From Prochlorococcus sp. AG-402-B05 (lineage in GTDB: Bacteria; Cyanobacteriota; Cyanobacteriia; PCC-6307; Cyanobiaceae): DNA of 64,000 bases. A model generated the notes under the pieces. The model saw only the letters and a list, made by a program, of their open reading frames with translations. It ran no database searches and was not told the origin of the DNA. The stretch is from the NCBI GenBank assembly GCA_003279635.1, contig QCHK01000003.1, positions 62,001 through 126,000 of the forward strand, read 5' to 3'. Positions 1-64,000 of this stretch are shown piece after piece (within the stretch, counting starts at the first letter, position 1; each line of letters opens with the position of its first letter). The translations under genes were made by a program, and so were the position numbers.

Positions 1-481
1 TATTTCAGGAAATAATTTAAGTTTTAACAAATCAGATCTTCGCTTTTCTAAGGAGCAAGGAACTAGTTATTTATCTAAAGAAATTGAAAAACTTAGACAA
101 TTATGCTGGCGTGAAGCTGGAGTTGATCGATCACGAAAAGGAATGAATTCTGCTCTTGTAAAAGTTAAACAAGATTATCAAAATCTTTTAAACGAGCCCT
201 TATTAAATTTGGTTTTTTCTCAGTCAAAATATGAAATTCATGAATTCGAGGAACTTGCTAGGAGAGACCTTAATTTGCTACTTGATTTGAGTAATCGACA
301 AATGTCAAGTTTGCTTATGTTGGAAGCTTGTTTGTTTCGCGAAGAAAGTAGAGGAGGCCACTTCAGAGATGATTTCCCTAGCTCAGTTCCTTTTTGGCAA
401 TGTCATACTAGACAAATGAAGGGAAAGAACATTCATACAAGACCCATTCTCGATAAAGCTGGCTTCCCTAAAAATCTTTAG
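1..481 (+). CDS. nadB: L-aspartate oxidase, C-terminal part (partial)
   Basis: Reading frame 2 is open from the left edge to the stop at 481, so the gene starts outside the window. About 159 residues are visible. They include the C-terminal helical domain of L-aspartate oxidase with the family hallmark RREESRGGHFRDD-like stretch (here FREESRGGHFRDDFP), which shapes the active site. NadB oxidises L-aspartate to iminoaspartate for quinolinate and NAD synthesis, using FAD. The FAD-binding N-terminus is not in view. The last 14 nt overlap the convergent VKOR gene on the other strand. Confidence 0.92.
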   Translation, partial: ISGNNLSFNKSDLRFSKEQGTSYLSKEIEKLRQLCWREAGVDRSRKGMNSALVKVKQDYQNLLNEPLLNLVFSQSKYEIHEFEELARRDLNLLLDLSNRQMSSLLMLEACLFREESRGGHFRDDFPSSVPFWQCHTRQMKGKNIHTRPILDKAGFPKNL

Positions 482-1409
482 AGTCTTTGTAATTGGTAAG
501 GTCAGCTAATTCTTTTAGGCTTTTCACTCCTGAATCAATTGAGCCATTAATTTCCCAAGAAGGGAAACCAGTTATCCCTTTAGTTTCACAAAGTTCTCTT
601 TTGTTGTTAAAACCATCTTTTGCACACTCAACTAAATTTAATTTTTCTGCAGCTTCTTTCCCGAACATTTCTTTTTGATCATGACAATGTGGACACCAAT
701 AAGCGTTATACATGACTGCTCCTTCTTTTGTTAAATGTTCAGCGAGTTTTATTTTGTCAGGAGAACTTATAGCTATTACCGCAGGTGGCATGCCTGGCAT
801 ATTATTTGAAACTTCCTTACTAGCAGGATCGACTGATGATGACCATATTAGCCCTGCTAAAAGAACTGCTACTGACATAAGAAAACCTCTAAAAAATAAT
901 TTACCATAATCTTCCCAACTGCCTCCAATTATATTTAATAATAGGACTGAAAGTGATATAAGAAAAGAAAGAAGACAGAAAAAACAGAAAGCTTTAATTT
1001 TAAATATCATCACTGATATTAAAATTAAGCTGAAAATAAAAGTAGATGTAGATATATAAAAAGATCCCCACCATGCAACTTTTGAGGTATTATTTTTTTG
1101 GTTTTTGAGAATAGGTGTTAATGGGAATATTGCCATTAATAATATTAATAAATAACTAATCAAACCTATTAATGATAATGGAATAGAGAAATGATTTGTT
1201 TGAAAGAAACTCCCCCAAGGGCTATTTAAAACTTTATCGCAGCCTCCTAATCCACCTGGACAGTTTAAATTTCCTATGATCCCCCATTTATTTAGTGTTA
1301 TGGATCCTGTATCTATAACACCAACTGTTGATAATATAGCTATAGCAACTCTCGTCCATTTGGAACCTAGATCTTGGCGTCGACGACTCTTTAGTCTTGA
1401 AGGTCCCAT
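468..1409 (-). CDS. Vitamin K epoxide reductase (VKOR) fused to a thioredoxin-like domain
   Basis: This 313-aa integral membrane protein is the cyanobacterial VKOR/DsbB-type thiol oxidase joined to its own thioredoxin-like partner. The VKOR part shows loop cysteines C50 and C57 (CPGGLGGC), several hydrophobic helices and the quinone-site CxxC at C142/C145 (CFFC). A further membrane helix near 175-190 leads to a thioredoxin-like domain with CPHC at C239/C242. Known family members pass electrons from new disulfides in secreted or lumenal proteins to quinone. The domain predicted to be on the lumen/periplasm side suggests oxidative folding there. It overlaps the nadB 3' end tail to tail by 14 nt. 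Confidence 0.88.
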   Translation of the reverse strand: MGPSRLKSRRRQDLGSKWTRVAIAILSTVGVIDTGSITLNKWGIIGNLNCPGGLGGCDKVLNSPWGSFFQTNHFSIPLSLIGLISYLLILLMAIFPLTPILKNQKNNTSKVAWWGSFYISTSTFIFSLILISVMIFKIKAFCFFCLLSFLISLSVLLLNIIGGSWEDYGKLFFRGFLMSVAVLLAGLIWSSSVDPASKEVSNNMPGMPPAVIAISSPDKIKLAEHLTKEGAVMYNAYWCPHCHDQKEMFGKEAAEKLNLVECAKDGFNNKRELCETKGITGFPSWEINGSIDSGVKSLKELADLTNYKDSKDF

Positions 1410-1586
1410 GCAGGTGAATTTTAAATAATTGAATATTTTTTTATTCTAATGAAGAATTCCTTTTAAGTCTGAATAATTTAAATCAATTCTAATGTTCTGT
1501 ATATTTTAAGAACCATACATATCTGACTGAGTATTAAATATAAACCTCTTTAACTAATTCAATACTAGTAATAGTGATTTATTTAT

Positions 1587-1679
1587 TCAGATTAATTTGA
1601 TAGCTTTAAGGGCTTTTTGAATCAAGAATGCTGCAGAAATGCCTGCTCCAACAAAAACTAAGTAAAAAAGAATTCCCAT
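1587..1679 (-). CDS. petL: Candidate cytochrome b6f subunit PetL (30 aa)
   Basis: A short ATG-to-TGA frame of 30 codons sits alone in a 330-nt gap between the VKOR gene and the DUF4346-like gene. The peptide starts MGILFYLVFVGAG, is hydrophobic across one membrane span and ends in the basic tail KALKAIKLI. A single N-terminal span followed by a short tail ending IKLI resembles cyanobacterial PetL, the smallest peripheral subunit of cytochrome b6f. At 30 aa the assignment rests on overall shape and the C-terminal tail only; it could be another small thylakoid subunit. The surrounding gap contains no other ORF I can support. Confidence 0.5.
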   Translation of the reverse strand: MGILFYLVFVGAGISAAFLIQKALKAIKLI

Positions 1680-1741
1680 TTGATTTAAATTTCTCCACTA
1701 ATAATAGAACATCAGTGCTTTATCGTTTGAATTTATTAATT

Positions 1742-2143
1742 TTAATCTTGGATATATTGTTTACCAGTGATCAGGCATTGCTCTGCTCGCTGTAGTTCAC
1801 GACCAATGTAAATCGCATGATCTAAATGACTGACGGGGAATGGACCATGACCCTCGGAGATTTGAATACCTAATTGCTTGGCACTCTTCCCTCTATAAAT
1901 ATTGTTTGGTTGATTTCTACTTTTTGTTTTACACCCAATTGGTTCTCCAGACTTTGGATCAATAGCGCGACCTTTTTGATCGATATCATTTAAATAATGT
2001 TCAAGTATTAACTCATTCGTTTTGGGTTCAATTTTTATTAAGAAATAACCTTTTGGGTCAAGCTTTATTTGCCGCTTGGATAATTTAGCGTCTAAAAGCT
2101 TTATTGAGTTAATTAAGTCTTCTTGAAGATCTAGATTGTTCAT
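1742..2143 (-). CDS. Conserved cyanobacterial protein, DUF4346-like
   Basis: A soluble 133-aa protein with no signal peptide or membrane span. Its centre reads as alternating strands (GYFLIKIEPKTNELILEHY). The C-terminal half has conserved-looking PIGCKT, a Gly/His stretch SEGHGPFPVSHLDHAIYIGREL, and a terminal helix. This pattern resembles the DUF4346 family found beside or within pterin/folate-related proteins in archaea and cyanobacteria. I assign no activity. It is transcribed in the same direction as the genes on both sides, with an 81-nt gap upstream, so it may be independently expressed. Confidence 0.55.
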   Translation of the reverse strand: MNNLDLQEDLINSIKLLDAKLSKRQIKLDPKGYFLIKIEPKTNELILEHYLNDIDQKGRAIDPKSGEPIGCKTKSRNQPNNIYRGKSAKQLGIQISEGHGPFPVSHLDHAIYIGRELQRAEQCLITGKQYIQD

Positions 2144-2224
2144 TTCTTTAATTTACAAATTAAAAAGAAGATACACAAGTCACTTATTTTGTAGTCATTA
2201 AATTTTAAGATTTCTTGCAAAAAA

Positions 2225-2491
2225 TTATCCTGAAATAAAACTTTTTAAGATTAAAAATATAAGAAGGTTAATAAAAATAAAAGATAAATAAACAATACCT
2301 GGATTTTTTAGGCCTGCTGGTGCTGTTAGTTCATAGCCAAAAAGAGTAATAACACCTTGAGTCCCTTTATCTTTATAACTAAAAATCCCTTGAGCAAAGA
2401 AAGGTTTTTCTTCATTAGAATCGACTGTATCTTTCTTGGTGGAAAGTGATTTATTTGTCTCAGGAGAATCTAGTAAATTGTTATCTGTCAT
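2225..2491 (-). CDS. Small single-span membrane protein, unknown function
   Basis: 88 aa with a polar, acidic N-terminal half and one strong C-terminal membrane span (VYLSFIFINLLIFLILKSF). The middle contains FFAQGIFSYKDKGTQGVITLFGYELTAPAG. It lacks the E-x-x-N-G-R-x-A-M chlorophyll-binding motif of high-light-inducible proteins, so it is not called as Hli. The ATG start at 2491 is followed by an even coding pattern, and the gene ends 33 nt from the next minus-strand neighbour. Not recognised beyond being a plausible tail-anchored picocyanobacterial protein. Confidence 0.6.
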   Translation of the reverse strand: MTDNNLLDSPETNKSLSTKKDTVDSNEEKPFFAQGIFSYKDKGTQGVITLFGYELTAPAGLKNPGIVYLSFIFINLLIFLILKSFISG

Positions 2492-2522
2492 TGAGATTCA
2501 GTCTTTTATTTGTCTGAAGTTA

Positions 2523-3704
2523 CTATGTATTTGATAGTTTTGGCTCTTTAAACTTAAAAGGTACTTCATTATTTGTAGCGTTTATTTGATCAAGCATTAA
2601 CTTATTTGCTCTTGGTAGCCATTCTCTAATTAATGAATCCATAGGTAAGTTGTACCATCTATGAAGACTTGCATTGGGTTTAGCAATAAAACCTCTTCGT
2701 TTTTTGTGACTTCCTCCTGCTCCAGGGTCAAAATATTTTATTTTATTTGCTATTGCCCACTCAATCGGGGAGTAATAACAAGCTTCAAAATGTAAATTAT
2801 CTATATTTTTTTCTGCACCCCAATATCGTCCCCAAAGCATATTTTCGTTTTTCACGCATAAGGACATTCCAATTGTTTTATCAATTCCTTCTTCTTTTGC
2901 GTTAAATAAAACAATATTTTCTTTGAGTTCTGTTGATCTAAGTTCAGTGAAAAATGATTCCGTGAGGTATTTACTTCCCCATACTCCCCATCTTGAACAA
3001 TGAAGCTGATAAAAATAATGCATTTTTTTTAAATTCATTACATTTATTTGAGACCCACTAAGAGCTTCAACTTTTACTCCACATTTTTTTATGCTTTCTC
3101 TTTCTCTCTTAATATTTCTACGTTGATTGGAATTGAATTTTTGTAAAAAATCAGAAAAACTTTTTTCTTGATTCAATGTCAACAGACTTTGTTGGTTGAC
3201 CCACTTAGCGCAATTTAGAGATTCAGCTACTTTCATCCATTTAGGATCTACATACAAAAAATTACAACTAAGAATTCCATTTTGTTTGGCAAAACTATCA
3301 ATTTCAGAGATTAATATTTGTGTGAGGTCTCTATCATTAACTCCTTCTGCAAAAAGAAAGCGATAACCCTCTATTGGACTTAATGGACTCATTCCTATTA
3401 GCTTGGGATAATATTGAAGTCCCATATCTTGAGCTAGTTGAACAAAGGCATTATCAAAAATAAATTCTCCATAACTATGAGATTTAAGATAGAGAGGTGC
3501 ACATGCAATTAAATTATTTTCACTCCACGCAGAGAGAAATAATGGTTGCCATCCATATTTTGTACTAACACTTTTTGATCTTTCTAATGCATTCAACCAA
3601 TCCCATTTATAAAAAGGAGTTGAATTTCCTTTTAAGAAATTATTCCAAATAATTTTTGGAATTTCTTGGATTGTGGCATGCCATTTGATTTTTATATTGT
3701 TCAT
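2523..3704 (-). CDS. FemAB/GNAT-like acyltransferase family protein (COG3146-type)
   Basis: The 393-aa protein has the two-lobed GNAT-like layout of the FemAB-like family often annotated as related to peptidoglycan biosynthesis. Visible features include PFYKWDWLNALE near the N-terminus, LAQDMGLQYYPKLIGMSPLSPIEGYRFL, NQRRNIKRERESI, HYFYQLHCSRWG, and the C-terminal FDPGAGGSHKKRRGF block typical of this family. The substrate is unknown; members are thought to move an acyl or aminoacyl group. It has no signal peptide, so it is cytoplasmic. It lies 22 nt downstream of the RibD-like gene and may be part of the same transcript. Confidence 0.78.
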   Translation of the reverse strand: MNNIKIKWHATIQEIPKIIWNNFLKGNSTPFYKWDWLNALERSKSVSTKYGWQPLFLSAWSENNLIACAPLYLKSHSYGEFIFDNAFVQLAQDMGLQYYPKLIGMSPLSPIEGYRFLFAEGVNDRDLTQILISEIDSFAKQNGILSCNFLYVDPKWMKVAESLNCAKWVNQQSLLTLNQEKSFSDFLQKFNSNQRRNIKRERESIKKCGVKVEALSGSQINVMNLKKMHYFYQLHCSRWGVWGSKYLTESFFTELRSTELKENIVLFNAKEEGIDKTIGMSLCVKNENMLWGRYWGAEKNIDNLHFEACYYSPIEWAIANKIKYFDPGAGGSHKKRRGFIAKPNASLHRWYNLPMDSLIREWLPRANKLMLDQINATNNEVPFKFKEPKLSNT

Positions 3705-3726
3705 TTATTTTATACTAAATCTATAT

Positions 3727-4404
3727 TCAGGATAAATGATTTCTAAAATATCTAATAAGTAATTCGTTATTACCTAGCTTTTTACTTTCTTTTAGAATCC
3801 AGTTATTCTTTTTATTCATGATTGTATTTAAGTTCCTTAATTCAGATGAAACCCAGCAGTAATCTCCTCCTATAAGATGAGGTGTAATCGTGATTTGTAA
3901 TTCATCTATTAGATTCTCTAAAAGAAAAGCTGAAATAAGATTTGCACCTCCAAGTAATACAATTTTCGCAATTCCTTTCTGATACAAATCATCAAGAGAA
4001 TCACGCCACGTGATTCTTAAATTTATTCTTTTATCGAATCCATCAGGAAGCATAATCTCATTTTTCTTATCTTGCATTTGGAGCAACCATCTTTGAAGAG
4101 GTTGTTGAAAAAAAAGCCAATTTTCTGGAAAATCTATTTGATTGCTTGCTATAAGAGCAATTGGCTGTTCGTTCTTGCCTTTTGAAGTTCTTTTTTTTAG
4201 TAAGCTTTTATTTTTAATTACACAAATTGATTGATGATCTCTCAGTGTTTGCCCTCCCATTAAAATCCCATCTGACCAAGCAAGTGATTCTTCTAAAACC
4301 AAACGATCACCAGATTGACCTAATTGGGTTTCCCCTCCTTCTGGATACGCGATACGTCCATCAATACTAGAAGCTAAAACTAATTTAACCCATTTTTTTT
4401 TCAA
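3727..4404 (-). CDS. RibD C-terminal-type pyrimidine/dihydrofolate reductase-like protein
   Basis: 225 aa matching the stand-alone RibD reductase domain (DHFR-like fold). Features: an N-terminal strand VKLVLASSIDGRIA, then SWSDGILMGGQTLRDH-like segment (residues about 45-60), and a C-terminal KIVLLGGANLISAFLLENLIDELQITITPHLIGG block. The deaminase half of a full RibD is absent. The family reduces the ribosyl-amino-pyrimidine intermediate of riboflavin or related pterins with NADPH. The TTG start at 4404 directly abuts the TAA of the upstream PTPS-like gene (TAATTG), implying translational coupling; no ATG is available nearby. The pairing with a PTPS/QueD protein suggests a pterin or deazapurine role, which is inference. 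Confidence 0.8.
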   Translation of the reverse strand: MKKKWVKLVLASSIDGRIAYPEGGETQLGQSGDRLVLEESLAWSDGILMGGQTLRDHQSICVIKNKSLLKKRTSKGKNEQPIALIASNQIDFPENWLFFQQPLQRWLLQMQDKKNEIMLPDGFDKRINLRITWRDSLDDLYQKGIAKIVLLGGANLISAFLLENLIDELQITITPHLIGGDYCWVSSELRNLNTIMNKKNNWILKESKKLGNNELLIRYFRNHLS

Positions 4405-5331
4405 TTATCTCAGCAAACCAACCTGATTCTTAGAGTCTTTGGTATCGATTGTTGATTCAGCTACGTTTGCATAAACTTCTGCAGCATTATTAGGACTTTC
4501 CTGTAGTTTTATCTTATATAAATTAGCCCCAATCGCATTAATTGGATTAGTTAATTTATCTGAAATGTGTAATGCAATATTTTCAGCTGTAGGTACACAA
4601 TTTGCAAAATAAGGAATGTCTTTATTTAAAAAGGTATGATCAAAAGGTTCTACAACTAAATCATTTATTAAACTATTTAATGCAGATAAATCGCATATCA
4701 TTCCAGTTCTAGGATTAATCTTCCCTTTAACAGTTATATCTACTAAGTAATTGTGACCATGTCCATTAGGGCGAGCACATTTTCCGAATATTTTTTCGTT
4801 TTCGGTTTGAGGTAGGTCTTCTCTTGCTAAGCGATGAGCAGCTGAAAAGTGTGTTTGAACTGTTAAATAAGCATCCATAGCATTTCCTTGATAGTCAGCC
4901 CAGAGTTTTGGGTTTTCGTAAAGACGAAGAGATTTGAGGGGTAAGTGAGATTTAAGGCGCTCCCATATAATACGAACTAAACTTTCAGTTGTGGGCAAGC
5001 AACCTTCGGGTTTAGAAAGGTCAAACTCAGGCCATGTGTCATTTAAAAAACGAAAGTCAAGCTGACTTGTTACTTCATTTTTTATGGCATGTTTTACCTC
5101 TGAAAGGTTTAAGACCATGCCATATTTATTAAGATCACCTTCCATGGTTACGATTAACTCGTAATTATGTCCGTGGCCAGGAGGTATTGAGCATGGGCCA
5201 AACAAAGCTGAATTATCATCATCAGATAATTCAGGAAGCCTATAGAGGTGGCTTGCGCTAAAGCAGGCTCGCCTTGTGATTGCACAGGTTCTTCCCTCTC
5301 CGTGAGGGAATTTCGATGTGATTGCTTGCAT
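4405..5331 (-). CDS. Tandem 6-pyruvoyl-tetrahydropterin synthase / QueD-like protein (two domains)
   Basis: 308 aa containing two successive PTPS/QueD-type domains, about residues 15-145 and 155-290. Each has the zinc-binding pattern F-S-A-x-H (H28; H166) and G-H-G-H-N-Y (H53/H55; H191/H193), a GM(V/I)xxLS strand, P-T-(T/A)-E and a late glutamate (E139; E278). Domain 2 keeps the catalytic Asp-His pair (FDHTFLN, D231-H232); domain 1 reads LDFRFLN, replacing that His with Phe93. The family converts dihydroneopterin triphosphate to 6-pyruvoyl- or 6-carboxy-tetrahydropterin. Single-domain members are about 120-150 aa, so this is a fused duplication. It is coupled to the RibD-like gene. Confidence 0.85.
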   Translation of the reverse strand: MQAITSKFPHGEGRTCAITRRACFSASHLYRLPELSDDDNSALFGPCSIPPGHGHNYELIVTMEGDLNKYGMVLNLSEVKHAIKNEVTSQLDFRFLNDTWPEFDLSKPEGCLPTTESLVRIIWERLKSHLPLKSLRLYENPKLWADYQGNAMDAYLTVQTHFSAAHRLAREDLPQTENEKIFGKCARPNGHGHNYLVDITVKGKINPRTGMICDLSALNSLINDLVVEPFDHTFLNKDIPYFANCVPTAENIALHISDKLTNPINAIGANLYKIKLQESPNNAAEVYANVAESTIDTKDSKNQVGLLR

Positions 5332-5383
5332 AAATTTTTCACATCAACATACATCTTAATAACTTTTAGTTACTTCTGTCTTT

Positions 5384-5980
5384 ATGGCTGTCCAATCAAC
5401 CCCTAAAACTCTTAAAGAAAAGTTAGGTGGTCGAAATATATTTTTGATAGGAATGATGGGTTCTGGCAAAAGTCAAACGGGTCCAGTTCTAGCAAAAATG
5501 ATCAATTATGCTTTTGTTGATACTGATGATGTTATAGAAAAAGCGTCTAAACAATCTATTTCATCTATTTTTGAAAAAGATGGAGAAAAAGTCTTTAGGG
5601 ATGTTGAAAAAAAAGTTTTAAAAGAAATTAGTCAACATCATTCTCTTGTAATTGCTACCGGAGGTGGTTTAGTTACCTTGCCTGAAAACTGGGGCATTCT
5701 TCATCAAGGAATAGTTATTTGGTTAGATCTTGATTTGAAACGTTCAATTAAACGATTAGAAAGTGATCAAAAGAGACGCCCTTTACTACTTGGGGATAAT
5801 TTAGCTGAGAATTTTAGTCAGATTTATGAAAGTAGAAAACCAATATATTTAGAGTCAGATTTGAGAATAGAAGTTGAGGATCAATCACCATATGAGGTCG
5901 CTACTATGGTTGCTGAACATTTGCCAAGCATCCTTATTGACCCGGAGACTCAAGCCGAACGGCATACCACTGAATTGTAA
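5384..5980 (+). CDS. aroK: Shikimate kinase
   Basis: 198 aa. The P-loop GMMGSGKS (residues 23-30) and the following DTDD (46-49) bind ATP/Mg; ATGGG at 91-95 contacts shikimate; RRPLL further on lies in the lid region. The enzyme phosphorylates shikimate to shikimate-3-phosphate in the chorismate pathway. It is transcribed divergently from the PTPS-like gene across a 52-nt gap. The C-terminal 15 codons overlap, tail to tail by 47 nt, the CRR7-like gene on the other strand. The short tail after AEHLPSILID may be a lineage-specific extension. Confidence 0.95.
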   Translation: MAVQSTPKTLKEKLGGRNIFLIGMMGSGKSQTGPVLAKMINYAFVDTDDVIEKASKQSISSIFEKDGEKVFRDVEKKVLKEISQHHSLVIATGGGLVTLPENWGILHQGIVIWLDLDLKRSIKRLESDQKRRPLLLGDNLAENFSQIYESRKPIYLESDLRIEVEDQSPYEVATMVAEHLPSILIDPETQAERHTTEL

Positions 5981-6197
5981 AACCTGTTTTGATTTCTAGG
6001 TCGCAAGCTGTATCAAGTAAATGTTGAGCCGCTGCTGCTATTGAAGACTTACAGTCAAGATCCAATGGTAATGAATCGAATTTATTTAACCAAGATTGAA
6101 GCCATAAAAGAGTTTGTTCTTTATCCAGGAATTGTTCACTTTCGCCAGGAACCAAAACAACATAATTATCCATTTCTCTAATTAAAGGATCAGACAT
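5934..6197 (-). CDS. CRR7-like (chlororespiratory reduction 7) protein
   Basis: An 87-aa soluble protein beginning MSDPLIREMDNYVVLVPG followed by ESEQFLDKEQTLLWLQSWL. This matches the compact alpha/beta CRR7 family, whose plant member is needed to assemble the chloroplast NDH complex. Its role in cyanobacteria is not settled. The gene sits tail to tail over the aroK end. Its ATG on the minus strand (6195-6197) interlocks with the ATG of the next plus-strand gene (6196-6198), so the two genes start within one CATG. Confidence 0.68.
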   Translation of the reverse strand: MSDPLIREMDNYVVLVPGESEQFLDKEQTLLWLQSWLNKFDSLPLDLDCKSSIAAAAQHLLDTACDLEIKTGFTIQWYAVRLESPGQ

Positions 6198-6924
6198 GAG
6201 ACAGAAATTTTTCTTTTTTTTAATTTCTATTTTAATTGTTTTTACTTACACAGTTCCTGCACTTGCTGAAAGTAGCCTTGAAATAAATAATTTTCAACCA
6301 TCTAAGCTTTACGAACGCAAATCAATCTGGCCTGATTGGCGCCTTCCATCTTCCATTAAGCGCCCAGGATTGAAAGATGATTTAATTTACCCTGATTGGT
6401 TTGAAGGTGTATGGGATGTTACTAGCGAGATAGAAAGTGATCATAATCAAGAACCTATTATTCATTCCGCTAAATTTATTCTTAATACTTCTGGTGATTT
6501 AATAGCTGACCGTGAATACAACACTAAGTCTTATGCTTTGAGCACAAAGACTGGTGGTTTTTTATCAGTAAAGAATGATCCTAAATCTCCTAATCGTCAG
6601 TTTGCTAAATTAACCGAAGATAGGTATTTAGAGACAAAGATTATAGGAAGACTTCAAGAAAAAATAGACAATAATATCTTTATTACTGATGAATTAATTT
6701 TACAAATTCTTCATACACCAGAATTTAGCAGGGTTAGCCAGGTCGAAACATTAACTGAATTTAAAAAATGTGGATCTACTCAAATTAATAAAATAAATAT
6801 GAGTGATTTTAATATTTGTGGAGAGCAATTTGAGGCGATTTACAATCAACCTGGGCAAAATCTAATTTCTTTGCCAATTAAAACAGAGAAATCCAAATTA
6901 ATACTTAGAAAGACTAATGATTAG
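6196..6924 (+). CDS. Exported conserved cyanobacterial protein, DUF6816-like
   Basis: 242 aa with a clear signal peptide: basic MRQK, a long hydrophobic core, then a likely cleavage after PALA near residue 24. The mature part holds WPDWRLPSSIKRPG, then YPDWFEGVWDVTS, resembling the lipocalin-like start of the DUF6816 family seen across cyanobacteria, followed by beta-rich sequence. Probable location is periplasm or thylakoid lumen. Function is unknown. The signal peptide fixes the start at 6196 even though it overlaps the divergent gene's start; the gene is thus either leaderless or translated from a site inside the opposite CDS. The 3' end overlaps the GST gene by 11 nt. Confidence 0.7.
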   Translation: MRQKFFFFLISILIVFTYTVPALAESSLEINNFQPSKLYERKSIWPDWRLPSSIKRPGLKDDLIYPDWFEGVWDVTSEIESDHNQEPIIHSAKFILNTSGDLIADREYNTKSYALSTKTGGFLSVKNDPKSPNRQFAKLTEDRYLETKIIGRLQEKIDNNIFITDELILQILHTPEFSRVSQVETLTEFKKCGSTQINKINMSDFNICGEQFEAIYNQPGQNLISLPIKTEKSKLILRKTND

Positions 6925-7645
6925 TTATGGCTAATTGATCTTCAATGAAGTCTCTCCATTTGAAAAGATTTTGAAGACTTGGATCGTTTACATATATAGA
7001 ACAACCTTGGCCTGTTAGATTTTCTCCAGATGAATTTGGAAATTTGAGTAGTGATAAGTGTGATGCTACAGAAATATCAGCAATAGAAAGCTTTTCTCCA
7101 ATAAGAAAGTTTTCTTGATTAATTAAATTTGATAGGTTTTCAAGATTTAATTTTAGAGATTCTTTTTCTTTCTGGTTTATTAATCCAGAAATTTGACTTG
7201 CAATCTTTGTAGGAATATTAAAAAGAGGTTTTTGCATAGAATCCGAAATTTTGTTGGAGAATAAAGAGGAAATCAATTTCGGATTCTTCATCAGCTCTTC
7301 CAAAAAGACAATTTTTATAGATTTTGCGAAAGTTGTATCTGCCCAATTCTCAATTATTTGGACCTGAGAAGCTTCCTTTAGACCCTCTGGAATTAATTTT
7401 GGTTCTATTTCAATTTTCTCTAAGTGTCGTATTATTGAACTTGAATCATGGATTGTTGTTTCGTTATCAAAAAGCACGGGTAATTTTTTTTGTCCTGTTT
7501 TTTGAAAGATATCTATTTGCCCAATGGCTGGAGTTATCTCAACGACTCGATATTCAAGCTTTTTTGCAGCCAAAGCCATTCTTACTTTCAAGCAATAAGG
7601 TGAGTGCCTAAATTGATGAAGTTCCAACATTTTAGGTTCCTTCAA
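6914..7645 (-). CDS. Glutathione S-transferase family protein
   Basis: 243 aa with an N-terminal thioredoxin-fold half (LHQFRHSPYCLKVRMALAAKKLEY; Ser/Cys near residues 15-18 as the usual active-site position), the cis-proline region KKLPVLFDNE and the DSSSIIRHLE glutathione-contact motif. The helical C-terminal half includes FLIGEKLSIADISVAS, the typical GST N-capping region. The substrate is unknown. The ATG at 7630 (MLELHQF) is an alternative to the ATG at 7645. Convergent with the DUF6816-like gene. Confidence 0.85.
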   Translation of the reverse strand: MKEPKMLELHQFRHSPYCLKVRMALAAKKLEYRVVEITPAIGQIDIFQKTGQKKLPVLFDNETTIHDSSSIIRHLEKIEIEPKLIPEGLKEASQVQIIENWADTTFAKSIKIVFLEELMKNPKLISSLFSNKISDSMQKPLFNIPTKIASQISGLINQKEKESLKLNLENLSNLINQENFLIGEKLSIADISVASHLSLLKFPNSSGENLTGQGCSIYVNDPSLQNLFKWRDFIEDQLAITNH

Positions 7646-7690
7646 ATGGTTAGCAGAGTAGCTATTAATTCAGTCTTTTGGTGGTGAAAA

Positions 7691-7897
7691 ATGGGTGAGT
7701 TTTTTTCTAATGTTTCTAGATATCCAAAATATCTCATCACGATAGTCTTGGGGGTTTTCACTGCTGCAATTTCTCCATTAATTAAACGAGGTAGTAATCC
7801 GATCACAGCGATTGCTCTCGTTGGGGCGTTGTTAAGTGGACTTCTGACAATAGTTTTCTTATTAAAGGCTATGGCTTTCCCTATACCAATTACTTAG
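7691..7897 (+). CDS. DUF751 / Ycf33-like small membrane protein
   Basis: 68 aa starting [17 protein letters not shown], the signature opening of the Ycf33/DUF751 family, followed by two hydrophobic segments (about 17-35 and 42-62). These are conserved in cyanobacteria and some plastids, without a firmly established function; a thylakoid membrane location is plausible. The stop at 7897 is only 2 nt before rbfA, so the two are surely co-transcribed and probably translationally linked. Confidence 0.82.
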
Positions 7898-7899
7898 TT

Positions 7900-8271
7900 A
7901 TGGCTAATTCAAGAAGGGTTGAAAAATTAGCAGCTTTACTAAAAAGAGAAATTAGTGAGCTTTTGGTTAATGGGATTAGAGATGAAAGAATTCATCAAGC
8001 TATGATTACCATTACATCTGTTGAAGTCTCAGGTGATTTACAGCATGCAAGAATTTTTATCAGTCTTTTTGGTGAAGAGAAAAAAAAGGATCAAGTATTA
8101 GTTGGTTTAGAGGAAGCAAAGGGATTTATTCGTGCTGAGCTTGCTCGAAGGCTTCAAATGAGACGATCTCCTGAGCTTGTATTTAAAATTGATAAAGGCA
8201 TGACAAAAGGTCCTGAAGTTTTAGATCTTCTAAATGCATTAGAACTTGAACGTAAAAGTAAAGACTTATAG
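7900..8271 (+). CDS. rbfA: 30S ribosome-binding factor A
   Basis: 123 aa, the normal RbfA length. The opening [27 protein letters not shown], the middle [18 protein letters not shown] strand-turn-strand and the [26 protein letters not shown]-like core identify it. RbfA helps mature the 16S rRNA 5' helix and supports growth in the cold. It follows the DUF751 gene by 2 nt and precedes a GH3 gene by 17 nt, suggesting one operon. Confidence 0.93.
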
Positions 8272-8288
8272 ATTAATCAAAATTTTTG

Positions 8289-9923
8289 ATGAATAAATCT
8301 GATCTTAGAAGACAAGTTGCTGAATTATTTATAGTTAGAGCAAGTGGATTTAATCTTGATTCGCAACGTTTATATCCTAACTTAGAAGAATCTAATTCAA
8401 ATCTAAAGAGACTTTTAGAGCAAGGTGTTGGTGGAGTTATTTTGTTAGGAGGAACATTAAAAGAATTAGAAATTCGTTGCAATGTATTAAAAAAATGGTC
8501 TGGTAAACCTCTTCTCTTATGTGCTGATATTGAGGAAGGTGTTGGTCAAAGATTTTATGGAGGAACAAAGTTTATTCCTCCAATGGGTATCGCTCAGATT
8601 TATAAAAAAGATTATAATTTAGCTATTTCTATTGCTGAGAAGATAGGGTATTTTACTGGTAAAGAAGCAAAAAATATTGGTTTAAATTGGCTATTAGCCC
8701 CAGTCTGTGATATCAATAACAATTCAAATAACCCAGTTATAAATCTAAGAGCTTGGGGAGAAGAACCTGAAACAGTAAAAAGTTTAACTTGTGCTTTTCA
8801 GCGGGGTGTTTCTAGATCAAAAATGCTGACTTGTGCGAAACATTTTCCTGGACATGGAAATTCCGAAGTTGACTCTCACTTGGATTTGCCTGAGATACGT
8901 AACGACTTATCTGAGTTAGAGAAATTTGAGTTGATTCCATTTATTTCTTTAATCAATCAAGGAGTAAATAGTGTAATGATTGGACATTTACTTTTTTCAA
9001 AGATTGATCCTATTTATCCTGCAACACTTTCAAAAAGACTGGTTACTGATTTGTTACGTATCAAATTAAATTACGATGGTTTAGTTGTCAGCGATGCATT
9101 AGTTATGAATGCAATATCTAATAAATATGGCAGTGGTGAGTCTGCAGTCAAAGCATTTGATGCAGGAATTGATTTGATTATGATGCCAAAAGATATTGAT
9201 GAGGCAATTAATTCTCTTACTGATGCTTTTTATTCTGAAAAAATTTCTTTAAAAAGGTTACAGATATCTAGAGAAAGAAGAAAAAAACAACTTGATTTAA
9301 TTAGCAATGAAAATGATTTAAAAAAAGAAGAATTGAGAAATGAAACTATTAAGAATAAGTTGTCATTAGATGCCTATAGATTTAGTAAATTTGTAATAAA
9401 AAATTCTATCTTTGTCAGGAAAGAAAGTAGTGTAAAATCTGAATTTAATGATATCAATCTTATACAAATTTATGATTTTGATCAGGTATCTAATAAATTT
9501 TTTCCTGCATTAGATTTACCTAAGGCAGTAGGTTTTGAAAATTTAATCATACATCCTCTTGGCATCAGTCCATGGCAAAAAGATAATAAAAAATCTTTAG
9601 ATTTGGGACGATTTGGTAATAGTAAAATTCTTATTCAGCTTTTTGTAAGAGGTAAACCATTTATCGGATTAGATTATGATAATTATCATTGGATAGAAGC
9701 ACTAAAAAGTTTAGAATTTGAGGAAAGATTATCAGGAATCATTATATATGGATGTCCATATTTATATGAAAAAATAAAGCAAACTATTCATGAGTCTATT
9801 CCTTTAGCTTATAGCCCTAGTCAAATAGAGGAAGCACAAAATCAAATTTTAAGTCGTATTTTGCAATCAAAAATAGTTCAAAAGGAAATTGATAAAAAAT
9901 TAAGTAAAGAATTTACTGATTGA
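8289..9923 (+). CDS. Glycoside hydrolase family 3, beta-N-acetylhexosaminidase (NagZ-like) with a C-terminal extension
   Basis: About 544 aa. The TIM-barrel half carries the NagZ hallmark KHFPGHGNSEVDSHLD (His/Asp general acid-base loop) and the nucleophile Asp269 in GLVVSDALV. An extra C-terminal half of about 200 residues with no obvious catalytic motif follows. NagZ-type enzymes remove N-acetylglucosamine from cell-wall fragments. ATG at 8289 is preferred over the TTG at 8286 directly before it. Co-directional with rbfA (17 nt away). No signal peptide is seen, so cytoplasmic wall recycling is likelier than secretion. Confidence 0.87.
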   Translation: MNKSDLRRQVAELFIVRASGFNLDSQRLYPNLEESNSNLKRLLEQGVGGVILLGGTLKELEIRCNVLKKWSGKPLLLCADIEEGVGQRFYGGTKFIPPMGIAQIYKKDYNLAISIAEKIGYFTGKEAKNIGLNWLLAPVCDINNNSNNPVINLRAWGEEPETVKSLTCAFQRGVSRSKMLTCAKHFPGHGNSEVDSHLDLPEIRNDLSELEKFELIPFISLINQGVNSVMIGHLLFSKIDPIYPATLSKRLVTDLLRIKLNYDGLVVSDALVMNAISNKYGSGESAVKAFDAGIDLIMMPKDIDEAINSLTDAFYSEKISLKRLQISRERRKKQLDLISNENDLKKEELRNETIKNKLSLDAYRFSKFVIKNSIFVRKESSVKSEFNDINLIQIYDFDQVSNKFFPALDLPKAVGFENLIIHPLGISPWQKDNKKSLDLGRFGNSKILIQLFVRGKPFIGLDYDNYHWIEALKSLEFEERLSGIIIYGCPYLYEKIKQTIHESIPLAYSPSQIEEAQNQILSRILQSKIVQKEIDKKLSKEFTD

Positions 9924-10022
9924 AAATTGTTTAATTGAGAATTTGGTATTCAAGAAAAACCTTATTGTTATTTAAATAACTGCATATTATTCTTTAGACT
10001 TCTTAGAAAGAAGCATACAGAA

Positions 10023-10808
10023 ATGACTTTAACCGACAAGAAGATAATTATTACTCGTGCCCTAGAACAGACTTCAGAGGCTCGTGAGATCTTTCTAAAA
10101 AATGGAGCTGAGGTATTCGATCTTCCTTCATTAGTGATTGGTCCCCCAGATGACTGGGAGCCTCTTGATGGTGCCTTAAAGGAAATTACTACCTTTGACT
10201 GGATCATCTTTTCTAGTGCAAATGGTGTTAGAAATGTTGATGACAGAATGAAAGAAATTGGCTTATCTTTGTCGAAAATTTCTGAGAATATTCAAATTGC
10301 AGCTGTAGGAAGAAAAACAGCCTCTTTGTTAGAAGATATGGATGTAAAGGTTAGTTTTGTTCCTCCTAGTTTTGTTGCAGATAGCTTGGTTGAATATTTT
10401 CCTCAGAATCAAAAAGGTTTAAAATTATTTATTCCCAGAGTACAAACCGGCGGCAGATCAATATTATCTGACTCTTTCAAATTAAAAGGAGCAGAGGTTA
10501 CGGAAGTAGCTGCTTATGAATCTTCTTGTCCTAAAGATATTCCTCAAAAGACTAAAGATGCTTTAAATAGTGGACAAATAGATATTATTGCTTTTACTAG
10601 TAGTAAAACAGTAATAAATACTGTCAGCTTATTTAATAAATATTTAGGTAAAAATTGGTTTAAATTGATTGAAAAGATTAAACTTGTTTCGATTGGACCT
10701 CAAACAACTATTAGCTGTAAAAACCATATTAGAAAACCTGATAAAGAGGCAGCCTTGCATGATTTGGAAGGATTATTAAAAGCTTGTTTAGAACTCAATT
10801 TTAATTGA
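10023..10808 (+). CDS. hemD: Uroporphyrinogen-III synthase
   Basis: 261 aa with the two-lobed HemD pattern: KKIIITRALEQTSEAREIFLKNGAEVFDLPSLVI at the N-terminus, FDWIIFSSANGVRNV in lobe two, and the later IAFTSSKTVINTV that mirrors it. HemD cyclises hydroxymethylbilane with inversion of ring D, the branch point to haem, chlorophyll and corrinoids. The family has low identity, so the call rests on these repeated T/S-S-x-x-V segments and the fold order. It converges on the SRPBCC gene with a 2-nt gap. Confidence 0.85.
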   Translation: MTLTDKKIIITRALEQTSEAREIFLKNGAEVFDLPSLVIGPPDDWEPLDGALKEITTFDWIIFSSANGVRNVDDRMKEIGLSLSKISENIQIAAVGRKTASLLEDMDVKVSFVPPSFVADSLVEYFPQNQKGLKLFIPRVQTGGRSILSDSFKLKGAEVTEVAAYESSCPKDIPQKTKDALNSGQIDIIAFTSSKTVINTVSLFNKYLGKNWFKLIEKIKLVSIGPQTTISCKNHIRKPDKEAALHDLEGLLKACLELNFN

Positions 10809-10810
10809 AT

Positions 10811-11263
10811 TTAGGCTGATTTTTCGACGAGTTCTTTAAACCCGTCAAGATTTTTTTGTAATTCTTTTGTGACCATCCCTCCAAGAATATTTGCTTTCAT
10901 TAGATTCGCTAAAACTTTAGGCAATTCATAAGATATTTTTAATTTAACCACAGTTTTAGAGCTCTCTTCATTATAGAACCGTACTGAACCTTTAGTAGGT
11001 AAACCACCAACTGATTTCCATTCCAATTTCTCTGCTTCTACTCTTTCTGTGATTTGAGCTTTCCATTTGAAACGAAAGCCATTAGCTGCCAGTGTCCACT
11101 CTGTTAAATCAGGAAGTGTCGAGGTTTTTTGATCGACTGCCTTAACCGACTCAATCCAAGTCATCCACAAAGGCATTGAATCTAAATCACTCCAAAACTT
11201 CCAAACAAGTTCAACTGGAGCATGAATTTCACTTATCACTGTGTGATCAAGCCACTTTCCCAT
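10811..11263 (-). CDS. SRPBCC/START-like lipid-binding family protein beside zds
   Basis: 150 aa with the polyketide-cyclase/START-like helix-grip pattern: IHAPVELVWKFWSDLDSMPLWMTWIESV at the start, ITERVEAEKLEWKSVGGLPTKGSVRFYNE in the middle and a long C-terminal helix. Such folds bind hydrophobic ligands in a deep cavity. It lies 3 nt downstream of zds on the same strand, so a role with carotenoids or another hydrophobic intermediate is a reasonable guess, not shown by sequence. Confidence 0.78.
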   Translation of the reverse strand: MGKWLDHTVISEIHAPVELVWKFWSDLDSMPLWMTWIESVKAVDQKTSTLPDLTEWTLAANGFRFKWKAQITERVEAEKLEWKSVGGLPTKGSVRFYNEESSKTVVKLKISYELPKVLANLMKANILGGMVTKELQKNLDGFKELVEKSA

Positions 11264-11266
11264 TTC

Positions 11267-12727
11267 TTAAGCAACCGAAGAATTTTTTGCTAGTGAAACA
11301 GACTTTGAGAGCATTGCTGAAGCAGCAAGATGTCCGCTCATTGTTGCTCCTTCCATAGAGTCAATGTAGTCCTGTTTTGTGTAACTGCCTGCTAAGAAGA
11401 AATTACTAAAAGAAGTTTTTTGAGCTGGTCTATATGGCTCCATTCCAGGAGCCTCCCTGTAGAGAGAATGAGAAACCTTGACAACATTGCTCCACAAAAG
11501 CTTTAAACCTCTTGAAGAAGGGAAAAGGGTCCGGACCTGTAAATCAGTATGTTTTACAATTTCATCAGAGGACTTGGTGATCCATGGATCTCCAGGGGTT
11601 AAAACGCATTGCAGTAAAGAGCCCTGACCTTCTTTTTTATAGTCTTCTGGGCTTGATAAAGCTAAATCTGCAAAACAACTAAAATCAGCATCGGCTGTGT
11701 ATAACAAGTTGTCTAAACCAGATGGACTTTTCAGGTTTTTTTGAGCTTGTTTATTCTTGATCTCCGTTACCCAGCCATCGTATCTAAGTTGTACAGTCGC
11801 GACTGGTACAGCATCAAGCTTGAAAAGTAAGTCGAACTCTTTAAAACATCTCCATGATCTAGGAATTATTCTTTTTATACCAGACACATCGCAAGCAGCT
11901 AGATATTTGTCTGCTTGAATTTTTTTTTCACCCTCGGGAGTTTGAAGAGTTATTCCGGTAACAGATGGATGATCAGAATCCTCTGAATGAATTTCTTTAA
12001 CAATATTTTCTAAGTGAAGTCTTCCTCCTCTTTGTTCAATGTAATCGAGTATTGGCTTGGTTAGCCATTTGTGAGGTGATCCCTTCAATAAGTTGAGCTT
12101 AGATGCCTCTGTCTTAGAAGCGAACATCATAAAGATGGTAAGCATGCATCTTGCAGAAATGGCTTCACAATCAATGAATCCCAGCGCATATGCAATTGGA
12201 TTCCACATTCTTTTGATACTATTTATGCTTCCTCCATGGTTCATAAACCATTGTTGAAAGCTTATAGAATCTAGTGCTCGTATTGTTTTCATCGCACCCT
12301 CGTAGTCAATCAGCCCTCTTACTATCGGACTTGTTCCAAGGGCAAGAGCATTCCTTAGTTTGTCAATCCAATTTAATTGAGGTGTAGTGAAGAAGGCTTT
12401 TAAGCCGTTAAAAGGAGCTCCAGCAAAAAATCTAAAATCAAGTGATTTAATGTCACCGCCCTTATTTACAAAAAGGTGAGTGTGGTCTTTTGGTAAAAGA
12501 TTTTCAAATGCGCCAACTTTTCTCATTAATTCAAATAGATTTGCATAGTTGAAAAAGAAGACATGCAAACCCATCTCTATGTGATTGCCATCGGCATCTT
12601 CCCAGCTTCCAACTTTGCCTCCCATAAAAGGTTTTGCTTCGTATAGGTCGACTTCATGTCCTTCATCAACAAGGTCAACTGCAGCAGTCAATCCTGCTAA
12701 ACCTGCACCTATTATCGCTATTTTCAC
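11267..12727 (-). CDS. zds: Zeta-carotene desaturase
   Basis: 486 aa. An N-terminal FAD dinucleotide-binding motif ([13 protein letters not shown], then E-A-K-P-F-M-G-G-K) and the C-terminal [20 protein letters not shown] match plant/cyanobacterial ZDS (CrtQ). It converts zeta-carotene to lycopene via neurosporene and passes electrons to quinone at the membrane. The other desaturase-type gene at 44.3-45.7 kb is the PDS paralogue; this one is assigned ZDS by its [14 protein letters not shown] and SMEGATMSG stretches. It forms a two-gene unit with the SRPBCC protein and is divergent from the IscA-like gene. Confidence 0.93.
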
Positions 12728-12774
12728 TCGTTTAATTAGATGGATATACTAACTCTATGAATAAAAACTCTTTT

Positions 12775-12800
12775 TTGGCACTTTTAAAATCGAATATAAT
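12775..12800 (+). promoter_or_regulatory. Possible promoter for the IscA-like gene
   Basis: TATAAT at 12795-12800 with an upstream TTGGCA at 12775-12780. The 14-nt spacer is shorter than the usual 16-18, so only the -10 is convincing. It lies 33 nt before the ATG of the IscA-like gene in the zds divergent gap. Confidence 0.35.
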
Positions 12801-12833
12801 TAATAGAGTGTTATTAAAGTTCAGAAAAAAACA

Positions 12834-13223
12834 ATGAGTGAATCAAACGCACCGCCCACAACACATAAAGCTCAAGGTGGCAAAGGAGTTCTTATTACCA
12901 CTCCTGCCTTGGATCAGTTGTCTAGACTTTGCAAAGATCAAGGATCAGGGAAATTATTGAGAGTAGGTGTACGTTCGGGAGGATGCAGTGGTATGAGTTA
13001 CACAATGGACTTTGTATCTGATGATGATATTCAAAAAGATGATGAAGTCTATGAATATTTAGTAGGCACAAGTTCTTTTAAAGTGATTTGTGATCCAAAG
13101 AGTCTTTTGTATATATATGGTATGCAGTTAGATTTCAGTACAGATTTAATTGGTGGAGGTTTTAACTTTACTAATCCCAATGCATCACAAACTTGTGGCT
13201 GTGGAAGTTCCTTTGCAGTTTAA
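12834..13223 (+). CDS. HesB/IscA/SufA-family iron-sulfur cluster assembly scaffold
   Basis: 129 aa with the A-type carrier cysteines: C51 in RSGGCSGMSY and C121/C123 in TCGCGSSF. These bind a 2Fe-2S or 4Fe-4S cluster and deliver it to target proteins. SufA, ErpA and IscA cannot be told apart by sequence alone here. The N-terminal 20 residues are polar and flexible. It is divergent from zds and is the last backbone gene before the integrase-bearing element. Confidence 0.9.
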   Translation: MSESNAPPTTHKAQGGKGVLITTPALDQLSRLCKDQGSGKLLRVGVRSGGCSGMSYTMDFVSDDDIQKDDEVYEYLVGTSSFKVICDPKSLLYIYGMQLDFSTDLIGGGFNFTNPNASQTCGCGSSFAV

Positions 13224-13265
13224 ATTTAATTAGTAAGTATTCAGTTGCAGCAGTGGTTTTCATAA

Positions 13266-13300
13266 GTTAGAATGGATTTAATTCTAACTCTTGTTCTAAC
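13266..13300. repeat. GTTAGAAT/ATTCTAAC repeat cluster, left end of the element (candidate attL or integrase operator)
   Basis: GTTAGAAT at 13266-13273, its exact inverse ATTCTAAC at 13281-13288, and GTTCTAAC at 13293-13300, ending 6 nt before the integrase ATG. The same unit recurs at 18376-18415 at the other end of the element. These could be recombinase core or arm sites, or an autoregulatory operator. Confidence 0.5.
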
Positions 13301-13306
13301 TTTCCC

Positions 13307-14896
13307 ATGCCAAAGCTACTGGAAAAGTTCAAAGTATTAGGTGGTAGAGCTGAGGTATTAAGATACGAGAACCTTCCTAATAGTTGGTATTATCGAGAGA
13401 AAATACCAGATGAGAAGGCATATCGTACAAGAAAAATATCTAATGTAAGCAATAAAGAAGAAGCTGAAGATGCTGCCATACTGATCTATGCAGAGCTAAG
13501 TTCTCAACATGTTAAACCCAAAGAAAAGAGAATAAAAAGAACTGAAAAGATAAAAGATACGGCTAATCAATCCTTACCTGTTCCTTCTCCTCGTCTTAGT
13601 GCGAATGCTGCAGATCATGGGAGTGGTAGAGGTGGTGCTTATTTATTAACTGATCGAAGCAAACCAGAGCGATCAGGTAAGTTTATTAATCGAAAACGTA
13701 GAGGTGTTCCCATTGATCAGGCTATTGATGATTATATTGAGAAATTGAGAGATAGAGTCGAAGCGAATGAGCTTGGCGAGTTAACTTTTAGAGACTTAAT
13801 GCAAACTTATATTGTACATTTAAAGCCCTATTGTTTCCTTGAGGGTATTAAATCAACAGCAGATATTAACCTTGAAAGCTTTCACAACTATCTTCTCTAT
13901 CGTAAGGGTTGCTCGAAGCTGACAAAAAACAAAGAAGCCAGACAGATTAAGGGATTTGTTGATAATTACTTATCACCTAAGAAACTAATTGATGTGGATG
14001 TAGCAACAAGTAAGAAGCTCATCCCACTATCAAAAGTTAAGCAAGAAGATCTTGATGCTAACCCTGCGATCAATGAAGAGGATTGGACAAAGATCAACAG
14101 TTGGATTAGAAATGTCTACGTTAAAAATACAGATAGTAATCTCAGATCAAGCGTTCATTATTGGAGATATCTTTTCTGGCACTTCACATTGATCATGAAG
14201 AACAGTGGAGCTAGGCCAAATGAATTATTAAACCTACGTTGGAAAGATATTCAGATTGAATATGTAGTTAGGATTAGTCAATCTAAGAAGGAACAAGAGA
14301 TTGAAGAGTTAGAAGCAGAAGGCATTGATGTGCTTGGAGAGGATGAAGATTTTGATGCTAATGCTTGGGCTGTTAATCCAGAAGCATTTGGTAGAGAGGA
14401 AAGACTAATTGCACATATCTTCATTAAGTCTTCCAAGACAGGTAAAACAAGAGAGGTTCCAACTAATTTAGGTAAAGCTTTCAAGCGATTTAAAGAGTAT
14501 CAAGAATTATATATCAAAGAAAATAAATTAGATATAGAAATCACTCCTACTACTTTAATCTTTGGTAATCCACATAAATACTATTCAAAATATACATATC
14601 CAAACTTCACATCTTCTTGGCATAAGTGTATGCAAGAACTAAGTGGACAACTCAAGGGTCATAAGTTTAGTGATAGACCCTACACGATCTATTCTATGAG
14701 ATCAACTTTTGTCGAAGCGGGATTACTTAAGGGTATGGATGTATTCCTATTGAGTCGTATTTGTGGTCATTCAGTTGATATGTTGCAGAGACATTATGAA
14801 CGGATTGATGTGAAAGAAAGAGCCGAAGAAATAACGAAGATCAGCTATGGAAGTAAGAAAAAGAAGATCAATGAAATAGATTTATTCAGTAACTAA
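13307..14896 (+). CDS. Tyrosine recombinase / integrase
   Basis: 529 aa. The C-terminal catalytic domain shows Arg303 (NSGARPNELLNLRW), a Lys beta-hairpin (KSSKTGKTREVPT), Arg465 in YSMRSTF, His488 in CGHS and nucleophile Tyr497 in RHYERID. The full catalytic set is present, with Tyr in the position often held by His before Arg465. An acidic insertion rich in Glu/Asp (about residues 330-360) interrupts the catalytic domain. The N-terminal part is basic and probably arm-site binding; the middle helical part is the core-binding domain. ATG at 13307 lies directly after GTTAGAAT-type repeats. It overlaps the convergent small HTH gene by 15 nt. Most likely it integrates and excises this element. 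Confidence 0.93.
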   Translation: MPKLLEKFKVLGGRAEVLRYENLPNSWYYREKIPDEKAYRTRKISNVSNKEEAEDAAILIYAELSSQHVKPKEKRIKRTEKIKDTANQSLPVPSPRLSANAADHGSGRGGAYLLTDRSKPERSGKFINRKRRGVPIDQAIDDYIEKLRDRVEANELGELTFRDLMQTYIVHLKPYCFLEGIKSTADINLESFHNYLLYRKGCSKLTKNKEARQIKGFVDNYLSPKKLIDVDVATSKKLIPLSKVKQEDLDANPAINEEDWTKINSWIRNVYVKNTDSNLRSSVHYWRYLFWHFTLIMKNSGARPNELLNLRWKDIQIEYVVRISQSKKEQEIEELEAEGIDVLGEDEDFDANAWAVNPEAFGREERLIAHIFIKSSKTGKTREVPTNLGKAFKRFKEYQELYIKENKLDIEITPTTLIFGNPHKYYSKYTYPNFTSSWHKCMQELSGQLKGHKFSDRPYTIYSMRSTFVEAGLLKGMDVFLLSRICGHSVDMLQRHYERIDVKERAEEITKISYGSKKKKINEIDLFSN

Positions 14897-15073
14897 TTCT
14901 TTTCTAACTCGATAAACAGATACTCCCAAACGATCTGAAATTGATCTATTAGAGTTACCTTCATGACGTAATCGAAAGATAGATTCACGTTCAGATTCAC
15001 AGAACCGAACAACGATAATGAAAGGCACAAGCAGTACGACGACTACCCATACCGCAAGGCATGTGTAAGACAT
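14882..15073 (-). CDS. Small membrane-anchored protein with a C-terminal helix-turn-helix-like segment
   Basis: From the ATG at 15073 the product is 63 aa: one N-terminal membrane span (AVWVVVVLLVPFIIVV) followed by ESERESIFRLRHEGNSNRSI and SDRLGVSVYRVRKEL, which reads like a compact helix-turn-helix. A longer form from TTG at 15130 (82 aa) is possible but adds only polar residues. It is convergent with the integrase and overlaps it by 15 nt. A membrane-tethered regulator of excision is conceivable but unproven. Confidence 0.55.
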   Translation of the reverse strand: MSYTCLAVWVVVVLLVPFIIVVRFCESERESIFRLRHEGNSNRSISDRLGVSVYRVRKELVTE

Positions 15074-15227
15074 TTGATTTGATGAGTGTGTTAAATGCTT
15101 TTGTTGTCGGTTCTTGACGAGATAAACCAACTAACAGCTAAAAAAATCATAACTTGTAGATATATGCACAGAAAGCTCTCTAAAACAATTAACCCATTAC
15201 AACAACACTTCCACATCAAACAACTAA

Positions 15228-15475
15228 ATGGTCACTACATCACAAGTATCTAAGCACATAAGCTACACAGTCAACGCACGTCTAGACAACAGTGCTTATA
15301 CATCCATGATATCCCTCATGAATTTGCAGGTTATCCAGATGTTTCCTCATTCTTCAGAGAAGCAGTCTTAGTCAAATGTAAATACCTTGCGAATGAAGTA
15401 GCAGTAATGATGTAAGACAGAGTATTAGACAACAAACATTCAAACTACAGACCGATTGAATACCTATCTAAGTAA
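15228..15475 (+). pseudogene. Broken ribbon-helix-helix (CopG/Arc-like) regulator
   Basis: Frame 1 from ATG 15228 gives VNARLDNSAYTSMISLM, a typical RHH beta-strand plus helix A. The continuation EFAGYPDVSSFFREAVLVK, a typical turn and helix B, is in the -1 frame, entered around 15320. That second frame meets TAA at 15413 and then continues with coding-like sequence (DRVLDNKHSNYRPIEYLSK) to TAA at 15473. One frameshift plus one nonsense codon make it a likely pseudogene. I see no slippery heptamer to support programmed frameshifting. Confidence 0.55.
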
Positions 15476-15484
15476 TTATCTGAC

Positions 15485-15667
15485 TTACAAATTATTTAAT
15501 TTATTAAACCAGTAGTCAACATCGAACTTATCTTGATCTACTGAATCATATAGAAACTCAGAAGTATTAGCTAATACTTTTGCAACCTCTACTCGAACAA
15601 CAGGGAAATTCAGACTAACCAATATCAAGACTAGGAGAGTTAAATTACCCCAGACAAAACCTCTCAT
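15485..15667 (-). CDS. Small signal-anchored protein, element cargo, unknown
   Basis: 60 aa, ATG start. An N-terminal hydrophobic helix (LTLLVLILVSLNFPVV) is followed by a short polar tail ending DQDKFDVDYWFNKLNNL. It could be a signal-anchored or secreted small protein. No family recognised. It faces the broken RHH gene tail to tail, 9 nt away. Confidence 0.45.
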   Translation of the reverse strand: MRGFVWGNLTLLVLILVSLNFPVVRVEVAKVLANTSEFLYDSVDQDKFDVDYWFNKLNNL

Positions 15668-15862
15668 CGTTATCTAAATAAATATCTTGATATTATCAAT
15701 TAAAAATTAATTAACAACAAACGATAACTAACTAAACAACTATGAGAAGGTAGAATCATTATCCACTACCTATCAAGGTATCTAGTCGAATAACAATCAA
15801 TGAAGAAGAAAGGAACAAACTGATCACTACTTACAATCAACAATAGAGAATTAAAATCATGT

Positions 15863-16045
15863 CTAGAACTTAGGCATCTTGAAGGCATATTTTTCGTCTA
15901 CTTTATTTGTTTCTTTTTTTTCTTGTGTTCCCCATTCTTTATATTTTATAACTGGAGAATTCTTCAGGGTTTTCTTTATGGTACTTAAACTATTAGCTAT
16001 GTATAAAAGAAGAATTACTATGATTGATAATAAAAAAGTTATCAT
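15863..16045 (-). CDS. Small single-span membrane protein, element cargo, unknown
   Basis: 60 aa: a strong N-terminal membrane helix (MITFLLSIIVILLLYIANSL) then a basic, Lys-rich tail. The ATG at 16045 lies 5 nt downstream, on the minus strand, of the decamer TATACGCCTT that recurs once elsewhere in the element. That suggests a promoter very close to the start or a leaderless message. The 195 nt beyond its stop (15668-15862) hold no ORF I would support. Confidence 0.45.
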   Translation of the reverse strand: MITFLLSIIVILLLYIANSLSTIKKTLKNSPVIKYKEWGTQEKKETNKVDEKYAFKMPKF

Positions 16046-16050
16046 CAGTT

Positions 16051-16060
16051 AAGGCGTATA
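16051..16060 (-). repeat. Decamer TATACGCCTT, copy 1 of 2 (candidate promoter/operator)
   Basis: On the minus strand TATACGCCTT lies just upstream of the 60-aa gene at 15863-16045. An identical decamer is at 17913-17922. TATACG could serve as a -10-like box. Confidence 0.35.
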
Positions 16061-16413
16061 CTTGTTCCATATTAGTTAATATTTAAGATAATTATCTATA
16101 TATTAAAATATATTATTTCTAATTAAAATCTTTCATGCTAACCCTAAGACCAATTAACTAATGTCATAAAACTTTGTAGATCTATATAAGTTTAGATTGA
16201 AATAATTTTATAATTGTTTCCTCCAATAATAAAAGACTAGAAATGCATAGTTTAATTTGCTTGAGACGATAGCAAGTATGCTCCCTGCAGGTATGTTAAA
16301 CGATATTAGTTAGTTTTTTTAGTGTCTTTTGTTGATAATCTAAGCTAACCAACTACAGAGCAACGGCAAACTAGAAGGATACTAACTGATTTTTATTATT
16401 GGAAGATACATAA

Positions 16414-16480
16414 GACCAAGCAGGAGCCAGAATGTGTGGGTGGCACGTAATCTGACAAGGTTCGAATCCTAGTATGGTCG
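16414..16480 (+). other. tRNA-like remnant within a 437-nt gene-poor stretch
   Basis: The segment ends GGTTCGAATCC then TATGGTCG, a normal T-loop and 3' acceptor layout. A 5' partner GACCAAG at 16414-16420 pairs with TATGGTC at 5 of 7 positions plus one wobble. The T-stem has one mismatch, and no proper D-arm or anticodon arm fits the 67 nt, so it is not a functional tRNA. It may be a tRNA-derived attachment site or a decayed tRNA. The surrounding gap 16046-16482 otherwise contains only AT-rich sequence and the decamer at 16051. Confidence 0.4.
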
Positions 16481-16482
16481 TT

Positions 16483-16701
16483 TTATTTTGCACCAAAGCA
16501 ATGATTGTAAGCTAGCTTATATTTATCTCTTTTAGCTTTTAGCTTTTCTAGTTTTTTAATTGTATAACATTCTTTCTTTGAGATGCCTACTTCTTTTGAC
16601 TTGTAACCATTTTCACTCCTAGCCATGTGAACCCAATCAACTGCATTAACATTTGTAGGTGCTACCAAAGCAGCAAGGAGCGGAAGAATAAAGTATCTCA
16701 T
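16483..16701 (-). CDS. Small secreted protein with two cysteines, unknown
   Basis: 72 aa with a clean signal peptide (MRYFILPLLAALVAPTNVNA, probable cleavage after residue 20). The mature 52-residue part is Lys-rich, with cysteines at 45 and 68 that could form one disulfide. It starts 2 nt after the stop of the 55-aa gene, so it is the third gene of a tight unit led by the 216-aa gene. No family recognised; small exported cargo proteins on mobile elements can be lectin-, toxin- or adhesion-like, but nothing here decides that. Confidence 0.6.
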   Translation of the reverse strand: MRYFILPLLAALVAPTNVNAVDWVHMARSENGYKSKEVGISKKECYTIKKLEKLKAKRDKYKLAYNHCFGAK

Positions 16702-16703
16702 TA

Positions 16704-16871
16704 TTACCTGTACTTGTATATATACAATCTAGCTTCTGAGCTATCTGGTCTAGGTGCTGGTTCATACTTCTCCATCAACCTGTTAGTAATGTCAAAGTCA
16801 AATGAACGGAATGATTCAAGTTCATTGTTGATTACCTGAAGAAGGTCCGATGAAGTGGTTGGTGTTTTCAT
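16704..16871 (-). CDS. Small protein (55 aa), middle gene of the element's tight operon
   Basis: ATG at 16871 shares one base with the TAA of the 216-aa gene (TAATG). The frame runs 55 codons to TAA at 16704-16706 and is followed 2 nt later by the secreted-protein gene. The peptide is polar with an acidic helix (SSDLLQVINNELESFRSFDF) and a C-terminus rich in Tyr/Arg. The exact stop-start overlap on one side and the 2-nt gap on the other are strong support for a real gene. Function unknown. Confidence 0.6.
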   Translation of the reverse strand: MKTPTTSSDLLQVINNELESFRSFDFDITNRLMEKYEPAPRPDSSEARLYIYKYR

Positions 16872-17521
16872 TACTTAACGAACTCCTTAGCTTTAGATAG
16901 TTTGTCTTTAAGATCCGCGTTCTCTTTTTTGAGCTTTATGTTCTCCATAACTAAAGAAGTGAAGGATGATAGTTTTTCTTCGTCAGTCTTTTTGCTTGCA
17001 ACCACCTCGGCTTGAGCTAGCAGATCATTGGTTGATTTCTTTGCCGCTTTCTTTCTGAGTAGCTTATTTAAATCTCCTTCAGAGAATCCCTTGCCTTCTT
17101 GAATGGCGCTAATAGCCTTTACCCTTTGCCCTGAGTCTGCGCTTCCAATCTTTGCCAGTGTCCTAGCTGATACCTGAGACAAAGCGTCTTGAGGTATGTC
17201 CGTATTTGACAGCCATGTCTCATAAGCAGTAGCCAGATCTCTTGCATTTCTGCCACTCATAGAAAGAACACCTGAGTCAGTGAGTGCTTTCCAATTCTTA
17301 TTCTTAACGTCCTTCTTGATATCTACCAATGCTCTGGCTGCTGCGTAAATAGCGTTTCCTGCCGTCCCTAGGGCTTCGTTGCAGTCAATGACCTTGCTCT
17401 TTACGTACCGGACCTGAGAAGCAGCCAAGCCCTTTACGGACTCATCATTCAGATCAACTGCTTCAAGCTCGTCTATTGAGTAATCTCCAATACTTGCTGG
17501 CTCTATGGTTGATGTGGTCAA
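16871..17521 (-). CDS. Helical, coiled-coil-ended protein of the element, unknown (possible DNA-binding or partition role)
   Basis: 216 aa, soluble and mostly helical. An acidic N-terminus is followed by a helical block (about 30-130) with GRNARDLATAYETWL and ISAIQEGKGFSEGDLNKLLRKKAAKK. The end (about 180-216) is a charged coiled coil (MENIKLKKENADLKDKLSKAK). The middle resembles helix-turn-helix-containing phage or partition proteins only in general character; I do not recognise the family. ATG at 17521 heads a three-gene unit (216, 55 and 72 aa). A 6-2-6 palindrome 55 nt upstream is a candidate operator. Base composition is visibly less AT-rich than the backbone. Confidence 0.75.
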   Translation of the reverse strand: MTTSTIEPASIGDYSIDELEAVDLNDESVKGLAASQVRYVKSKVIDCNEALGTAGNAIYAAARALVDIKKDVKNKNWKALTDSGVLSMSGRNARDLATAYETWLSNTDIPQDALSQVSARTLAKIGSADSGQRVKAISAIQEGKGFSEGDLNKLLRKKAAKKSTNDLLAQAEVVASKKTDEEKLSSFTSLVMENIKLKKENADLKDKLSKAKEFVK

Positions 17522-17575
17522 TACATTAAGTCGAATAGAGTCAAGTTACCAACTGTTTCCGAGCTCGTCCATAGG

Positions 17576-17589
17576 AATACAAATGTATT
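17576..17589. promoter_or_regulatory. Palindrome AATACA-AA-TGTATT upstream of the element operon
   Basis: A perfect 6-2-6 inverted repeat 55 nt upstream of the ATG of the 216-aa gene. Its layout resembles a repressor operator, including LexA-type sites with TGTAnT half-sites, but it is not a clear match to the cyanobacterial LexA consensus. Confidence 0.35.
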
Positions 17590-17626
17590 AGTATGTTAGA
17601 TCTTTTTATGGGTATCTTTTTGTTCC

Positions 17627-17836
17627 TTATCTCAGGAGAGGCATTGTTAATAACTCGTCAACGCAAACTCCCTCATTCAACCATTCTCTTAACTCTTGTC
17701 CTATTGCTTTTTGGTCTTTAATGCTTAGTCCTTCAGATCTTTCCATAACTACTGACATTGAATCAGAGATAAGGTCCTCCATTTCTGGGAACTTAATATT
17801 CAATAACCTGAATCTTATAACCCTCCAATAGTACAC
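17627..17836 (-). CDS. Small hypothetical protein of the element
   Basis: 69 aa from a GTG start at 17836; ATG codons inside the frame would give shorter forms. The sequence is helical, with EMEDLISDSMSVVMERSEGLSIKDQK and AIGQELREWLNEGVCVDELL. No membrane span or known motif. It is separated by 105 nt from the 216-aa gene downstream. Weak start, so confidence is moderate at best. Confidence 0.4.
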   Translation of the reverse strand: MYYWRVIRFRLLNIKFPEMEDLISDSMSVVMERSEGLSIKDQKAIGQELREWLNEGVCVDELLTMPLLR

Positions 17837-17912
17837 GATGATTTTTAAGTCCGTTAATTGGGTGCTGATACTGCCATAATCCTGAGCCTTTAGATTTTGA
17901 AAAAAATTTCAG

Positions 17913-17922
17913 AAGGCGTATA
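17913..17922 (-). repeat. Decamer TATACGCCTT, copy 2 of 2
   Basis: Identical to the decamer at 16051-16060. Here it partly overlaps the palindrome GTATA-ACG-TATAC at 17918-17930 and lies 77 nt upstream of the GTG of the 69-aa ORF on the same strand. Confidence 0.35.
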
Positions 17923-18094
17923 ACGTATACAATAAGGATTAAAATACCCCTCCATACCCCTTTTCATTCTCCTCTTTCTATTTTGAGATTTGCTTATTTG
18001 TGTCCAGTTTTCTGTCCAAATTGTTGTTTTTAAGATCTCCATTATTCAATCCTAATTTAAGCACATATTCTGCCACTGGCTTTTTAGTGACTTT

Positions 18095-18119
18095 CATAAC
18101 TGTTCATAGAGCAGTTATG
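18095..18119. repeat. Perfect 8-bp hairpin CATAACTG / CAGTTATG
   Basis: Inverted repeat with a 9-nt loop, not followed by a T-run on either strand, so an operator, attachment-arm or RNA hairpin is more likely than a terminator. Confidence 0.4.
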
Positions 18120-18166
18120 CATGTTTTTGGGAATAAAATCTAGTTTTTATATGTTTTATATTTGAA

Positions 18167-18181
18167 AAATGATAATCATTT
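18167..18181. promoter_or_regulatory. Fur-box-like palindrome AAATGATAATCATTT
   Basis: A perfect 7-1-7 palindrome containing TGATAATCATT, which matches the core of the bacterial Fur consensus (GATAATGATAATCATTATC). It lies 41 nt upstream of a Shine-Dalgarno-led ATG at 18222. If bound by Fur, it would place the right end of the element under iron control. Binding is inferred only. Confidence 0.45.
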
Positions 18182-18375
18182 CAATTTAAAGAATTTTTGA
18201 CTTAAGGAAAGAGAAGGAGTCATGGCTCTACCCACCCCCTTCTCAATCCTTGCTAGCTAGCATATTTATTGTGCAACACAAGTGTATCAATCGCGACCTC
18301 TTTTGCGTTGTTACAAATATGCCTCTCAATAAGCCGCCACAGTTGAGAACTATGCTCTCCCGTCTTGAGCGATCT

Positions 18376-18415
18376 GTTAGAATGTCTTCAGATTCTAAAC
18401 AAAGTTTATTCTAAC
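18376..18415. repeat. GTTAGAAT/ATTCTAAC repeat cluster, right end of the element (candidate attR)
   Basis: GTTAGAAT at 18376-18383, ATTCTAAA at 18392-18399 and ATTCTAAC at 18408-18415, in the same order as the cluster next to the integrase start. The exact shared direct repeat is GTTAGAATG (9 nt). Confidence 0.5.
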
Positions 18416-18508
18416 TTGTTTAGATCTAACCTCTATATTATCTTAAAAATACAGCTATAGAATTAAACCTTATAGTTTAAATTTAACTAAAAGAATTTTT
18501 AAATAACA

Positions 18509-18928
18509 ATGTATAAATCAGAGGAAAGCCTTTTTGAAGCAGCCCTAAATCGATATAAGGCTGGTTTACCAGCAGATGAATTGATTGAAGATTTTCAGAA
18601 AATAGCGTCTACTACTCCAAATAATGCTGCTGCATGGACATGCTTGTCTTGGTTGCAATTGTTATGTGACTCCCCTCAGGAAGCCTTGCGCTCTGCACGG
18701 TATGCAGTGAAACTTAACGGTCAAGATCCGCAGTCAAGGATAAATTTGAGTCTTGCCTTGTTAGAGACTAATTCTAAGGGAGTTAGAGATCATATTGATT
18801 ATGTAAAAAGAGCTATGCTCGTTCTTCCTGAATTAGAAAAAGAATTAAAAGAATCATTTGAAGATGGTCTTTCACGAAAACCTAATTGGAAAACGTTACT
18901 TAAAATAAAAAATTGGTTAGACCTTTGA
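18509..18928 (+). CDS. Tetratricopeptide-repeat protein
   Basis: 139 aa. TPR-type helix pairs are seen around AALNRYKAGLPADELIEDFQKIA and AAWTCLSWLQLLCDSPQEALRSARYAVKLNGQDPQ. The remainder is helical with a Trp-rich end. No signal or membrane span: a cytoplasmic protein-interaction scaffold of unknown partner. It is the first backbone gene to the right of the element and has a clean AT-rich upstream region (18416-18508), so its promoter appears intact. Confidence 0.75.
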   Translation: MYKSEESLFEAALNRYKAGLPADELIEDFQKIASTTPNNAAAWTCLSWLQLLCDSPQEALRSARYAVKLNGQDPQSRINLSLALLETNSKGVRDHIDYVKRAMLVLPELEKELKESFEDGLSRKPNWKTLLKIKNWLDL

Positions 18929-18954
18929 TTTCCAGTTAGATTTCAATAAAAATT

Positions 18955-19884
18955 TTAATCTAATATTGATTTGAAAGCCTCATTAATCATGGGGAAATTG
19001 AATTTAAATTTGAGTTTATTCAATCTTTGAGGTTGTACATTTTGTCCCTCTAAAACTACACGAGCTCCATCTCCTAAAATTAACTTCAATATCGTTCCAG
19101 GAACTGCGAGAAGACTTGGTCTACCGAGTACTTGACCAAGTGAATTAGAGAACTCACTCATTCGTACAGGATTTGGTGCAACCCCATTGACGACACCCGA
19201 CCAAGCTGAATTTTTTACACTTTCGTTAATCAGGTTACAAAGATCTGTTCTGTGTATCCAGCTCATCCATTGTTTTCCATCTCCTATAGGACCTCCAAGA
19301 CCAGCTCTGAAAATGGGAAGCATTTTCCCAAGTGCTCCGCCATCTTTAGCTAATACGATGCCAATTCTTACAATTAAAAGGCGAGTTGGTCTTGGTTTAT
19401 TTTTTGCTCTAGATTCCCACTCTTTACAGAGATTTGCTAGAAAATCATCACCTTGAATATTCTCTTCAGTGAATTCAGTTTGAGGATTTGAACCATAAAA
19501 ACCAATAGCTGAGGCATTAATAAGAACTTTTGGGGGTTTTCTTAGATTCCGAAGGTTATTAATCAGATTCTTTGTTGTCTCTATTCGACTATTTCTAATT
19601 TCTTTACAGTGATCGGTAGTCCATCTTTTTTCAGCAATAGGTTCGCCAGCGAGATTGATAACCCCTTCGCAGCTTTTAAGAGAGTTTTGAATTTCTTCTT
19701 TATCCCAAGACGAGGACTCAGATGGATTCATTTGAATGAAATTGATGTTTTGGTAATTAACTATGGTTTTAAGTTTTTCTTTTGATTGTCTCGATATGAC
19801 TGTGAGGCTATGTCCTTCCTTGATGAGCAAAGGAATTAATTCTCTTCCGATAAAACCAGTACATCCAGTAAGTAGTAATTTCAT
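18955..19884 (-). CDS. TIGR01777 family NAD(P)-dependent epimerase (YfcH/SulA-homologue type)
   Basis: 309 aa with a Rossmann start MKLLLTGCTGFIGRELIPLL, the family signature GVINLAGEPIAEKRWT (about residues 75-90), the YGSNP-like active-site region after INASAIGFYG, and the C-terminal GQNVQPQRLNKLKF. This is the atypical short-chain dehydrogenase group sometimes annotated as cell-division inhibitor; its natural substrate is not established. Convergent with the TPR gene (26-nt gap). Confidence 0.85.
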   Translation of the reverse strand: MKLLLTGCTGFIGRELIPLLIKEGHSLTVISRQSKEKLKTIVNYQNINFIQMNPSESSSWDKEEIQNSLKSCEGVINLAGEPIAEKRWTTDHCKEIRNSRIETTKNLINNLRNLRKPPKVLINASAIGFYGSNPQTEFTEENIQGDDFLANLCKEWESRAKNKPRPTRLLIVRIGIVLAKDGGALGKMLPIFRAGLGGPIGDGKQWMSWIHRTDLCNLINESVKNSAWSGVVNGVAPNPVRMSEFSNSLGQVLGRPSLLAVPGTILKLILGDGARVVLEGQNVQPQRLNKLKFKFNFPMINEAFKSILD

Positions 19885-20073
19885 GATTTCTCTAATCAGG
19901 TTTGATCAGCTTAGAGGGATTTTGATTAACTTATGGTGTTGATCCATCAAGAATACTTGCGTTATGAAATTCGCAATTAATTAATGACACGATTTCTACC
20001 ATTTTGTTTTAACTGCTATTCTTCATTTAAATATTTGAATTAAGTCATTAGTCTTTTTTTTTAATTATTGAAA

Positions 20074-20337
20074 ATGTCTGAACAAACCGGAAAATTAGAT
20101 GATTCCCAATCACCTCCAAAGGTACAAAAGAAACTCAGAAAAGGAGATCTTGTAAAAGTTGATCGTGAAAAATATTCTAATAGCTTAGAATCCAAGGCAA
20201 GCGACAGTAATCTACCTGAATATATTTTTCAAGGGCCTGGAGAAGTATTATTGATTAAAGGTGATTACTGTCAAGTTAGATGGAGAAGGCCAGTCCCTGA
20301 TGTTTGGATTAATTCTGACCATATAGTCTCATATTAA
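20074..20337 (+). CDS. ndhO: NDH-1 complex subunit O
   Basis: 87 aa from the ATG at 20074 (a TTG two codons earlier is less likely). The run KVQKKLRKGDLVKVDREKY and the end of the chain, FQGPGEVLLIKGDYCQVRW followed by RRPVPDVW, are diagnostic for NdhO, the cyanobacterial/plastid-specific peripheral subunit of the photosynthetic NDH-1 complex. It is monocistronic here, apart from the main ndh clusters at 48-52 and 57-60 kb. Convergent with the DnaJ gene. Confidence 0.93.
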   Translation: MSEQTGKLDDSQSPPKVQKKLRKGDLVKVDREKYSNSLESKASDSNLPEYIFQGPGEVLLIKGDYCQVRWRRPVPDVWINSDHIVSY

Positions 20338-20356
20338 TATATAATAAAAATTGAAA

Positions 20357-21010
20357 TTATAAGATAAGCCATTCTTTTTTATTGCTCTGTAAAAATTTTC
20401 TTTTTTTCTTAGCAAGAGCAATCATTGCCTTTCCATCATACAGATAATTGTCAACGTAACCCATTGTATAAAGGTCTAATTCATTAATACCATCCTCAAC
20501 ATGTGATAAGCAATGATATAGATCCAAGCTGAAATCTCTTATGATTGAGGGACATGCAAAGGATGTATAAATTTTTTTAATCTTAGTTATTTTATTTTTA
20601 CTTTGCTCTAGATATAGGCAGAAAGAATCCATTAAGATTTCATCATAAGGATCAGCTGATAAATCTCTTATTTTTGAATTTAAAGGATTAATTATTTGTC
20701 CTAATAATTTATCAATAGGGAGGTATATACTCTGGAACCATTTTTTTAAATCTTCAGGTTTAGAATGACTATTAGTTTCTCTTTTGTATTCATCCTTATT
20801 ATAAAGTTTTGAATTATTAACTCTATTTAAATTGAGATCTTTATGTTTTTTCTTTAATATTTCCCATGCTGAGTTTACTTCGAGCATTACGGCTGAATCT
20901 CCTCCTTTGTCTGGGTGATGTATTTTTACAAGTTTTCTGTATGCTTTTTTAATATCTTCTAGTTTTGCGCTGGGATGAACTTTCAATATTTGATATGGGT
21001 CTTTGCTCAT
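20357..21010 (-). CDS. DnaJ-domain (J-domain) protein
   Basis: 217 aa with an N-terminal J domain (residues 1-60): DPYQILKVHPSAKLEDIKKAYRK and the catalytic HPD in HHPDKGGD. The rest is helical, without Gly/Phe or zinc-finger regions, making it a type III J-protein that would stimulate a DnaK for a specific client. It starts 20 nt after cysK on the same strand and is likely co-transcribed with it. Confidence 0.85.
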   Translation of the reverse strand: MSKDPYQILKVHPSAKLEDIKKAYRKLVKIHHPDKGGDSAVMLEVNSAWEILKKKHKDLNLNRVNNSKLYNKDEYKRETNSHSKPEDLKKWFQSIYLPIDKLLGQIINPLNSKIRDLSADPYDEILMDSFCLYLEQSKNKITKIKKIYTSFACPSIIRDFSLDLYHCLSHVEDGINELDLYTMGYVDNYLYDGKAMIALAKKKRKFLQSNKKEWLIL

Positions 21011-21030
21011 TGTTGAAAGATTATTTCTTT

Positions 21031-21999
21031 TTAGAGATACTCATTCCCTTTTACTGGCTTTGCGGGGATGGAAGTAAACATAGTTGTTGATAGATATCTT
21101 TCACCGAAACTAGGCAGAATAACAACTAAGCGTTTATTCGCAAACTCAGGTTGATTTCCTACTTTTAAAGCAGCGGCTACTGCAGCACCACTGCTTACAC
21201 CACTGAGCAATCCCTCTTCTTTGGCAAGTCTTCTGCCAATCTCCATTGCTTCATTATCATTGATTCTTATGACTTCATCAATTTGATTCATATCTAATAC
21301 ATTAGGAATGAAACCAGCACCAATGCCTTGTATTGCATGAGATCCAGGACTCCCCCCTGACAGAACAGGGCTTGATGAAGGTTCTACTGCAAAAACCTTG
21401 ATTTTTGGATTTTTTTGTTTTAAGAATCTGGCACAACCTGTGATTGTGCCTCCTGTTCCTACTCCAGCAATTAATGCATCAAGTTTGCCTTCGCAATCTT
21501 CCCAAATTTCTTCAGCGGTTGTTTTTTCATGAATTTCAGGATTGGATAAATTATCGAATTGCTGAAGCAAATATGCATTAGGTACAGAAGCTACCAATTC
21601 CGTTGCTAGCTGAATAGCGCCTTGGATTCCCTCTTTGCCAGGAGTTAGTTGAAGCTCTGCTCCAAATGCTCTTAACATTGAGCGTCGCTCAGTACTCATT
21701 GTGTCAGGCATTGTAAGTATGAGCCGATAACCTTTTGCTGCCGCAACCATCGCTAATGCAATTCCTGTGTTTCCGCTAGTTGGTTCAACTAGAACAGTAT
21801 GTCCAGGTTTGATGGTGCCCTCTTTTTCTGCTGATTTCACCATTGCGCCAGCTATGCGGTCTTTTACGGATGCTGTGGGGTTGAAACTTTCTAATTTGGC
21901 TATAATTTCTGCTCTACAATTAAATTCATTAGGTAATCGATTCAGTTTGACCAAAGGTGTTTGGCCAACTAAATAAGTTATGTCATTAGCTATTGGCAT
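21031..21999 (-). CDS. cysK: Cysteine synthase A (O-acetylserine sulfhydrylase)
   Basis: 322 aa, the usual length. Lys46 in NPTASVKDRIA forms the PLP Schiff base; TSGNTGIALA contacts substrate; AGVGTGGTITG binds the PLP phosphate; and LSGVSSGAA lies near the end of the core. It makes cysteine from O-acetylserine and sulfide. Head of a probable cysK-dnaJ-like unit. Upstream on the same strand lies a pseudogene (22043-22258). Confidence 0.95.
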   Translation of the reverse strand: MPIANDITYLVGQTPLVKLNRLPNEFNCRAEIIAKLESFNPTASVKDRIAGAMVKSAEKEGTIKPGHTVLVEPTSGNTGIALAMVAAAKGYRLILTMPDTMSTERRSMLRAFGAELQLTPGKEGIQGAIQLATELVASVPNAYLLQQFDNLSNPEIHEKTTAEEIWEDCEGKLDALIAGVGTGGTITGCARFLKQKNPKIKVFAVEPSSSPVLSGGSPGSHAIQGIGAGFIPNVLDMNQIDEVIRINDNEAMEIGRRLAKEEGLLSGVSSGAAVAAALKVGNQPEFANKRLVVILPSFGERYLSTTMFTSIPAKPVKGNEYL

Positions 22000-22042
22000 G
22001 GTCTTATTTTAAAAACTAAAATCACTTCTAGGCAAAAATTAT

Positions 22043-22258
22043 TTAAGAATTCAATTCTTCCTTAATAATGCTTGAAGATTCTGTCTCCAAAAAACCTTTT
22101 TGACCTGTTAGAGATTTCAACAGATTTAATAATCTTGCATATTGACTGAGATCATTTAATTAATCTAGCGCTTCAATTTTATAGTTTTTTCTTTTTTGGA
22201 TTATAGCTTGTGTGATTGCATTTCTATATATTAGAGAGTGGTCTATAAGACATTTGAA
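22043..22258 (-). pseudogene. Degraded small gene with an in-frame stop, upstream of cysK
   Basis: On the minus strand one frame is open from 22258 to the stop at 22043-22045 except for a single TAA (22160-22162 on the plus map). The reading is protein-like on both sides: LIDHSLIYRNAITQAIIQK, NYKIEALD, stop, then LNDLSQYARLLNLLKSLTG and ETESSSIIKEELNS. A CAA-to-TAA change (Gln to stop) would explain it. No ATG start remains in frame. Parent family not recognised. The rest of the 22000-22390 gap is AT-rich with nothing else I can support. Confidence 0.5.
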
Positions 22259-22390
22259 TTATGCACTTTGACAAGAGTTTATAAATCGATAAATCAGTAT
22301 TAGATTAAAATAGATGTTTAAAGTTAATAATTAGTTATTGATATCTACTAAAAAGCTCAACAGAATATAAAAAAGAGTTTTTTATTTGTA

Positions 22391-23107
22391 ATGAGTTTGG
22401 ATTACGTAGATTCTAAGAAGGTGTCAAAACAGATTAAGACTCCTTGGGGAATAATAATCCCACAAGTTGAATTATTCCCAGTTGTCTACATATTAATTCT
22501 CTATGGATTAATTTATTTTCTACCTCTAAATATCTTTGATCAGTGGAGTACAGGAGAGGATGGACCAGTGGAATGGATACAATTTATTGGTTATTTTTCT
22601 GCATTTGTTTGTTCTTGCATTGTAACTTGGCATCGCCGTAAGTTGTATAAACAATGCTTTTTTTGGTTATTACTTACAATTTTTTGCTTTTATATTGCGG
22701 GTGAAGAGATTAGCTGGGCAGAAAGAATTACAAAAATAGGAATTGAATCTGTTCGTCAAATTAATGCACAGGGTGAAACTAATCTTCATAATATACCAAT
22801 TTTTCAAAATTACTTACATTTCTCATTTATTCTCTCAGGCCTTTTTTTTGGTTGGATTGGATGGAAAAATTGGCCAAAAATAGAAGCTTTCCCAGGAAGA
22901 AATCTTAGCTTATATTTTTTATTTGTTTCTCTTTTCTATACTTATTTTGATCTTTCTTGGATAACACTTGGAGAAAGGATACGTAATGATCAAGAAGCAA
23001 TTGAAGTCTTAATGGCTATAGGATTATTTCGTCATTGCAGCTTTTATGCTTTAAAAGTTTTTTCTAAAAAGGACAGTAAATATGTATATTTTAAAGATAA
23101 TCATTAA
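22391..23107 (+). CDS. Polytopic membrane protein, unknown family
   Basis: 238 aa with about six hydrophobic spans. The loop after the third span carries AGEEISWAERITKIGI and, some 20 residues on, QGETNLHNIPIF. This acidic/His motif pair (E-E-I-S-W ... N-L-H-N) recurs in a membrane family often found near polysaccharide or lipid loci, and the conserved charged residues suggest an enzyme in the membrane. Substrate unknown. It overlaps the convergent glycosyltransferase by 17 nt. Confidence 0.6.
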   Translation: MSLDYVDSKKVSKQIKTPWGIIIPQVELFPVVYILILYGLIYFLPLNIFDQWSTGEDGPVEWIQFIGYFSAFVCSCIVTWHRRKLYKQCFFWLLLTIFCFYIAGEEISWAERITKIGIESVRQINAQGETNLHNIPIFQNYLHFSFILSGLFFGWIGWKNWPKIEAFPGRNLSLYFLFVSLFYTYFDLSWITLGERIRNDQEAIEVLMAIGLFRHCSFYALKVFSKKDSKYVYFKDNH

Positions 23108-25169
23108 TTTTCTTTATAGCCTTTGGAAGGCTTTTTCTTACACCTACTGGGCCTCTAATATCAAAACATAAACTTCTTCCCAAATCACGAAAAGCTTCCA
23201 ATAAAGTTAATTCGATTTTATCTATTTTATTTAAATCAGGAACATCTGCTACTCTTGCAGTTTTACAAGTATTCCAATCTGCAAATAATACAAAGCTTCT
23301 ATAAACGGAAGCCCAACTACCTTTGCCATATAATTCTTCTAATTTTTTGAACCAGATATTTGCTTCATGAGGTTTATTTTGTAGTATGGAAATTAACGCT
23401 AGACTCCATAATGATTTCTTATCATATTTATTAATCTCAAGTATATTTTTTGATCGATTAATAACTCTTGACTGATAGCTAAATAAAGGATCTAATAAGT
23501 GCCATTTTTCTATTAAATCAAATGTATTAATTATCCCTTTGGGACCTGTTTCTAATGATTTTGCGAGATTAATAAATGATTCATCAAAAGAAATAGTTTT
23601 ATTAGCAGAGTCTTTTCGTTCCCATAATTCAATTTTTCTATTTTTGCTCCAAGACCAATTTCTAATCATCATAAAACGTTTATCTTGACGAACAAGACGG
23701 CTTAAAGCTTTTGCTGAGTCCCTAGTTGTTCCTTGATCGCCTGTTGCTAGCAACCAATATTGTGTACTTTGAAGAGCTAATTCTTCATTACCTGATTTTC
23801 TCCCAAGACGCCTCGAAGATATATTTCCACCATTCAAACGACCAAGATAGGTAAGAGTATTTTCATTTAATTCAGGAGTACTAGCAGTTAAAAAGAGTGT
23901 GGTTGGATCATTACCAACTATCTCTTTTAGAGAAAAAATAACTTCTTGAGCAGGGGAAGATGGAGCAATTTTAATTGTTGAAAAAAGTTCTTTTTTAATA
24001 CTAATCTCACTCATTATGAAGCCTATAAAGAAAACAGTAGATTGCAAGAAATTCCAGTTTTTTTTATTAATTGATTCGGCTATTTTAATCCAGCCTTGGG
24101 CTAAAATTATAGATATTAAAGGTAAAATAGGAGCTATATAGCGACCATCTTTGTTTGGGCTAAGTGAAATAAAAAACCATCCGCTTATTAAGCACCAAAT
24201 TAACCAAAGCCAAGAGTTGCTAGGATTATTAGTTTTCCTATTTAAATCATGAAAACAAATAATCTGATTACGCTTCTTCCATCCAATGAGTAACAAACCA
24301 GCAATACCTCCAATAAATGGAATGTTGCTGAATTGATCTAATAATAATCGTGGATACCAAATAAAACTTTCAGGATCTAAAGGTCCTGGGTCTCCTTCTT
24401 TTGCACCAGAAATAATTACTGCACGATTTGTTCCACTAATAATAGAAATCCAATTTTGATGAAACCAAGGGAAAATAATTGCAAGAATTACAAGTAATGA
24501 TGTAATAATCTGAACACGTCTGGCTTTCTCTCGAAATCCGATTAAAAACACCCAAATTGTTGGTGGTGCAAGAAAAAGTAAAGCACTTTGTTTGATTAAT
24601 AAAGATGAACTTATTGCAAGTGCAGTGAAAATAGCTTGATGGAACTTTCCACCACCATCTACTCTCTTGAGTCTCCAATGACCAAGAAGCCATAGTGAAA
24701 GAATAGTAGTAGCAGCAAGAGGAAGATCTAAAGTGAAATTTAGACGAAGAGAAATAATTGCAGGTGCAATACTTATAATTGATGCTGAGATAAGGCCAAG
24801 AAGTCTGCCTCCTAGATCTTTCCCCCAGTAAGCAATAGTTATCAAGAGAAGACCATGCCATAAGCTCATAACTCTCAAAGCTGAGTCAGAATCTTCTCCA
24901 GAAAAAGACATGAATGTCCCACTAATAATTGGAGATAATGGAGGCATTTTTGGCGAAAGTTCTAGCAATGAATGCCATCCTTCCCATTTCCCACTTTCTA
25001 AGAATCCAAGTGCTCGTCCATGATCAATTGCATTAGTTAAATATTCAGCTTGATCCCAAGAGGGTAGACCTTTGTCTAGCGTCAGCCATATATGGTCAAA
25101 AGAAATACTTAATAGCCAAATTATGCTAATTAGAAGCCATCCTTTTAATCCATAGGATTTTTTATACAT
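23091..25169 (-). CDS. GT39/PMT-like membrane glycosyltransferase
   Basis: 692 aa. The first about 400 residues hold around ten membrane spans, with an acidic loop after the first span (LDKGLPSWDQAEYLTNAIDHGR) typical of dolichyl/polyprenyl-phosphate-sugar GT-C enzymes such as PMT and ArnT. The C-terminal about 290 residues are soluble and include a short TPR-like helical part. Such enzymes transfer a sugar from a lipid carrier on the outer membrane face; the acceptor is unknown. No glycosylation partner genes are adjacent except the two unknown membrane proteins either side. Confidence 0.75.
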   Translation of the reverse strand: MYKKSYGLKGWLLISIIWLLSISFDHIWLTLDKGLPSWDQAEYLTNAIDHGRALGFLESGKWEGWHSLLELSPKMPPLSPIISGTFMSFSGEDSDSALRVMSLWHGLLLITIAYWGKDLGGRLLGLISASIISIAPAIISLRLNFTLDLPLAATTILSLWLLGHWRLKRVDGGGKFHQAIFTALAISSSLLIKQSALLFLAPPTIWVFLIGFREKARRVQIITSLLVILAIIFPWFHQNWISIISGTNRAVIISGAKEGDPGPLDPESFIWYPRLLLDQFSNIPFIGGIAGLLLIGWKKRNQIICFHDLNRKTNNPSNSWLWLIWCLISGWFFISLSPNKDGRYIAPILPLISIILAQGWIKIAESINKKNWNFLQSTVFFIGFIMSEISIKKELFSTIKIAPSSPAQEVIFSLKEIVGNDPTTLFLTASTPELNENTLTYLGRLNGGNISSRRLGRKSGNEELALQSTQYWLLATGDQGTTRDSAKALSRLVRQDKRFMMIRNWSWSKNRKIELWERKDSANKTISFDESFINLAKSLETGPKGIINTFDLIEKWHLLDPLFSYQSRVINRSKNILEINKYDKKSLWSLALISILQNKPHEANIWFKKLEELYGKGSWASVYRSFVLFADWNTCKTARVADVPDLNKIDKIELTLLEAFRDLGRSLCFDIRGPVGVRKSLPKAIKKINDYL

Positions 25170-25257
25170 TTTAATTTCTATATTCCTCTAATAAAAAATT
25201 TATTTGATGAATCATTAGCTTTTTTATATTATTATGAGCTTTTAAATCAAAATGCAA

Positions 25258-25863
25258 TTAATTTTTTGATCTGAGACTTTTCATAGAAGCTGTCCACCAA
25301 AAATTCATCCAGCATACTATACCTATGAATTTAAAACCTTCTTCAAATAGTTGAAGATTGATATAGTTTTCTGGAAATATTCCTTGAATTATTTTATCAA
25401 ATGCAACAGATAAGGCAAGAAAAACAACTGAAACTATGAAGGGTAAAAAGTCAATATCTAGAATTACTTTTCTAAATTTAATTAATATATATATTCCTAA
25501 GATGGAATATGTTACATACAAAAAATCAGGTCCTATGTATTTATCGTGAAGCAAGAAAAAGTCATCAATACATAGTAGAAAAGAGAGTATTCCACCTAGG
25601 AATAAGAAATCAGATTTTTCTCGTTTTTGAATAAGACCAGAAAGCGAACTAAATAAAGCAATTGATGCAGATACTGACCACATTAAAATTCCTAAATTGG
25701 AAATTAATCCTACCCAAATTGGATATCCACATGTTTGAGCCAGGTCACGGATAACTAATATTGATTTAATTCCAAATGAATTGGATAAACCTAAAAGTGA
25801 TAAGTATATGAATAAAGGAGCTATGATTGATGAAGATAAAAAAACAAGACTGCTTTTTTTCAT
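25258..25863 (-). CDS. Polytopic membrane protein, unknown
   Basis: 201 aa, with about six predicted hydrophobic helices and a conserved-looking LLCIDDFFLLHDKYIG loop after the third, carrying acidic and His residues. The ATG at 25863 precedes a basic MKKSS signal-anchor start. It has the same orientation as the GT39-like gene, 88 nt upstream of it, so functional linkage in envelope glycan work is possible. No family name recognised. Confidence 0.6.
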   Translation of the reverse strand: MKKSSLVFLSSSIIAPLFIYLSLLGLSNSFGIKSILVIRDLAQTCGYPIWVGLISNLGILMWSVSASIALFSSLSGLIQKREKSDFLFLGGILSFLLCIDDFFLLHDKYIGPDFLYVTYSILGIYILIKFRKVILDIDFLPFIVSVVFLALSVAFDKIIQGIFPENYINLQLFEEGFKFIGIVCWMNFWWTASMKSLRSKN

Positions 25864-25985
25864 TTGTCTTTAGTATATTTCTTATAATAACTCTATATTG
25901 AATCATTTTAAATAACTAAATCAATAAAAGTTTTGGAAAGTAAAATTCTTTCGAAGTATTTTGAGAATTTAATAATGTTAAAAAT

Positions 25986-26030
25986 ATAAAATACGAAATA
26001 ATTTTTAAAGTTAATTAGTTCGTATTTTAT
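25986..26030. repeat. Perfect 12-bp inverted repeat ATAAAATACGAA / TTCGTATTTTAT
   Basis: Arms at 25986-25997 and 26019-26030 with a 21-nt AT-rich loop, in the 293-nt gap between the divergent 201-aa membrane gene and the UPF0367 gene. It could be an operator or a hairpin in a leader. The right arm is T-rich but not followed by a classical T-run. The gap holds no ORF I would support. Confidence 0.5.
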
Positions 26031-26156
26031 TTGTATAATTAATAGAAAAGTAAATAATCTTTAGTTTGAAATAAATTTTTAAGTATTATTTTTAACATAT
26101 TATTCACTAAATTTCATTTTATTTGCAACAATTAATATGTTCTTAGATTTTTTAAA

Positions 26157-26417
26157 GTGTATTGTATTGAGCTTACGATTAAATTGAGTCCTATGCCTTT
26201 GGTAGTACAGAGAAAAGAGCATGAAGATGCTAAGAGGCTTTACTCTGAAATAATAGATACTATAAAAAACGGTAATCAAAGTCTACTAGAATTGTCTTGT
26301 GAAAAAGTTGAAGATAAAAGAATTACTGTTCTTGTTAGCGAAATTACAGCTGTACAGATTTATGAAAAGACCGGCAGCAGCACTAGTAAACGGCCTGGAT
26401 TTTCACTCCAGAATTGA
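26157..26417 (+). CDS. UPF0367 family protein
   Basis: 86 aa from a GTG start at 26157 (MYCIELTIKLSPMPLVVQRK). This opening, the central LLELSCEKVEDKRITVLVSE, and the end TGSSTSKRPGFSLQ match the small UPF0367 family known only from cyanobacteria. The family opening favours this start over the ATG at 26193. Its stop overlaps the TTG of the downstream ABC ATPase gene by 4 nt, indicating translational coupling. Function unknown. Confidence 0.8.
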   Translation: MYCIELTIKLSPMPLVVQRKEHEDAKRLYSEIIDTIKNGNQSLLELSCEKVEDKRITVLVSEITAVQIYEKTGSSTSKRPGFSLQN

Positions 26418-27127
26418 GAAAAAATAGGAGTCATTCAATTTTGGAACCAACCTCTTGGACTGGCTATTTGGAATTTGATCAAGTCTCTTTTTCTTGGCCG
26501 AATGGAGTCAACGTCATTGATAAATGCTCGTTTTCAATTGTTAAACCCGGTTTGTGGATGCTGGTTGGTAAAAACGGAAGTGGTAAAAGTACCTTGTTTC
26601 GCTTGATCAATGGAGGAATACGTCCTAAAAGCGGGAAAATTTTCTGCTCTCTTAGACCATCCATGGTTTATCAAAATCCAGACCATCAATTGCTTATGCC
26701 AACATGTAAAAGTGAGTTAATGCTTAGCGTTCCTAAAACCATTCCCAAAAACAATCTATTGGACTTAATTCATTCCGCTCTTGAGAAAGTGGACTTGGGT
26801 GAAATGTTGGACAGGCCTATTCATACTTTAAGTGGTGGCCAAAAGCAGCGTTTAGCTCTTGCTGGAGCAATTGTTAGCAATTCAAATTTACTTTTACTTG
26901 ATGAGCCCACAGCTCTATTGGACCCTCAAAGCCAAAATTCAGTTTTGAAAGTTATGCAAAAATTGACAAGTTCCTCTGTTGATCCAATTACAGCAATATG
27001 GGTTACTCATCGATTGGAAGAATTATACTTTTGTGATGGAGCGGCAATTGTCAAAAATGGAGCTATTAGCAATTGGAATTCTGGTTCAAAAGTGTTCCAA
27101 GAATTAAATTCACTTGCCCTTAGGTAG
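26414..27127 (+). CDS. ABC transporter ATPase, ECF/CbiO type
   Basis: 237 aa, TTG start at 26414. Walker A GKNGSGKST (residues 52-60), Q-loop VYQNPDHQL (characteristic of ECF/CbiO-type vitamin and metal transporters), signature LSGGQKQR and Walker B LLLLDEPTALLD. Energy-coupling-factor ATPases drive uptake of vitamins or Co/Ni with an EcfT partner; none is seen nearby, so the transported substrate is unknown. Coupled to the UPF0367 gene and followed 29 nt later by tRNA-Asn. Confidence 0.85.
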   Translation: MRKNRSHSILEPTSWTGYLEFDQVSFSWPNGVNVIDKCSFSIVKPGLWMLVGKNGSGKSTLFRLINGGIRPKSGKIFCSLRPSMVYQNPDHQLLMPTCKSELMLSVPKTIPKNNLLDLIHSALEKVDLGEMLDRPIHTLSGGQKQRLALAGAIVSNSNLLLLDEPTALLDPQSQNSVLKVMQKLTSSSVDPITAIWVTHRLEELYFCDGAAIVKNGAISNWNSGSKVFQELNSLALR

Positions 27128-27156
27128 CTGGCAAGGGTAAGTTCTTAATGTTGTAA

Positions 27157-27228
27157 TCCTCGGTAGCTCAGCGGTAGAGCGATCGGCTGTTAACCGATTG
27201 GTCGCAGGTTCGAATCCCGCCCGGGGAG
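27157..27228 (+). tRNA. trnN: tRNA-Asn (GTT)
   Basis: 72 nt folding as a normal cloverleaf: acceptor TCCTCGG with CCGGGGA, D-arm AGCTCAGCGGTAGAGC, anticodon stem GGCTGTTAACC region with anticodon GTT, and T-arm GCAGGTTCGAATCCCGC (one mismatch). Discriminator base G; CCA is not encoded, as usual in cyanobacteria. A degraded copy of its 3' end occurs at 28542-28564. Confidence 0.95.
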
Positions 27229-27253
27229 TTTATTAGTTCAATCAGAATCAATC

Positions 27254-27281
27254 AAGAGAGTCCTTGAACGCTCTTTTTTTA
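27254..27281 (+). terminator. Rho-independent-like terminator after tRNA-Asn
   Basis: AAGAG ... CTCTT stem (extended AAGAGAG/CGCTCTT with one mismatch) and a loop of about 8-12 nt, followed directly by a T-run and located 26 nt downstream of the tRNA. Confidence 0.6.
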
Positions 27282-27297
27282 TTGGTATGATTGGTTT

Positions 27298-27396
27298 TTG
27301 GGTGTTTCTGATGCTTCAGAGGGTTTCAGTAATCTTCATAAGCAATTATTCAATCCTGAACAATTGCTGAATCATTATTTTAAAAATACTGAATAA
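27298..27396 (+). pseudogene. Short gene relic in the tRNA-Asn region
   Basis: A 32-codon frame (open from about 27278, TTG at 27298) with protein-like content (DASEGFSNLHKQLFNPEQLL). No ATG or ribosome site. Best read as a fragment left by decay rather than a functional gene. Confidence 0.3.
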
Positions 27397-27485
27397 CTCT
27401 AGATATCTATGTTTTCTAGATGTACTATTAAAAGATAATTTTGTAGGTTTAACTTTAAATCAATGATTTAACTGATATATAAATT

Positions 27486-28064
27486 ATGGATCGAAAAAAG
27501 ATTTTCTTATTGATATCGTTTTTAATCGGAAGTTTTACGACAATTGGAAAAATTGAAGCAGGATTAAAAGATGAATATGAAAAAAATAGTGAGTGCAATT
27601 GGAAAACTGCTCAATTTCAGATAATTAAGAAAAACCCTTCTAATACTGAAGAAAGAATTTGTATTACCTCTGATAATAAGATTATAAGTATCGTAACTGG
27701 AACCTCTTGTGCTGCAGGGATTTGCTTGGATTATCCCGCTGAGGGACAATCTAGTTTATTAAAAGGAAAAATAGGCGAATCTGAGAGTTATACAGTTAAT
27801 AATCGAACTTGGGAAAGAGAATATGCTTCCACTTCTAATTATCTTAGTGAATGGGATATTGAAGGCAATGATTTAATTTTATATAAATGTCCAACAGAAC
27901 TCTTCAGTAAAAAATGTTCAGGACAAACAATCAGAAAAGTAATGGGAACTCATAGAACTAAAATAAGTAATGGAACAACTTATCTTTATTATCTCGATCT
28001 AATTCTTAATGCTGGTACAAAGGGTAAGTTTGAGGAGGGAATACTTTATGCCGGAAAATTATAG
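27486..28064 (+). CDS. Secreted hypothetical protein with six cysteines
   Basis: 192 aa with a signal peptide (MDRKKIFLLISFLIGSFTTI then likely cleavage near residue 25). The mature chain is beta-rich with six cysteines (C37, C59, C75, C80 and two in YKCPTELFSKKCSG), which could form three disulfides. Not recognised. It sits between tRNA-Asn and the degraded tRNA-Asn copy, among gene fragments, so it may be cargo of a decayed insertion or a lineage-specific gene. Confidence 0.6.
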   Translation: MDRKKIFLLISFLIGSFTTIGKIEAGLKDEYEKNSECNWKTAQFQIIKKNPSNTEERICITSDNKIISIVTGTSCAAGICLDYPAEGQSSLLKGKIGESESYTVNNRTWEREYASTSNYLSEWDIEGNDLILYKCPTELFSKKCSGQTIRKVMGTHRTKISNGTTYLYYLDLILNAGTKGKFEEGILYAGKL

Positions 28065-28243
28065 AGAATGATCAACTTCATCACTTTCATTCCACAGGAT
28101 TATTTTACCGATCACTAATGAAATGGGAGTTAGGGAGGAAAGATAGTGCTTTCTCTGATATGAGAGAAGCATTGTCTTTAGTTCCCTCAGGTTCATCAGA
28201 TGAAAAAAAGATTCAAAACTTCTACAAGGATGCTTGTTCATAA
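28032..28243 (+). pseudogene. C-terminal relic of a TPR-like protein
   Basis: A frame open from 28032 to TAA at 28241-28243, starting inside the preceding CDS. It reads GLFYRSLMKWELGRKDSAFS and MREALSLVPSGSSDEKKIQ, the shape of a final tetratricopeptide unit. The only ATG (28118) would give 41 aa without a ribosome site. Likely a truncated gene. Confidence 0.4.
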
Positions 28244-28349
28244 AGATTAGTGCTTATTTTTCTAAGATATTTAAGAGTTCAATCAAAAAATCTTGCAGAT
28301 TGATAATTCATAACTGAACTAGTAAATAAGAGTTCTCCTTTGGTTTGAT

Positions 28350-28442
28350 TTGGAAAATCCTTCCTTTAATCCTCCTGTCAAAATTCTGCTTGCTAATTGG
28401 GTTGAAGGGAGCAGAGTTGAGCATTCAGCGGTGCATCAATGA
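28350..28442 (+). pseudogene. Short gene relic (30 codons)
   Basis: TTG 28350 to TGA 28442. The content FDLENPSFNPPVKILLANWV then EGSRVEHSAVHQ looks like genuine protein sequence but is too short and lacks a good start. Part of the cluster of fragments between tRNA-Asn and its degraded copy. Confidence 0.3.
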
Positions 28443-28925
28443 TGCTTCTTTTTCCTTTTTCCTTCTATTACTGAACAATGAACTGACTTTTCCCCGAATA
28501 TCGCCCCCCATAAGCAGTCACTACAAGTCAGGAAGAAACGATTCGACTCCTGCACGGGGAGTTTTAAAGGCAAATGTAAATTTGTTGATCCATCAGAATA
28601 GATTATCTGTTGACTTTTGAGTTTCAAAAAACTATTTCTTCGTTTAGAAGATTAAAATAAATCTTATAAAATTTTTGTTAGTTTTTTTATATAAGTTTTA
28701 GAATTCCTTAACAGTAAAGCCTTGGAATCGGAAGACTTTCTAAAGACAGTGTATCGATTTTTCGCCTTTTCAGAGCTGAAAAAGTAGTGGTACTAGTTGG
28801 TCTTATCGATTAGGTCATGGAAAACCAAATTCTTCGAATTCTGCAATAAAAACAAAATTTTGAGATAATCATATGAATCTTTAGTAGCTGCTCTGTTGCG
28901 GGTACTTTTAATTTGGAAATTATTA
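28443..28925. other. Non-coding stretch ahead of rpaA, including tRNA-derived repeat
   Basis: Contains the degraded tRNA-Asn 3' end (28542-28564), AT-rich sequence, and a perfect TTTTCAG-AG-CTGAAAA palindrome at 28767-28782 that could be a control site or leader hairpin for rpaA. No CDS supported. Confidence 0.5.
28542..28564 (+). repeat. Degraded direct repeat of the tRNA-Asn 3' end (candidate att remnant)
   Basis: These 23 nt match 27209-27231 (T-loop to just past the tRNA end) at 20 of 23 positions. A tRNA at one end and a partial copy of its 3' end at the other is the classical footprint of a tRNA-targeting integrase. No integrase remains between them. Confidence 0.6.
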
Positions 28926-29723
28926 ATGAAGCCTTGTATCTTACTCATTGAAGATGACCAAGACATGAGAGATCTGGTTGCAGGGCATCTTGAGCACACC
29001 GGTTTTGATGTCCAAAAAGCAGAGGATGGCATCAAGGGCCAAGCTTTAGCTCTGCAATATGCGCCTGATTTAATCCTTCTTGATTTAATGCTTCCTAAAG
29101 TTGATGGTTTAACTCTTTGTCAGCGCTTAAGAAGAGATGAGAGAACATCAGCAATCCCTATTCTCATGATTACTGCATTAGGTGGAATCAAAGATAAAGT
29201 TACGGGTTTTAATTCTGGTGCAGATGATTACATCACAAAACCATTTGATCTTGAGGAATTACAAGTAAGGATCAAGGCGTTGCTGAGAAGAACTAATCGT
29301 GCACCACTTGGAAGTAATAATCAGCAAGAAATACTCAATTACGGCCCTCTTACACTCGTTCCTGAAAGATTTGAGGCGATATGGTTCGAATCTCCAGTTC
29401 GTTTGACTCATTTAGAATTTGAATTGCTCCATTGCTTGATGCAAAGGCATGGACAGACAGTTGCACCCTCTTTAATTCTTAAAGAAGTTTGGGGTTACGA
29501 GCCTGATGATGATATTGAGACTATTAGGGTACATGTAAGACATTTAAGAACTAAGCTCGAACCTGACCCAAGAAAACCAAGATTCATCAAAACTGTTTAT
29601 GGTGCAGGATATTGCTTGGAGTTACCAACAGGTGACAAAATAAGTGAGATTCAATCATTAATAACTCAAGCGAGAGAAACTAACTCTTTAAAAAATAATA
29701 CCGATGAAAGAGTGATTGCTTAA
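28926..29723 (+). CDS. rpaA: OmpR-family response regulator RpaA
   Basis: 265 aa from ATG 28926 ([12 protein letters not shown]); the longer TTG frame adds non-conserved residues. Receiver domain with phosphoacceptor Asp53 (LILLDLMLP) and Lys in TKPFD; winged-helix output domain with [20 protein letters not shown] and [13 protein letters not shown], diagnostic for RpaA. RpaA is the cyanobacterial circadian output regulator, phosphorylated by SasA. A long 5' region separates it from upstream genes, and its stop interlocks with that of holB (4-nt TTAA overlap). Confidence 0.92.
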
Positions 29724-30679
29724 TCAAGCAAGTTTATTTCTAATAAAGTTACCTCCCAAGCAAGTCTAGGCTGCACAAATTTCAATAATTGTTTTCTAAG
29801 CTCTTCAAGTTGTATAACAATATTAGAATTTTTCTCTTTTATCCAAGCCCTATTTTGTAGAAAATTAATAAGCCATAGTTGTTGCTCTATGTTGAGTTCA
29901 TCAGAGATTTCTTTCGCTAATTTTAATAACTCAATTGGATTATTTAATTGGATTTCTAACTTTTGTCTTAATGAAGTTGAAATTGATAACCAAAATTGAA
30001 GATTTACGATATAGCGACCAGGAGATCCATATGAAAAATCGATTAATTCTCTAATTTTTTCACGAGGAACATCATCTATTTTTTGAAAAACTTCTGTCTT
30101 TTCAATAATTTTGTTTACTTGATTATCATTCAGGCGAATAAATGGGACTATCTGACATCTTGATCGAATAGTTGATAATAATTTTTCTGGTCTTTGAGTG
30201 ATAAGAATAAATAATCCTGTATATGTTTCTTCAAGAGTTTTTAATAATGCATTTGATGCAGATTCATTTATTCTTTCAATATCTTCAATTATTACTATGC
30301 TTCTTTCTGATTCAAATGGCTTTTTCCCTAGAAATTCTATTATTTCTTTGATTTGATTTAGCCTTATTTGCGGAGGAGATTTCATATTGATACCATCTAA
30401 CTTTGCTTTTGTCTGAGAAATACTTTGACCTTGAACTATATAAGATGGCTCTACCCATAATAAGTCAGGATGATTATTGCTATTTATTTTTCTGTTTGTA
30501 CTTTCTTTGTCCTGATTTTTGTCAAGAATAGCTTTAATAAAAATTTTAGCAGTTTTTTTTCTTCCAACTCCCTCTGGACCAGAAAATAAATAAGCATGAG
30601 AAATATGTTCTTTTGAAATAGCAGACTTTAAAATTTTAAGTGCTAAATCTTGCCCATATATATTTTTAAAATTGTCCAT
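29720..30679 (-). CDS. holB: DNA polymerase III delta-prime subunit
   Basis: 319 aa AAA+ clamp-loader type: [20 protein letters not shown] (Walker-A-like at 34-42), the [22 protein letters not shown] sensor/Walker B region and RSRCQIVPF. The zinc-binding cysteines of typical HolB/DnaX are absent in this short form. The protein orders loading of the beta clamp. It starts 1 nt after tmk, in the copA-tmk-holB run. The converging end overlaps rpaA by 4 nt. Confidence 0.88.
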
Positions 30680-30680
30680 T

Positions 30681-31316
30681 TTATTTGTTTTTTAGTAATT
30701 TCTTTATCTCAGATTTAATCTCGGATATGATTTTTTCTTTAGCCTTAATAGCAGATATTTTTTTCCAGTTACTGTCCTCGGACAATGCTTGAAAGCCTAG
30801 AGAAACATTTGATAAAAACTCTCTACCTTCTTTTTCTATTCGATCATCTTTTCTATTAATTCTTCTTCTAATACTTTCTTCAATAGGTATGTCTAATAAA
30901 AATGTAATATCTGGAGCAATGCCCTGTGTGGCTATTGCTTCGAGATCTTTAATTAAATTGATATCTAAATTCCTTCCATAACCTTGATAAGCAAGTGTTG
31001 ATCCACAAAATCTATCGCTTATTACCCAATCCCCTTTTTCTAAAGTTGGGCGAATAATTTCATTTACATGTTGTGATCTATCTGCGGCATAAAGCAAAAG
31101 CTCAGTAATAGAATCTGGGGGTGTTTCTCTGGAAGTATCTAGTAGAAGCGATCTTATTGATTTTCCTAACTTAGTCCCTCCTGGCTCTCTAGTGATGACT
31201 AATTTATTGTTTTCAGGTATGAGGTCGGTACCAATAAGCCATTTGGATAATTCATTGATTTGAGTGGTTTTACCCGAGCCATCAATACCCTCAAAAACAA
31301 TAAACTTTCCTTTCAT
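30681..31316 (-). CDS. tmk: Thymidylate kinase
   Basis: 211 aa with P-loop FEGIDGSGKTTQ near the N-terminus, the substrate motif TREPGGTKLGK, and DRFCGSTLAYQGYGR (DRx signature), the standard Tmk set. It converts dTMP to dTDP. The start overlaps the copA stop by 4 nt and the stop is 1 nt from holB, so the three are one transcript. Confidence 0.95.
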   Translation of the reverse strand: MKGKFIVFEGIDGSGKTTQINELSKWLIGTDLIPENNKLVITREPGGTKLGKSIRSLLLDTSRETPPDSITELLLYAADRSQHVNEIIRPTLEKGDWVISDRFCGSTLAYQGYGRNLDINLIKDLEAIATQGIAPDITFLLDIPIEESIRRRINRKDDRIEKEGREFLSNVSLGFQALSEDSNWKKISAIKAKEKIISEIKSEIKKLLKNK

Positions 31317-33643
31317 CTTGACTTCAAAGATAAAGCATTAAGTACAACACTTATAGAGCTCAAAGCCATAAGTAAAGCCGCTAAGGGAGGAGATAGTAAT
31401 AAGCCAGAAGATGGTAAAAGTAATCCTGCAGCTACTGGTAAAGCAACTAAGTTGTATCCAAAGGCCCAAGCAAGATTTTGTTTTATTTTGACCATTGCTT
31501 GCTTTGATAGATTTAAAGCATTTGGAAGGGCTTCCAAGTTTTCTCCCAGCAGAACAAGATCAGCAGAATCTTGAGCGATTTGAGTTCCAGTTCCTATCGC
31601 TACGCCCAAGTCTGCAGCGGCAAGAGCTGGGGCATCATTAATTCCATCTCCTATCATCGCGACTAAACCATCATTTTTTAATAAGTTCAACTTATTAAGC
31701 TTGTCCGAGGGCAACATTTGCCATGTGATTTGTTTTGCACTAAACCCCAACTTTTCCCCTATGGATAAAACTGCTGAATCTCTATCGCCACTAAACAAAC
31801 TTAATGAAAAACCTCTTGAGCGTAATTTATTAATTGAAAATAAAGCGTCTTTTCTTATTTGGTCATCAATCAAGAAAAACCCTAATAATTTGTTCTCCAA
31901 AGCAACTGCAACTATTGATTGAGCTTTTCTTTTAGAAAGCTTGAAATTATTTTCAATCATTTCATTCCATTCAATTCCTTCACTTTTTATCCATTCGGGA
32001 GTTCCGACTCTTATAAGTCCTTCTAAATTATTAATTTTGCCAGTTAAGCCTTTACCTGGATATGTAGTTGACTTTGACACTTTTTCTAGTTTGATTTCTT
32101 TTTTATTTGCTTCTTGAATAATTGCTTGGGCCAGCGGATGTCGACTTTCTTGTTCAATGCTTGCCGCCAATTTGAGCATGAAATTTCTTTCTAACTCATC
32201 GTAATTCCAGCACCCAACAACTAAAGGCCTTCCAATCGTGAGTGTACCTGTTTTATCAAAAATAATTTGGCTTATTTTTGATGCCATTTCTATGACATCT
32301 CCACCCTTGAACAGCCAACCTCGTTTAGCAGCTTCCCCAGAAGCAACTGTTATTACCGTTGGCGTCGCAAGTCCTAGTGCACATGGACAGGCGACAACTA
32401 AAACAGCTATTGATAATTGAAATGAAAGCCCAATTGGTGTTTGAGCTGTATTCATTAAATGATCATGCAAGTTATGGCTATGCATGAAACCTGTATTAGA
32501 TGCCTCTAAAACTTCTGGCCATATCCTCGTCCCTATTTTCCACCAAAAAAGAAAAGTTACTAAAGCAAGAGTTGTTACCCCATAGCAAAACATACCTGCC
32601 ACCTTGTCTGCTAATCCCTGAATTGGTGCTTTTCTAGCTTGGGCTTCTTCAACTAAGCTTATTATCTTAGCTATTGCTGTCTCAGATCCAATTTTTTGAA
32701 CTTCTAAAGTAATTGTTGACTCTAAATTTAGGCTGCCAGAGGGAAGCTCGACGCCTGGTGTTGCTTCTAGAGGTAAAGATTCGCCAGTTAAGCTAGAAAT
32801 ATCTATTGCCGAATTTCCTTTTATAACTAAGCCATCTACTGGTACTCTATCCCCCGCTAATAATTGAATTTTTTCTCCAGGCCTTAGAGCACCTATTCTA
32901 ATTTCACGAATTTCGTTGTTTTCTAAAATTAGATTTGCTGTTTCGGGTTGTAATTTTGCTAGTTCTTTTAATGCTGTGCCAGTGTTGACTCGTGCTCTTT
33001 CTTCTAAAAAACGTCCTAATAAAACAAAGCCAAGCAGCATGACCGGTTCATTGAAAAAACATGGCCAGCCAACGGTCGGCCAAATTAAAGCAATTATGCT
33101 TGCTATGTAAGCACTCATCACACCAAGACTGACTAAGGTGTCCATAGTCGGTGTAAAAATAATTGCTGACTTTAGCCCTGCATCTAGGATTGATTTACCT
33201 GGGCCGAGTAAAGCATATGTTGCGAGTGCAGCATGAAAAGGTAATGAACCAATAAGTGGAAAAGATATTTGTTGACCCTCTACTAAATGTCCCAAACCTG
33301 AAAGGATTAATAATGAAGTAGCGATTATTAGTTGTCGCCATTTATTCCATAAATTCTGATTTTCATTTCTCTCAAACTCGGTATTTTTTGAAATTGTTTG
33401 ATTAGCTCTTTCCTTTGATGGAAAGCCCTTGGCTGTAAGAGTTTGTATTACATCGGCAAAAGAATTTTTAGGCTCTTTAATTTCTACAAAAGCCGTTTTT
33501 GTTACTAAATTAACGCTTGCATTATTTATGTTTGGGTGGCTTTTAAGTATTTTTTCAACTGCTTGTACACAACTTCCGCACTTCATTCCATCCACATCCA
33601 GCAGAATTGAATTTTTGCTTTGGGCAATCTTTTTATTGCTCAA
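31313..33643 (-). CDS. copA: Copper-type heavy-metal P1B ATPase
   Basis: 776 aa. One N-terminal metal-binding domain with GMKCGSC (residues 20-26), membrane CPC motif in VACPCALGLATPT, TGES actuator, DKTGTLTIG phosphorylation site and GDGINDAPAL hinge. The CPC motif indicates Cu(I) (or Ag). In cyanobacteria such pumps (CtaA/PacS) supply plastocyanin and cytochrome oxidase or export excess copper; which of the two is not decided here. Head of the copA-tmk-holB run. Confidence 0.9.
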   Translation of the reverse strand: MSNKKIAQSKNSILLDVDGMKCGSCVQAVEKILKSHPNINNASVNLVTKTAFVEIKEPKNSFADVIQTLTAKGFPSKERANQTISKNTEFERNENQNLWNKWRQLIIATSLLILSGLGHLVEGQQISFPLIGSLPFHAALATYALLGPGKSILDAGLKSAIIFTPTMDTLVSLGVMSAYIASIIALIWPTVGWPCFFNEPVMLLGFVLLGRFLEERARVNTGTALKELAKLQPETANLILENNEIREIRIGALRPGEKIQLLAGDRVPVDGLVIKGNSAIDISSLTGESLPLEATPGVELPSGSLNLESTITLEVQKIGSETAIAKIISLVEEAQARKAPIQGLADKVAGMFCYGVTTLALVTFLFWWKIGTRIWPEVLEASNTGFMHSHNLHDHLMNTAQTPIGLSFQLSIAVLVVACPCALGLATPTVITVASGEAAKRGWLFKGGDVIEMASKISQIIFDKTGTLTIGRPLVVGCWNYDELERNFMLKLAASIEQESRHPLAQAIIQEANKKEIKLEKVSKSTTYPGKGLTGKINNLEGLIRVGTPEWIKSEGIEWNEMIENNFKLSKRKAQSIVAVALENKLLGFFLIDDQIRKDALFSINKLRSRGFSLSLFSGDRDSAVLSIGEKLGFSAKQITWQMLPSDKLNKLNLLKNDGLVAMIGDGINDAPALAAADLGVAIGTGTQIAQDSADLVLLGENLEALPNALNLSKQAMVKIKQNLAWAFGYNLVALPVAAGLLLPSSGLLLSPPLAALLMALSSISVVLNALSLKSR

Positions 33644-33803
33644 GGGAATATAAATTTTGGATACTTATTCTAAATTTAATAAATTAAAAGCATGTTGCAT
33701 TTATTTAATGATTTATTAATACATAAAAGTTAGTTTCATTGTTTCTATACATTTTTTTATTTTCAGACAGGATAGAATGATATGTATTGATATTTGTTCA
33801 ATC

Positions 33804-34325
33804 GTGCCTAGAAGTCAAAACAAGGACAATTTTCTTGATAAGGCCTTCACGAAGATGGCTGAAGGAATAGTAAAAGTAATGCCAATCGACTCCAAGGAAA
33901 AAGAAGCCTATCTTTACTACAGAAAAGGTTTGGCAGCTCAAAATGATGGAGATTATTCAGAGGCTCTGGAGTATTACGAAGAGAGCTTAAAACTTGAGGA
34001 CAACCAAGTTGATAGAGGAGAGACATTAAAAAATATGGCAATAATTTATATGAGTAATGGAGACGAAGAGAGAGCAATAAATACATATAAAAAAGCTTTG
34101 GGACAAAATCCTAAACAGCCATCTTGCTTGAAAAATATGGGATTAATTTATGAAAAAAGAGGAAGAATGGCTCAAAGAAATGGTAATCAAGATGAGTGTG
34201 ATATTTGGTTCGATCAGGCGGCTGAAGTTTGGAGTAAAGCTGTTCGTTTATACCCAGGAGGATATTTAGATATAGAAAACTGGCTGAAAACTACAGGTAG
34301 AGGAAATGTTGATGTTTATTTATAA
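33804..34325 (+). CDS. ycf3: Photosystem I assembly protein Ycf3
   Basis: 173 aa from GTG 33804 ([20 protein letters not shown]), the conserved Ycf3 start; the upstream ATG at 33777 adds nine non-conserved residues. Tetratricopeptide repeats ([40 protein letters not shown] and [13 protein letters not shown]) and the end [11 protein letters not shown] identify it. Ycf3 helps assemble PsaA/PsaB in the thylakoid. Convergent with radA. Confidence 0.93.
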
Positions 34326-34341
34326 GTAAGTAAAACTTGGA

Positions 34342-35721
34342 TTAAATATTATTTAAAGCATAGATTAAAGCTTGATTAATATTAGAAGCTTTTAATATTT
34401 TTAGTTTTTGATTCGTTTCAAACTCACTTGTATCTATTCCATATGGGATAATTAATTTCTGATATCCCAGTCTTATAACCTCATGAATTCTTTGTTGCAT
34501 TTGTCTGACTAATCTTAATTGACCAGCTAAACCTATTTCTCCTATAAAAATTACACCTTCTTCAAGTTCAATATCTTTATAGCTAGAAACTATTGCAGCA
34601 GCTATTCCTAAATCAGCCCCAGGTTCTTCTACTTCTAACCCCCCAGCCACAGCTAGATAACAGTCATATCTTGAGAGTGAAAGATTCATGTTTTTTTCTA
34701 AAACTGCCAAGATTTGATGAAGCCTGTTTATCTCAATACCAGTTGTGGTTCTTCTTGGACTTGCGTAACTCGTGGGATTTAAAAGTGCTTGTATATCTAT
34801 GGCTAATGGTCTTGTTCCCTCACAAGTAATAATTGTTGAAATCCCAGGTGCAGAGGTTTTGCTTAAAAATAATTCACTTGGATTAGATACCTCGGATAAT
34901 CCATCTGCTTGCATTTCAAAGACTCCAAGCTCAGAAGTGGCACCAAAGCGATTTTTCACCCCTCTTAGAAGCCTGTGAGAGGCGAATCGATCGCCCTCAA
35001 ACGTAAGCACTGCATCCACAAGATGCTCGAGAACTTTTGGTCCGGCTAACATTCCATCCTTCGTTACGTGCCCGATGATCAAAAGAGATATGTTTTGTCG
35101 CTTAGCAATTTGCTGTAAAGCTGCTGAACATTCTCTAACTTGGGCTACTGAGCCTGGGGAACTTGATAAATTTTGATCATGCAAAGCTTGAATACTATCA
35201 ATCACTGCAACGTCAGGTTTTAAATGATCAAGCTCTTTAATAACTAGCTCTAGATCTGTTTCTGCGAGTAAATGAAGATTGGACTCAGCATCCTCAATTC
35301 GATTCCATCTAAGTTTTACTTGTTGTGCAGATTCTTCAGCCGCCACATAAAGGACTGATCGTTGATGAGCCATTTCAGTCGCACTTTGCAAAATAAGAGT
35401 GCTTTTCCCAATACCTGGGTCTCCACCAATTAATACAAGTGATCCAGGCACTAAGCCACCTCCAAGTACCCTGTCTAATTCCTCATATCCACTTGAAATG
35501 CGTTCAACAATTTGTTTTTTTGTTTGGCTTATTAGTTCTGAACGATAGGGAGATTTTTCCTTAGGAGAATTAATCTTTGTGTAAATAGATTTATCTGATT
35601 TTTGATTAATTTTTTCTTCTATTATTGAGTTCCATTCTCCACAATTATTGCAGCGACCAAAGAATTGTCTGGTTTGAGCACCGCAACTTTGACAGATATA
35701 AATAGAGACAGAACGAGACAC
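34342..35721 (-). CDS. radA: DNA repair protein RadA
   Basis: 459 aa. N-terminal C4 zinc finger (C10, C13, C24, C27), RecA-like ATPase with Walker A GGDPGIGKST (about 100) and the RadA-specific KNRFG box, then a C-terminal Lon-protease-like domain. RadA promotes branch migration in recombination. Divergent from rpaB with a 107-nt gap. Confidence 0.95.
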   Translation of the reverse strand: MSRSVSIYICQSCGAQTRQFFGRCNNCGEWNSIIEEKINQKSDKSIYTKINSPKEKSPYRSELISQTKKQIVERISSGYEELDRVLGGGLVPGSLVLIGGDPGIGKSTLILQSATEMAHQRSVLYVAAEESAQQVKLRWNRIEDAESNLHLLAETDLELVIKELDHLKPDVAVIDSIQALHDQNLSSSPGSVAQVRECSAALQQIAKRQNISLLIIGHVTKDGMLAGPKVLEHLVDAVLTFEGDRFASHRLLRGVKNRFGATSELGVFEMQADGLSEVSNPSELFLSKTSAPGISTIITCEGTRPLAIDIQALLNPTSYASPRRTTTGIEINRLHQILAVLEKNMNLSLSRYDCYLAVAGGLEVEEPGADLGIAAAIVSSYKDIELEEGVIFIGEIGLAGQLRLVRQMQQRIHEVIRLGYQKLIIPYGIDTSEFETNQKLKILKASNINQALIYALNNI

Positions 35722-35828
35722 TTATTTGTAAAAAGGAAGTTGGCTGTAGTTGAATAAAGATAGTGATCTTTAAATGTTGGTGAACCTTCGCTTAAGATCT
35801 TGTCGCAGCCGCCAAAGCTAAGGAACAA

Positions 35829-36575
35829 ATGACGGCCACAAGTCCCTCAAAGGAAACCATCCTCGTAGCTGATGATGAGGCAAGTATTAGGAGGATCCTA
35901 GAAACTCGCCTATCCATGATTGGCTATCAGGTAGTTACTGCTTGTGATGGAAATGAAGCTTTGGATCTTTTCAGGAATTGTGAGCCTGATTTGGTTGTAC
36001 TCGATGTCATGATGCCTAAGTTAGATGGATATGGAGTTTGCCAGGAACTACGAAAGGAATCAGATGTTCCAATAGTCATGCTTACAGCATTGGGAGATGT
36101 CGCAGATAGAATTACTGGACTAGAGCTAGGTGCTGATGATTATGTTGTTAAACCATTTAGCCCCAAAGAATTAGAAGCTAGGATCAGATGTGTATTGAGA
36201 AGAGTAGAGAAAGAACAAATAGCAGGACTACCTAATTCAGGTGTCATTGCTGTGATGAATTTAAAGATTGATACAAATAAGCGTCAGGTTTACAGAAACG
36301 ATGAACGAATTCGATTAACAGGTATGGAATTTAGTCTTTTAGAACTGTTGGTCAGTCGTTCAGGAGAACCTTTTAGTCGAGGTGAGATTCTAAAAGAAGT
36401 TTGGGGATATACCCCTGAAAGACATGTTGATACGAGAGTAGTTGATGTTCATATTTCTAGACTTAGATCAAAACTTGAGGATGATCCTGCAAATCCAGAA
36501 CTAATACTTACTGCAAGAGGAACAGGTTATCTTTTTCAAAGAATTGTTGACTCTATGATTCCTGAAGGATCATAA
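35829..36575 (+). CDS. rpaB: OmpR-family response regulator RpaB
   Basis: 248 aa. Receiver with Asp59 (LVVLDVMMP) and VVKPFSPKELEARI; winged-helix domain with [20 protein letters not shown] and TARGTGYLF. This pattern is RpaB, the essential high-light/redox regulator that binds HLR1 sites and is paired with NblS. It starts the rpaB-plsX-fabH-fabD-plsC block, with plsX 5 nt after its stop, so light signalling and lipid initiation may be co-transcribed. Confidence 0.92.
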   Translation: MTATSPSKETILVADDEASIRRILETRLSMIGYQVVTACDGNEALDLFRNCEPDLVVLDVMMPKLDGYGVCQELRKESDVPIVMLTALGDVADRITGLELGADDYVVKPFSPKELEARIRCVLRRVEKEQIAGLPNSGVIAVMNLKIDTNKRQVYRNDERIRLTGMEFSLLELLVSRSGEPFSRGEILKEVWGYTPERHVDTRVVDVHISRLRSKLEDDPANPELILTARGTGYLFQRIVDSMIPEGS

Positions 36576-36580
36576 AATAA

Positions 36581-37897
36581 GTGGAAAAAAATCACCAAAA
36601 TAATAAAACAAATCGTTCTAAAGCAATTAGACGACTGGTGATTTGGTATCGCCGAAGCTCAGCTGTAACAAGTCTTGTTGATACTGCGGCAAGCTCAGCC
36701 ACAGCAGCAACTAATGTCGCAGGAACAGTTGTTTCTAATGCTGGTTCCGTTGTTACCAGTGCTGGATCAATTGCTAGAAGTACATTAGAACCGTTTGTGT
36801 TTGATCCCCTTAGAAGGCTCCAAGGTGGAGGAAATACGGATGATAAAAATGCCATTCAAGATTCCGAAAGAATTTGGGTCGCTGTCGATGGAATGGGAGG
36901 AGATTATGCACCTGGAGCAATTCTTGATGGGTGTTTGAAATCTTTGTCTCTTCTTCCATTGAAAATTAAATTTGTAGGTGAAATTGAGCAAGTAGAAAAA
37001 GCAGCGATTGAATTTGGCTTAAAAGAATCTCTAGACAAAGCAATTGAAGATGGAAAATTTCAATTAATTTCTAGTGGTCTCTCAGTTGGCATGGATGAAG
37101 AAGCTACTGCAGTGCGTAAAAAAAAGGATGCGAGCATAAATATTGCAATGAAATTGGTTAGAGAAGGAAAAGCTATGGGTGTCTATTCAGCTGGGAACTC
37201 TGGAGCAATGATGGCTTCAGCTATTTTTAAATTGGGACGTCTACAAGGAATTGATCGTCCAGCAATTGGAGCATTATTCCCAACTAAAGACCCTGGTCAA
37301 CCTGTATTGGTTTTAGATGTTGGAGCAAATATGGATTGCAAACCAACCTACTTGCATCAATTTGCCCTCCTTGGAAATATCTACAGTCGAGATGTTTTGC
37401 AGGTAGATAAGCCAAGAATAGGATTATTGAATATTGGTGAAGAATCTTGTAAGGGTAATGATCTTTCTCTAGCAACTTACAAACTTTTAAACGAGGAAGA
37501 ACGTTTTTGCTTTTCTGGAAATTGTGAAGGGCGAGATGTTTTATCAGGCGATTTTGATGTTGTGGTTTGTGATGGATTTACAGGAAACGTTTTGCTTAAA
37601 TTTTTAGAATCAGTAGGAAGCGTTCTTTTGGGAGTTTTGAGAGCTGAGTTGCCGAGAGGAAGAAGAGGCAAAGTTGGTTCTGCTTTTTTAAGAAATAATT
37701 TAAAACGAATAAAGAAACGCTTAGATCATGCCGAACATGGCGGGGCCTTACTTCTAGGAATAAATGGAATTTGTGTAATTGGTCACGGAGGAAGTAAAGC
37801 TCTATCCGTTTTAAGTGCTTTAAGAGTTATGCATTCAGCTGCAAGCCACGGAGTAATGGATGATTTAGCGGATTTAAATAAACCCCAGATGTCTTAA
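36581..37897 (+). CDS. plsX: Phosphate acyltransferase PlsX with a long N-terminal extension
   Basis: 438 aa from GTG 36581; the canonical PlsX core begins only near residue 93 (IWVAVDGMGGDYAPGA) and includes DVGANMDCKP and VVCDGFTGNVLLK. PlsX makes acyl-phosphate from acyl-ACP for glycerolipid synthesis. The first about 90 residues carry a basic start and an Ala/Val/Thr/Ser-rich amphipathic stretch (SSATAATNVAGTVVSNAGS), perhaps a membrane contact. It lies 5 nt after rpaB and 60 nt before fabH. Confidence 0.92.
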   Translation: MEKNHQNNKTNRSKAIRRLVIWYRRSSAVTSLVDTAASSATAATNVAGTVVSNAGSVVTSAGSIARSTLEPFVFDPLRRLQGGGNTDDKNAIQDSERIWVAVDGMGGDYAPGAILDGCLKSLSLLPLKIKFVGEIEQVEKAAIEFGLKESLDKAIEDGKFQLISSGLSVGMDEEATAVRKKKDASINIAMKLVREGKAMGVYSAGNSGAMMASAIFKLGRLQGIDRPAIGALFPTKDPGQPVLVLDVGANMDCKPTYLHQFALLGNIYSRDVLQVDKPRIGLLNIGEESCKGNDLSLATYKLLNEEERFCFSGNCEGRDVLSGDFDVVVCDGFTGNVLLKFLESVGSVLLGVLRAELPRGRRGKVGSAFLRNNLKRIKKRLDHAEHGGALLLGINGICVIGHGGSKALSVLSALRVMHSAASHGVMDDLADLNKPQMS

Positions 37898-37957
37898 GGT
37901 CTGATTAGAACTGTCCTACCATGTGATTGACTTATCAAATGAGAGCTTTTTTTAGAT

Positions 37958-38974
37958 TTGATTAGCAATTCTCAATGGGACTCAGGAATATCTTTTGTGG
38001 GGTGCGGAAGCGCTACCCCTCAAAAGGTAATTAGTAATCATCAACTTGGTCAGAGAGTGGATACTAATGATGAGTGGATTCAAAGTAGAACTGGTATTGG
38101 CGAAAGAAGGGTTATTGGAGACCATGAGTCTTTAATGGATTTAGCTACTGATGCAGCACTAAATGCAGTTGAAATGGCTAATTGGGATGTGAAAACTATC
38201 GATTTGATAATTCTTGCAACATCTACTCCAGAAGATTTGTTTGGCTCGGCGCCTAAAATTCAATCAAATTTGGGTGCTTCCAATGCATTTGCTTTTGATT
38301 TAACTGCTGCTTGCAGTGGTTTTTTATTTGCGTTGGTAACTGCATCACAATATTTAGCTTCTGGATCTATAAAAAGAGCTGTTGTGATTGGAGCAGACCA
38401 ATTATCAAAATGGGTGGATTGGGATGACAGAAAGACGTGTGTTTTGTTTGGAGATGGAGCAGGAGCAGTAGCTCTTGAGAGCTCTGGTGATCAAAGTGGC
38501 TTGATTGGATACGATTTGAAGTCTGATGGAAGTAAAGGAGGTTGCTTAAATCTTGCTCAATCAAATATTTTTTTAGATTTGGTTCAAGGAGCTTCGCATC
38601 AAAAAGGGGAATATTTGCCAATCAAAATGGAGGGAAAGGAGGTTTACAAGTTTGCAGTTAAAGAAGTTCCAATTATTCTTGGAGAAATCTTAGAAAAATA
38701 TCAAATTAAGTCTGAGAATATAGATTGGCTCTTATTGCACCAAGCTAATCAAAGGATTCTTGATGCTGTAGCCTCAAGATTTTCAATACCAACAGAAAAA
38801 GTGCTTTCAAATTTGAAACATTATGGGAACACCTCAGCAGCAACGATTCCATTGATGCTTGATGAAGCAGTTAGAGATAATAGGATTAAATCAGGAGATT
38901 TAATAGCATGTAGTGGATTTGGTGCTGGCTTGAGTTGGGGAGCTGCTTTGTTTTATTGGCATGGTCCCCATTAA
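37958..38974 (+). CDS. fabH: Beta-ketoacyl-ACP synthase III
   Basis: 338 aa from TTG 37958 (no ATG is available near the conserved start). Catalytic Cys119 in TAACSGF, His in LLLHQANQRI and Asn in HYGNTSAATIP form the KAS III triad. It condenses acetyl-CoA with malonyl-ACP to start fatty-acid synthesis. It sits between plsX and fabD in the lipid block. Confidence 0.95.
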   Translation: MISNSQWDSGISFVGCGSATPQKVISNHQLGQRVDTNDEWIQSRTGIGERRVIGDHESLMDLATDAALNAVEMANWDVKTIDLIILATSTPEDLFGSAPKIQSNLGASNAFAFDLTAACSGFLFALVTASQYLASGSIKRAVVIGADQLSKWVDWDDRKTCVLFGDGAGAVALESSGDQSGLIGYDLKSDGSKGGCLNLAQSNIFLDLVQGASHQKGEYLPIKMEGKEVYKFAVKEVPIILGEILEKYQIKSENIDWLLLHQANQRILDAVASRFSIPTEKVLSNLKHYGNTSAATIPLMLDEAVRDNRIKSGDLIACSGFGAGLSWGAALFYWHGPH

Positions 38975-39001
38975 GCTGTTTAACAATTAATCTAGAAAAT
39001 T

Positions 39002-39898
39002 ATGACTATTGCCTGGGTCTTTCCTGGACAAGGCTCTCAAAAATTGGGAATGGCAAATTCGTTACTAGATTTGCCTGGTTCGAGAGATAGATTTGAATTG
39101 GCATCTCAAATTCTTGGAAGAGATCTGTGGAAAATTTGTTGTGGCGAAGGGCTTCCAAACGAAGAAATATATGATTTAAACGATACGAGAAATACTCAAC
39201 CTGCTCTTTTTGTTGTTGAGTCACTATTGGTTGATGATTTAAAAAGACAAGAAAGAGAGACCAAAATAATTGCAGGACACAGTCTAGGAGAGATAGTTGG
39301 TCTTTATTCAGCAGATGTTTTAGATGCGAAGACGGCGTTATTGCTATTAAAGAAAAGATCAGAATTGATGGCAGCTGCAGGAGGAGGAGCAATGATTGCT
39401 GTTTTGGGTTTTGATCGAAATGAATTAGACGATTTGATTAGAGAAACTGAGGGGGCTGCAATAGCTAATGATAATAGTGAATCTCAAGTTGTTTTATCTG
39501 GTTCTCCAGAAGCAGTGAGGAAAGTGGCTGAAAATTTAAAATGTAAAAGAGCAATTCCTTTACAAGTTTCAGGTGCTTTTCACTCCGAATTTATGACTGA
39601 AGCCTCTCATAGTTTTGCTGAAGAACTTGATCACGTAACTTTTCAAGATGCTCAAATTCCAGTTCTTAGCAATGTTGATCCTACTCCAGCTGTAAATGGT
39701 GACATATTGAAGGATCGCCTAAGGAGACAAATGACTACTGGAGTTAGGTGGCGAGAGATTATGCATCAAATGCAAAATGAAGGAATAACGACAATGGTCG
39801 AGATTGGACCTGGAAATGTGCTCAGTGGTCTTGCTAAACGATCAATGAAAGGTGTACTGACAAGTCAAATATCAAATTCAAGTGATTTGGGCTATTGA
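39002..39898 (+). CDS. fabD: Malonyl-CoA:ACP transacylase
   Basis: 298 aa. N-terminal FPGQGSQ (7-13), active Ser94 in AGHSLGE and His in GAFHSEFM near 195. It loads malonyl groups on acyl carrier protein. Stop at 39898 overlaps the TTG of plsC by 4 nt. Confidence 0.95.
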   Translation: MTIAWVFPGQGSQKLGMANSLLDLPGSRDRFELASQILGRDLWKICCGEGLPNEEIYDLNDTRNTQPALFVVESLLVDDLKRQERETKIIAGHSLGEIVGLYSADVLDAKTALLLLKKRSELMAAAGGGAMIAVLGFDRNELDDLIRETEGAAIANDNSESQVVLSGSPEAVRKVAENLKCKRAIPLQVSGAFHSEFMTEASHSFAEELDHVTFQDAQIPVLSNVDPTPAVNGDILKDRLRRQMTTGVRWREIMHQMQNEGITTMVEIGPGNVLSGLAKRSMKGVLTSQISNSSDLGY

Positions 39899-40572
39899 TT
39901 TTGAAACAATCTAGAGTCGCTACTGGAGTTGAAAAAATCTATAAAAATAGACCTCGACAAAGTTTTGTTTATGGTTGCGTCAGTTATTTATTCGCTTTTC
40001 CTATTTTTCGTTTTTTGTTTAGAGGTAAAACAATTGGGATTTCGAATTTACCCAAGACAGGAGGGGTTGTAGTTGTTTCTAATCATGGTTCTCATCTGGA
40101 CCCCCCGATTTTGGGCCATGCTTTAGGCAGACCAGTAGCTTTCATGGCAAAAGCTGAACTTTTCAAGGTGCCCATATTGTCATTCATAATTTTTTGTTGT
40201 GGTGCCTATCCAGTCAAGAGAGGATCTGGAGATAGAGAGGCAATAAGAAATGCCTCTAATCGATTAATCGAAGGTTGGGCTACAGGTGTGTTTTTGGATG
40301 GAACTAGACAAGCAAATGGAAGAGTTAATGATCCTAAACCAGGAGCTGCTCTCCTAGCTGCGAGGACAGGTGCCCCTATTCTTCCTGTGGCAATAGTAAA
40401 TAGTCATAGAGCTTTCCCAAAAGGATCTCTTCTTCCCAGACTTGTACCTATTCATTTAAGAGTTGGTGAATTAATTCAACCCCCTAAAACAAAGAAACGA
40501 GAAGATTTAATATCAACAACTAAAGCAATTCAAATATCTATAAATTTAATGTTGGATAAAGGCCTAATATAG
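39895..40572 (+). CDS. plsC: 1-acyl-sn-glycerol-3-phosphate acyltransferase (PlsC family)
   Basis: 225 aa from TTG 39895. Acyltransferase motif NHGSHLDPP (H-x4-D), then FLDGTRQANGRVND (an EGTRS-like glycerophosphate site with E replaced by D) and PGAALLAARTGAPILPVAI. It adds the second acyl chain to give phosphatidic acid. Last gene of the plsX-fabH-fabD-plsC block. Confidence 0.9.
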   Translation: MILKQSRVATGVEKIYKNRPRQSFVYGCVSYLFAFPIFRFLFRGKTIGISNLPKTGGVVVVSNHGSHLDPPILGHALGRPVAFMAKAELFKVPILSFIIFCCGAYPVKRGSGDREAIRNASNRLIEGWATGVFLDGTRQANGRVNDPKPGAALLAARTGAPILPVAIVNSHRAFPKGSLLPRLVPIHLRVGELIQPPKTKKREDLISTTKAIQISINLMLDKGLI

Positions 40573-40629
40573 AATAGCTGAAATTAAGTTATTTCTAAAA
40601 GATTAGAAAATATTTGAACTTATGAAGTT

Positions 40630-41292
40630 TTATTTTTGATTATCGATTGGTGAAGTTGGATAGATGGGTAAGATTGTTCTCCAATTAGAATGAAAGTTTG
40701 ATTTTTGACAATATTCAGAAAAATTTATCAATGAAATAATATCTTTTTCTATATTATTTGAAGCCTTAATTGATGGATTTATTTCTTTTTCATTGCTTAT
40801 TAATTGTGGAGAAATTATTTCACTAAATTCATAAAAATCTGACTCTTGGTGAATTTTAATTAGTTCGTATTTACCAGCTATAATTCCTCTGCGTGGCAAG
40901 TCATCTTTTATCCAAAATGGATTAAAAATTTGATTTTGATCAAGATATTTGTAAAGTCTTGGAGCCATTAAATGAAAGGAACTCATCGAATCGAGTGAAC
41001 AATCAATTTGCTGAGCAATTGTTCTAGCCATTGAAATAGTTAATCTTGTGCTGGTATAACTTCCTGGACCTTTTGCTACTGAAATTCGAATTATTTGCTT
41101 CCAAAATTTTCTTGGAAGAATTGTTTCTATACAACTAAACAATTTATTTGATAATGCGCGACCAATATTGAATACTTCGCTTTTTATTATTGTTTCTTGA
41201 CTCTCTATATCCTTTACTGCAATCCCAAAAGACTCTGATGTGCTATGTAAGGCTAATAAATAACTTGATTTAGATCTGTAGAAATTTTGCAA
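40630..41292 (-). CDS. tsaB: tRNA threonylcarbamoyladenosine biosynthesis protein TsaB
   Basis: 220 aa. The N-terminal LLALHSTSESFGIAV and the family GPGSYTSTRLT motif (GPGSFTGLR-like) identify TsaB, the TsaD partner needed for t6A37 in tRNAs reading ANN codons. The C-terminal half is shorter and more divergent than in E. coli, as usual in cyanobacteria. 17 nt downstream of ycf34. Confidence 0.82.
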   Translation of the reverse strand: MQNFYRSKSSYLLALHSTSESFGIAVKDIESQETIIKSEVFNIGRALSNKLFSCIETILPRKFWKQIIRISVAKGPGSYTSTRLTISMARTIAQQIDCSLDSMSSFHLMAPRLYKYLDQNQIFNPFWIKDDLPRRGIIAGKYELIKIHQESDFYEFSEIISPQLISNEKEINPSIKASNNIEKDIISLINFSEYCQKSNFHSNWRTILPIYPTSPIDNQK

Positions 41293-41309
41293 TTAATTTA
41301 CTGTAACTA

Positions 41310-41561
41310 TTATTTTGGAATTTCTTCTCCAGGACGCAGCCTGCTCCATTTCCCTTGATCTGGTAAAAAACTATCGCATCCTCTAACATCCCATTCTATT
41401 CCTATTTCACTCTCAGGCATATCAAAAATATTGATGTGAATTTTTGGATTATTTCCCTGGAAATCTGGATCTTCAGAAATATGCCTAACCCCATGATTTT
41501 CTTCGACTGTGTAGTAGATCTTACATCTATCTACCCAAGCACAATCAACACAGATGCACAT
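41310..41561 (-). CDS. ycf34: Ycf34 family iron-sulfur protein
   Basis: 83 aa beginning MCICVDCAWVDRCKIYY; four Cys in the first 13 residues plus a later Cys (RGCDSF) match Ycf34. In Synechocystis this family carries an Fe-S cluster and affects photosynthetic gene expression. Upstream of tsaB on the same strand, divergent from the cca gene (29-nt gap). Confidence 0.85.
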   Translation of the reverse strand: MCICVDCAWVDRCKIYYTVEENHGVRHISEDPDFQGNNPKIHINIFDMPESEIGIEWDVRGCDSFLPDQGKWSRLRPGEEIPK

Positions 41562-41590
41562 AACTATTTAAGGTATTATTAGGTGTCTTT

Positions 41591-42784
41591 TTGATAATTA
41601 AACATACTTTACTATCAAATGATCTTTTTGGAGATTTAAATCCACAAGATTGGCCAATATCCATAGCTGATTTGCCTCCTGGCAGTGCCTTGGTCGGAGG
41701 TTCTGTTAGAGATGGATTGTTGAAAAAATTGACTCCAAAACCTGATTTGGATTTTGTGGTTCCAATAAATGCTATTGAGTTCAGCGAGAATTTATCTGAA
41801 AAGATTCATGCCACTTTAATAAAGCTTGATGAAAAGAGAGATATTGCTCGATTAGTTATAAATGGATGGACTCTAGATTTTGCTCGACAAGTAGGAGAGA
41901 ATCTTAAAGATGATTTATTGAGAAGAGATTTTCGAATAAATGCAATTGCTTTAAAGCTTAAAGAAAAGCCAGAAATTTATGATCCGATGGGAGGAATGAA
42001 TGATTTAAAAAATAACAAAATTGTTGCGATAAGCGAGAAGAACTTGCTTGATGATCCTTTGAGGCTCCTTAGAGGTTTTCGATTAATGTGTGAATTAGAT
42101 TTTGAGTTAGAAAAAACAACTAAAAGGTTTCTAAAAAATAATGTAGAAAAATTAAATAATGTTGCACCTGAGAGGATAAAAATGGAGATCTTAAAAATTG
42201 TTCATTCAAAATGGAATTCCTCCGTTTGGCAAACATATTCAGAACTTCAATTATTGAAACGGTGGAATGATGATAATCTTATTCATTTGGAGCTAAAAAG
42301 AAAAGATATTGCCTCAAAAGATCCATTATGTGGAAGCTTTTTAGCAAAGCTAATATTTCTACTCAGTGATGAGGGCTTGTCAAGATTGACGTTTAGTAAA
42401 AATGAAATCAAAAGATGCAAGAACTTGAGGTTTTGGGTTCATAAAATTAATAATTTAGAGTTAGATGATCTTTCCGAGGATGAAAGATTTCAACTTCACA
42501 TTGATTTGAAAGATGATTTGCCGTCTTTCATCCTTTTTTTGAAAGAAAGGCATTCAAGTCTTTGGCTAAAACGCTGGAAAGACCCCTCCGACCCTCTCTT
42601 TCACCCTTCTACGCCTCTTGATGGCCATTTGCTTCAAAAGGCTTTAAAGCTCCCCCCTGGCCCCCTCTTAGGAGAACTCATTAGTCATCTTGCTAAGGAA
42701 AAAGCATATGGAAGATTCTTCACTGATGAAGAGGCTTTGGAGATTGCTCGTAAATGGACCCTAGAGAATTCACCCTTTTTGTGA
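41591..42784 (+). CDS. cca: tRNA nucleotidyltransferase / poly(A) polymerase family (CCA-adding)
   Basis: 397 aa, TTG start at 41591. Class II nucleotidyltransferase motifs: LVGGSVRD, metal-binding D-x-D in KPDLDFVVP, and RRDFRINAIALK, then LLRGFRLMCELDFELE. Needed because tRNA genes here do not encode CCA (see tRNA-Asn). A-adding versus CCA-adding specificity cannot be told from the motifs. Confidence 0.9.
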   Translation: MIIKHTLLSNDLFGDLNPQDWPISIADLPPGSALVGGSVRDGLLKKLTPKPDLDFVVPINAIEFSENLSEKIHATLIKLDEKRDIARLVINGWTLDFARQVGENLKDDLLRRDFRINAIALKLKEKPEIYDPMGGMNDLKNNKIVAISEKNLLDDPLRLLRGFRLMCELDFELEKTTKRFLKNNVEKLNNVAPERIKMEILKIVHSKWNSSVWQTYSELQLLKRWNDDNLIHLELKRKDIASKDPLCGSFLAKLIFLLSDEGLSRLTFSKNEIKRCKNLRFWVHKINNLELDDLSEDERFQLHIDLKDDLPSFILFLKERHSSLWLKRWKDPSDPLFHPSTPLDGHLLQKALKLPPGPLLGELISHLAKEKAYGRFFTDEEALEIARKWTLENSPFL

Positions 42785-42850
42785 TTAACTACACACAAAT
42801 CAAATTAATCTCGGCCGTATGCCGTCGTCTCCTTATCCCCTTTTTTCTAA

Positions 42851-43282
42851 ATGAGTGTTCGCCTTTACATCGGTAATTTGCCGCAGAATGTCAATGTTAA
42901 AGAACTGGAAGCCCTCCTAACATCAATTGGAGATGGAATCAAATTTAAAGCTGTTTTTGATAGAGATACCAAGGCTTGTAGGGGATTTGGTTTCGCTAAT
43001 GTCAAAGATGAGAACGTCTCAAATGAGCTTATTGAAAAATTGAATGGCTATGAATTTAACGGTAACAAATTGAGGGTTGAGCGTTCTGAGCGAAAAGATT
43101 CAAATTCCAATAATTCAAGAAGAGGAGCCAATTCTAACAATGGAAATAAAAGTTCTAATCGTAAAGATGTTAAGAAAGTTGTACATAGCGATGCGCCAAT
43201 TAAAGAAGCTCCGGATCCAAGATGGGCTGGAGAACTATCAAAATTAAAAGATCTTTTAGCAAATCAAAAAACTCCCGCTTAA
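42851..43282 (+). CDS. RRM RNA-binding protein (cyanobacterial Rbp type)
   Basis: 143 aa. One RRM with RNP2 LYIGNLP (5-11) and RNP1 RGFGFANV (about 49-56), then a Ser/Asn/Lys-rich linker and a short conserved-looking end (DPRWAGELSKLKDLLANQ). Cyanobacterial Rbp proteins are cold- and stress-induced and can direct photosystem mRNAs to thylakoids. The preceding 66-nt leader contains a small CGGC/GCCG hairpin. Confidence 0.88.
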   Translation: MSVRLYIGNLPQNVNVKELEALLTSIGDGIKFKAVFDRDTKACRGFGFANVKDENVSNELIEKLNGYEFNGNKLRVERSERKDSNSNNSRRGANSNNGNKSSNRKDVKKVVHSDAPIKEAPDPRWAGELSKLKDLLANQKTPA

Positions 43283-43286
43283 ATGT

Positions 43287-44225
43287 TCAATTAATTAATG
43301 TTCTAAGTTTATATTTTTCATCGTTTATGGTTATCAGATAGGAGATAGGTAGGTTTAAAGCTTTGACCCATCCCTTTACATAAGCGCGATGGCTGAAGAC
43401 GTCATAATCAATTTTTTCAATTGAATTTAGTATTCCGCTATAGAGCCTCAATGAGGTCCATATAGGCCATCTTGCATCTATTGAAAGCCATTTTATGCCC
43501 TCTTCAGATTTCTGGAACCAATCTCTAGCTCTGGCTAATTGAAAAGCCATCAAAGCTTTCCAGTTTTCATTGATTGTTCCTTTCATTAGATCTTCTTCGG
43601 AGTAATTAAATTTTCTCAAATCTTCTAATGGCAAATAAATTCGTCCTCTACCTCTATCTTCTCCAACATCTCTAAGAATATTGGTTAATTGATTCGCGAT
43701 TCCTAGAGCTATTGCTGCTCGTGAAGTGTCAGGAGGTGGCAAATTTGGATTACGGGTATAGGCAGCATCAATTCCTATTACGCCTTGCGTCATCAGCCCA
43801 ACAGTTCCAGCGACTCGATAGCAGTACAGTTCAAGTTCTTCAAAGGTTTTATATCTGGTTGTATCTAAATCCATTCTTTGACCTTCAATCATGTCTATAT
43901 AAGGCTGAATAGACTGAGGAAATTTTTGAAGAGTATCGGCTAAGACAGCATCAAGATCATCTTCAGTATTACCAGCAAAAATATTTTTTGTTTTGTCTTC
44001 CCATCTGTTCAGTCTATCTGACAACTCATTTCGAGATTTTTTTTGAGCTTCAGTGCTGTCCATCAGCTCATCTGTTCTTCGACACCAAACATAAATAGCC
44101 CAGATTGCTCTGCGTTTGGCAGGGGGCAGCAACATGGTACCTAGGTAGAAGGTCTTCGCCCATTGTGCAGTTTCTTTTCTGCAAGCCTCGTAGGCATCCT
44201 CTAGATTCAAAGAAGGCTGAGCCAA
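43287..44225 (-). CDS. crtB: Phytoene synthase
   Basis: 312 aa squalene/phytoene synthase family: DELMD (first Asp-rich motif), the AGTVGLMTQG region and DVGEDRGRGRIYLP (second Asp-rich motif). It joins two geranylgeranyl diphosphates into phytoene, the committed carotenoid step. It lies 81 nt after pds on the same strand: a pds-crtB unit. Confidence 0.95.
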   Translation of the reverse strand: MAQPSLNLEDAYEACRKETAQWAKTFYLGTMLLPPAKRRAIWAIYVWCRRTDELMDSTEAQKKSRNELSDRLNRWEDKTKNIFAGNTEDDLDAVLADTLQKFPQSIQPYIDMIEGQRMDLDTTRYKTFEELELYCYRVAGTVGLMTQGVIGIDAAYTRNPNLPPPDTSRAAIALGIANQLTNILRDVGEDRGRGRIYLPLEDLRKFNYSEEDLMKGTINENWKALMAFQLARARDWFQKSEEGIKWLSIDARWPIWTSLRLYSGILNSIEKIDYDVFSHRAYVKGWVKALNLPISYLITINDEKYKLRTLIN

Positions 44226-44306
44226 AATTAGAAGTTTGTAAGTTTTTGAGTTTGCATTAATCTCTTGAATTGCAATTTTGAATGAATTCTTGTTGTTACA
44301 TTAAGA

Positions 44307-45713
<1,407 letters not shown>

Positions 45714-45799
45714 TTAACAACTTTAGTGATTAAGACCACCCAAGAAGGGTTTAGGTCGTTAAATTTGCAGTATATATTTCGGTTTGTTGTTTTAAATTC

Positions 45800-46147
45800 A
45801 TGAGCGATACTATTCTTAAATGCACAACTAGACACGTAAGAATATTTACTGCAGTAGTAGAAAATAATGATTTAATTTTAGATAATGAGCATCTGACATT
45901 AGATATTGATCCAGATAATGAATTTTATTGGAGCGATCAATCTATAAAAAAGGTGCAAGATTATTTTCGTAAATTAGTGGACTCTCACGCCAATCATGAA
46001 TTAAGTGATTACAGCTTGAGAAAAATAGGATCCTTGCTTGAGGATTTTATTAGAAAGTTGCTGAAAGATGGAGAGCTTAGTTATAACCCAAATAGTAGGG
46101 TAATGAACTATTCCATGGGATTACCTCGAGCTCAAGAATTATTATGA
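45800..46147 (+). CDS. ndhM: NDH-1 complex subunit M
   Basis: 115 aa; [19 protein letters not shown] and [20 protein letters not shown] followed by GLPRAQELL are typical NdhM. It is a peripheral subunit specific to oxygenic NDH-1. Stop overlaps the DUF3172 gene by 4 nt. Confidence 0.93.
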
Positions 46148-46800
46148 ATCAAGGTCCTTATAATCGACGACCATCATCTCGTAGAAGATCAAATTTGGCG
46201 AGAAGACAAGAAGGGAACAGATATAACTCTAGAAAAGATTCAAATATTAGAGACCAATATGAATCAAGAGGAAGTCGATTTGAATCGTCAGGCTCTTCAG
46301 GGGGCGGCGGTGGCATAAAGATCAACTCTAATTCTATTGCCATTTTGGCTGGAGTATTGGTAATTGGCGTAGGTATAGGAAGCCTCATCACAAGCACAAC
46401 TTCAGGTGGCCAGGGAAATATTGCAAGTCAGCAACAATTGGATATGGCAGTTCCGGATCCTGACTTTTGCAGGCAATACGGTGCAAGTGCTTTTGTGATC
46501 GATGTTGAAATGTATACGACCTTAAACCCCTCTACAAGCTTTGTGACCCAACCAGCTCTTCAACCGGGTTGTGTCATTAGAAGAGAAAATTGGACTGTTT
46601 TGCAAAAGCAAGGAGCCATAAATAATGAAGATGTTAGAGAATGTAAGCAGAGAATGAATACATTTGCCTATATAGGTTCAATTAGGGACCAGCCAATTGT
46701 GCGTTGTGTTTATCAAGCAGATGTTAATGAAAATAAATTTATAATTAGAGGTGCTGAAGAAGATGCTGTTGGTATCAATAAAGAGGCCATACAATTTTAA
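46144..46800 (+). CDS. DUF3172 family membrane-anchored protein
   Basis: 218 aa. The first about 60 residues are Arg/Ser/Gly-rich and disordered; one membrane span ([19 protein letters not shown]) follows, then a domain with [34 protein letters not shown] and [16 protein letters not shown] that matches DUF3172. Predicted outside the cytoplasm with cysteines that may pair. Coupled to ndhM by a 4-nt overlap; ends in a TTAA shared with the rbcR stop. Confidence 0.82.
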
Positions 46801-47747
46801 TTTTGAGGATTAAATAGTGGCGAAAATGAACTAGCAAATAAAGGTAATATGTCTCGTGTGAATGCTTCGGCAGCTCTAGATGAATATCTACCTGGATTGG
46901 TGATTACTTTTAGTTCTCTTTTGACTTCTAGATCTGCCACAATGGGTCTGTGAATACTGCCTCCTGATAATTCTCTTTCAATTGATACTACGGGAAGAAA
47001 AGCAGCGCCAAGGTTAGATTGAACAGCATTTTTTATAGCTTCAAGAGAGTTTAATTCCATTTCTATATGTAACCTCTGGACGTCTAATCCTGAAGAGGAC
47101 AATAGTTGATCTACGACTTTTCTTGTGGTTGATTGATTGTCTAAAGTGATAAACCTAAGGCTATATAGATCTTCTTTTATGAGTTCTTTTGACTTTGCTA
47201 ATGGATGATTAGTAGGTAAAACAAGAGCTAACTCATCAGTTGCAAAAGGAATAACTTCTAATGATTCGTTTAATTCTAATGGAAGTTGGCCTCCAATAAT
47301 AGCAATATCTATCTGGCCATTAGCAACACTCCATCCTGTTCTTCTAGTGCTATGAATTTGAAGTTGAACAGAAACTTCTGGATACTTTTGTCTGAAAAGT
47401 CCAATCATCCTTGGCATCAAGTAAGTACCCGTAGTTTGACTAGCTCCAATAATGATGGATCCCCCTTTGAGATTATTTAAATCTTCAACTGCTTTGCAGG
47501 TCTCTTGGCATTCACCTAAAATTTTCTCACAATAATTTAGAAGAAGCTTTCCAGCTTCAGTTAATTGGGCTTTTCTTCCACCTCTGTCAAATATGGCAAT
47601 ATCTAGTTGTTTTTCCAGATTTTGCACTTGCAAACTTACAGCCGGTTGAGTAACAAAGAGACTATCTGCAGCTTTTTTAAAGCTCCCCTCATCAACGATT
47701 GCTTTGAGGATTCTAAGTTGATCAAGAGTGAATGGGATCTCCGCCAT
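46797..47747 (-). CDS. rbcR: LysR-type regulator, RbcR-like
   Basis: 316 aa. N-terminal winged HTH ([20 protein letters not shown], then [16 protein letters not shown]) and a LysR effector domain. Extended similarity to the cyanobacterial/plastid RbcR (Ycf30) group, which controls Rubisco and carbon-uptake genes in response to carbon metabolites. NdhR/CcmR is the main alternative. Divergent from the NnrU/Z-ISO-like gene and the ndhF-ndhD operon. Confidence 0.85.
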
Positions 47748-47855
47748 GGTGGCAGGCCTTCATGGCAGTTATTAAAATAAAATGTAGGGAAAAACAACTC
47801 CAACTGTTGATCCGGTATGGATCTAATAATTTATTAAGATGTTTTTATACGACTA

Positions 47856-48602
47856 ATGACACTTTCAGATACTCATAGTTCCAGTTTTGTGATGATATTA
47901 CTTTTATTTTGTTTTGCAGTTATTCATAGTGGAGGAGCGGCTTTAAGGGTGAAAGCAGAAAGTGTAATTGGAGCAAGAGCATGGAGATTGATTTTTGCTT
48001 TTGCAAGTATTCCTTCAGCGGTCATTTTGGTTGGTTACTTTATTGCTCATCGTTACGACGGAGTGAGATTTTGGAATTTTCAAGGGATTAGCGAATTAAT
48101 TCCTGTGATTTGGATGTTGAGTGCAGTTAGTTTTCTTTTTTTGTACCCAGCTACATATAACCTTCTAGAAATCCCAGCTGTCTTTAAGCCAAAAGTTAGA
48201 ATTTACGCTTCAGGAATTATTAGAGTAACTCGCCATCCCCAGGCAATTGGTCAAATTATTTGGTGCTTTGCACATTTACTTTGGATTGGTACAAGTTTTA
48301 CGCTTGTAACTTGTGTTGGATTGATTGCCCACCATTTATTTGCTATCTGGCATGGTGATAAAAGACTTACTCTTAGATTCGGAAAAGAATTTGATGAAAT
48401 CAAGAAAAAAACATCAGTCGTGCCCTTCTTAGCTGTGTTGGATGGACGACAAAAATTACAAATAAAAGAATTTCTCAGGCCCTCTCAAATGGGAATTCTC
48501 ATTGCAATATTTTTTTTCTGGTGGTCCCATAAATTTATTTCAGTTGGAGCTCAGAGATTTCTCTCTTTTGATTTAACTGAATTACTAGCAAGAATTGCCT
48601 AA
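47856..48602 (+). CDS. NnrU-family membrane protein, candidate 15-cis-zeta-carotene isomerase (Z-ISO)
   Basis: 248 aa with six or seven hydrophobic spans; HSGGAALRVKAE near the start and RVTRHPQAIGQIIWCF, AHHLFAIWHGDKRL are the NnrU hallmarks. Plant and cyanobacterial Z-ISO belongs to this family and uses His ligands to a haem to isomerise the central 15-cis bond. As pds and zds of the cis pathway are present in the window, Z-ISO is the leading candidate role, but NnrU homologues with other roles exist. It starts the ndhF-side cluster. Confidence 0.72.
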   Translation: MTLSDTHSSSFVMILLLFCFAVIHSGGAALRVKAESVIGARAWRLIFAFASIPSAVILVGYFIAHRYDGVRFWNFQGISELIPVIWMLSAVSFLFLYPATYNLLEIPAVFKPKVRIYASGIIRVTRHPQAIGQIIWCFAHLLWIGTSFTLVTCVGLIAHHLFAIWHGDKRLTLRFGKEFDEIKKKTSVVPFLAVLDGRQKLQIKEFLRPSQMGILIAIFFFWWSHKFISVGAQRFLSFDLTELLARIA

Positions 48603-48627
48603 ACTTATTTCATTATGATTTAGCTGT

Positions 48628-50643
48628 ATGCATTCTGCTGCAGACTTTGCTTGGTTAATTCCACTTCTTCCTCTTTGTGGGGCAGTTTTGATTGGTTTGG
48701 GATTAATTAGTTTTAATGATCTTTTTAATCGTTCAAGGAAACCCGTTGCAATAACCCTGTTGACTTCCTTAGGTGCTTCGGCATTTATTAGCTATGCAGT
48801 TTTAGCCGAGCAACTCTCAGGTAAGCCTCCAGTTGAACACTTGTTTATTTGGGCTAGTGCAGGCTCATTTGAGTTGCCAATGGGATATGTGATTGATCCT
48901 CTGGCGGCAGTGATGCTCGCTCTTGTAACTACAATTGCTTTCTTGGTAATGATTTATTCCCATGGTTATATGGCACATGATCCTGGGTATGTTCGTTTTT
49001 TTACTTATCTAGCCTTATTCAGCAGCTCAATGCTTGGTCTAATTGTTAGTCCAAATTTGCTTGAAATATATGTTTTTTGGGAATTGGTTGGTATGTGTTC
49101 ATATTTATTAGTTGGCTTTTGGTACGACAGAGATGGTGCTGCACATGCAGCTCAAAAGGCTTTTATTGTAAATAGAGTGGGTGACTTTGGCTTATTGCTT
49201 GGTATTTTGGGTCTTTTTTGGGCTACAGGTAGTTTTGATTTTCATGGCATAGCTGATGGTTTATCAGTGGCAGTTGCTTCTGGGACAGTACCAATGTGGG
49301 CGGCTTTGACACTTTGCATACTTGTTTTTATGGGGCCAATGGCTAAGTCTGCACAATTTCCTTTGCATGTTTGGTTGCCCGATGCAATGGAAGGTCCAAC
49401 TCCCATATCTGCCCTTATCCATGCAGCAACAATGGTTGCAGCGGGAGTTTTTTTAGTAGCAAGGCTTGATCCTTTGTTCAGCCAGTTCCCTTTCGTTGGA
49501 TTATTTATTGCAATTATTGGAACTGTCACTTGTTTCCTAGGAGCATCGATCGCCTTGACTCAAATGGACTTGAAAAAAGGGTTGGCTTACAGCACAGTTT
49601 CTCAACTTGGATACATGATGCTTGCTATGGGATGTGGTGCACCAGTAGCAGGAATGTTCCACCTTGTTACTCATGCTTGTTTTAAGGCAATGTTATTCCT
49701 TGGTTCAGGTTCAGTTATTCATGCTATGGAGGAGGTCGTTGGTCATGAACCAATTCTTGCTCAAGACATGCGATTGATGGGAGGCCTTCGTAAAAAAATG
49801 CCTATTACAGCAATAACTTTTTTCATTGGTTGCATTGCTATTAGTGGAATACCTCCTCTCGCAGGTTTTTGGAGTAAAGATGAAATTCTTGGTCAAGCCT
49901 TTAACAGTTTTCCAATTCTTTGGTTTATTGGTTTTCTAACGGCAGGAATGACAGCTTTCTATATGTTTAGGCTGTATTTCCTAACTTTTGAGGGGGACTT
50001 TCGTGGCGAAAATAAAGAGATGCAGGTTTCTTTGCTTTCTTTAGCAGGCAAAGATAAAGATGAAGATCATGAAGATCATGAAGATCATGAAATTGGCAAA
50101 ATACATGAATCTTCTTGGCCAATGACATTTCCCTTGGCAGTTTTGGCAATTCCTTCTGTCTTGATTGGCTTTATAGGTGTTCCTTGGAACAGCATTTTTG
50201 CAAACTTGTTAGATCCCTTTGAGGCTATTGAAGCTGCAGAAAAGTTTAGTTGGGGAGAATTTCTTCCACTTGCAACTGCCTCAGTAGTAATCTCATCCGC
50301 AGGGATATTATTGGCTGTCTTAACTTATTATTTAAAAAGATTTGATCTTGGTGTTTCTCTATCCAGGAAGTTTCCTCAAATCAATTCATTTCTTCAGAAC
50401 AAATGGTACTTAGATGATATAAATGAGAAGATTTTTGTAAAAGGTAGTAGAAAACTCGCAAGAGAAGTACTAGAAGTAGATGCAAAAGTAGTTGATGGAG
50501 TTGTTAATCTGACTGGATTATTGACTCTTGGTAGTGGAGAAGGGCTTAAATATTTTGAGACAGGAAGAGCACAGTTTTACGCATTGATTGTTTTTGGAGG
50601 AGTAATTGCTCTGGTTGCACTTTTTGGAGTTGTAGGTGCATGA
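48628..50643 (+). CDS. ndhF: NDH-1 subunit NdhF (chain 5)
   Basis: 671 aa proton-pumping antiporter-like subunit with about 16 spans. Proton-channel segments such as VFWELVGMCSYLLVGFW, FPLHVWLPDAMEGPTPISAL (Lys/Glu/His positions) are seen. A soluble loop holds three tandem 9-nt units coding EDH (residues 479-487). It lies 25 nt after the NnrU gene and 100 nt before ndhD. Assigned to the respiratory/cyclic NDH-1 type (F1). Confidence 0.95.
   Translation: MHSAADFAWLIPLLPLCGAVLIGLGLISFNDLFNRSRKPVAITLLTSLGASAFISYAVLAEQLSGKPPVEHLFIWASAGSFELPMGYVIDPLAAVMLALVTTIAFLVMIYSHGYMAHDPGYVRFFTYLALFSSSMLGLIVSPNLLEIYVFWELVGMCSYLLVGFWYDRDGAAHAAQKAFIVNRVGDFGLLLGILGLFWATGSFDFHGIADGLSVAVASGTVPMWAALTLCILVFMGPMAKSAQFPLHVWLPDAMEGPTPISALIHAATMVAAGVFLVARLDPLFSQFPFVGLFIAIIGTVTCFLGASIALTQMDLKKGLAYSTVSQLGYMMLAMGCGAPVAGMFHLVTHACFKAMLFLGSGSVIHAMEEVVGHEPILAQDMRLMGGLRKKMPITAITFFIGCIAISGIPPLAGFWSKDEILGQAFNSFPILWFIGFLTAGMTAFYMFRLYFLTFEGDFRGENKEMQVSLLSLAGKDKDEDHEDHEDHEIGKIHESSWPMTFPLAVLAIPSVLIGFIGVPWNSIFANLLDPFEAIEAAEKFSWGEFLPLATASVVISSAGILLAVLTYYLKRFDLGVSLSRKFPQINSFLQNKWYLDDINEKIFVKGSRKLAREVLEVDAKVVDGVVNLTGLLTLGSGEGLKYFETGRAQFYALIVFGGVIALVALFGVVGA
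50062..50088 (+). repeat. Three tandem 9-nt units GAAGATCAT inside ndhF
   Basis: Exact copies encoding Glu-Asp-His three times in a loop of NdhF. A length change by 9 nt would keep the frame. Confidence 0.85.
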
Positions 50644-50743
50644 TTTTTACATAATTTTTTTAGGTGTGTGTTTCATCCCCTATCTAGAGGGTGCCAATAA
50701 TCTCATAATTTCTAAACTCAAAAAGTGTGATTAATTTCGAGTC

Positions 50744-52399
50744 TTGGAATTTGCTCTCAATACAAGTTTGAACCTAGGGACAATGCTAATTCCTGAGCCA
50801 ATTCAAGCCGATTTTCCTTGGTTAAGTTTATCCATATTGTTTCCCATTGTTGGAGCATTGATTGTTCCTTTTATTCCAGATAAAGGCGAAGGAAAAGAAG
50901 TTCGATGGTATGCACTCATAATTTCTTTAATTACTTTTCTAATTACTGTCGCTGCTTACTTCAAAGGTTTTGATCCAAGTAAAGAGGGCTTGCAATTATA
51001 TGAAAAAGTTAGCTGGCTTCCTGCTCTTGGGTTGACTTGGTCTGTTGGTGCAGATGGATTATCAATGCCATTGATATTACTTACAAGCTTTATAACTTCT
51101 CTTGCCGTTTTGGCGGCATGGCCAGTTAGCTACAAACCAAAATTATTTTTCTTTTTAATTCTCGCCATGGATGGCGGCCAGATAGCTGTCTTTGCAGTTC
51201 AAGATATGTTGCTTTTCTTTCTGGCTTGGGAATTGGAGTTGTTTCCCGTTTATTTATTCCTTGCCATCTGGGGCGGAAAGAAGAGGCAATATGCGGCGAC
51301 CAAATTTATTATCTATACAGCAGGAAGCTCGTTATTTATTCTCCTTGCTGGTCTTGCGATGGGTTTCTTTCAGGGGGGAGGGGTGCCAGATTTCGGTTAT
51401 ACCCATTTAGCTCAGCAAAATTTTGGTAGGGGGTTTCAACTGCTTTGTTATTCAGGTTTGTTAATAGCATTTGGGGTCAAACTTCCTATTGTGCCTCTTC
51501 ATACTTGGTTGCCCGATGCACATGGAGAGGCTACTGCTCCAGTACATATGCTCTTAGCAGGAATCTTGTTAAAGATGGGTGGATATGCTCTCCTTAGATT
51601 TAATGCACAATTACTGCCAGATGCGCATGCTCAATTTGCTCCATTATTAATTGTATTGGGAGTGGTAAATATTATCTATGCAGCTTTAACCTCTTTTGCT
51701 CAAAGAAATTTAAAAAGAAAAATTGCTTACAGTTCAATAAGTCATATGGGTTTTGTTTTAATAGGTATTGGAAGCTTCAGCTCTTTAGGTACTAGTGGTG
51801 CAATGTTGCAAATGGTTAGCCACGGCTTAATAGGAGCAAGCTTGTTTTTCCTTGTTGGTGCAACTTACGACAGAACTCACACCCTTCAATTAGATGAGAT
51901 GGGTGGGATTGGTCAAAATATGAGGATTATGTTTGCTTTATGGACAGCATGCGCTTTCGCTTCTCTTGCTTTACCTGGAATGAGTGGGTTTATATCGGAA
52001 TTAATGGTTTTTGTTGGGTTTGTAACCGATGAAGTTTATACTCTTCCATTTAGGATTGTTGTTGCTTCGTTAGCAGCAATTGGAGTCATTTTGACACCTA
52101 TATATTTATTATCGATGCTTAGAGAAATCTTCTTCGGCAAAGAGAATGCAAAGTTAATATCTAAAGCAAAGTTAGTAGATGCTGAACCTAGAGAGATCTA
52201 TATTATTGCTTGTTTATTAGTTCCCATTATTGGAATTGGTTTGTATCCAAAAATTATGACTGATACTTATATTTCATCTATTGATGGATTGGTTAAAAGA
52301 GATTTGTTAGCCGTTGAGAGAATTAGAAGTGATCGAGCAACAATTATTAGCAATCCAAACTTATCAATTGGGACTCTTGAAGCTCCTCTTTTAGATTGA
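50744..52399 (+). CDS. ndhD: NDH-1 subunit NdhD (chain 4)
   Basis: 551 aa from TTG 50744, or 538 aa from ATG 50783 ([15 protein letters not shown]), which I cannot decide between. Antiporter-like membrane subunit: [40 protein letters not shown] and [17 protein letters not shown] are typical. Same strand as ndhF, forming the ndhF1-ndhD1 pair of NDH-1L. Confidence 0.93.
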
Positions 52400-52463
52400 A
52401 AATTACTTCACCTGGCATTACATCCGATTAAGAGATAACTTGATTTAAGATTAATAGTTCTCA

Positions 52464-53357
52464 TTGCCAGTTGATTTTTTAACTCAATCTGCAGATTCTG
52501 GCGCGAGACTTGCGATTCGCTTATTGCAAGATGCTGCTCAAAGAGGAGATATTGATCCTTGGGATGTGGATGTTATTCCAGTTGTAGATGGTTTTTTGGA
52601 CCAACTTAAACAGCGTATTGAAATTCCAAAAAAGATCTCACAACATTTCAGCCAAAATGGTGGAAGTTATGAAGTTGATTTGGCTCAAAGTAGTGAGGCC
52701 TTTTTAGCAGCCTCTGCCTTGGTTGGTTTAAAGGCGGAGGTGCTTGAGGCTGAAATGTTCTCTGTTGATATGGAAGTTGAAGATGATTCAGAATTGGATT
52801 TTGGTGAACAGGGTTGGCTAGATGAAAGTTTTCAATTACCTCTTCGACCAGAGAGACATCTTTGCAGAAGGCCCGTTGCACCTCCTCCATTTAGAAGGCC
52901 AGTTACTCTTGGAGAATTAATAAATCAGCTTGAGACAATTGCAGAATCTTTGAAAAATGATGATTTGAATAATCGTAGAAAGTTACGACAAAAAAAATTA
53001 AGTAATAGAGAGGTTATTGCTCAGGTTTCATCTCTTGCTCATCGAGAAAAATTACCTGAAACGACTGCTGCGCTAGCGATTTTTATTAATAAGTGGGAAA
53101 AAGCTTTGCACTGGGTTGATTTTGAATTATTAGTTAAGAGTTGGAGAGAAAATTTTGCCTCAAATGATTTGGATACCGATAGAGTAGGAGTCTTTTGGGC
53201 TTTATTGTTTTTATCCTCTCAGGGCAAGGTGGAGATTGATCAAAAAGGTTCTTTGTTCTCTCCCTTAAGAATAAAGAGGCTATTGCAACCAGGAATGGTT
53301 GCGCAACTTCCCCTCTCTTCTTTAGACGTGACAGATGTCTCGCCGGCTGCTGCTTAG
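52464..53357 (+). CDS. scpA: Segregation and condensation protein A
   Basis: 297 aa from TTG 52464. N-terminal ARLAIRLLQDAAQRGDIDPWDV and the winged-helix C-terminal part (VGVFWALLFLSSQGKVEIDQ) match ScpA, the kleisin of the SMC complex. Cyanobacterial ScpA carries a longer middle. 64 nt downstream of ndhD; likely its own promoter. Confidence 0.85.
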   Translation: MPVDFLTQSADSGARLAIRLLQDAAQRGDIDPWDVDVIPVVDGFLDQLKQRIEIPKKISQHFSQNGGSYEVDLAQSSEAFLAASALVGLKAEVLEAEMFSVDMEVEDDSELDFGEQGWLDESFQLPLRPERHLCRRPVAPPPFRRPVTLGELINQLETIAESLKNDDLNNRRKLRQKKLSNREVIAQVSSLAHREKLPETTAALAIFINKWEKALHWVDFELLVKSWRENFASNDLDTDRVGVFWALLFLSSQGKVEIDQKGSLFSPLRIKRLLQPGMVAQLPLSSLDVTDVSPAAA

Positions 53358-53413
53358 CTCTTTGTGGAGGCAGCATTCTATGTTGGCCTTGTTGAAATTG
53401 GGTTAAACCGCCT

Positions 53414-54592
53414 ATGAAGGCGATGATCCTAGCTGCTGGGAAAGGAACCCGAGTTCAGCCGATCACGCATGTGATTCCAAAGCCAATGATTCCTATCCTT
53501 CAGAAACCTGTAATGGAGTTTCTGTTGGAACTCCTTAAGGATCATGGTTTTACTGAGGTTATGGTCAATGTTTCCCATTTAGCAGAGGAAATAGAAAATT
53601 ATTTTCGAGATGGACAAAGATTTGGAGTTGAAATTGCATACAGCTTTGAAGGCCGTATTGAAGACGGAGAATTAATTGGTGATGCACTTGGGTCAGCGGG
53701 CGGTCTGAAAAAAATTCAAGATTTTCAAAAGTTTTTTGATGATACTTTTGTCGTTCTGTGTGGAGATGCACTAATTGATTTGGATTTATCTGAAGCAGTA
53801 AAACGACATAAAGAAAAAGGTGCTTTGGCTAGTTTGATTACTAAACGTGTCTCTAAAGATCAAGTAAGTAGTTATGGCGTTGTTGTAACTGATGAAGAGG
53901 ATCGAGTTAAAGCTTTTCAAGAAAAACCTTCTATAGATAATGCGCTAGGCGATACGATTAATACTGGAATTTATTTATTTGAGCCAGAAATTTTTAATTA
54001 TATTCCATCTGGAAAACCCTTTGATATTGGCTCAGATTTGTTCCCAAAATTAGTAGAGGAAGGAGCAGCTTTCTATGCTTTACCTATGGATTTTGAGTGG
54101 GTTGATATTGGTAAAGTACCAGATTATTGGAGAGCAATCAGAAATGTACTTAAAGGTGATGTTAGACAGGTTGAAATTCCAGGAAAGCAAGTAAGACCAG
54201 GAATCTATACTGGTTTAAATGTTGCAGCTAATTGGGATAAAATAAATGTGAAAGGACCTATATATGTTGGTGGAATGACAAGGATTGAAGATGGTGTAAC
54301 TATCGTTGGTCCTTCTATGATTGGTCCCAGTTGTTGTATTTGTGAAGGTGCAACAATTGATAATTCAATAATCTTTGATTATTCATTAATTGGGCCAGGA
54401 GTTCAACTTGTTGAAAAGTTAGTCTTTGGTAGATATTGTGTTGGTAAAGAAGGAGATCACTTTGATTTACAGGAAGCTGCTTTGGATTGGTTAATAACTG
54501 ATGCTAGAAGACAGGACTTAGGCGAACCGTCACCTCAACAAAAAGCAATGGCTGAATTATTAGGTACTGATCTGATTGGTTCTTCTAATTAA
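53414..54592 (+). CDS. NDP-sugar pyrophosphorylase / mannose-1-phosphate guanylyltransferase-like
   Basis: 392 aa. Nucleotidyltransferase domain with AAGKGTRVQPITHVIPKPM and GDALIDLDL (metal-binding GD), followed by a left-handed beta-helix with repeated hexads (GVTIVGPSMIGPSCCICEGA). It makes a nucleotide sugar from sugar-1-phosphate; GDP-mannose or dTDP/UDP-glucose are all possible. Convergent with metF (8-nt overlap). Confidence 0.88.
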   Translation: MKAMILAAGKGTRVQPITHVIPKPMIPILQKPVMEFLLELLKDHGFTEVMVNVSHLAEEIENYFRDGQRFGVEIAYSFEGRIEDGELIGDALGSAGGLKKIQDFQKFFDDTFVVLCGDALIDLDLSEAVKRHKEKGALASLITKRVSKDQVSSYGVVVTDEEDRVKAFQEKPSIDNALGDTINTGIYLFEPEIFNYIPSGKPFDIGSDLFPKLVEEGAAFYALPMDFEWVDIGKVPDYWRAIRNVLKGDVRQVEIPGKQVRPGIYTGLNVAANWDKINVKGPIYVGGMTRIEDGVTIVGPSMIGPSCCICEGATIDNSIIFDYSLIGPGVQLVEKLVFGRYCVGKEGDHFDLQEAALDWLITDARRQDLGEPSPQQKAMAELLGTDLIGSSN

Positions 54593-55466
54593 TATTTGCT
54601 CTATCTAAAATTATCGGTATTTGTTGTTCTGCTTTAACGGCCATAAGGTGAACTCCTTGAGCAATACCTAGAAAACTTTTTACTTGGTCAGCAGCAATTG
54701 ATATACCTTCATCAATAGGGTTTGATGAACTTTCAAGTCTAGAAATAATTGATTCGGGTATGCGTGCCCCCGGTACTACACGATTGATGAATTGTGCATT
54801 CTTGGCAGATTTGAGTAGAAAAACTCCAGCCAAAACAGGAATTTTCATAGGCTCTGTTATTTCTTTGCAAAATCGTTCAAGAATTTTAGGATCCATAACC
54901 ATTTGAGTTTGAAGGAAATTTGCACCCGCGGTTTTTTTGAGTTCTATTCTCCTTCTTAAGCCATCAAACCCTCTGCAATTCGGATCAGCTGCAGCTCCAG
55001 CAAATAAATTAGTTGGGCCATCAGGTAATAAAACAGACACTGGATCTATTCCTTTGTTAAGTGATGTGACTTGGTTGATAAGCTCTATTGAGTTGAAGTC
55101 TTGAACTGATTTGGCTTGAGATTGGTCTCCTACTCGCACAGGATCGCCAGTTAAACAGAGGATATTTGTTATCCCTAGAGCATGTGCTCCTAGTAATTCA
55201 GCTTGTAATGCGATTCGATTTCTATCCCTACATGATAATTGTAAGACTGGTTCAAGGTTTGCCTCTAAAAGCAGCTTGCATAAGGCTAAGCTACTCATTC
55301 TCATGATTGCCCTGCTGCCATCTGTAACGTTAAAAGCATGTACAAGGTCTTTTAATTTGATGGCTTTTGCAAGAGCTAAAGCTGTACTGCCACCTCTAGG
55401 AGGCATGATTTCAGCAGTAATAGCTGACAAGCCAGATTCAAGACGATTTTGAAGTTTAGATTTCAC
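54585..55466 (-). CDS. metF: 5,10-methylenetetrahydrofolate reductase
   Basis: 293 aa TIM-barrel flavoenzyme: AEIMPPRGGS, LEPVLQLSCRDRNRIALQ, ILCLTGDP and FLQTQMVMD are diagnostic MetF motifs (FAD and folate site). It produces 5-methyl-THF for methionine synthesis. Divergent from the PedR-like gene. Confidence 0.92.
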   Translation of the reverse strand: MKSKLQNRLESGLSAITAEIMPPRGGSTALALAKAIKLKDLVHAFNVTDGSRAIMRMSSLALCKLLLEANLEPVLQLSCRDRNRIALQAELLGAHALGITNILCLTGDPVRVGDQSQAKSVQDFNSIELINQVTSLNKGIDPVSVLLPDGPTNLFAGAAADPNCRGFDGLRRRIELKKTAGANFLQTQMVMDPKILERFCKEITEPMKIPVLAGVFLLKSAKNAQFINRVVPGARIPESIISRLESSSNPIDEGISIAADQVKSFLGIAQGVHLMAVKAEQQIPIILDRANIN

Positions 55467-55549
55467 ATGTATTTTTACTAGATAATTACTATCGGTGATT
55501 AAAGGCCCTAATCTAAGTATTATTAATTAATGAGTTGTGAGTGAGGGGA

Positions 55550-55822
55550 ATGTTTACAGGAGAGATCGCTAATTCGTCCCACATGGGACTCTCAGCTAGG
55601 GAAATGGAGATCATTGGATTAGTTGCAGATGGTCTGACTAATCAGGAGATTGCTGAAAAGCTGACAATTAGCAAAAGGACCGTAGACAATCATGTCAGCA
55701 ATATGTTTACGAAAACAGGCTCTAAAAACAGAGTGGCTTTGTTGAACTGGGCAATGGATCATGGAAAAATTTGCCGAGATGGATTCAATTGTTGTTCATT
55801 GCCCGATGAAACAGATTCTTAA
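55550..55822 (+). CDS. pedR: Small LuxR-type regulator, PedR-like
   Basis: 90 aa from ATG 55550 (GTG 55541 adds three residues). It has no receiver domain and consists of a LuxR/FixJ HTH (LSAREMEIIGLVADGLTNQE, KLTISKRTVDNHVSNMFTK) and a C-terminal CRDGFNCCSLP with three cysteines. This matches the cyanobacterial PedR, whose activity follows photosynthetic electron transport through thioredoxin. The redox role is by family. Confidence 0.8.
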   Translation: MFTGEIANSSHMGLSAREMEIIGLVADGLTNQEIAEKLTISKRTVDNHVSNMFTKTGSKNRVALLNWAMDHGKICRDGFNCCSLPDETDS

Positions 55823-55827
55823 TAGAA

Positions 55828-55977
55828 CTAATTATTCTCTCCCTCAGTAATATCTGATAAGGGCATTAGAGAAAATTCAATTGATGACAACTCAAATAAT
55901 TTTGCATAGGCGATGCAAGCTTCCTTGTCAGAACAAGTGAATCGAAGGATACCTTCTTTGTCGTAAAGACCAAACAA
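55828..55977 (-). CDS. Short conserved-looking ORF (49 aa)
   Basis: TTG 55977 to TAG 55828, 49 aa: it begins FGLYDKEGILRFTCSDKEAC, then IAYAKLFELSSIEFSLMPL. The frame is open upstream to 56019 with a CILCKRYN stretch, suggesting a rarer upstream start (63 aa). Codon content is protein-like. The gap between pedR and CYTH gene (55823-56063) holds nothing else. Function unknown. Confidence 0.5.
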   Translation of the reverse strand: MFGLYDKEGILRFTCSDKEACIAYAKLFELSSIEFSLMPLSDITEGENN

Positions 55978-56063
55978 GTTATACCTCTTGCAAAGGATGC
56001 ATAAATCGCTGGAAATTATCTAGCGATTGTTAAGACAATCTAAAGGACAGGCTGCCTTTTTGT

Positions 56064-56564
56064 TTAGAATCTTTTGGTTTTTATCCTATCTTTTACTGAT
56101 AATTCAGAAATTGGTTTTATTGCAAGAGAAGCATTGCAAAATGATTTGATCCCAGTTATCTCTTGTCCACACCATGATGGGATTTGAATTTCTTCTGATT
56201 CAGAATTCAATTCAATTTCAGCAATTTTTAAACACGAATTTGACTCTTCAAAAACATCAACCACCCAATTTTTTTTATTTATTTTTAGCTGATGTCGAGT
56301 TTTAGTAATTTTATATTTTGATAATTGTATTAATTCAATAGCATCCTCTTTAGGAATTGAATATTCAAACTCATAGTTTATTAATCCATTTAAAGAGGAC
56401 TTTAATGTTATGTATCCTTTATTCTTATCTATAATCCTTACTCGAGTAGCCCATTCATCTTCACTTGAATTTAAGTAGGCTTGACTAAAACTCTCACTTC
56501 GTATTACCTGATTTTTCCAATTTTCATTTTCAACTAAGAATCTTCTTTCTATTTCTATGCCCAT
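56064..56564 (-). CDS. CYTH-domain triphosphatase-like protein
   Basis: 166 aa with the signature EIERRFLV (residues 4-11) and alternating charged strands (ATRVRIIDKNKGYITLKSS). Members are triphosphate tunnel enzymes hydrolysing tri/polyphosphate; a cyclase role is unlikely here. Its start is 3 nt after nadK, as last gene of the gltA-ndh-nadK run. Confidence 0.87.
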   Translation of the reverse strand: MGIEIERRFLVENENWKNQVIRSESFSQAYLNSSEDEWATRVRIIDKNKGYITLKSSLNGLINYEFEYSIPKEDAIELIQLSKYKITKTRHQLKINKKNWVVDVFEESNSCLKIAEIELNSESEEIQIPSWCGQEITGIKSFCNASLAIKPISELSVKDRIKTKRF

Positions 56565-56567
56565 AAC

Positions 56568-57476
56568 TTATTGTTTATTAGGATTGTTAAGGCTACTTGC
56601 CCAATGAAGCTTTTGAGTAATTGTCTTATAATAAGAATGATTTTCATCTAAAATTATTATTGAGGTTGAGTGATTAGATTTTTTTATTAAGCATGTGTCT
56701 TCAGCTTCAATGAGACATCCACTAGATCCATCTAACCATAACTTTATTTTTTGTTTCATACCTCTTATAGGTTTAATTACTAATTGAGATTCAGGAGGGA
56801 CAACTATTGGTCTACTGGCCAAGCTCATTGGGCAAATAGCGCTTACTATAATTGCATCTAAGGAAGGATGAATAATGGGTCCTCCAGCGGCCATAGAGTA
56901 AGCAGTTGACCCTGTTGGAGTAGAGAAGATAAGTCCATCTCCCTTGTATCTATCTACAGCTTCACCATCTATTTCAAGGGCGAGGCTGCAAGTAGGTGCA
57001 ATCTCATCTGTACAAGATCTTAAATAAAAATCATTTAACGCAAAAAATGATTTTTTAATTGTGGTTTCATTATTGTTCTTTTCTCTAAAAACAGTTGCTT
57101 CAAGCATCATTCTTTTTTGGATATTAAATCTATTATTTGAAACTCTTTCCCAAAAAGTTTCTTGCTTTAAGATCTGACGATCATGGGTCAAAAAGCCTAG
57201 ATTCCCTCCAACATTAAAACTTAAAATAGGTATGTTTTTCGGGGATAAATATCTTGCGGCTCTTAAAACTGTTCCATCGCCTCCTAGAACAATAGTGATT
57301 TCTGGTAAAACCTCAGATTTTAAAAATAATTGATTAATGTTATTGGTTTCATTACTTATTTCGGAAAATAAAACTTTTTTCCCATAACCTTCAATTATTT
57401 TTTTACAATTTAAGGTTTCTTTGTATGCAGTATCACTATCTGATCTATATAAGATCCAGATCAGATTTGTTGTCAT
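56568..57476 (-). CDS. nadK: NAD kinase
   Basis: 302 aa: GGDGTVLRAARYLSP and FNVGGNLGFLTH (catalytic GGDG), NDFYLRSC, GDGLIFSTPTGSTAYSMAAGG. It phosphorylates NAD to NADP. A short gap (9 nt) after ndhE and 3 nt before the CYTH gene link it to the NDH operon. Confidence 0.93.
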   Translation of the reverse strand: MTTNLIWILYRSDSDTAYKETLNCKKIIEGYGKKVLFSEISNETNNINQLFLKSEVLPEITIVLGGDGTVLRAARYLSPKNIPILSFNVGGNLGFLTHDRQILKQETFWERVSNNRFNIQKRMMLEATVFREKNNNETTIKKSFFALNDFYLRSCTDEIAPTCSLALEIDGEAVDRYKGDGLIFSTPTGSTAYSMAAGGPIIHPSLDAIIVSAICPMSLASRPIVVPPESQLVIKPIRGMKQKIKLWLDGSSGCLIEAEDTCLIKKSNHSTSIIILDENHSYYKTITQKLHWASSLNNPNKQ

Positions 57477-57485
57477 TAAAAATAT

Positions 57486-57815
57486 CTACCATTTGAGTAG
57501 ATTAAAACTTTCCATATCAATAGTAACTCTATTTCTATACAAGGAAAGTAGTATTGCTAGTCCAACTGCCGCCTCGGCTGCGGCTACGGTAATAACAAAA
57601 ATTGAAAATACTTGCCCTCTAATTAATGATCCATCTACATAGGATGAAAAACTCATAAGATTTATATTTACTGCGTTTAACATTAATTCTATGCTCATTA
57701 AAACACGAACCGCATTTCGACTATTTATTAATCCCCACACACCTGTGCAGAAAAGGAATGCAGCAACTATGAGATAAGCCTGAAGAGGGACTGGTCCAAT
57801 TGTACTTTCTAACAT
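57486..57815 (-). CDS. ndhE: NDH-1 subunit NdhE (NuoK-type)
   Basis: 109 aa with three membrane spans; [38 protein letters not shown] and the [14 protein letters not shown] span carry the proton-path Glu residues of NuoK. 34 nt after ndhG. Confidence 0.93.
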
Positions 57816-57849
57816 AATTAGTATATAAAAGCTATGTATAAAATTGATT

Positions 57850-58452
57850 TCATTTTATACTATTTTCGGAAAGAAGAGGAACTTTCTTATCACTTAAGGA
57901 CTTTTGATTCTTTAAATCATTTATATCAGCTGCTGGAATTGATACATCTCTTCTTGCTAATACGATTGCTCCAATCATAGCCATTAATAATAGAATCGAA
58001 GCAAGTTCAAAAGGTAATAAATAATCTGTGAATAGATGTTCACCTATTCTCTCAGTTGCTTCTTCACCAATAGAGGTTGGTCCTGGTAAGTTCCATTTGG
58101 TGGTAATGCTAACCCGCAATAATAGGATTAATAATCCACCACAAACCCCACCAGATATAAATTTTCTAGTTCTAAGACCTTTAATTGGTTTTAACTTTTC
58201 TTTATTATTAACTAACATAATTGCAAATAATATCAAAACATTTACAGCTCCTACATATACAAGAATTTGAGCTGCAGCGACAAAACTAGCATTTAGCAAA
58301 AGATATAAACCTGCTACAGCCATAAATACTCCGCCTAATAAAAATGCTGAGTAAACAATATTTTCTAATAAAACAACTGCCAAACTTCCAGAAACTATGA
58401 CGGCACTAAGAATTAAAAAGCAAATTAATTCTGTTGAATAAGCGATATTCAT
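57850..58452 (-). CDS. ndhG: NDH-1 subunit NdhG (NuoJ-type)
   Basis: 200 aa with five spans; [20 protein letters not shown] and [19 protein letters not shown] are typical NuoJ/NdhG. ATG overlaps the ndhI stop by 4 nt (ATGA). Confidence 0.93.
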
Positions 58453-59105
58453 GTGTTAGTAGAATTTAATTTATTTGGAACAATATCCGACGAATTATTA
58501 TTACCTTTTTCTTCTGATTTCTCTGCTTGCAGTTCTTTTATAATCTGACTTGGAAGCTTACCTGCTCTTTGTTGGTTCGCGGGTAATTCATGAGGGTCCA
58601 TTATGCCCTTTGGCAAATAGGGTAATTCTCTGAGAGGACGAACTGATGGATCTGAAGTTACGCTTGTTGGTAGTCTTCCAAGAGCAACATTATCGTAGTT
58701 AAGGCTATGTCTATCAAATGCAGACAGTTCATATTCTTCTGTCATTGATAAGCAATTTGTAGGGCAATATTCAACGCAATTTCCACAAAAAATACATGCA
58801 CCAAAGTCAATAGAATAATTTCTCAATTCTTTTTTCTTAGTTTCTTTATTCATTACCCAATCAACGACTGGCAGATTGATTGGGCATACCCTTACGCAAA
58901 CCTCGCATGCAATGCACTTATCAAATTCATAATGAATCCTCCCTCTATAACGCTCAGAGGGTATTAGTTTTTCGTAAGGGTATTGAACCGTTACAGGCCT
59001 TCGACGCATGTGGTCGAACGTAACTCCTAGTCCATTAACTAAATATTTTGCTGCACTAACTGCTTCTTTAGTGTAGTCGGCAACTTTTTCAAGGAAACCA
59101 AGCAT
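58449..59105 (-). CDS. ndhI: NDH-1 iron-sulfur subunit NdhI
   Basis: 218 aa with two 4Fe-4S motifs [12 protein letters not shown] and [12 protein letters not shown]. It carries clusters N6a/N6b in the peripheral arm, taking electrons from ferredoxin. Overlaps ndhG by 4 nt; 108 nt after ndhA. Confidence 0.95.
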
Positions 59106-59213
59106 ATTAAATTTGATGCCGGCGGTCTATGTCTACAGTAATCATTATACAGTTTTTTTCAATTAAATGTAGGTACTTTTACTTAAAAAACTAGCTAGTG
59201 TGTTGCTTTTCTA

Positions 59214-60332
59214 TTATCCGCCAAATGTCATCGGAAATGCCAATTTAAGTGAAGCAGTTACAAGTAAATTGACCAAAGAAATAGGTAAAAGAAACTTCCA
59301 GCCTAAATCAAGTAGTTGATCAATCCGAACTCTTGGAGTAGTCCATCTCAATAAGATTGCTAGAAAAACCAGTAAATAAGCCTTAAGGATTGTCATTACA
59401 ATTCCAAGAGACGCAGCAATAATTTGAACTATTGGATTATCAATTGAAAGACCTATCAATGATGAAAACCAATCAATTGAGATTGGAAAACCCCATCCTC
59501 CCAAGTACAGAACAGAAACAAGTAAAGCAGATAAAACAAGATTGATATATCCAGCTAAGTAAAACAGAGCAAATTTCATACCTGAATACTCAGTTTGATA
59601 ACCAGCTACAAGCTCTTCTTCTGCCTCTGGTAAATCAAAAGGTAGTCTCTCGCATTCAGCTAATGCACAGATCCAAAAAATAATAAAACCTACAGGTTGT
59701 CGCCATATATTCCAGCTAAGTAAGCCGGCAGTATTTTGTTGCTCAACTATGTCAACAGTGCTCAATGAATTGCTCATCATAACTATGGCCAAAACTGCTA
59801 GCGCTAATGGAATTTCATAACTAATTGATTGAGCGGCAGCTCTCAGTCCACCTAGTAAAGAATATTTATTATTGGAAGAGTAGCCACTCATCAGTAAACC
59901 AATTGGTTGAATGCTACTTAGGGCAATCCACAAAAAGATTCCTATACCTACATTACTAATTAACAGATTTTGACCAAAGGGAACAATTAGCCAAGATAGA
60001 ATAACTGGCACTAAAACTAATATTGGACCAACTGTAAAAAGAACACTGTCAGCCCTTGCTGGAATAATGTCTTCTTTTACTAAAAGTTTCAAACCGTCTG
60101 CCATTGGCTGAAGAATACCAAGTGCACCTGCATATTCAGGCCCAATTCTTTGTTGAGCTGCTGCAGAAATTTTTCGTTCAAGCCAAACTGTTACTAATAC
60201 ACCAATGACAGCTGATACCAATACTAAAAGCATTGGAAGAGGGATCCATAAAAGGTGTGCTAATTCATGAGATAAACCAAGGTTTTGAACACCTTGGGTA
60301 AAACTCATTTCAAGGTCTATACCTGAATTCAC
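59214..60332 (-). CDS. ndhA: NDH-1 subunit NdhA (NuoH-type)
   Basis: 372 aa with about eight spans; [20 protein letters not shown] and the [20 protein letters not shown] loop are NuoH signatures at the quinone site. First ndh gene of the ndhA-I-G-E order, 75 nt after gltA. Confidence 0.95.
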
Positions 60333-60407
60333 TTCTTACATATGTTCTATTAACAAGGTTAGTGTAATTTTGAATTAATTTTAAATTCGAAAAAAATAAA
60401 TTTCAAA

Positions 60408-61535
60408 TTATCTGCTTTCAACAGGCTTCCAATTTCTCATTTTTGCTCCTTCATAAATTTGTGATGGTCTGAAAATTCTATTTGCTCCAAGTTGTTCTCT
60501 CCAGTGAGCCAACCAACCAGCAACTCTGGAAATAGCAAAAACTGGTGTAAATAAATCTCGAGGAATACCTAGCTTTCGATAAACAAGTCCGGAATAAAAG
60601 TCAACATTTGGGAATATACCTTTGGGCCCCAGCTTGGAAATAGCTTCTTCTTCAAGTGCTTTGGCTACTTCATACATTTCATCTTTACCAAATTCCGAGA
60701 AAAGTTCCTCTGCGAAGGCTTGTAAAATTGTTGCTCTAGGGTCTTTGACACGATATTCCCTGTGTCCAAAGCCCATGATTTTCCTTTTTTTTGCAATTGC
60801 ATCATTGAGAAATGAAGAGGCTTCATCAGGTCTTCCAATTTCTTCTAGCATTGCTATCACATCTTCATTGGCCCCTCCATGAAGAGGACCGGCTAATGTC
60901 CCAACGGCAGAAGCGACGACGGCATAAGGATCAGTCAATGTGCTTGCAGTTACTCTTGCGCTAAACGTACTTGCATTGAGACTGTGCTCGGCATGAAGAA
61001 TTAAACATCTGTCGAAAACTCTTGCTGCAAGAGGATTTGGCTCCCTCTCGGTGAGCATATAAAGGAAATTGGAAGAGTAAGGTAAATCATCTTGCGGTTG
61101 AATTGGATCGTCTCCTTTTCTTATTTGCTCGAAAGCAGCAACCATAGTTGGAATTTTTGCAATCAACCTCACTACTGCGTCGTAGATATATTTTGGATCA
61201 TCAATTGCTCTTCGAGAATAAAAGAGGCCCAAAGATGCAGCACTTGCTTGAAGAGCATCCATAGGATGCCCAGACTCTGGAAAACACTTGAGCATATCTC
61301 TAATTCTAAAGCTCACTCGTCTATGCATTTGAACGTCCTTTTCAAATTTCTCAAGCTCATGATCAGTGGGAAGTTCTCCCCAGATCAAGAGAAATGCAGT
61401 TTCTAAAAAACTACTTTTTTGGGCTAGCTCAGATATTGGATAACCTCTGTAGCTAAGCCTTCCTTCTGTTCCATTTATTTCGCATATCCCTGAGTTGGTT
61501 ACTGGAACCCCTTCCAAGCCTGGCTTTAGAACCAA
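60408..61535 (-). CDS. gltA: Citrate synthase
   Basis: 375 aa from TTG 61535 (no ATG is available upstream in frame). Catalytic His in LILHAEHSLNAS and in GFGHREYRVKDPRA, plus Asp in NVDFYSG, form the triad. It makes citrate for the incomplete cyanobacterial cycle and 2-oxoglutarate supply. Upstream of ndhA on the same strand. Confidence 0.93.
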   Translation of the reverse strand: MVLKPGLEGVPVTNSGICEINGTEGRLSYRGYPISELAQKSSFLETAFLLIWGELPTDHELEKFEKDVQMHRRVSFRIRDMLKCFPESGHPMDALQASAASLGLFYSRRAIDDPKYIYDAVVRLIAKIPTMVAAFEQIRKGDDPIQPQDDLPYSSNFLYMLTEREPNPLAARVFDRCLILHAEHSLNASTFSARVTASTLTDPYAVVASAVGTLAGPLHGGANEDVIAMLEEIGRPDEASSFLNDAIAKKRKIMGFGHREYRVKDPRATILQAFAEELFSEFGKDEMYEVAKALEEEAISKLGPKGIFPNVDFYSGLVYRKLGIPRDLFTPVFAISRVAGWLAHWREQLGANRIFRPSQIYEGAKMRNWKPVESR

Positions 61536-61671
61536 ATTAGTTGTCTTTTTTTCGTTATCTATGGCTTTAGCTCCTGCAAAATCAGTTTTCTGTTCAATTG
61601 AAAAAATTCCAACTCGAACTTTATTTTATAGAATTTAACTATATTTTTAATATAGCACTTTAAAATTTTTA

Positions 61672-63258
61672 TTAACTTGTTTTTAAGTTGATTTTAACTT
61701 TAATGAAGTCTGGATAATTAATTGTAGGGACTGCAATAGCTATATCAATATCCTGAGGAGGATTTAGTGTGTTTCCTGACATGGTTTTCAATAAGATATA
61801 TGGATAGAAACTATTTAAAATTGCTTTAGTTTTTTCTTTCCCTAAATGAATTCTCAGGACATCATCAAAATCATTAAATTTATCTATATTCTGTTCATTA
61901 TCTGAATAATTTTTTAGGTAGTTTGTATTATCAAAATTTGATATAGAAGATAAGTTTTGACTCCAAATGTAAGTCTCTTCATCTTCTTCGACAATTGCCT
62001 CGATTTTATCTTTTAACTCATATGTATTATTTTCATTTGTACTTATTTTTGACCAAATCTCTAGCTTTCTGCTTTTGAAATCTAGATTTGAATTCAAAAA
62101 ATTCTCTTTTTTTAGAATATCATTTATCTCTGTCTTTCTCGTATCAGATTTCCTAGTTAAAATCAACCAGTCTTTATCATTTATCCAAATCAAATTTCCT
62201 TGAGAGTTTTCAAGAATTATTTTTAAGAGCTCAGAATAATCTGAGGTTGTTGATTCTTTGATAATAGAGGCTATTAGCTTTTGATATGGATGGACAGAAT
62301 CTTTCTGGAAATATTGCTTGGGATTGTCAACTAATATGTAATCCCCAGGCAATTTAGATTCTTTTTTTATATCAATTAAATTATAATTAATATCTTTAAC
62401 TGGCATTTTAGTTTTAATATTGTAAGCTAATATTCCTTCTAAGTTTAATTTATTTTTATCTATATTTACAGAAGATAGTAAATTATCTACCTTATTTATC
62501 TCAAATAATTTTTCTTCTTGACCTATAAGGTTTAAAATTTTTTTTGGAGATATTTCTAATAATAATAACCCGTCTTTAAGATTATCTTTTAATTGAATAT
62601 TTTTATACTTTTTCTTTGTATTTAATATATTGCTATCTACTTTCTCTATTGAAGATTGTATGATTTTAGGATTAGATGATATTAAAAGATTATCTTTATC
62701 ATTAGCAAAGTAGATTGAGTTGTTTGAATTAATTTGTTTTGAAATTATTTCTGTTTTTGAGGTGCTTATTTTATTGCTTGAATTGTTACTCTCAACAACA
62801 ATTTTTGATCCTAAAAAAGATTCTAATTCTTTTTCAATATTTACATCTTCTTTTATTGCCAAGACTGTCATCCAATCACTAAGAGTTTGTTCGTTTGAAT
62901 CCAATACAGCAAAGCTCCCATAATCTCCTACCCATTTTGAGATGTCTTTTGCAAAATCAAAGCCAATTAATTCAAATGAAGTATCTCTAATAAAACTTAT
63001 TTTTTTGTTTATTGCATTTTTATTAACTTTATCTTGATAATTTTCGATGTACTTTGGAAGTATGTTTGGATTCAGTTTCCAGTGGAAAACGAGATCAGAA
63101 TTCGTTGGTATGTATTTTGAGGAAGTCGGAGCATTGAATGATTGTTCATTGAACTTAGGGATTTGCGTAAGATGATTATTGCGCCAGATAAATATCCCAG
63201 TCAAAAGTGAAAAAATTATTATTGCAGATATTAAAAAATAAGTTTGACGTGATTTCAT
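61672..63258 (-). CDS. DUF3352 family membrane-anchored protein
   Basis: 528 aa: an N-terminal membrane anchor (TYFLISAIIIFSLLTGIFIW) and a long beta-rich external domain with PTNSDLVFHWKLNPNILP and LLISSNPKIIQ repeats, the DUF3352 layout. Extracytoplasmic and lysine/serine-rich; function unknown. The 136-nt gap to gltA holds only an AT-rich hairpin. 77 nt from the divergent rhodanese gene. Confidence 0.8.
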   Translation of the reverse strand: MKSRQTYFLISAIIIFSLLTGIFIWRNNHLTQIPKFNEQSFNAPTSSKYIPTNSDLVFHWKLNPNILPKYIENYQDKVNKNAINKKISFIRDTSFELIGFDFAKDISKWVGDYGSFAVLDSNEQTLSDWMTVLAIKEDVNIEKELESFLGSKIVVESNNSSNKISTSKTEIISKQINSNNSIYFANDKDNLLISSNPKIIQSSIEKVDSNILNTKKKYKNIQLKDNLKDGLLLLEISPKKILNLIGQEEKLFEINKVDNLLSSVNIDKNKLNLEGILAYNIKTKMPVKDINYNLIDIKKESKLPGDYILVDNPKQYFQKDSVHPYQKLIASIIKESTTSDYSELLKIILENSQGNLIWINDKDWLILTRKSDTRKTEINDILKKENFLNSNLDFKSRKLEIWSKISTNENNTYELKDKIEAIVEEDEETYIWSQNLSSISNFDNTNYLKNYSDNEQNIDKFNDFDDVLRIHLGKEKTKAILNSFYPYILLKTMSGNTLNPPQDIDIAIAVPTINYPDFIKVKINLKTS

Positions 63259-63335
63259 TTGTTACTATTTGAGCGTTTGTATCCTTTTTGAACTTTTGAT
63301 AATCGAAAGTTTAATCTTTACTTAGAATTATAAAT

Positions 63336-63692
63336 ATGAACCAGAATATTCCTTTAAATATATCTCCAAAAGAGTTAAATAAAATTTTAGAAGATGATTC
63401 TTCTGAAAAACCATTTATTGTAGATGTGAGGGAGGATAATGAAATCGCTATTGCTTCATTTTCATTCTCAGTATTACATCTACCTTTGAGTAAAGCTGCA
63501 AACTGGTCAGCCAAAATAGGTGAGCTGTTACCGAAGGATCAGCCAATTGTTGTTGTCTGCCATGCGGGTGTGAGAAGTCTGAACTTTGGTATTTGGCTTT
63601 TAGAACTAGGAATAGCTAAAAGTGTTTTAAATCTTGTCGGGGGAATAGATGCTTGGAGTACTGATGTTGATCAATCTGTTCCAAGGTACTAA
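63336..63692 (+). CDS. Single-domain rhodanese-like sulfurtransferase
   Basis: 118 aa. The active Cys lies in VVVCHAGVRS; FIVDVREDNEIAIASF and LNLVGGIDAWS are the typical strands of a single rhodanese domain. It moves sulfane sulfur or acts as a sulfur carrier. Convergent with trpB (14-nt gap). Confidence 0.9.
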   Translation: MNQNIPLNISPKELNKILEDDSSEKPFIVDVREDNEIAIASFSFSVLHLPLSKAANWSAKIGELLPKDQPIVVVCHAGVRSLNFGIWLLELGIAKSVLNLVGGIDAWSTDVDQSVPRY

Positions 63693-63706
63693 TAGGCTTC
63701 TATTTT

Positions 63707-64000
63707 TTATATTTTTGATCCTAGTTTTTCAGCAACTGTATTCACGTCTTTATCTCCTCTACCAGAGCAGTTAATGACAATTTCAGAATTATGATTGAGA
63801 GTTGGGCAAAGTTTTTCTAGATAGGCAAATGCATGAGCAGTCTCTAGAGCAGGAATAATACCTTCCAATTTACTAACTAATTGCAGCGCTTCTATGGCTT
63901 CAGTGTCAGTAATAGCTGCATATTCAGCACGTCCAATTTCTTTTAAGTAACTATGCTCCGGTCCAACTCCTGGATAATCAAGACCTGCACTAATGGAATG
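63707..64000 (-). CDS. trpB: Tryptophan synthase beta chain, C-terminal part (partial)
   Basis: About 97 residues are visible, cut by the right edge. They include [29 protein letters not shown] and the end [21 protein letters not shown]-like tail. TrpB condenses indole and serine with PLP; the Lys of the PLP site lies outside the window. Confidence 0.95.

Follow-up and report, generated by a model that had tools for sequence, protein, structure and literature searches.

In Dehalococcoides, genomic islands are found at the 3' end of the tRNA-like gene ssrA, where they insert at the T-loop, are marked by 20-bp direct repeats and share a conserved motif, TTCAGRSMGMRKCCA, just upstream of the repeat (PMC3146451). 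According to the parts of that paper drawn on here, 16 of the islands carry a serine-recombinase module and 15 are without it, and the latter were suggested to be cis-mobilizable elements (PMC3146451). Within the source sections used, these islands are the closest described case that we found. In the part of the relevant source considered here, a CIME is by definition an ICE or IME that has decayed (PMC5704250). For Prochlorococcus, the corresponding portion of a further report describes the attachment region of P-SS2 at the tRNA-Met gene of strain MIT9313, which contains 36-bp copies of tRNA-Met and transposase genes (PMC2784084).

We analyzed a locus at tRNA-Asn in a Prochlorococcus genome of 1.76 Mb assembled in 62 contigs. 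The window, i.e., the whole stretch of DNA that was analyzed, is 64,000 nucleotides long and corresponds to positions 62001-126000 of contig 3; the organism presumably belongs to a low-light clade. Downstream of the tRNA lies a gene for an OmpR-type response regulator, which we take to be rpaA; its two closest relatives from named genomes come from Prochlorococcus single cells and are 84 and 90% identical over the best segment. A previous examination of the bare letters (the sequence-only reading) had claimed that a relic of a tRNA-targeted insertion lies between the two genes. The features of the locus are given below in window coordinates; G and L numbers in the text denote genomes and loci, respectively.

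27157..27228, plus strand: tRNA-Asn(GTT), intact, its 3' part being the integration target (ARAGORN; Rfam RF00005, 66.7 bits)
27209..27231, plus strand: left-hand copy of the tRNA 3' end, attL core (copy comparison)
27239..27357, plus strand: left end of the element, decayed, with terminator-like hairpin and TTCAG repeats (profile R2)
27254..27284, plus strand: terminator-like hairpin with T-run on the 3' side of the tRNA, within inserted DNA (hairpin scan)
27486..28064, plus strand: cargo ORF of 192 aa with six Cys and, by eye, a leader-like N-terminus (ORF and family scans)
28061..28240, plus strand: weakly TPR-like scrap (TPR_2, E 0.032, below cut-off)
28524..28550, plus strand: right arm, which abuts the displaced tRNA end on its 5' side and overlaps it (first of 1677 positions by leave-one-out matrix)
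28542..28564, plus strand: right copy of the tRNA 3' end with three mismatches, attR core, the displaced original end (copy comparison, alignment)
28565..28925, plus strand: host flank upstream of rpaA, retained, contiguous with the tRNA in empty-site relatives (alignments)
28926..29723, plus strand: OmpR-type response regulator (PF00072 and PF00486; likely ATG at 28926)

Duplicated tRNA end and empty sites in relatives

The last 20 bases of tRNA-Asn and the following TTT are repeated at 28542-28564 with 20 of 23 positions identical, which confirms the repeat reported by the sequence-only reading and exceeds all of 300 dinucleotide shuffles of the downstream region (best chance match, 16/23). 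When the 23-nt pattern was searched for in the whole 1.76-Mb genome with up to three mismatches, exactly two places were recovered, namely both copies, and the reversed control gave none. In an Rfam scan for an RNA gene that could account for the second copy, the gathering score was reached by the tRNA alone, and the exact 23-nt tRNA end had no matches in viral contigs. At the tRNA-Asn site itself, the 28 matching genomes of the genus show zero or one mismatch to the pattern of 27209..27231. Two marks by which tRNA-site genomic islands are recognized are thereby present: the 3' end of the tRNA recurs as a direct repeat at the far border, and, as shown next, close relatives have an empty site.

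Using window positions 27140-28934 as a query for the tRNA and the rpaA flank of relatives, we observed that in 10 genomes of the same genus (G110, G130, G146, G152, G159, G162, G175, G176, G181 and G182) the flank match begins at window position 28542 (query 1403), inside the tRNA's own 3' end. In the alignment, the tRNA 3' end of the empty genomes shares a column with the second copy of the window and is followed by the same flank. The empty site in relatives therefore indicates that 1,333 bp were inserted and that rpaA kept its upstream region. The suggestion that this region had been replaced has to be abandoned, since window positions 28542-28934 are still there (identity to G110, 86% across 393 positions) and were merely pushed away from the tRNA.

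Comparison of the spacing between tRNA-Asn and rpaA across strains, which had been proposed as a check, showed that a short, empty-site spacing is found in 13 of 24 genomes of the genus, the window included (343-381 nt in 13, 424-496 nt in three and at least 883 nt in eight); the window's own spacing is 1706 nt. All values are measured to window position 28935, codon 4 from the likely ATG at 28926, and 9 has to be subtracted for the distance to the ATG. These 24 are drawn from 41 genomes of the genus; the remainder have the two genes on separate contigs (G155, G158, G163 and G178), yielded a single one of the two genes (G167 and G183) or gave no usable match in the flank search (11 genomes). 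The relatives do not all share the same intact 1.3 kb, an outcome that the earlier note had named as adverse. For other genera of the family, 49 stretches were available, of which L174 stops short of rpaA and was dropped; among the 48 genomes counted, the spacing is at most 350 nt in 25, 351-600 nt in four and more than 600 nt in 19, reaching 11089 nt. A further 18 loci, partly from the same genomes, gave a spacing in 15 cases (203-828 nt). Gaps longer than 600 nt number 27, eight in the 24 congeners and 19 in the 48 genomes of other genera. We refer to the 19 as enlarged gaps and not as proven insertions, because empty sites were demonstrated for the window's genus only and five of them come from a single genus, g18, which has an ORF beside rpaA in common.

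Different DNA occupies the same site in other genomes, in some cases with its own displaced copy of the tRNA end. When at most six mismatches were allowed, without indels, a second copy could be recognized in seven of the 27 gaps longer than 600 nt (three mismatches each in the window, G151 and G177, four in G017 and G136, five in G095 and six in G026) and in one of six gaps of 400-600 nt (G164, three mismatches). Absence of tRNA-like matches from island borders elsewhere, the second outcome feared at the outset, did not occur. No second copy with six or fewer mismatches was detected in 20 of the 27 gaps, and some large gaps therefore need not be such insertions. Small scars in G056, G164 and G169 resemble nearly deleted elements.

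The claim of a tRNA-targeted insertion is thus borne out by the empty sites and by the different DNA at the same site in relatives. A second copy that is short and imperfect might also arise by partial tandem duplication of the tRNA or by chance similarity around an old spacer, but the empty sites, the presence of other DNA at the same point elsewhere and the shuffles make this highly improbable. We conclude that the 1,333 bp from the T-loop of tRNA-Asn to the second copy are very probably an integrated and now decayed cargo element.

A tree built from rpaA and the upstream ABC gene joins the window to G110, G130, G181 and G182 with support of 1.000, and these four nearest relatives all carry the empty site. 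Filled genomes are dispersed over the tree, several of them on weakly supported branches. Because the window groups with empty relatives and the filled genomes are dispersed, its insertion is most likely a recent gain in this lineage, as far as these two genes indicate. An ancestral insert that was later lost in the relatives was judged unlikely from the same tree.

Left and right ends of the element

Several insertions have a terminator-like hairpin after the tRNA, followed by TTCAG repeats that in places are exactly 10 nt apart. In four congeners, plain BLAST matches continue into the window's insert for 52-76 nt beyond query 89, where the tRNA ends, and stop at query 165 in G151, 159 in G178, 151 in G163 and 141 in G158. 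The sequence GCATTCAGGAGT, with up to three mismatches on the plus strand, occurs 22 times in 3867 nt of ends versus 8 times in 15494 nt of interiors, an enrichment that is partly circular because the sequence was picked from these same ends. Empty gaps gave one occurrence in 4769 nt, and the 64-kb window as a whole has 24; its insert has a single plus-strand match. We claim no count for a difference in terminators between filled and empty sites; a simple scan calls weak hairpins at empty sites too.

A left-end profile, R2, was built from five other genomes with the window left out, and its best place in the 64-kb window is 27239-27357 (22.4 bits, E 4.7e-6; next best, 9.5 bits). R2 matched 18 of 41 genomes, and one weak match (E 0.008) is at the empty site of G086. 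Thirteen matches are located away from the tRNA-Asn site: nine are right after tRNA-Thr(GGT) (L276, L277, L278, L280, L281, L284, L286, L290 and L293), one comes after a gene that was called tRNA-Leu and is arranged likewise, and three have no called tRNA in the locus. One of the tRNA-Thr(GGT) left ends belongs to the window's own genome (contig 18). Judging from these profile matches, common descent of the left ends at tRNA-Asn and tRNA-Thr is likely; it falls short of proof because the R2 match is partly terminator sequence, which is possibly convergent.

At the opposite end, several insertions share a similar arm, about GCATTCAGGAGYAAYTNACTCAAATC, directly 5' of the displaced tRNA end. When scored with a leave-one-out weight matrix, the junction arm ranked first within its own gap in seven of eight cases, a test that is favored by the fact that the arms were located by eye from the junctions. 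The window arm scored 18.9 bits versus 8.8 bits for the next best of 1677 positions, and the G095 arm failed (rank 327 of 3254). The G164 arm alone, used as a probe, ranked the junction at the top in G056, G174, G151 and G136 and, with 15 of 27, joint top in the window; in the remaining cases the junction did not come out on top.

Profile R1 combines arm and core and contains seven sequences, the window among them. In 41 genomes it produced six strong matches, all on the rpaA side of the site, of which five are training sequences and the sixth, with E 7.4e-6, is the held-out G158; tRNA-Asn itself makes up the class of matches that follows. In 300 genomes of the family there were eight matches, seven from training and one held out (G292, where the arm is 3.8 kb after tRNA-Asn and rpaA was not found within 3.6 kb beyond). 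By these profile matches the right arm is real but, being recognized in 8 of 300 family genomes, not general. Four genomes that carry it (G056, G151, G158 and G164) are near one another on the tree with weak support, and the likeness of their arms may therefore descend in part from one event. The window holds worn versions of both shared ends, the arm as well as the terminator plus TTCAG repeats.

Cargo, recombinases and origin of the insert

The sequence-only reading placed a cysteine-rich secreted protein and at least three gene scraps between the copies. An ORF with six Cys is indeed there, and secretion of its product is a guess from the N-terminus. The scraps fared less well: the stretch 28061-28240 looks weakly TPR-like, below the cut-off, no Pfam family matched the stretch 28345-28617, and no third was found. 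Searches of Pfam, NCBIfam, PHROGs and the sequences of the PDB gave no match to the 192-aa ORF at the limits used, and its predicted structure has a mean pLDDT of 37. Relatives were detected in 7 of 150 other genomes (the best in G028, with 34% identity and E 4.3e-11, the other six with E between 8.7e-5 and 0.0033) and in none of the five congeners of this draw. No tRNAs were found in the 2.0-3.4-kb loci around these seven relatives, which therefore provide no island link for this cargo. Phage genes, the mark of a prophage or phage satellite, were not recognized: the insert DNA (searched in distant mode) and the 192-aa protein had no match in phage records, and the 60-aa scrap was likewise without a match.

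Cargo of other insertions includes a TPR protein in G151 and ORFs that, judged by sequence, are glycosyltransferase- and methyltransferase-like. In the five g18 gaps (L145, L166, L173, L178 and L181), an ORF of about 119 aa is found beside rpaA, the L145 copy being 135 aa long with an earlier start; some of these gaps contain GGTGGGGAAAT-like repeats ahead of the displaced tRNA end.

We scanned the 41 genomes of the genus and the 19 other genomes with gaps longer than 600 nt for PF00589 (E up to 0.001) and, in the genus, used the 529-aa recombinase encoded in the window as a further query. None of the 27 gaps longer than 600 nt was seen to contain a tyrosine recombinase between tRNA-Asn and rpaA; in the four congeners with split contigs (G155, G158, G163 and G178) the gap was covered in part. 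There was no tyrosine recombinase match within 27229-28541, in line with the earlier claim that no integrase lies between the copies, and the window insert was found to contain no recombinase gene of its own such as defines an autonomous element, serine recombinases having been looked for there only via family scans of ORFs. The gap of G001 encodes a serine resolvase (L134, 1546-2211; PF00239, E 2.1e-21). In 33 of the 41 genus genomes there is an ORF of 387-399 aa for a tyrosine recombinase, in many cases the sole one of its genome, which is a candidate helper; similar lengths recur among the scanned genomes of other genera.

The window contains a second clean insertion of 5.24 kb (13233-18473), and all eight congeners searched join 13232 to 18474. 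The overlap of about 16 nt at the join is a 15/16 direct repeat and coincides with the 3' end of an ORF that we take to be erpA/HesB-like. This insertion carries the 529-aa tyrosine recombinase and, from its borders, seems to be an element targeting the end of a protein gene. It also includes a scrap resembling a tRNA 3' end, ggttcgaatcctagtatggtcg, at 16424-16482, seen by eye and not called by ARAGORN. Further relatives of the 529-aa recombinase are encoded on contigs 10 and 23 of the window genome (G000), the one on contig 10 being broken by stops.

For the insert at tRNA-Asn we envisage that a circular element, itself bearing a copy of the tRNA 3' end, would have met the chromosomal tRNA-Asn gene and would have been joined to it by a site-specific recombinase, probably of the tyrosine type. 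The element's copy would restore the tRNA and bring the terminator-like hairpin (attL), and the old 3' end, preceded by the element-derived arm, would be moved to 364 nt before the likely ATG of rpaA (attR). We infer that the enzyme acted in trans or has since been lost. The mismatches of attR and the worn repeats suggest that decay took place afterwards.

The insert could instead stem from a tycheposon or prophage that was once complete and encoded a tyrosine recombinase, this gene and most of the cargo having since been deleted. The tRNA target, the terminator plus repeats and the Prochlorococcus setting agree with such an origin, as do the related left ends after tRNA-Thr(GGT) and the scars in G056, G164 and G169. 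We regard it as possible yet somewhat doubtful, given that the insert and its ORF lack phage matches and that no tyrosine recombinase is present in 27 gaps, the 7-kb and 11-kb ones included; since the gene is missing from all of them, its loss every time would be less economical than mobilization in trans.

A cargo element mobilized in trans could belong to a Prochlorococcus family of recombinase-less elements whose sole defining feature would be their ends, made up of the tRNA 3' end, a terminator, phased TTCAG repeats and the right arm, with users of tRNA-Asn, cousins at tRNA-Thr and the window as a dying member. The helper would perhaps be the tyrosine recombinase of about 390 aa present in most genomes of the genus. 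We put this forward tentatively and consider it rather unlikely as it stands, because 20 of the 27 gaps have no recognizable copy and the arm is found in 8 of 300 genomes.

The conserved flanks, and cargo that varies among strains, also fit a ready-made island swapped between strains by homologous recombination via these flanks. Such a swap, however, merely shifts the site-specific event to another strain, and no donor was found, since among the matches listed the insert DNA has none further: the 41 genus genomes match it by the left end and by pieces of 37 and 50 nt, and 151 genomes of the family show no insert match beyond the tRNA region. We therefore consider a swap improbable.

Comparison with known mobile elements

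The insertions set tRNA-Asn apart from the response regulator gene by varying distances. For gene gain and loss in streamlined ocean cyanobacteria the site is a compact, testable case, with a single tRNA gene, a clear-cut empty site, different DNA inserted there repeatedly, ends that can be recognized in some cases and, across the gaps searched, no tyrosine recombinase. The identity of the enzyme would tell whether cargo moves as enzyme-less cassettes.

Within the portions of the literature on tycheposons, Prochlorococcus islands and Prochlorococcus tRNA-Asn that were covered, which do not include the original tycheposon description, we did not find the site described. Partial tRNA copies beside a tRNA, taken as marks of mobile DNA, are shared with the P-SS2 region as it appears in the part of that report used here, whereas P-SS2 itself is a phage with an integrase (PMC2784084). 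Tycheposons, as a citing paper outlines them, are likewise tRNA-borne cargo islands of the same group of organisms. The insert shares their integration at a tRNA gene but measures 1.3 kb versus 4-200 kb and lacks the tyrosine recombinase, and we do not claim tycheposon status for it. It is closer to the CIMEs of the source section cited above, being att-flanked, with cargo only and without recognized integration or transfer genes; attL and attR are kept with worn ends, the scanned ORFs are without known family, and the likeness is drawn from sequence, with no conjugative parent known for the insert (PMC5704250). The kind of element is thus already known, and the site, the shared ends and the missing tyrosine recombinase in 27 gaps are additions to it. 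Compared with the Dehalococcoides ssrA islands, as far as the cited parts describe them, the target here is tRNA-Asn and the site yielded no tyrosine recombinase, but the repeat, the motif upstream of the repeat, the point of insertion in the T-loop and the occurrence of module-less insertions are alike (PMC3146451).
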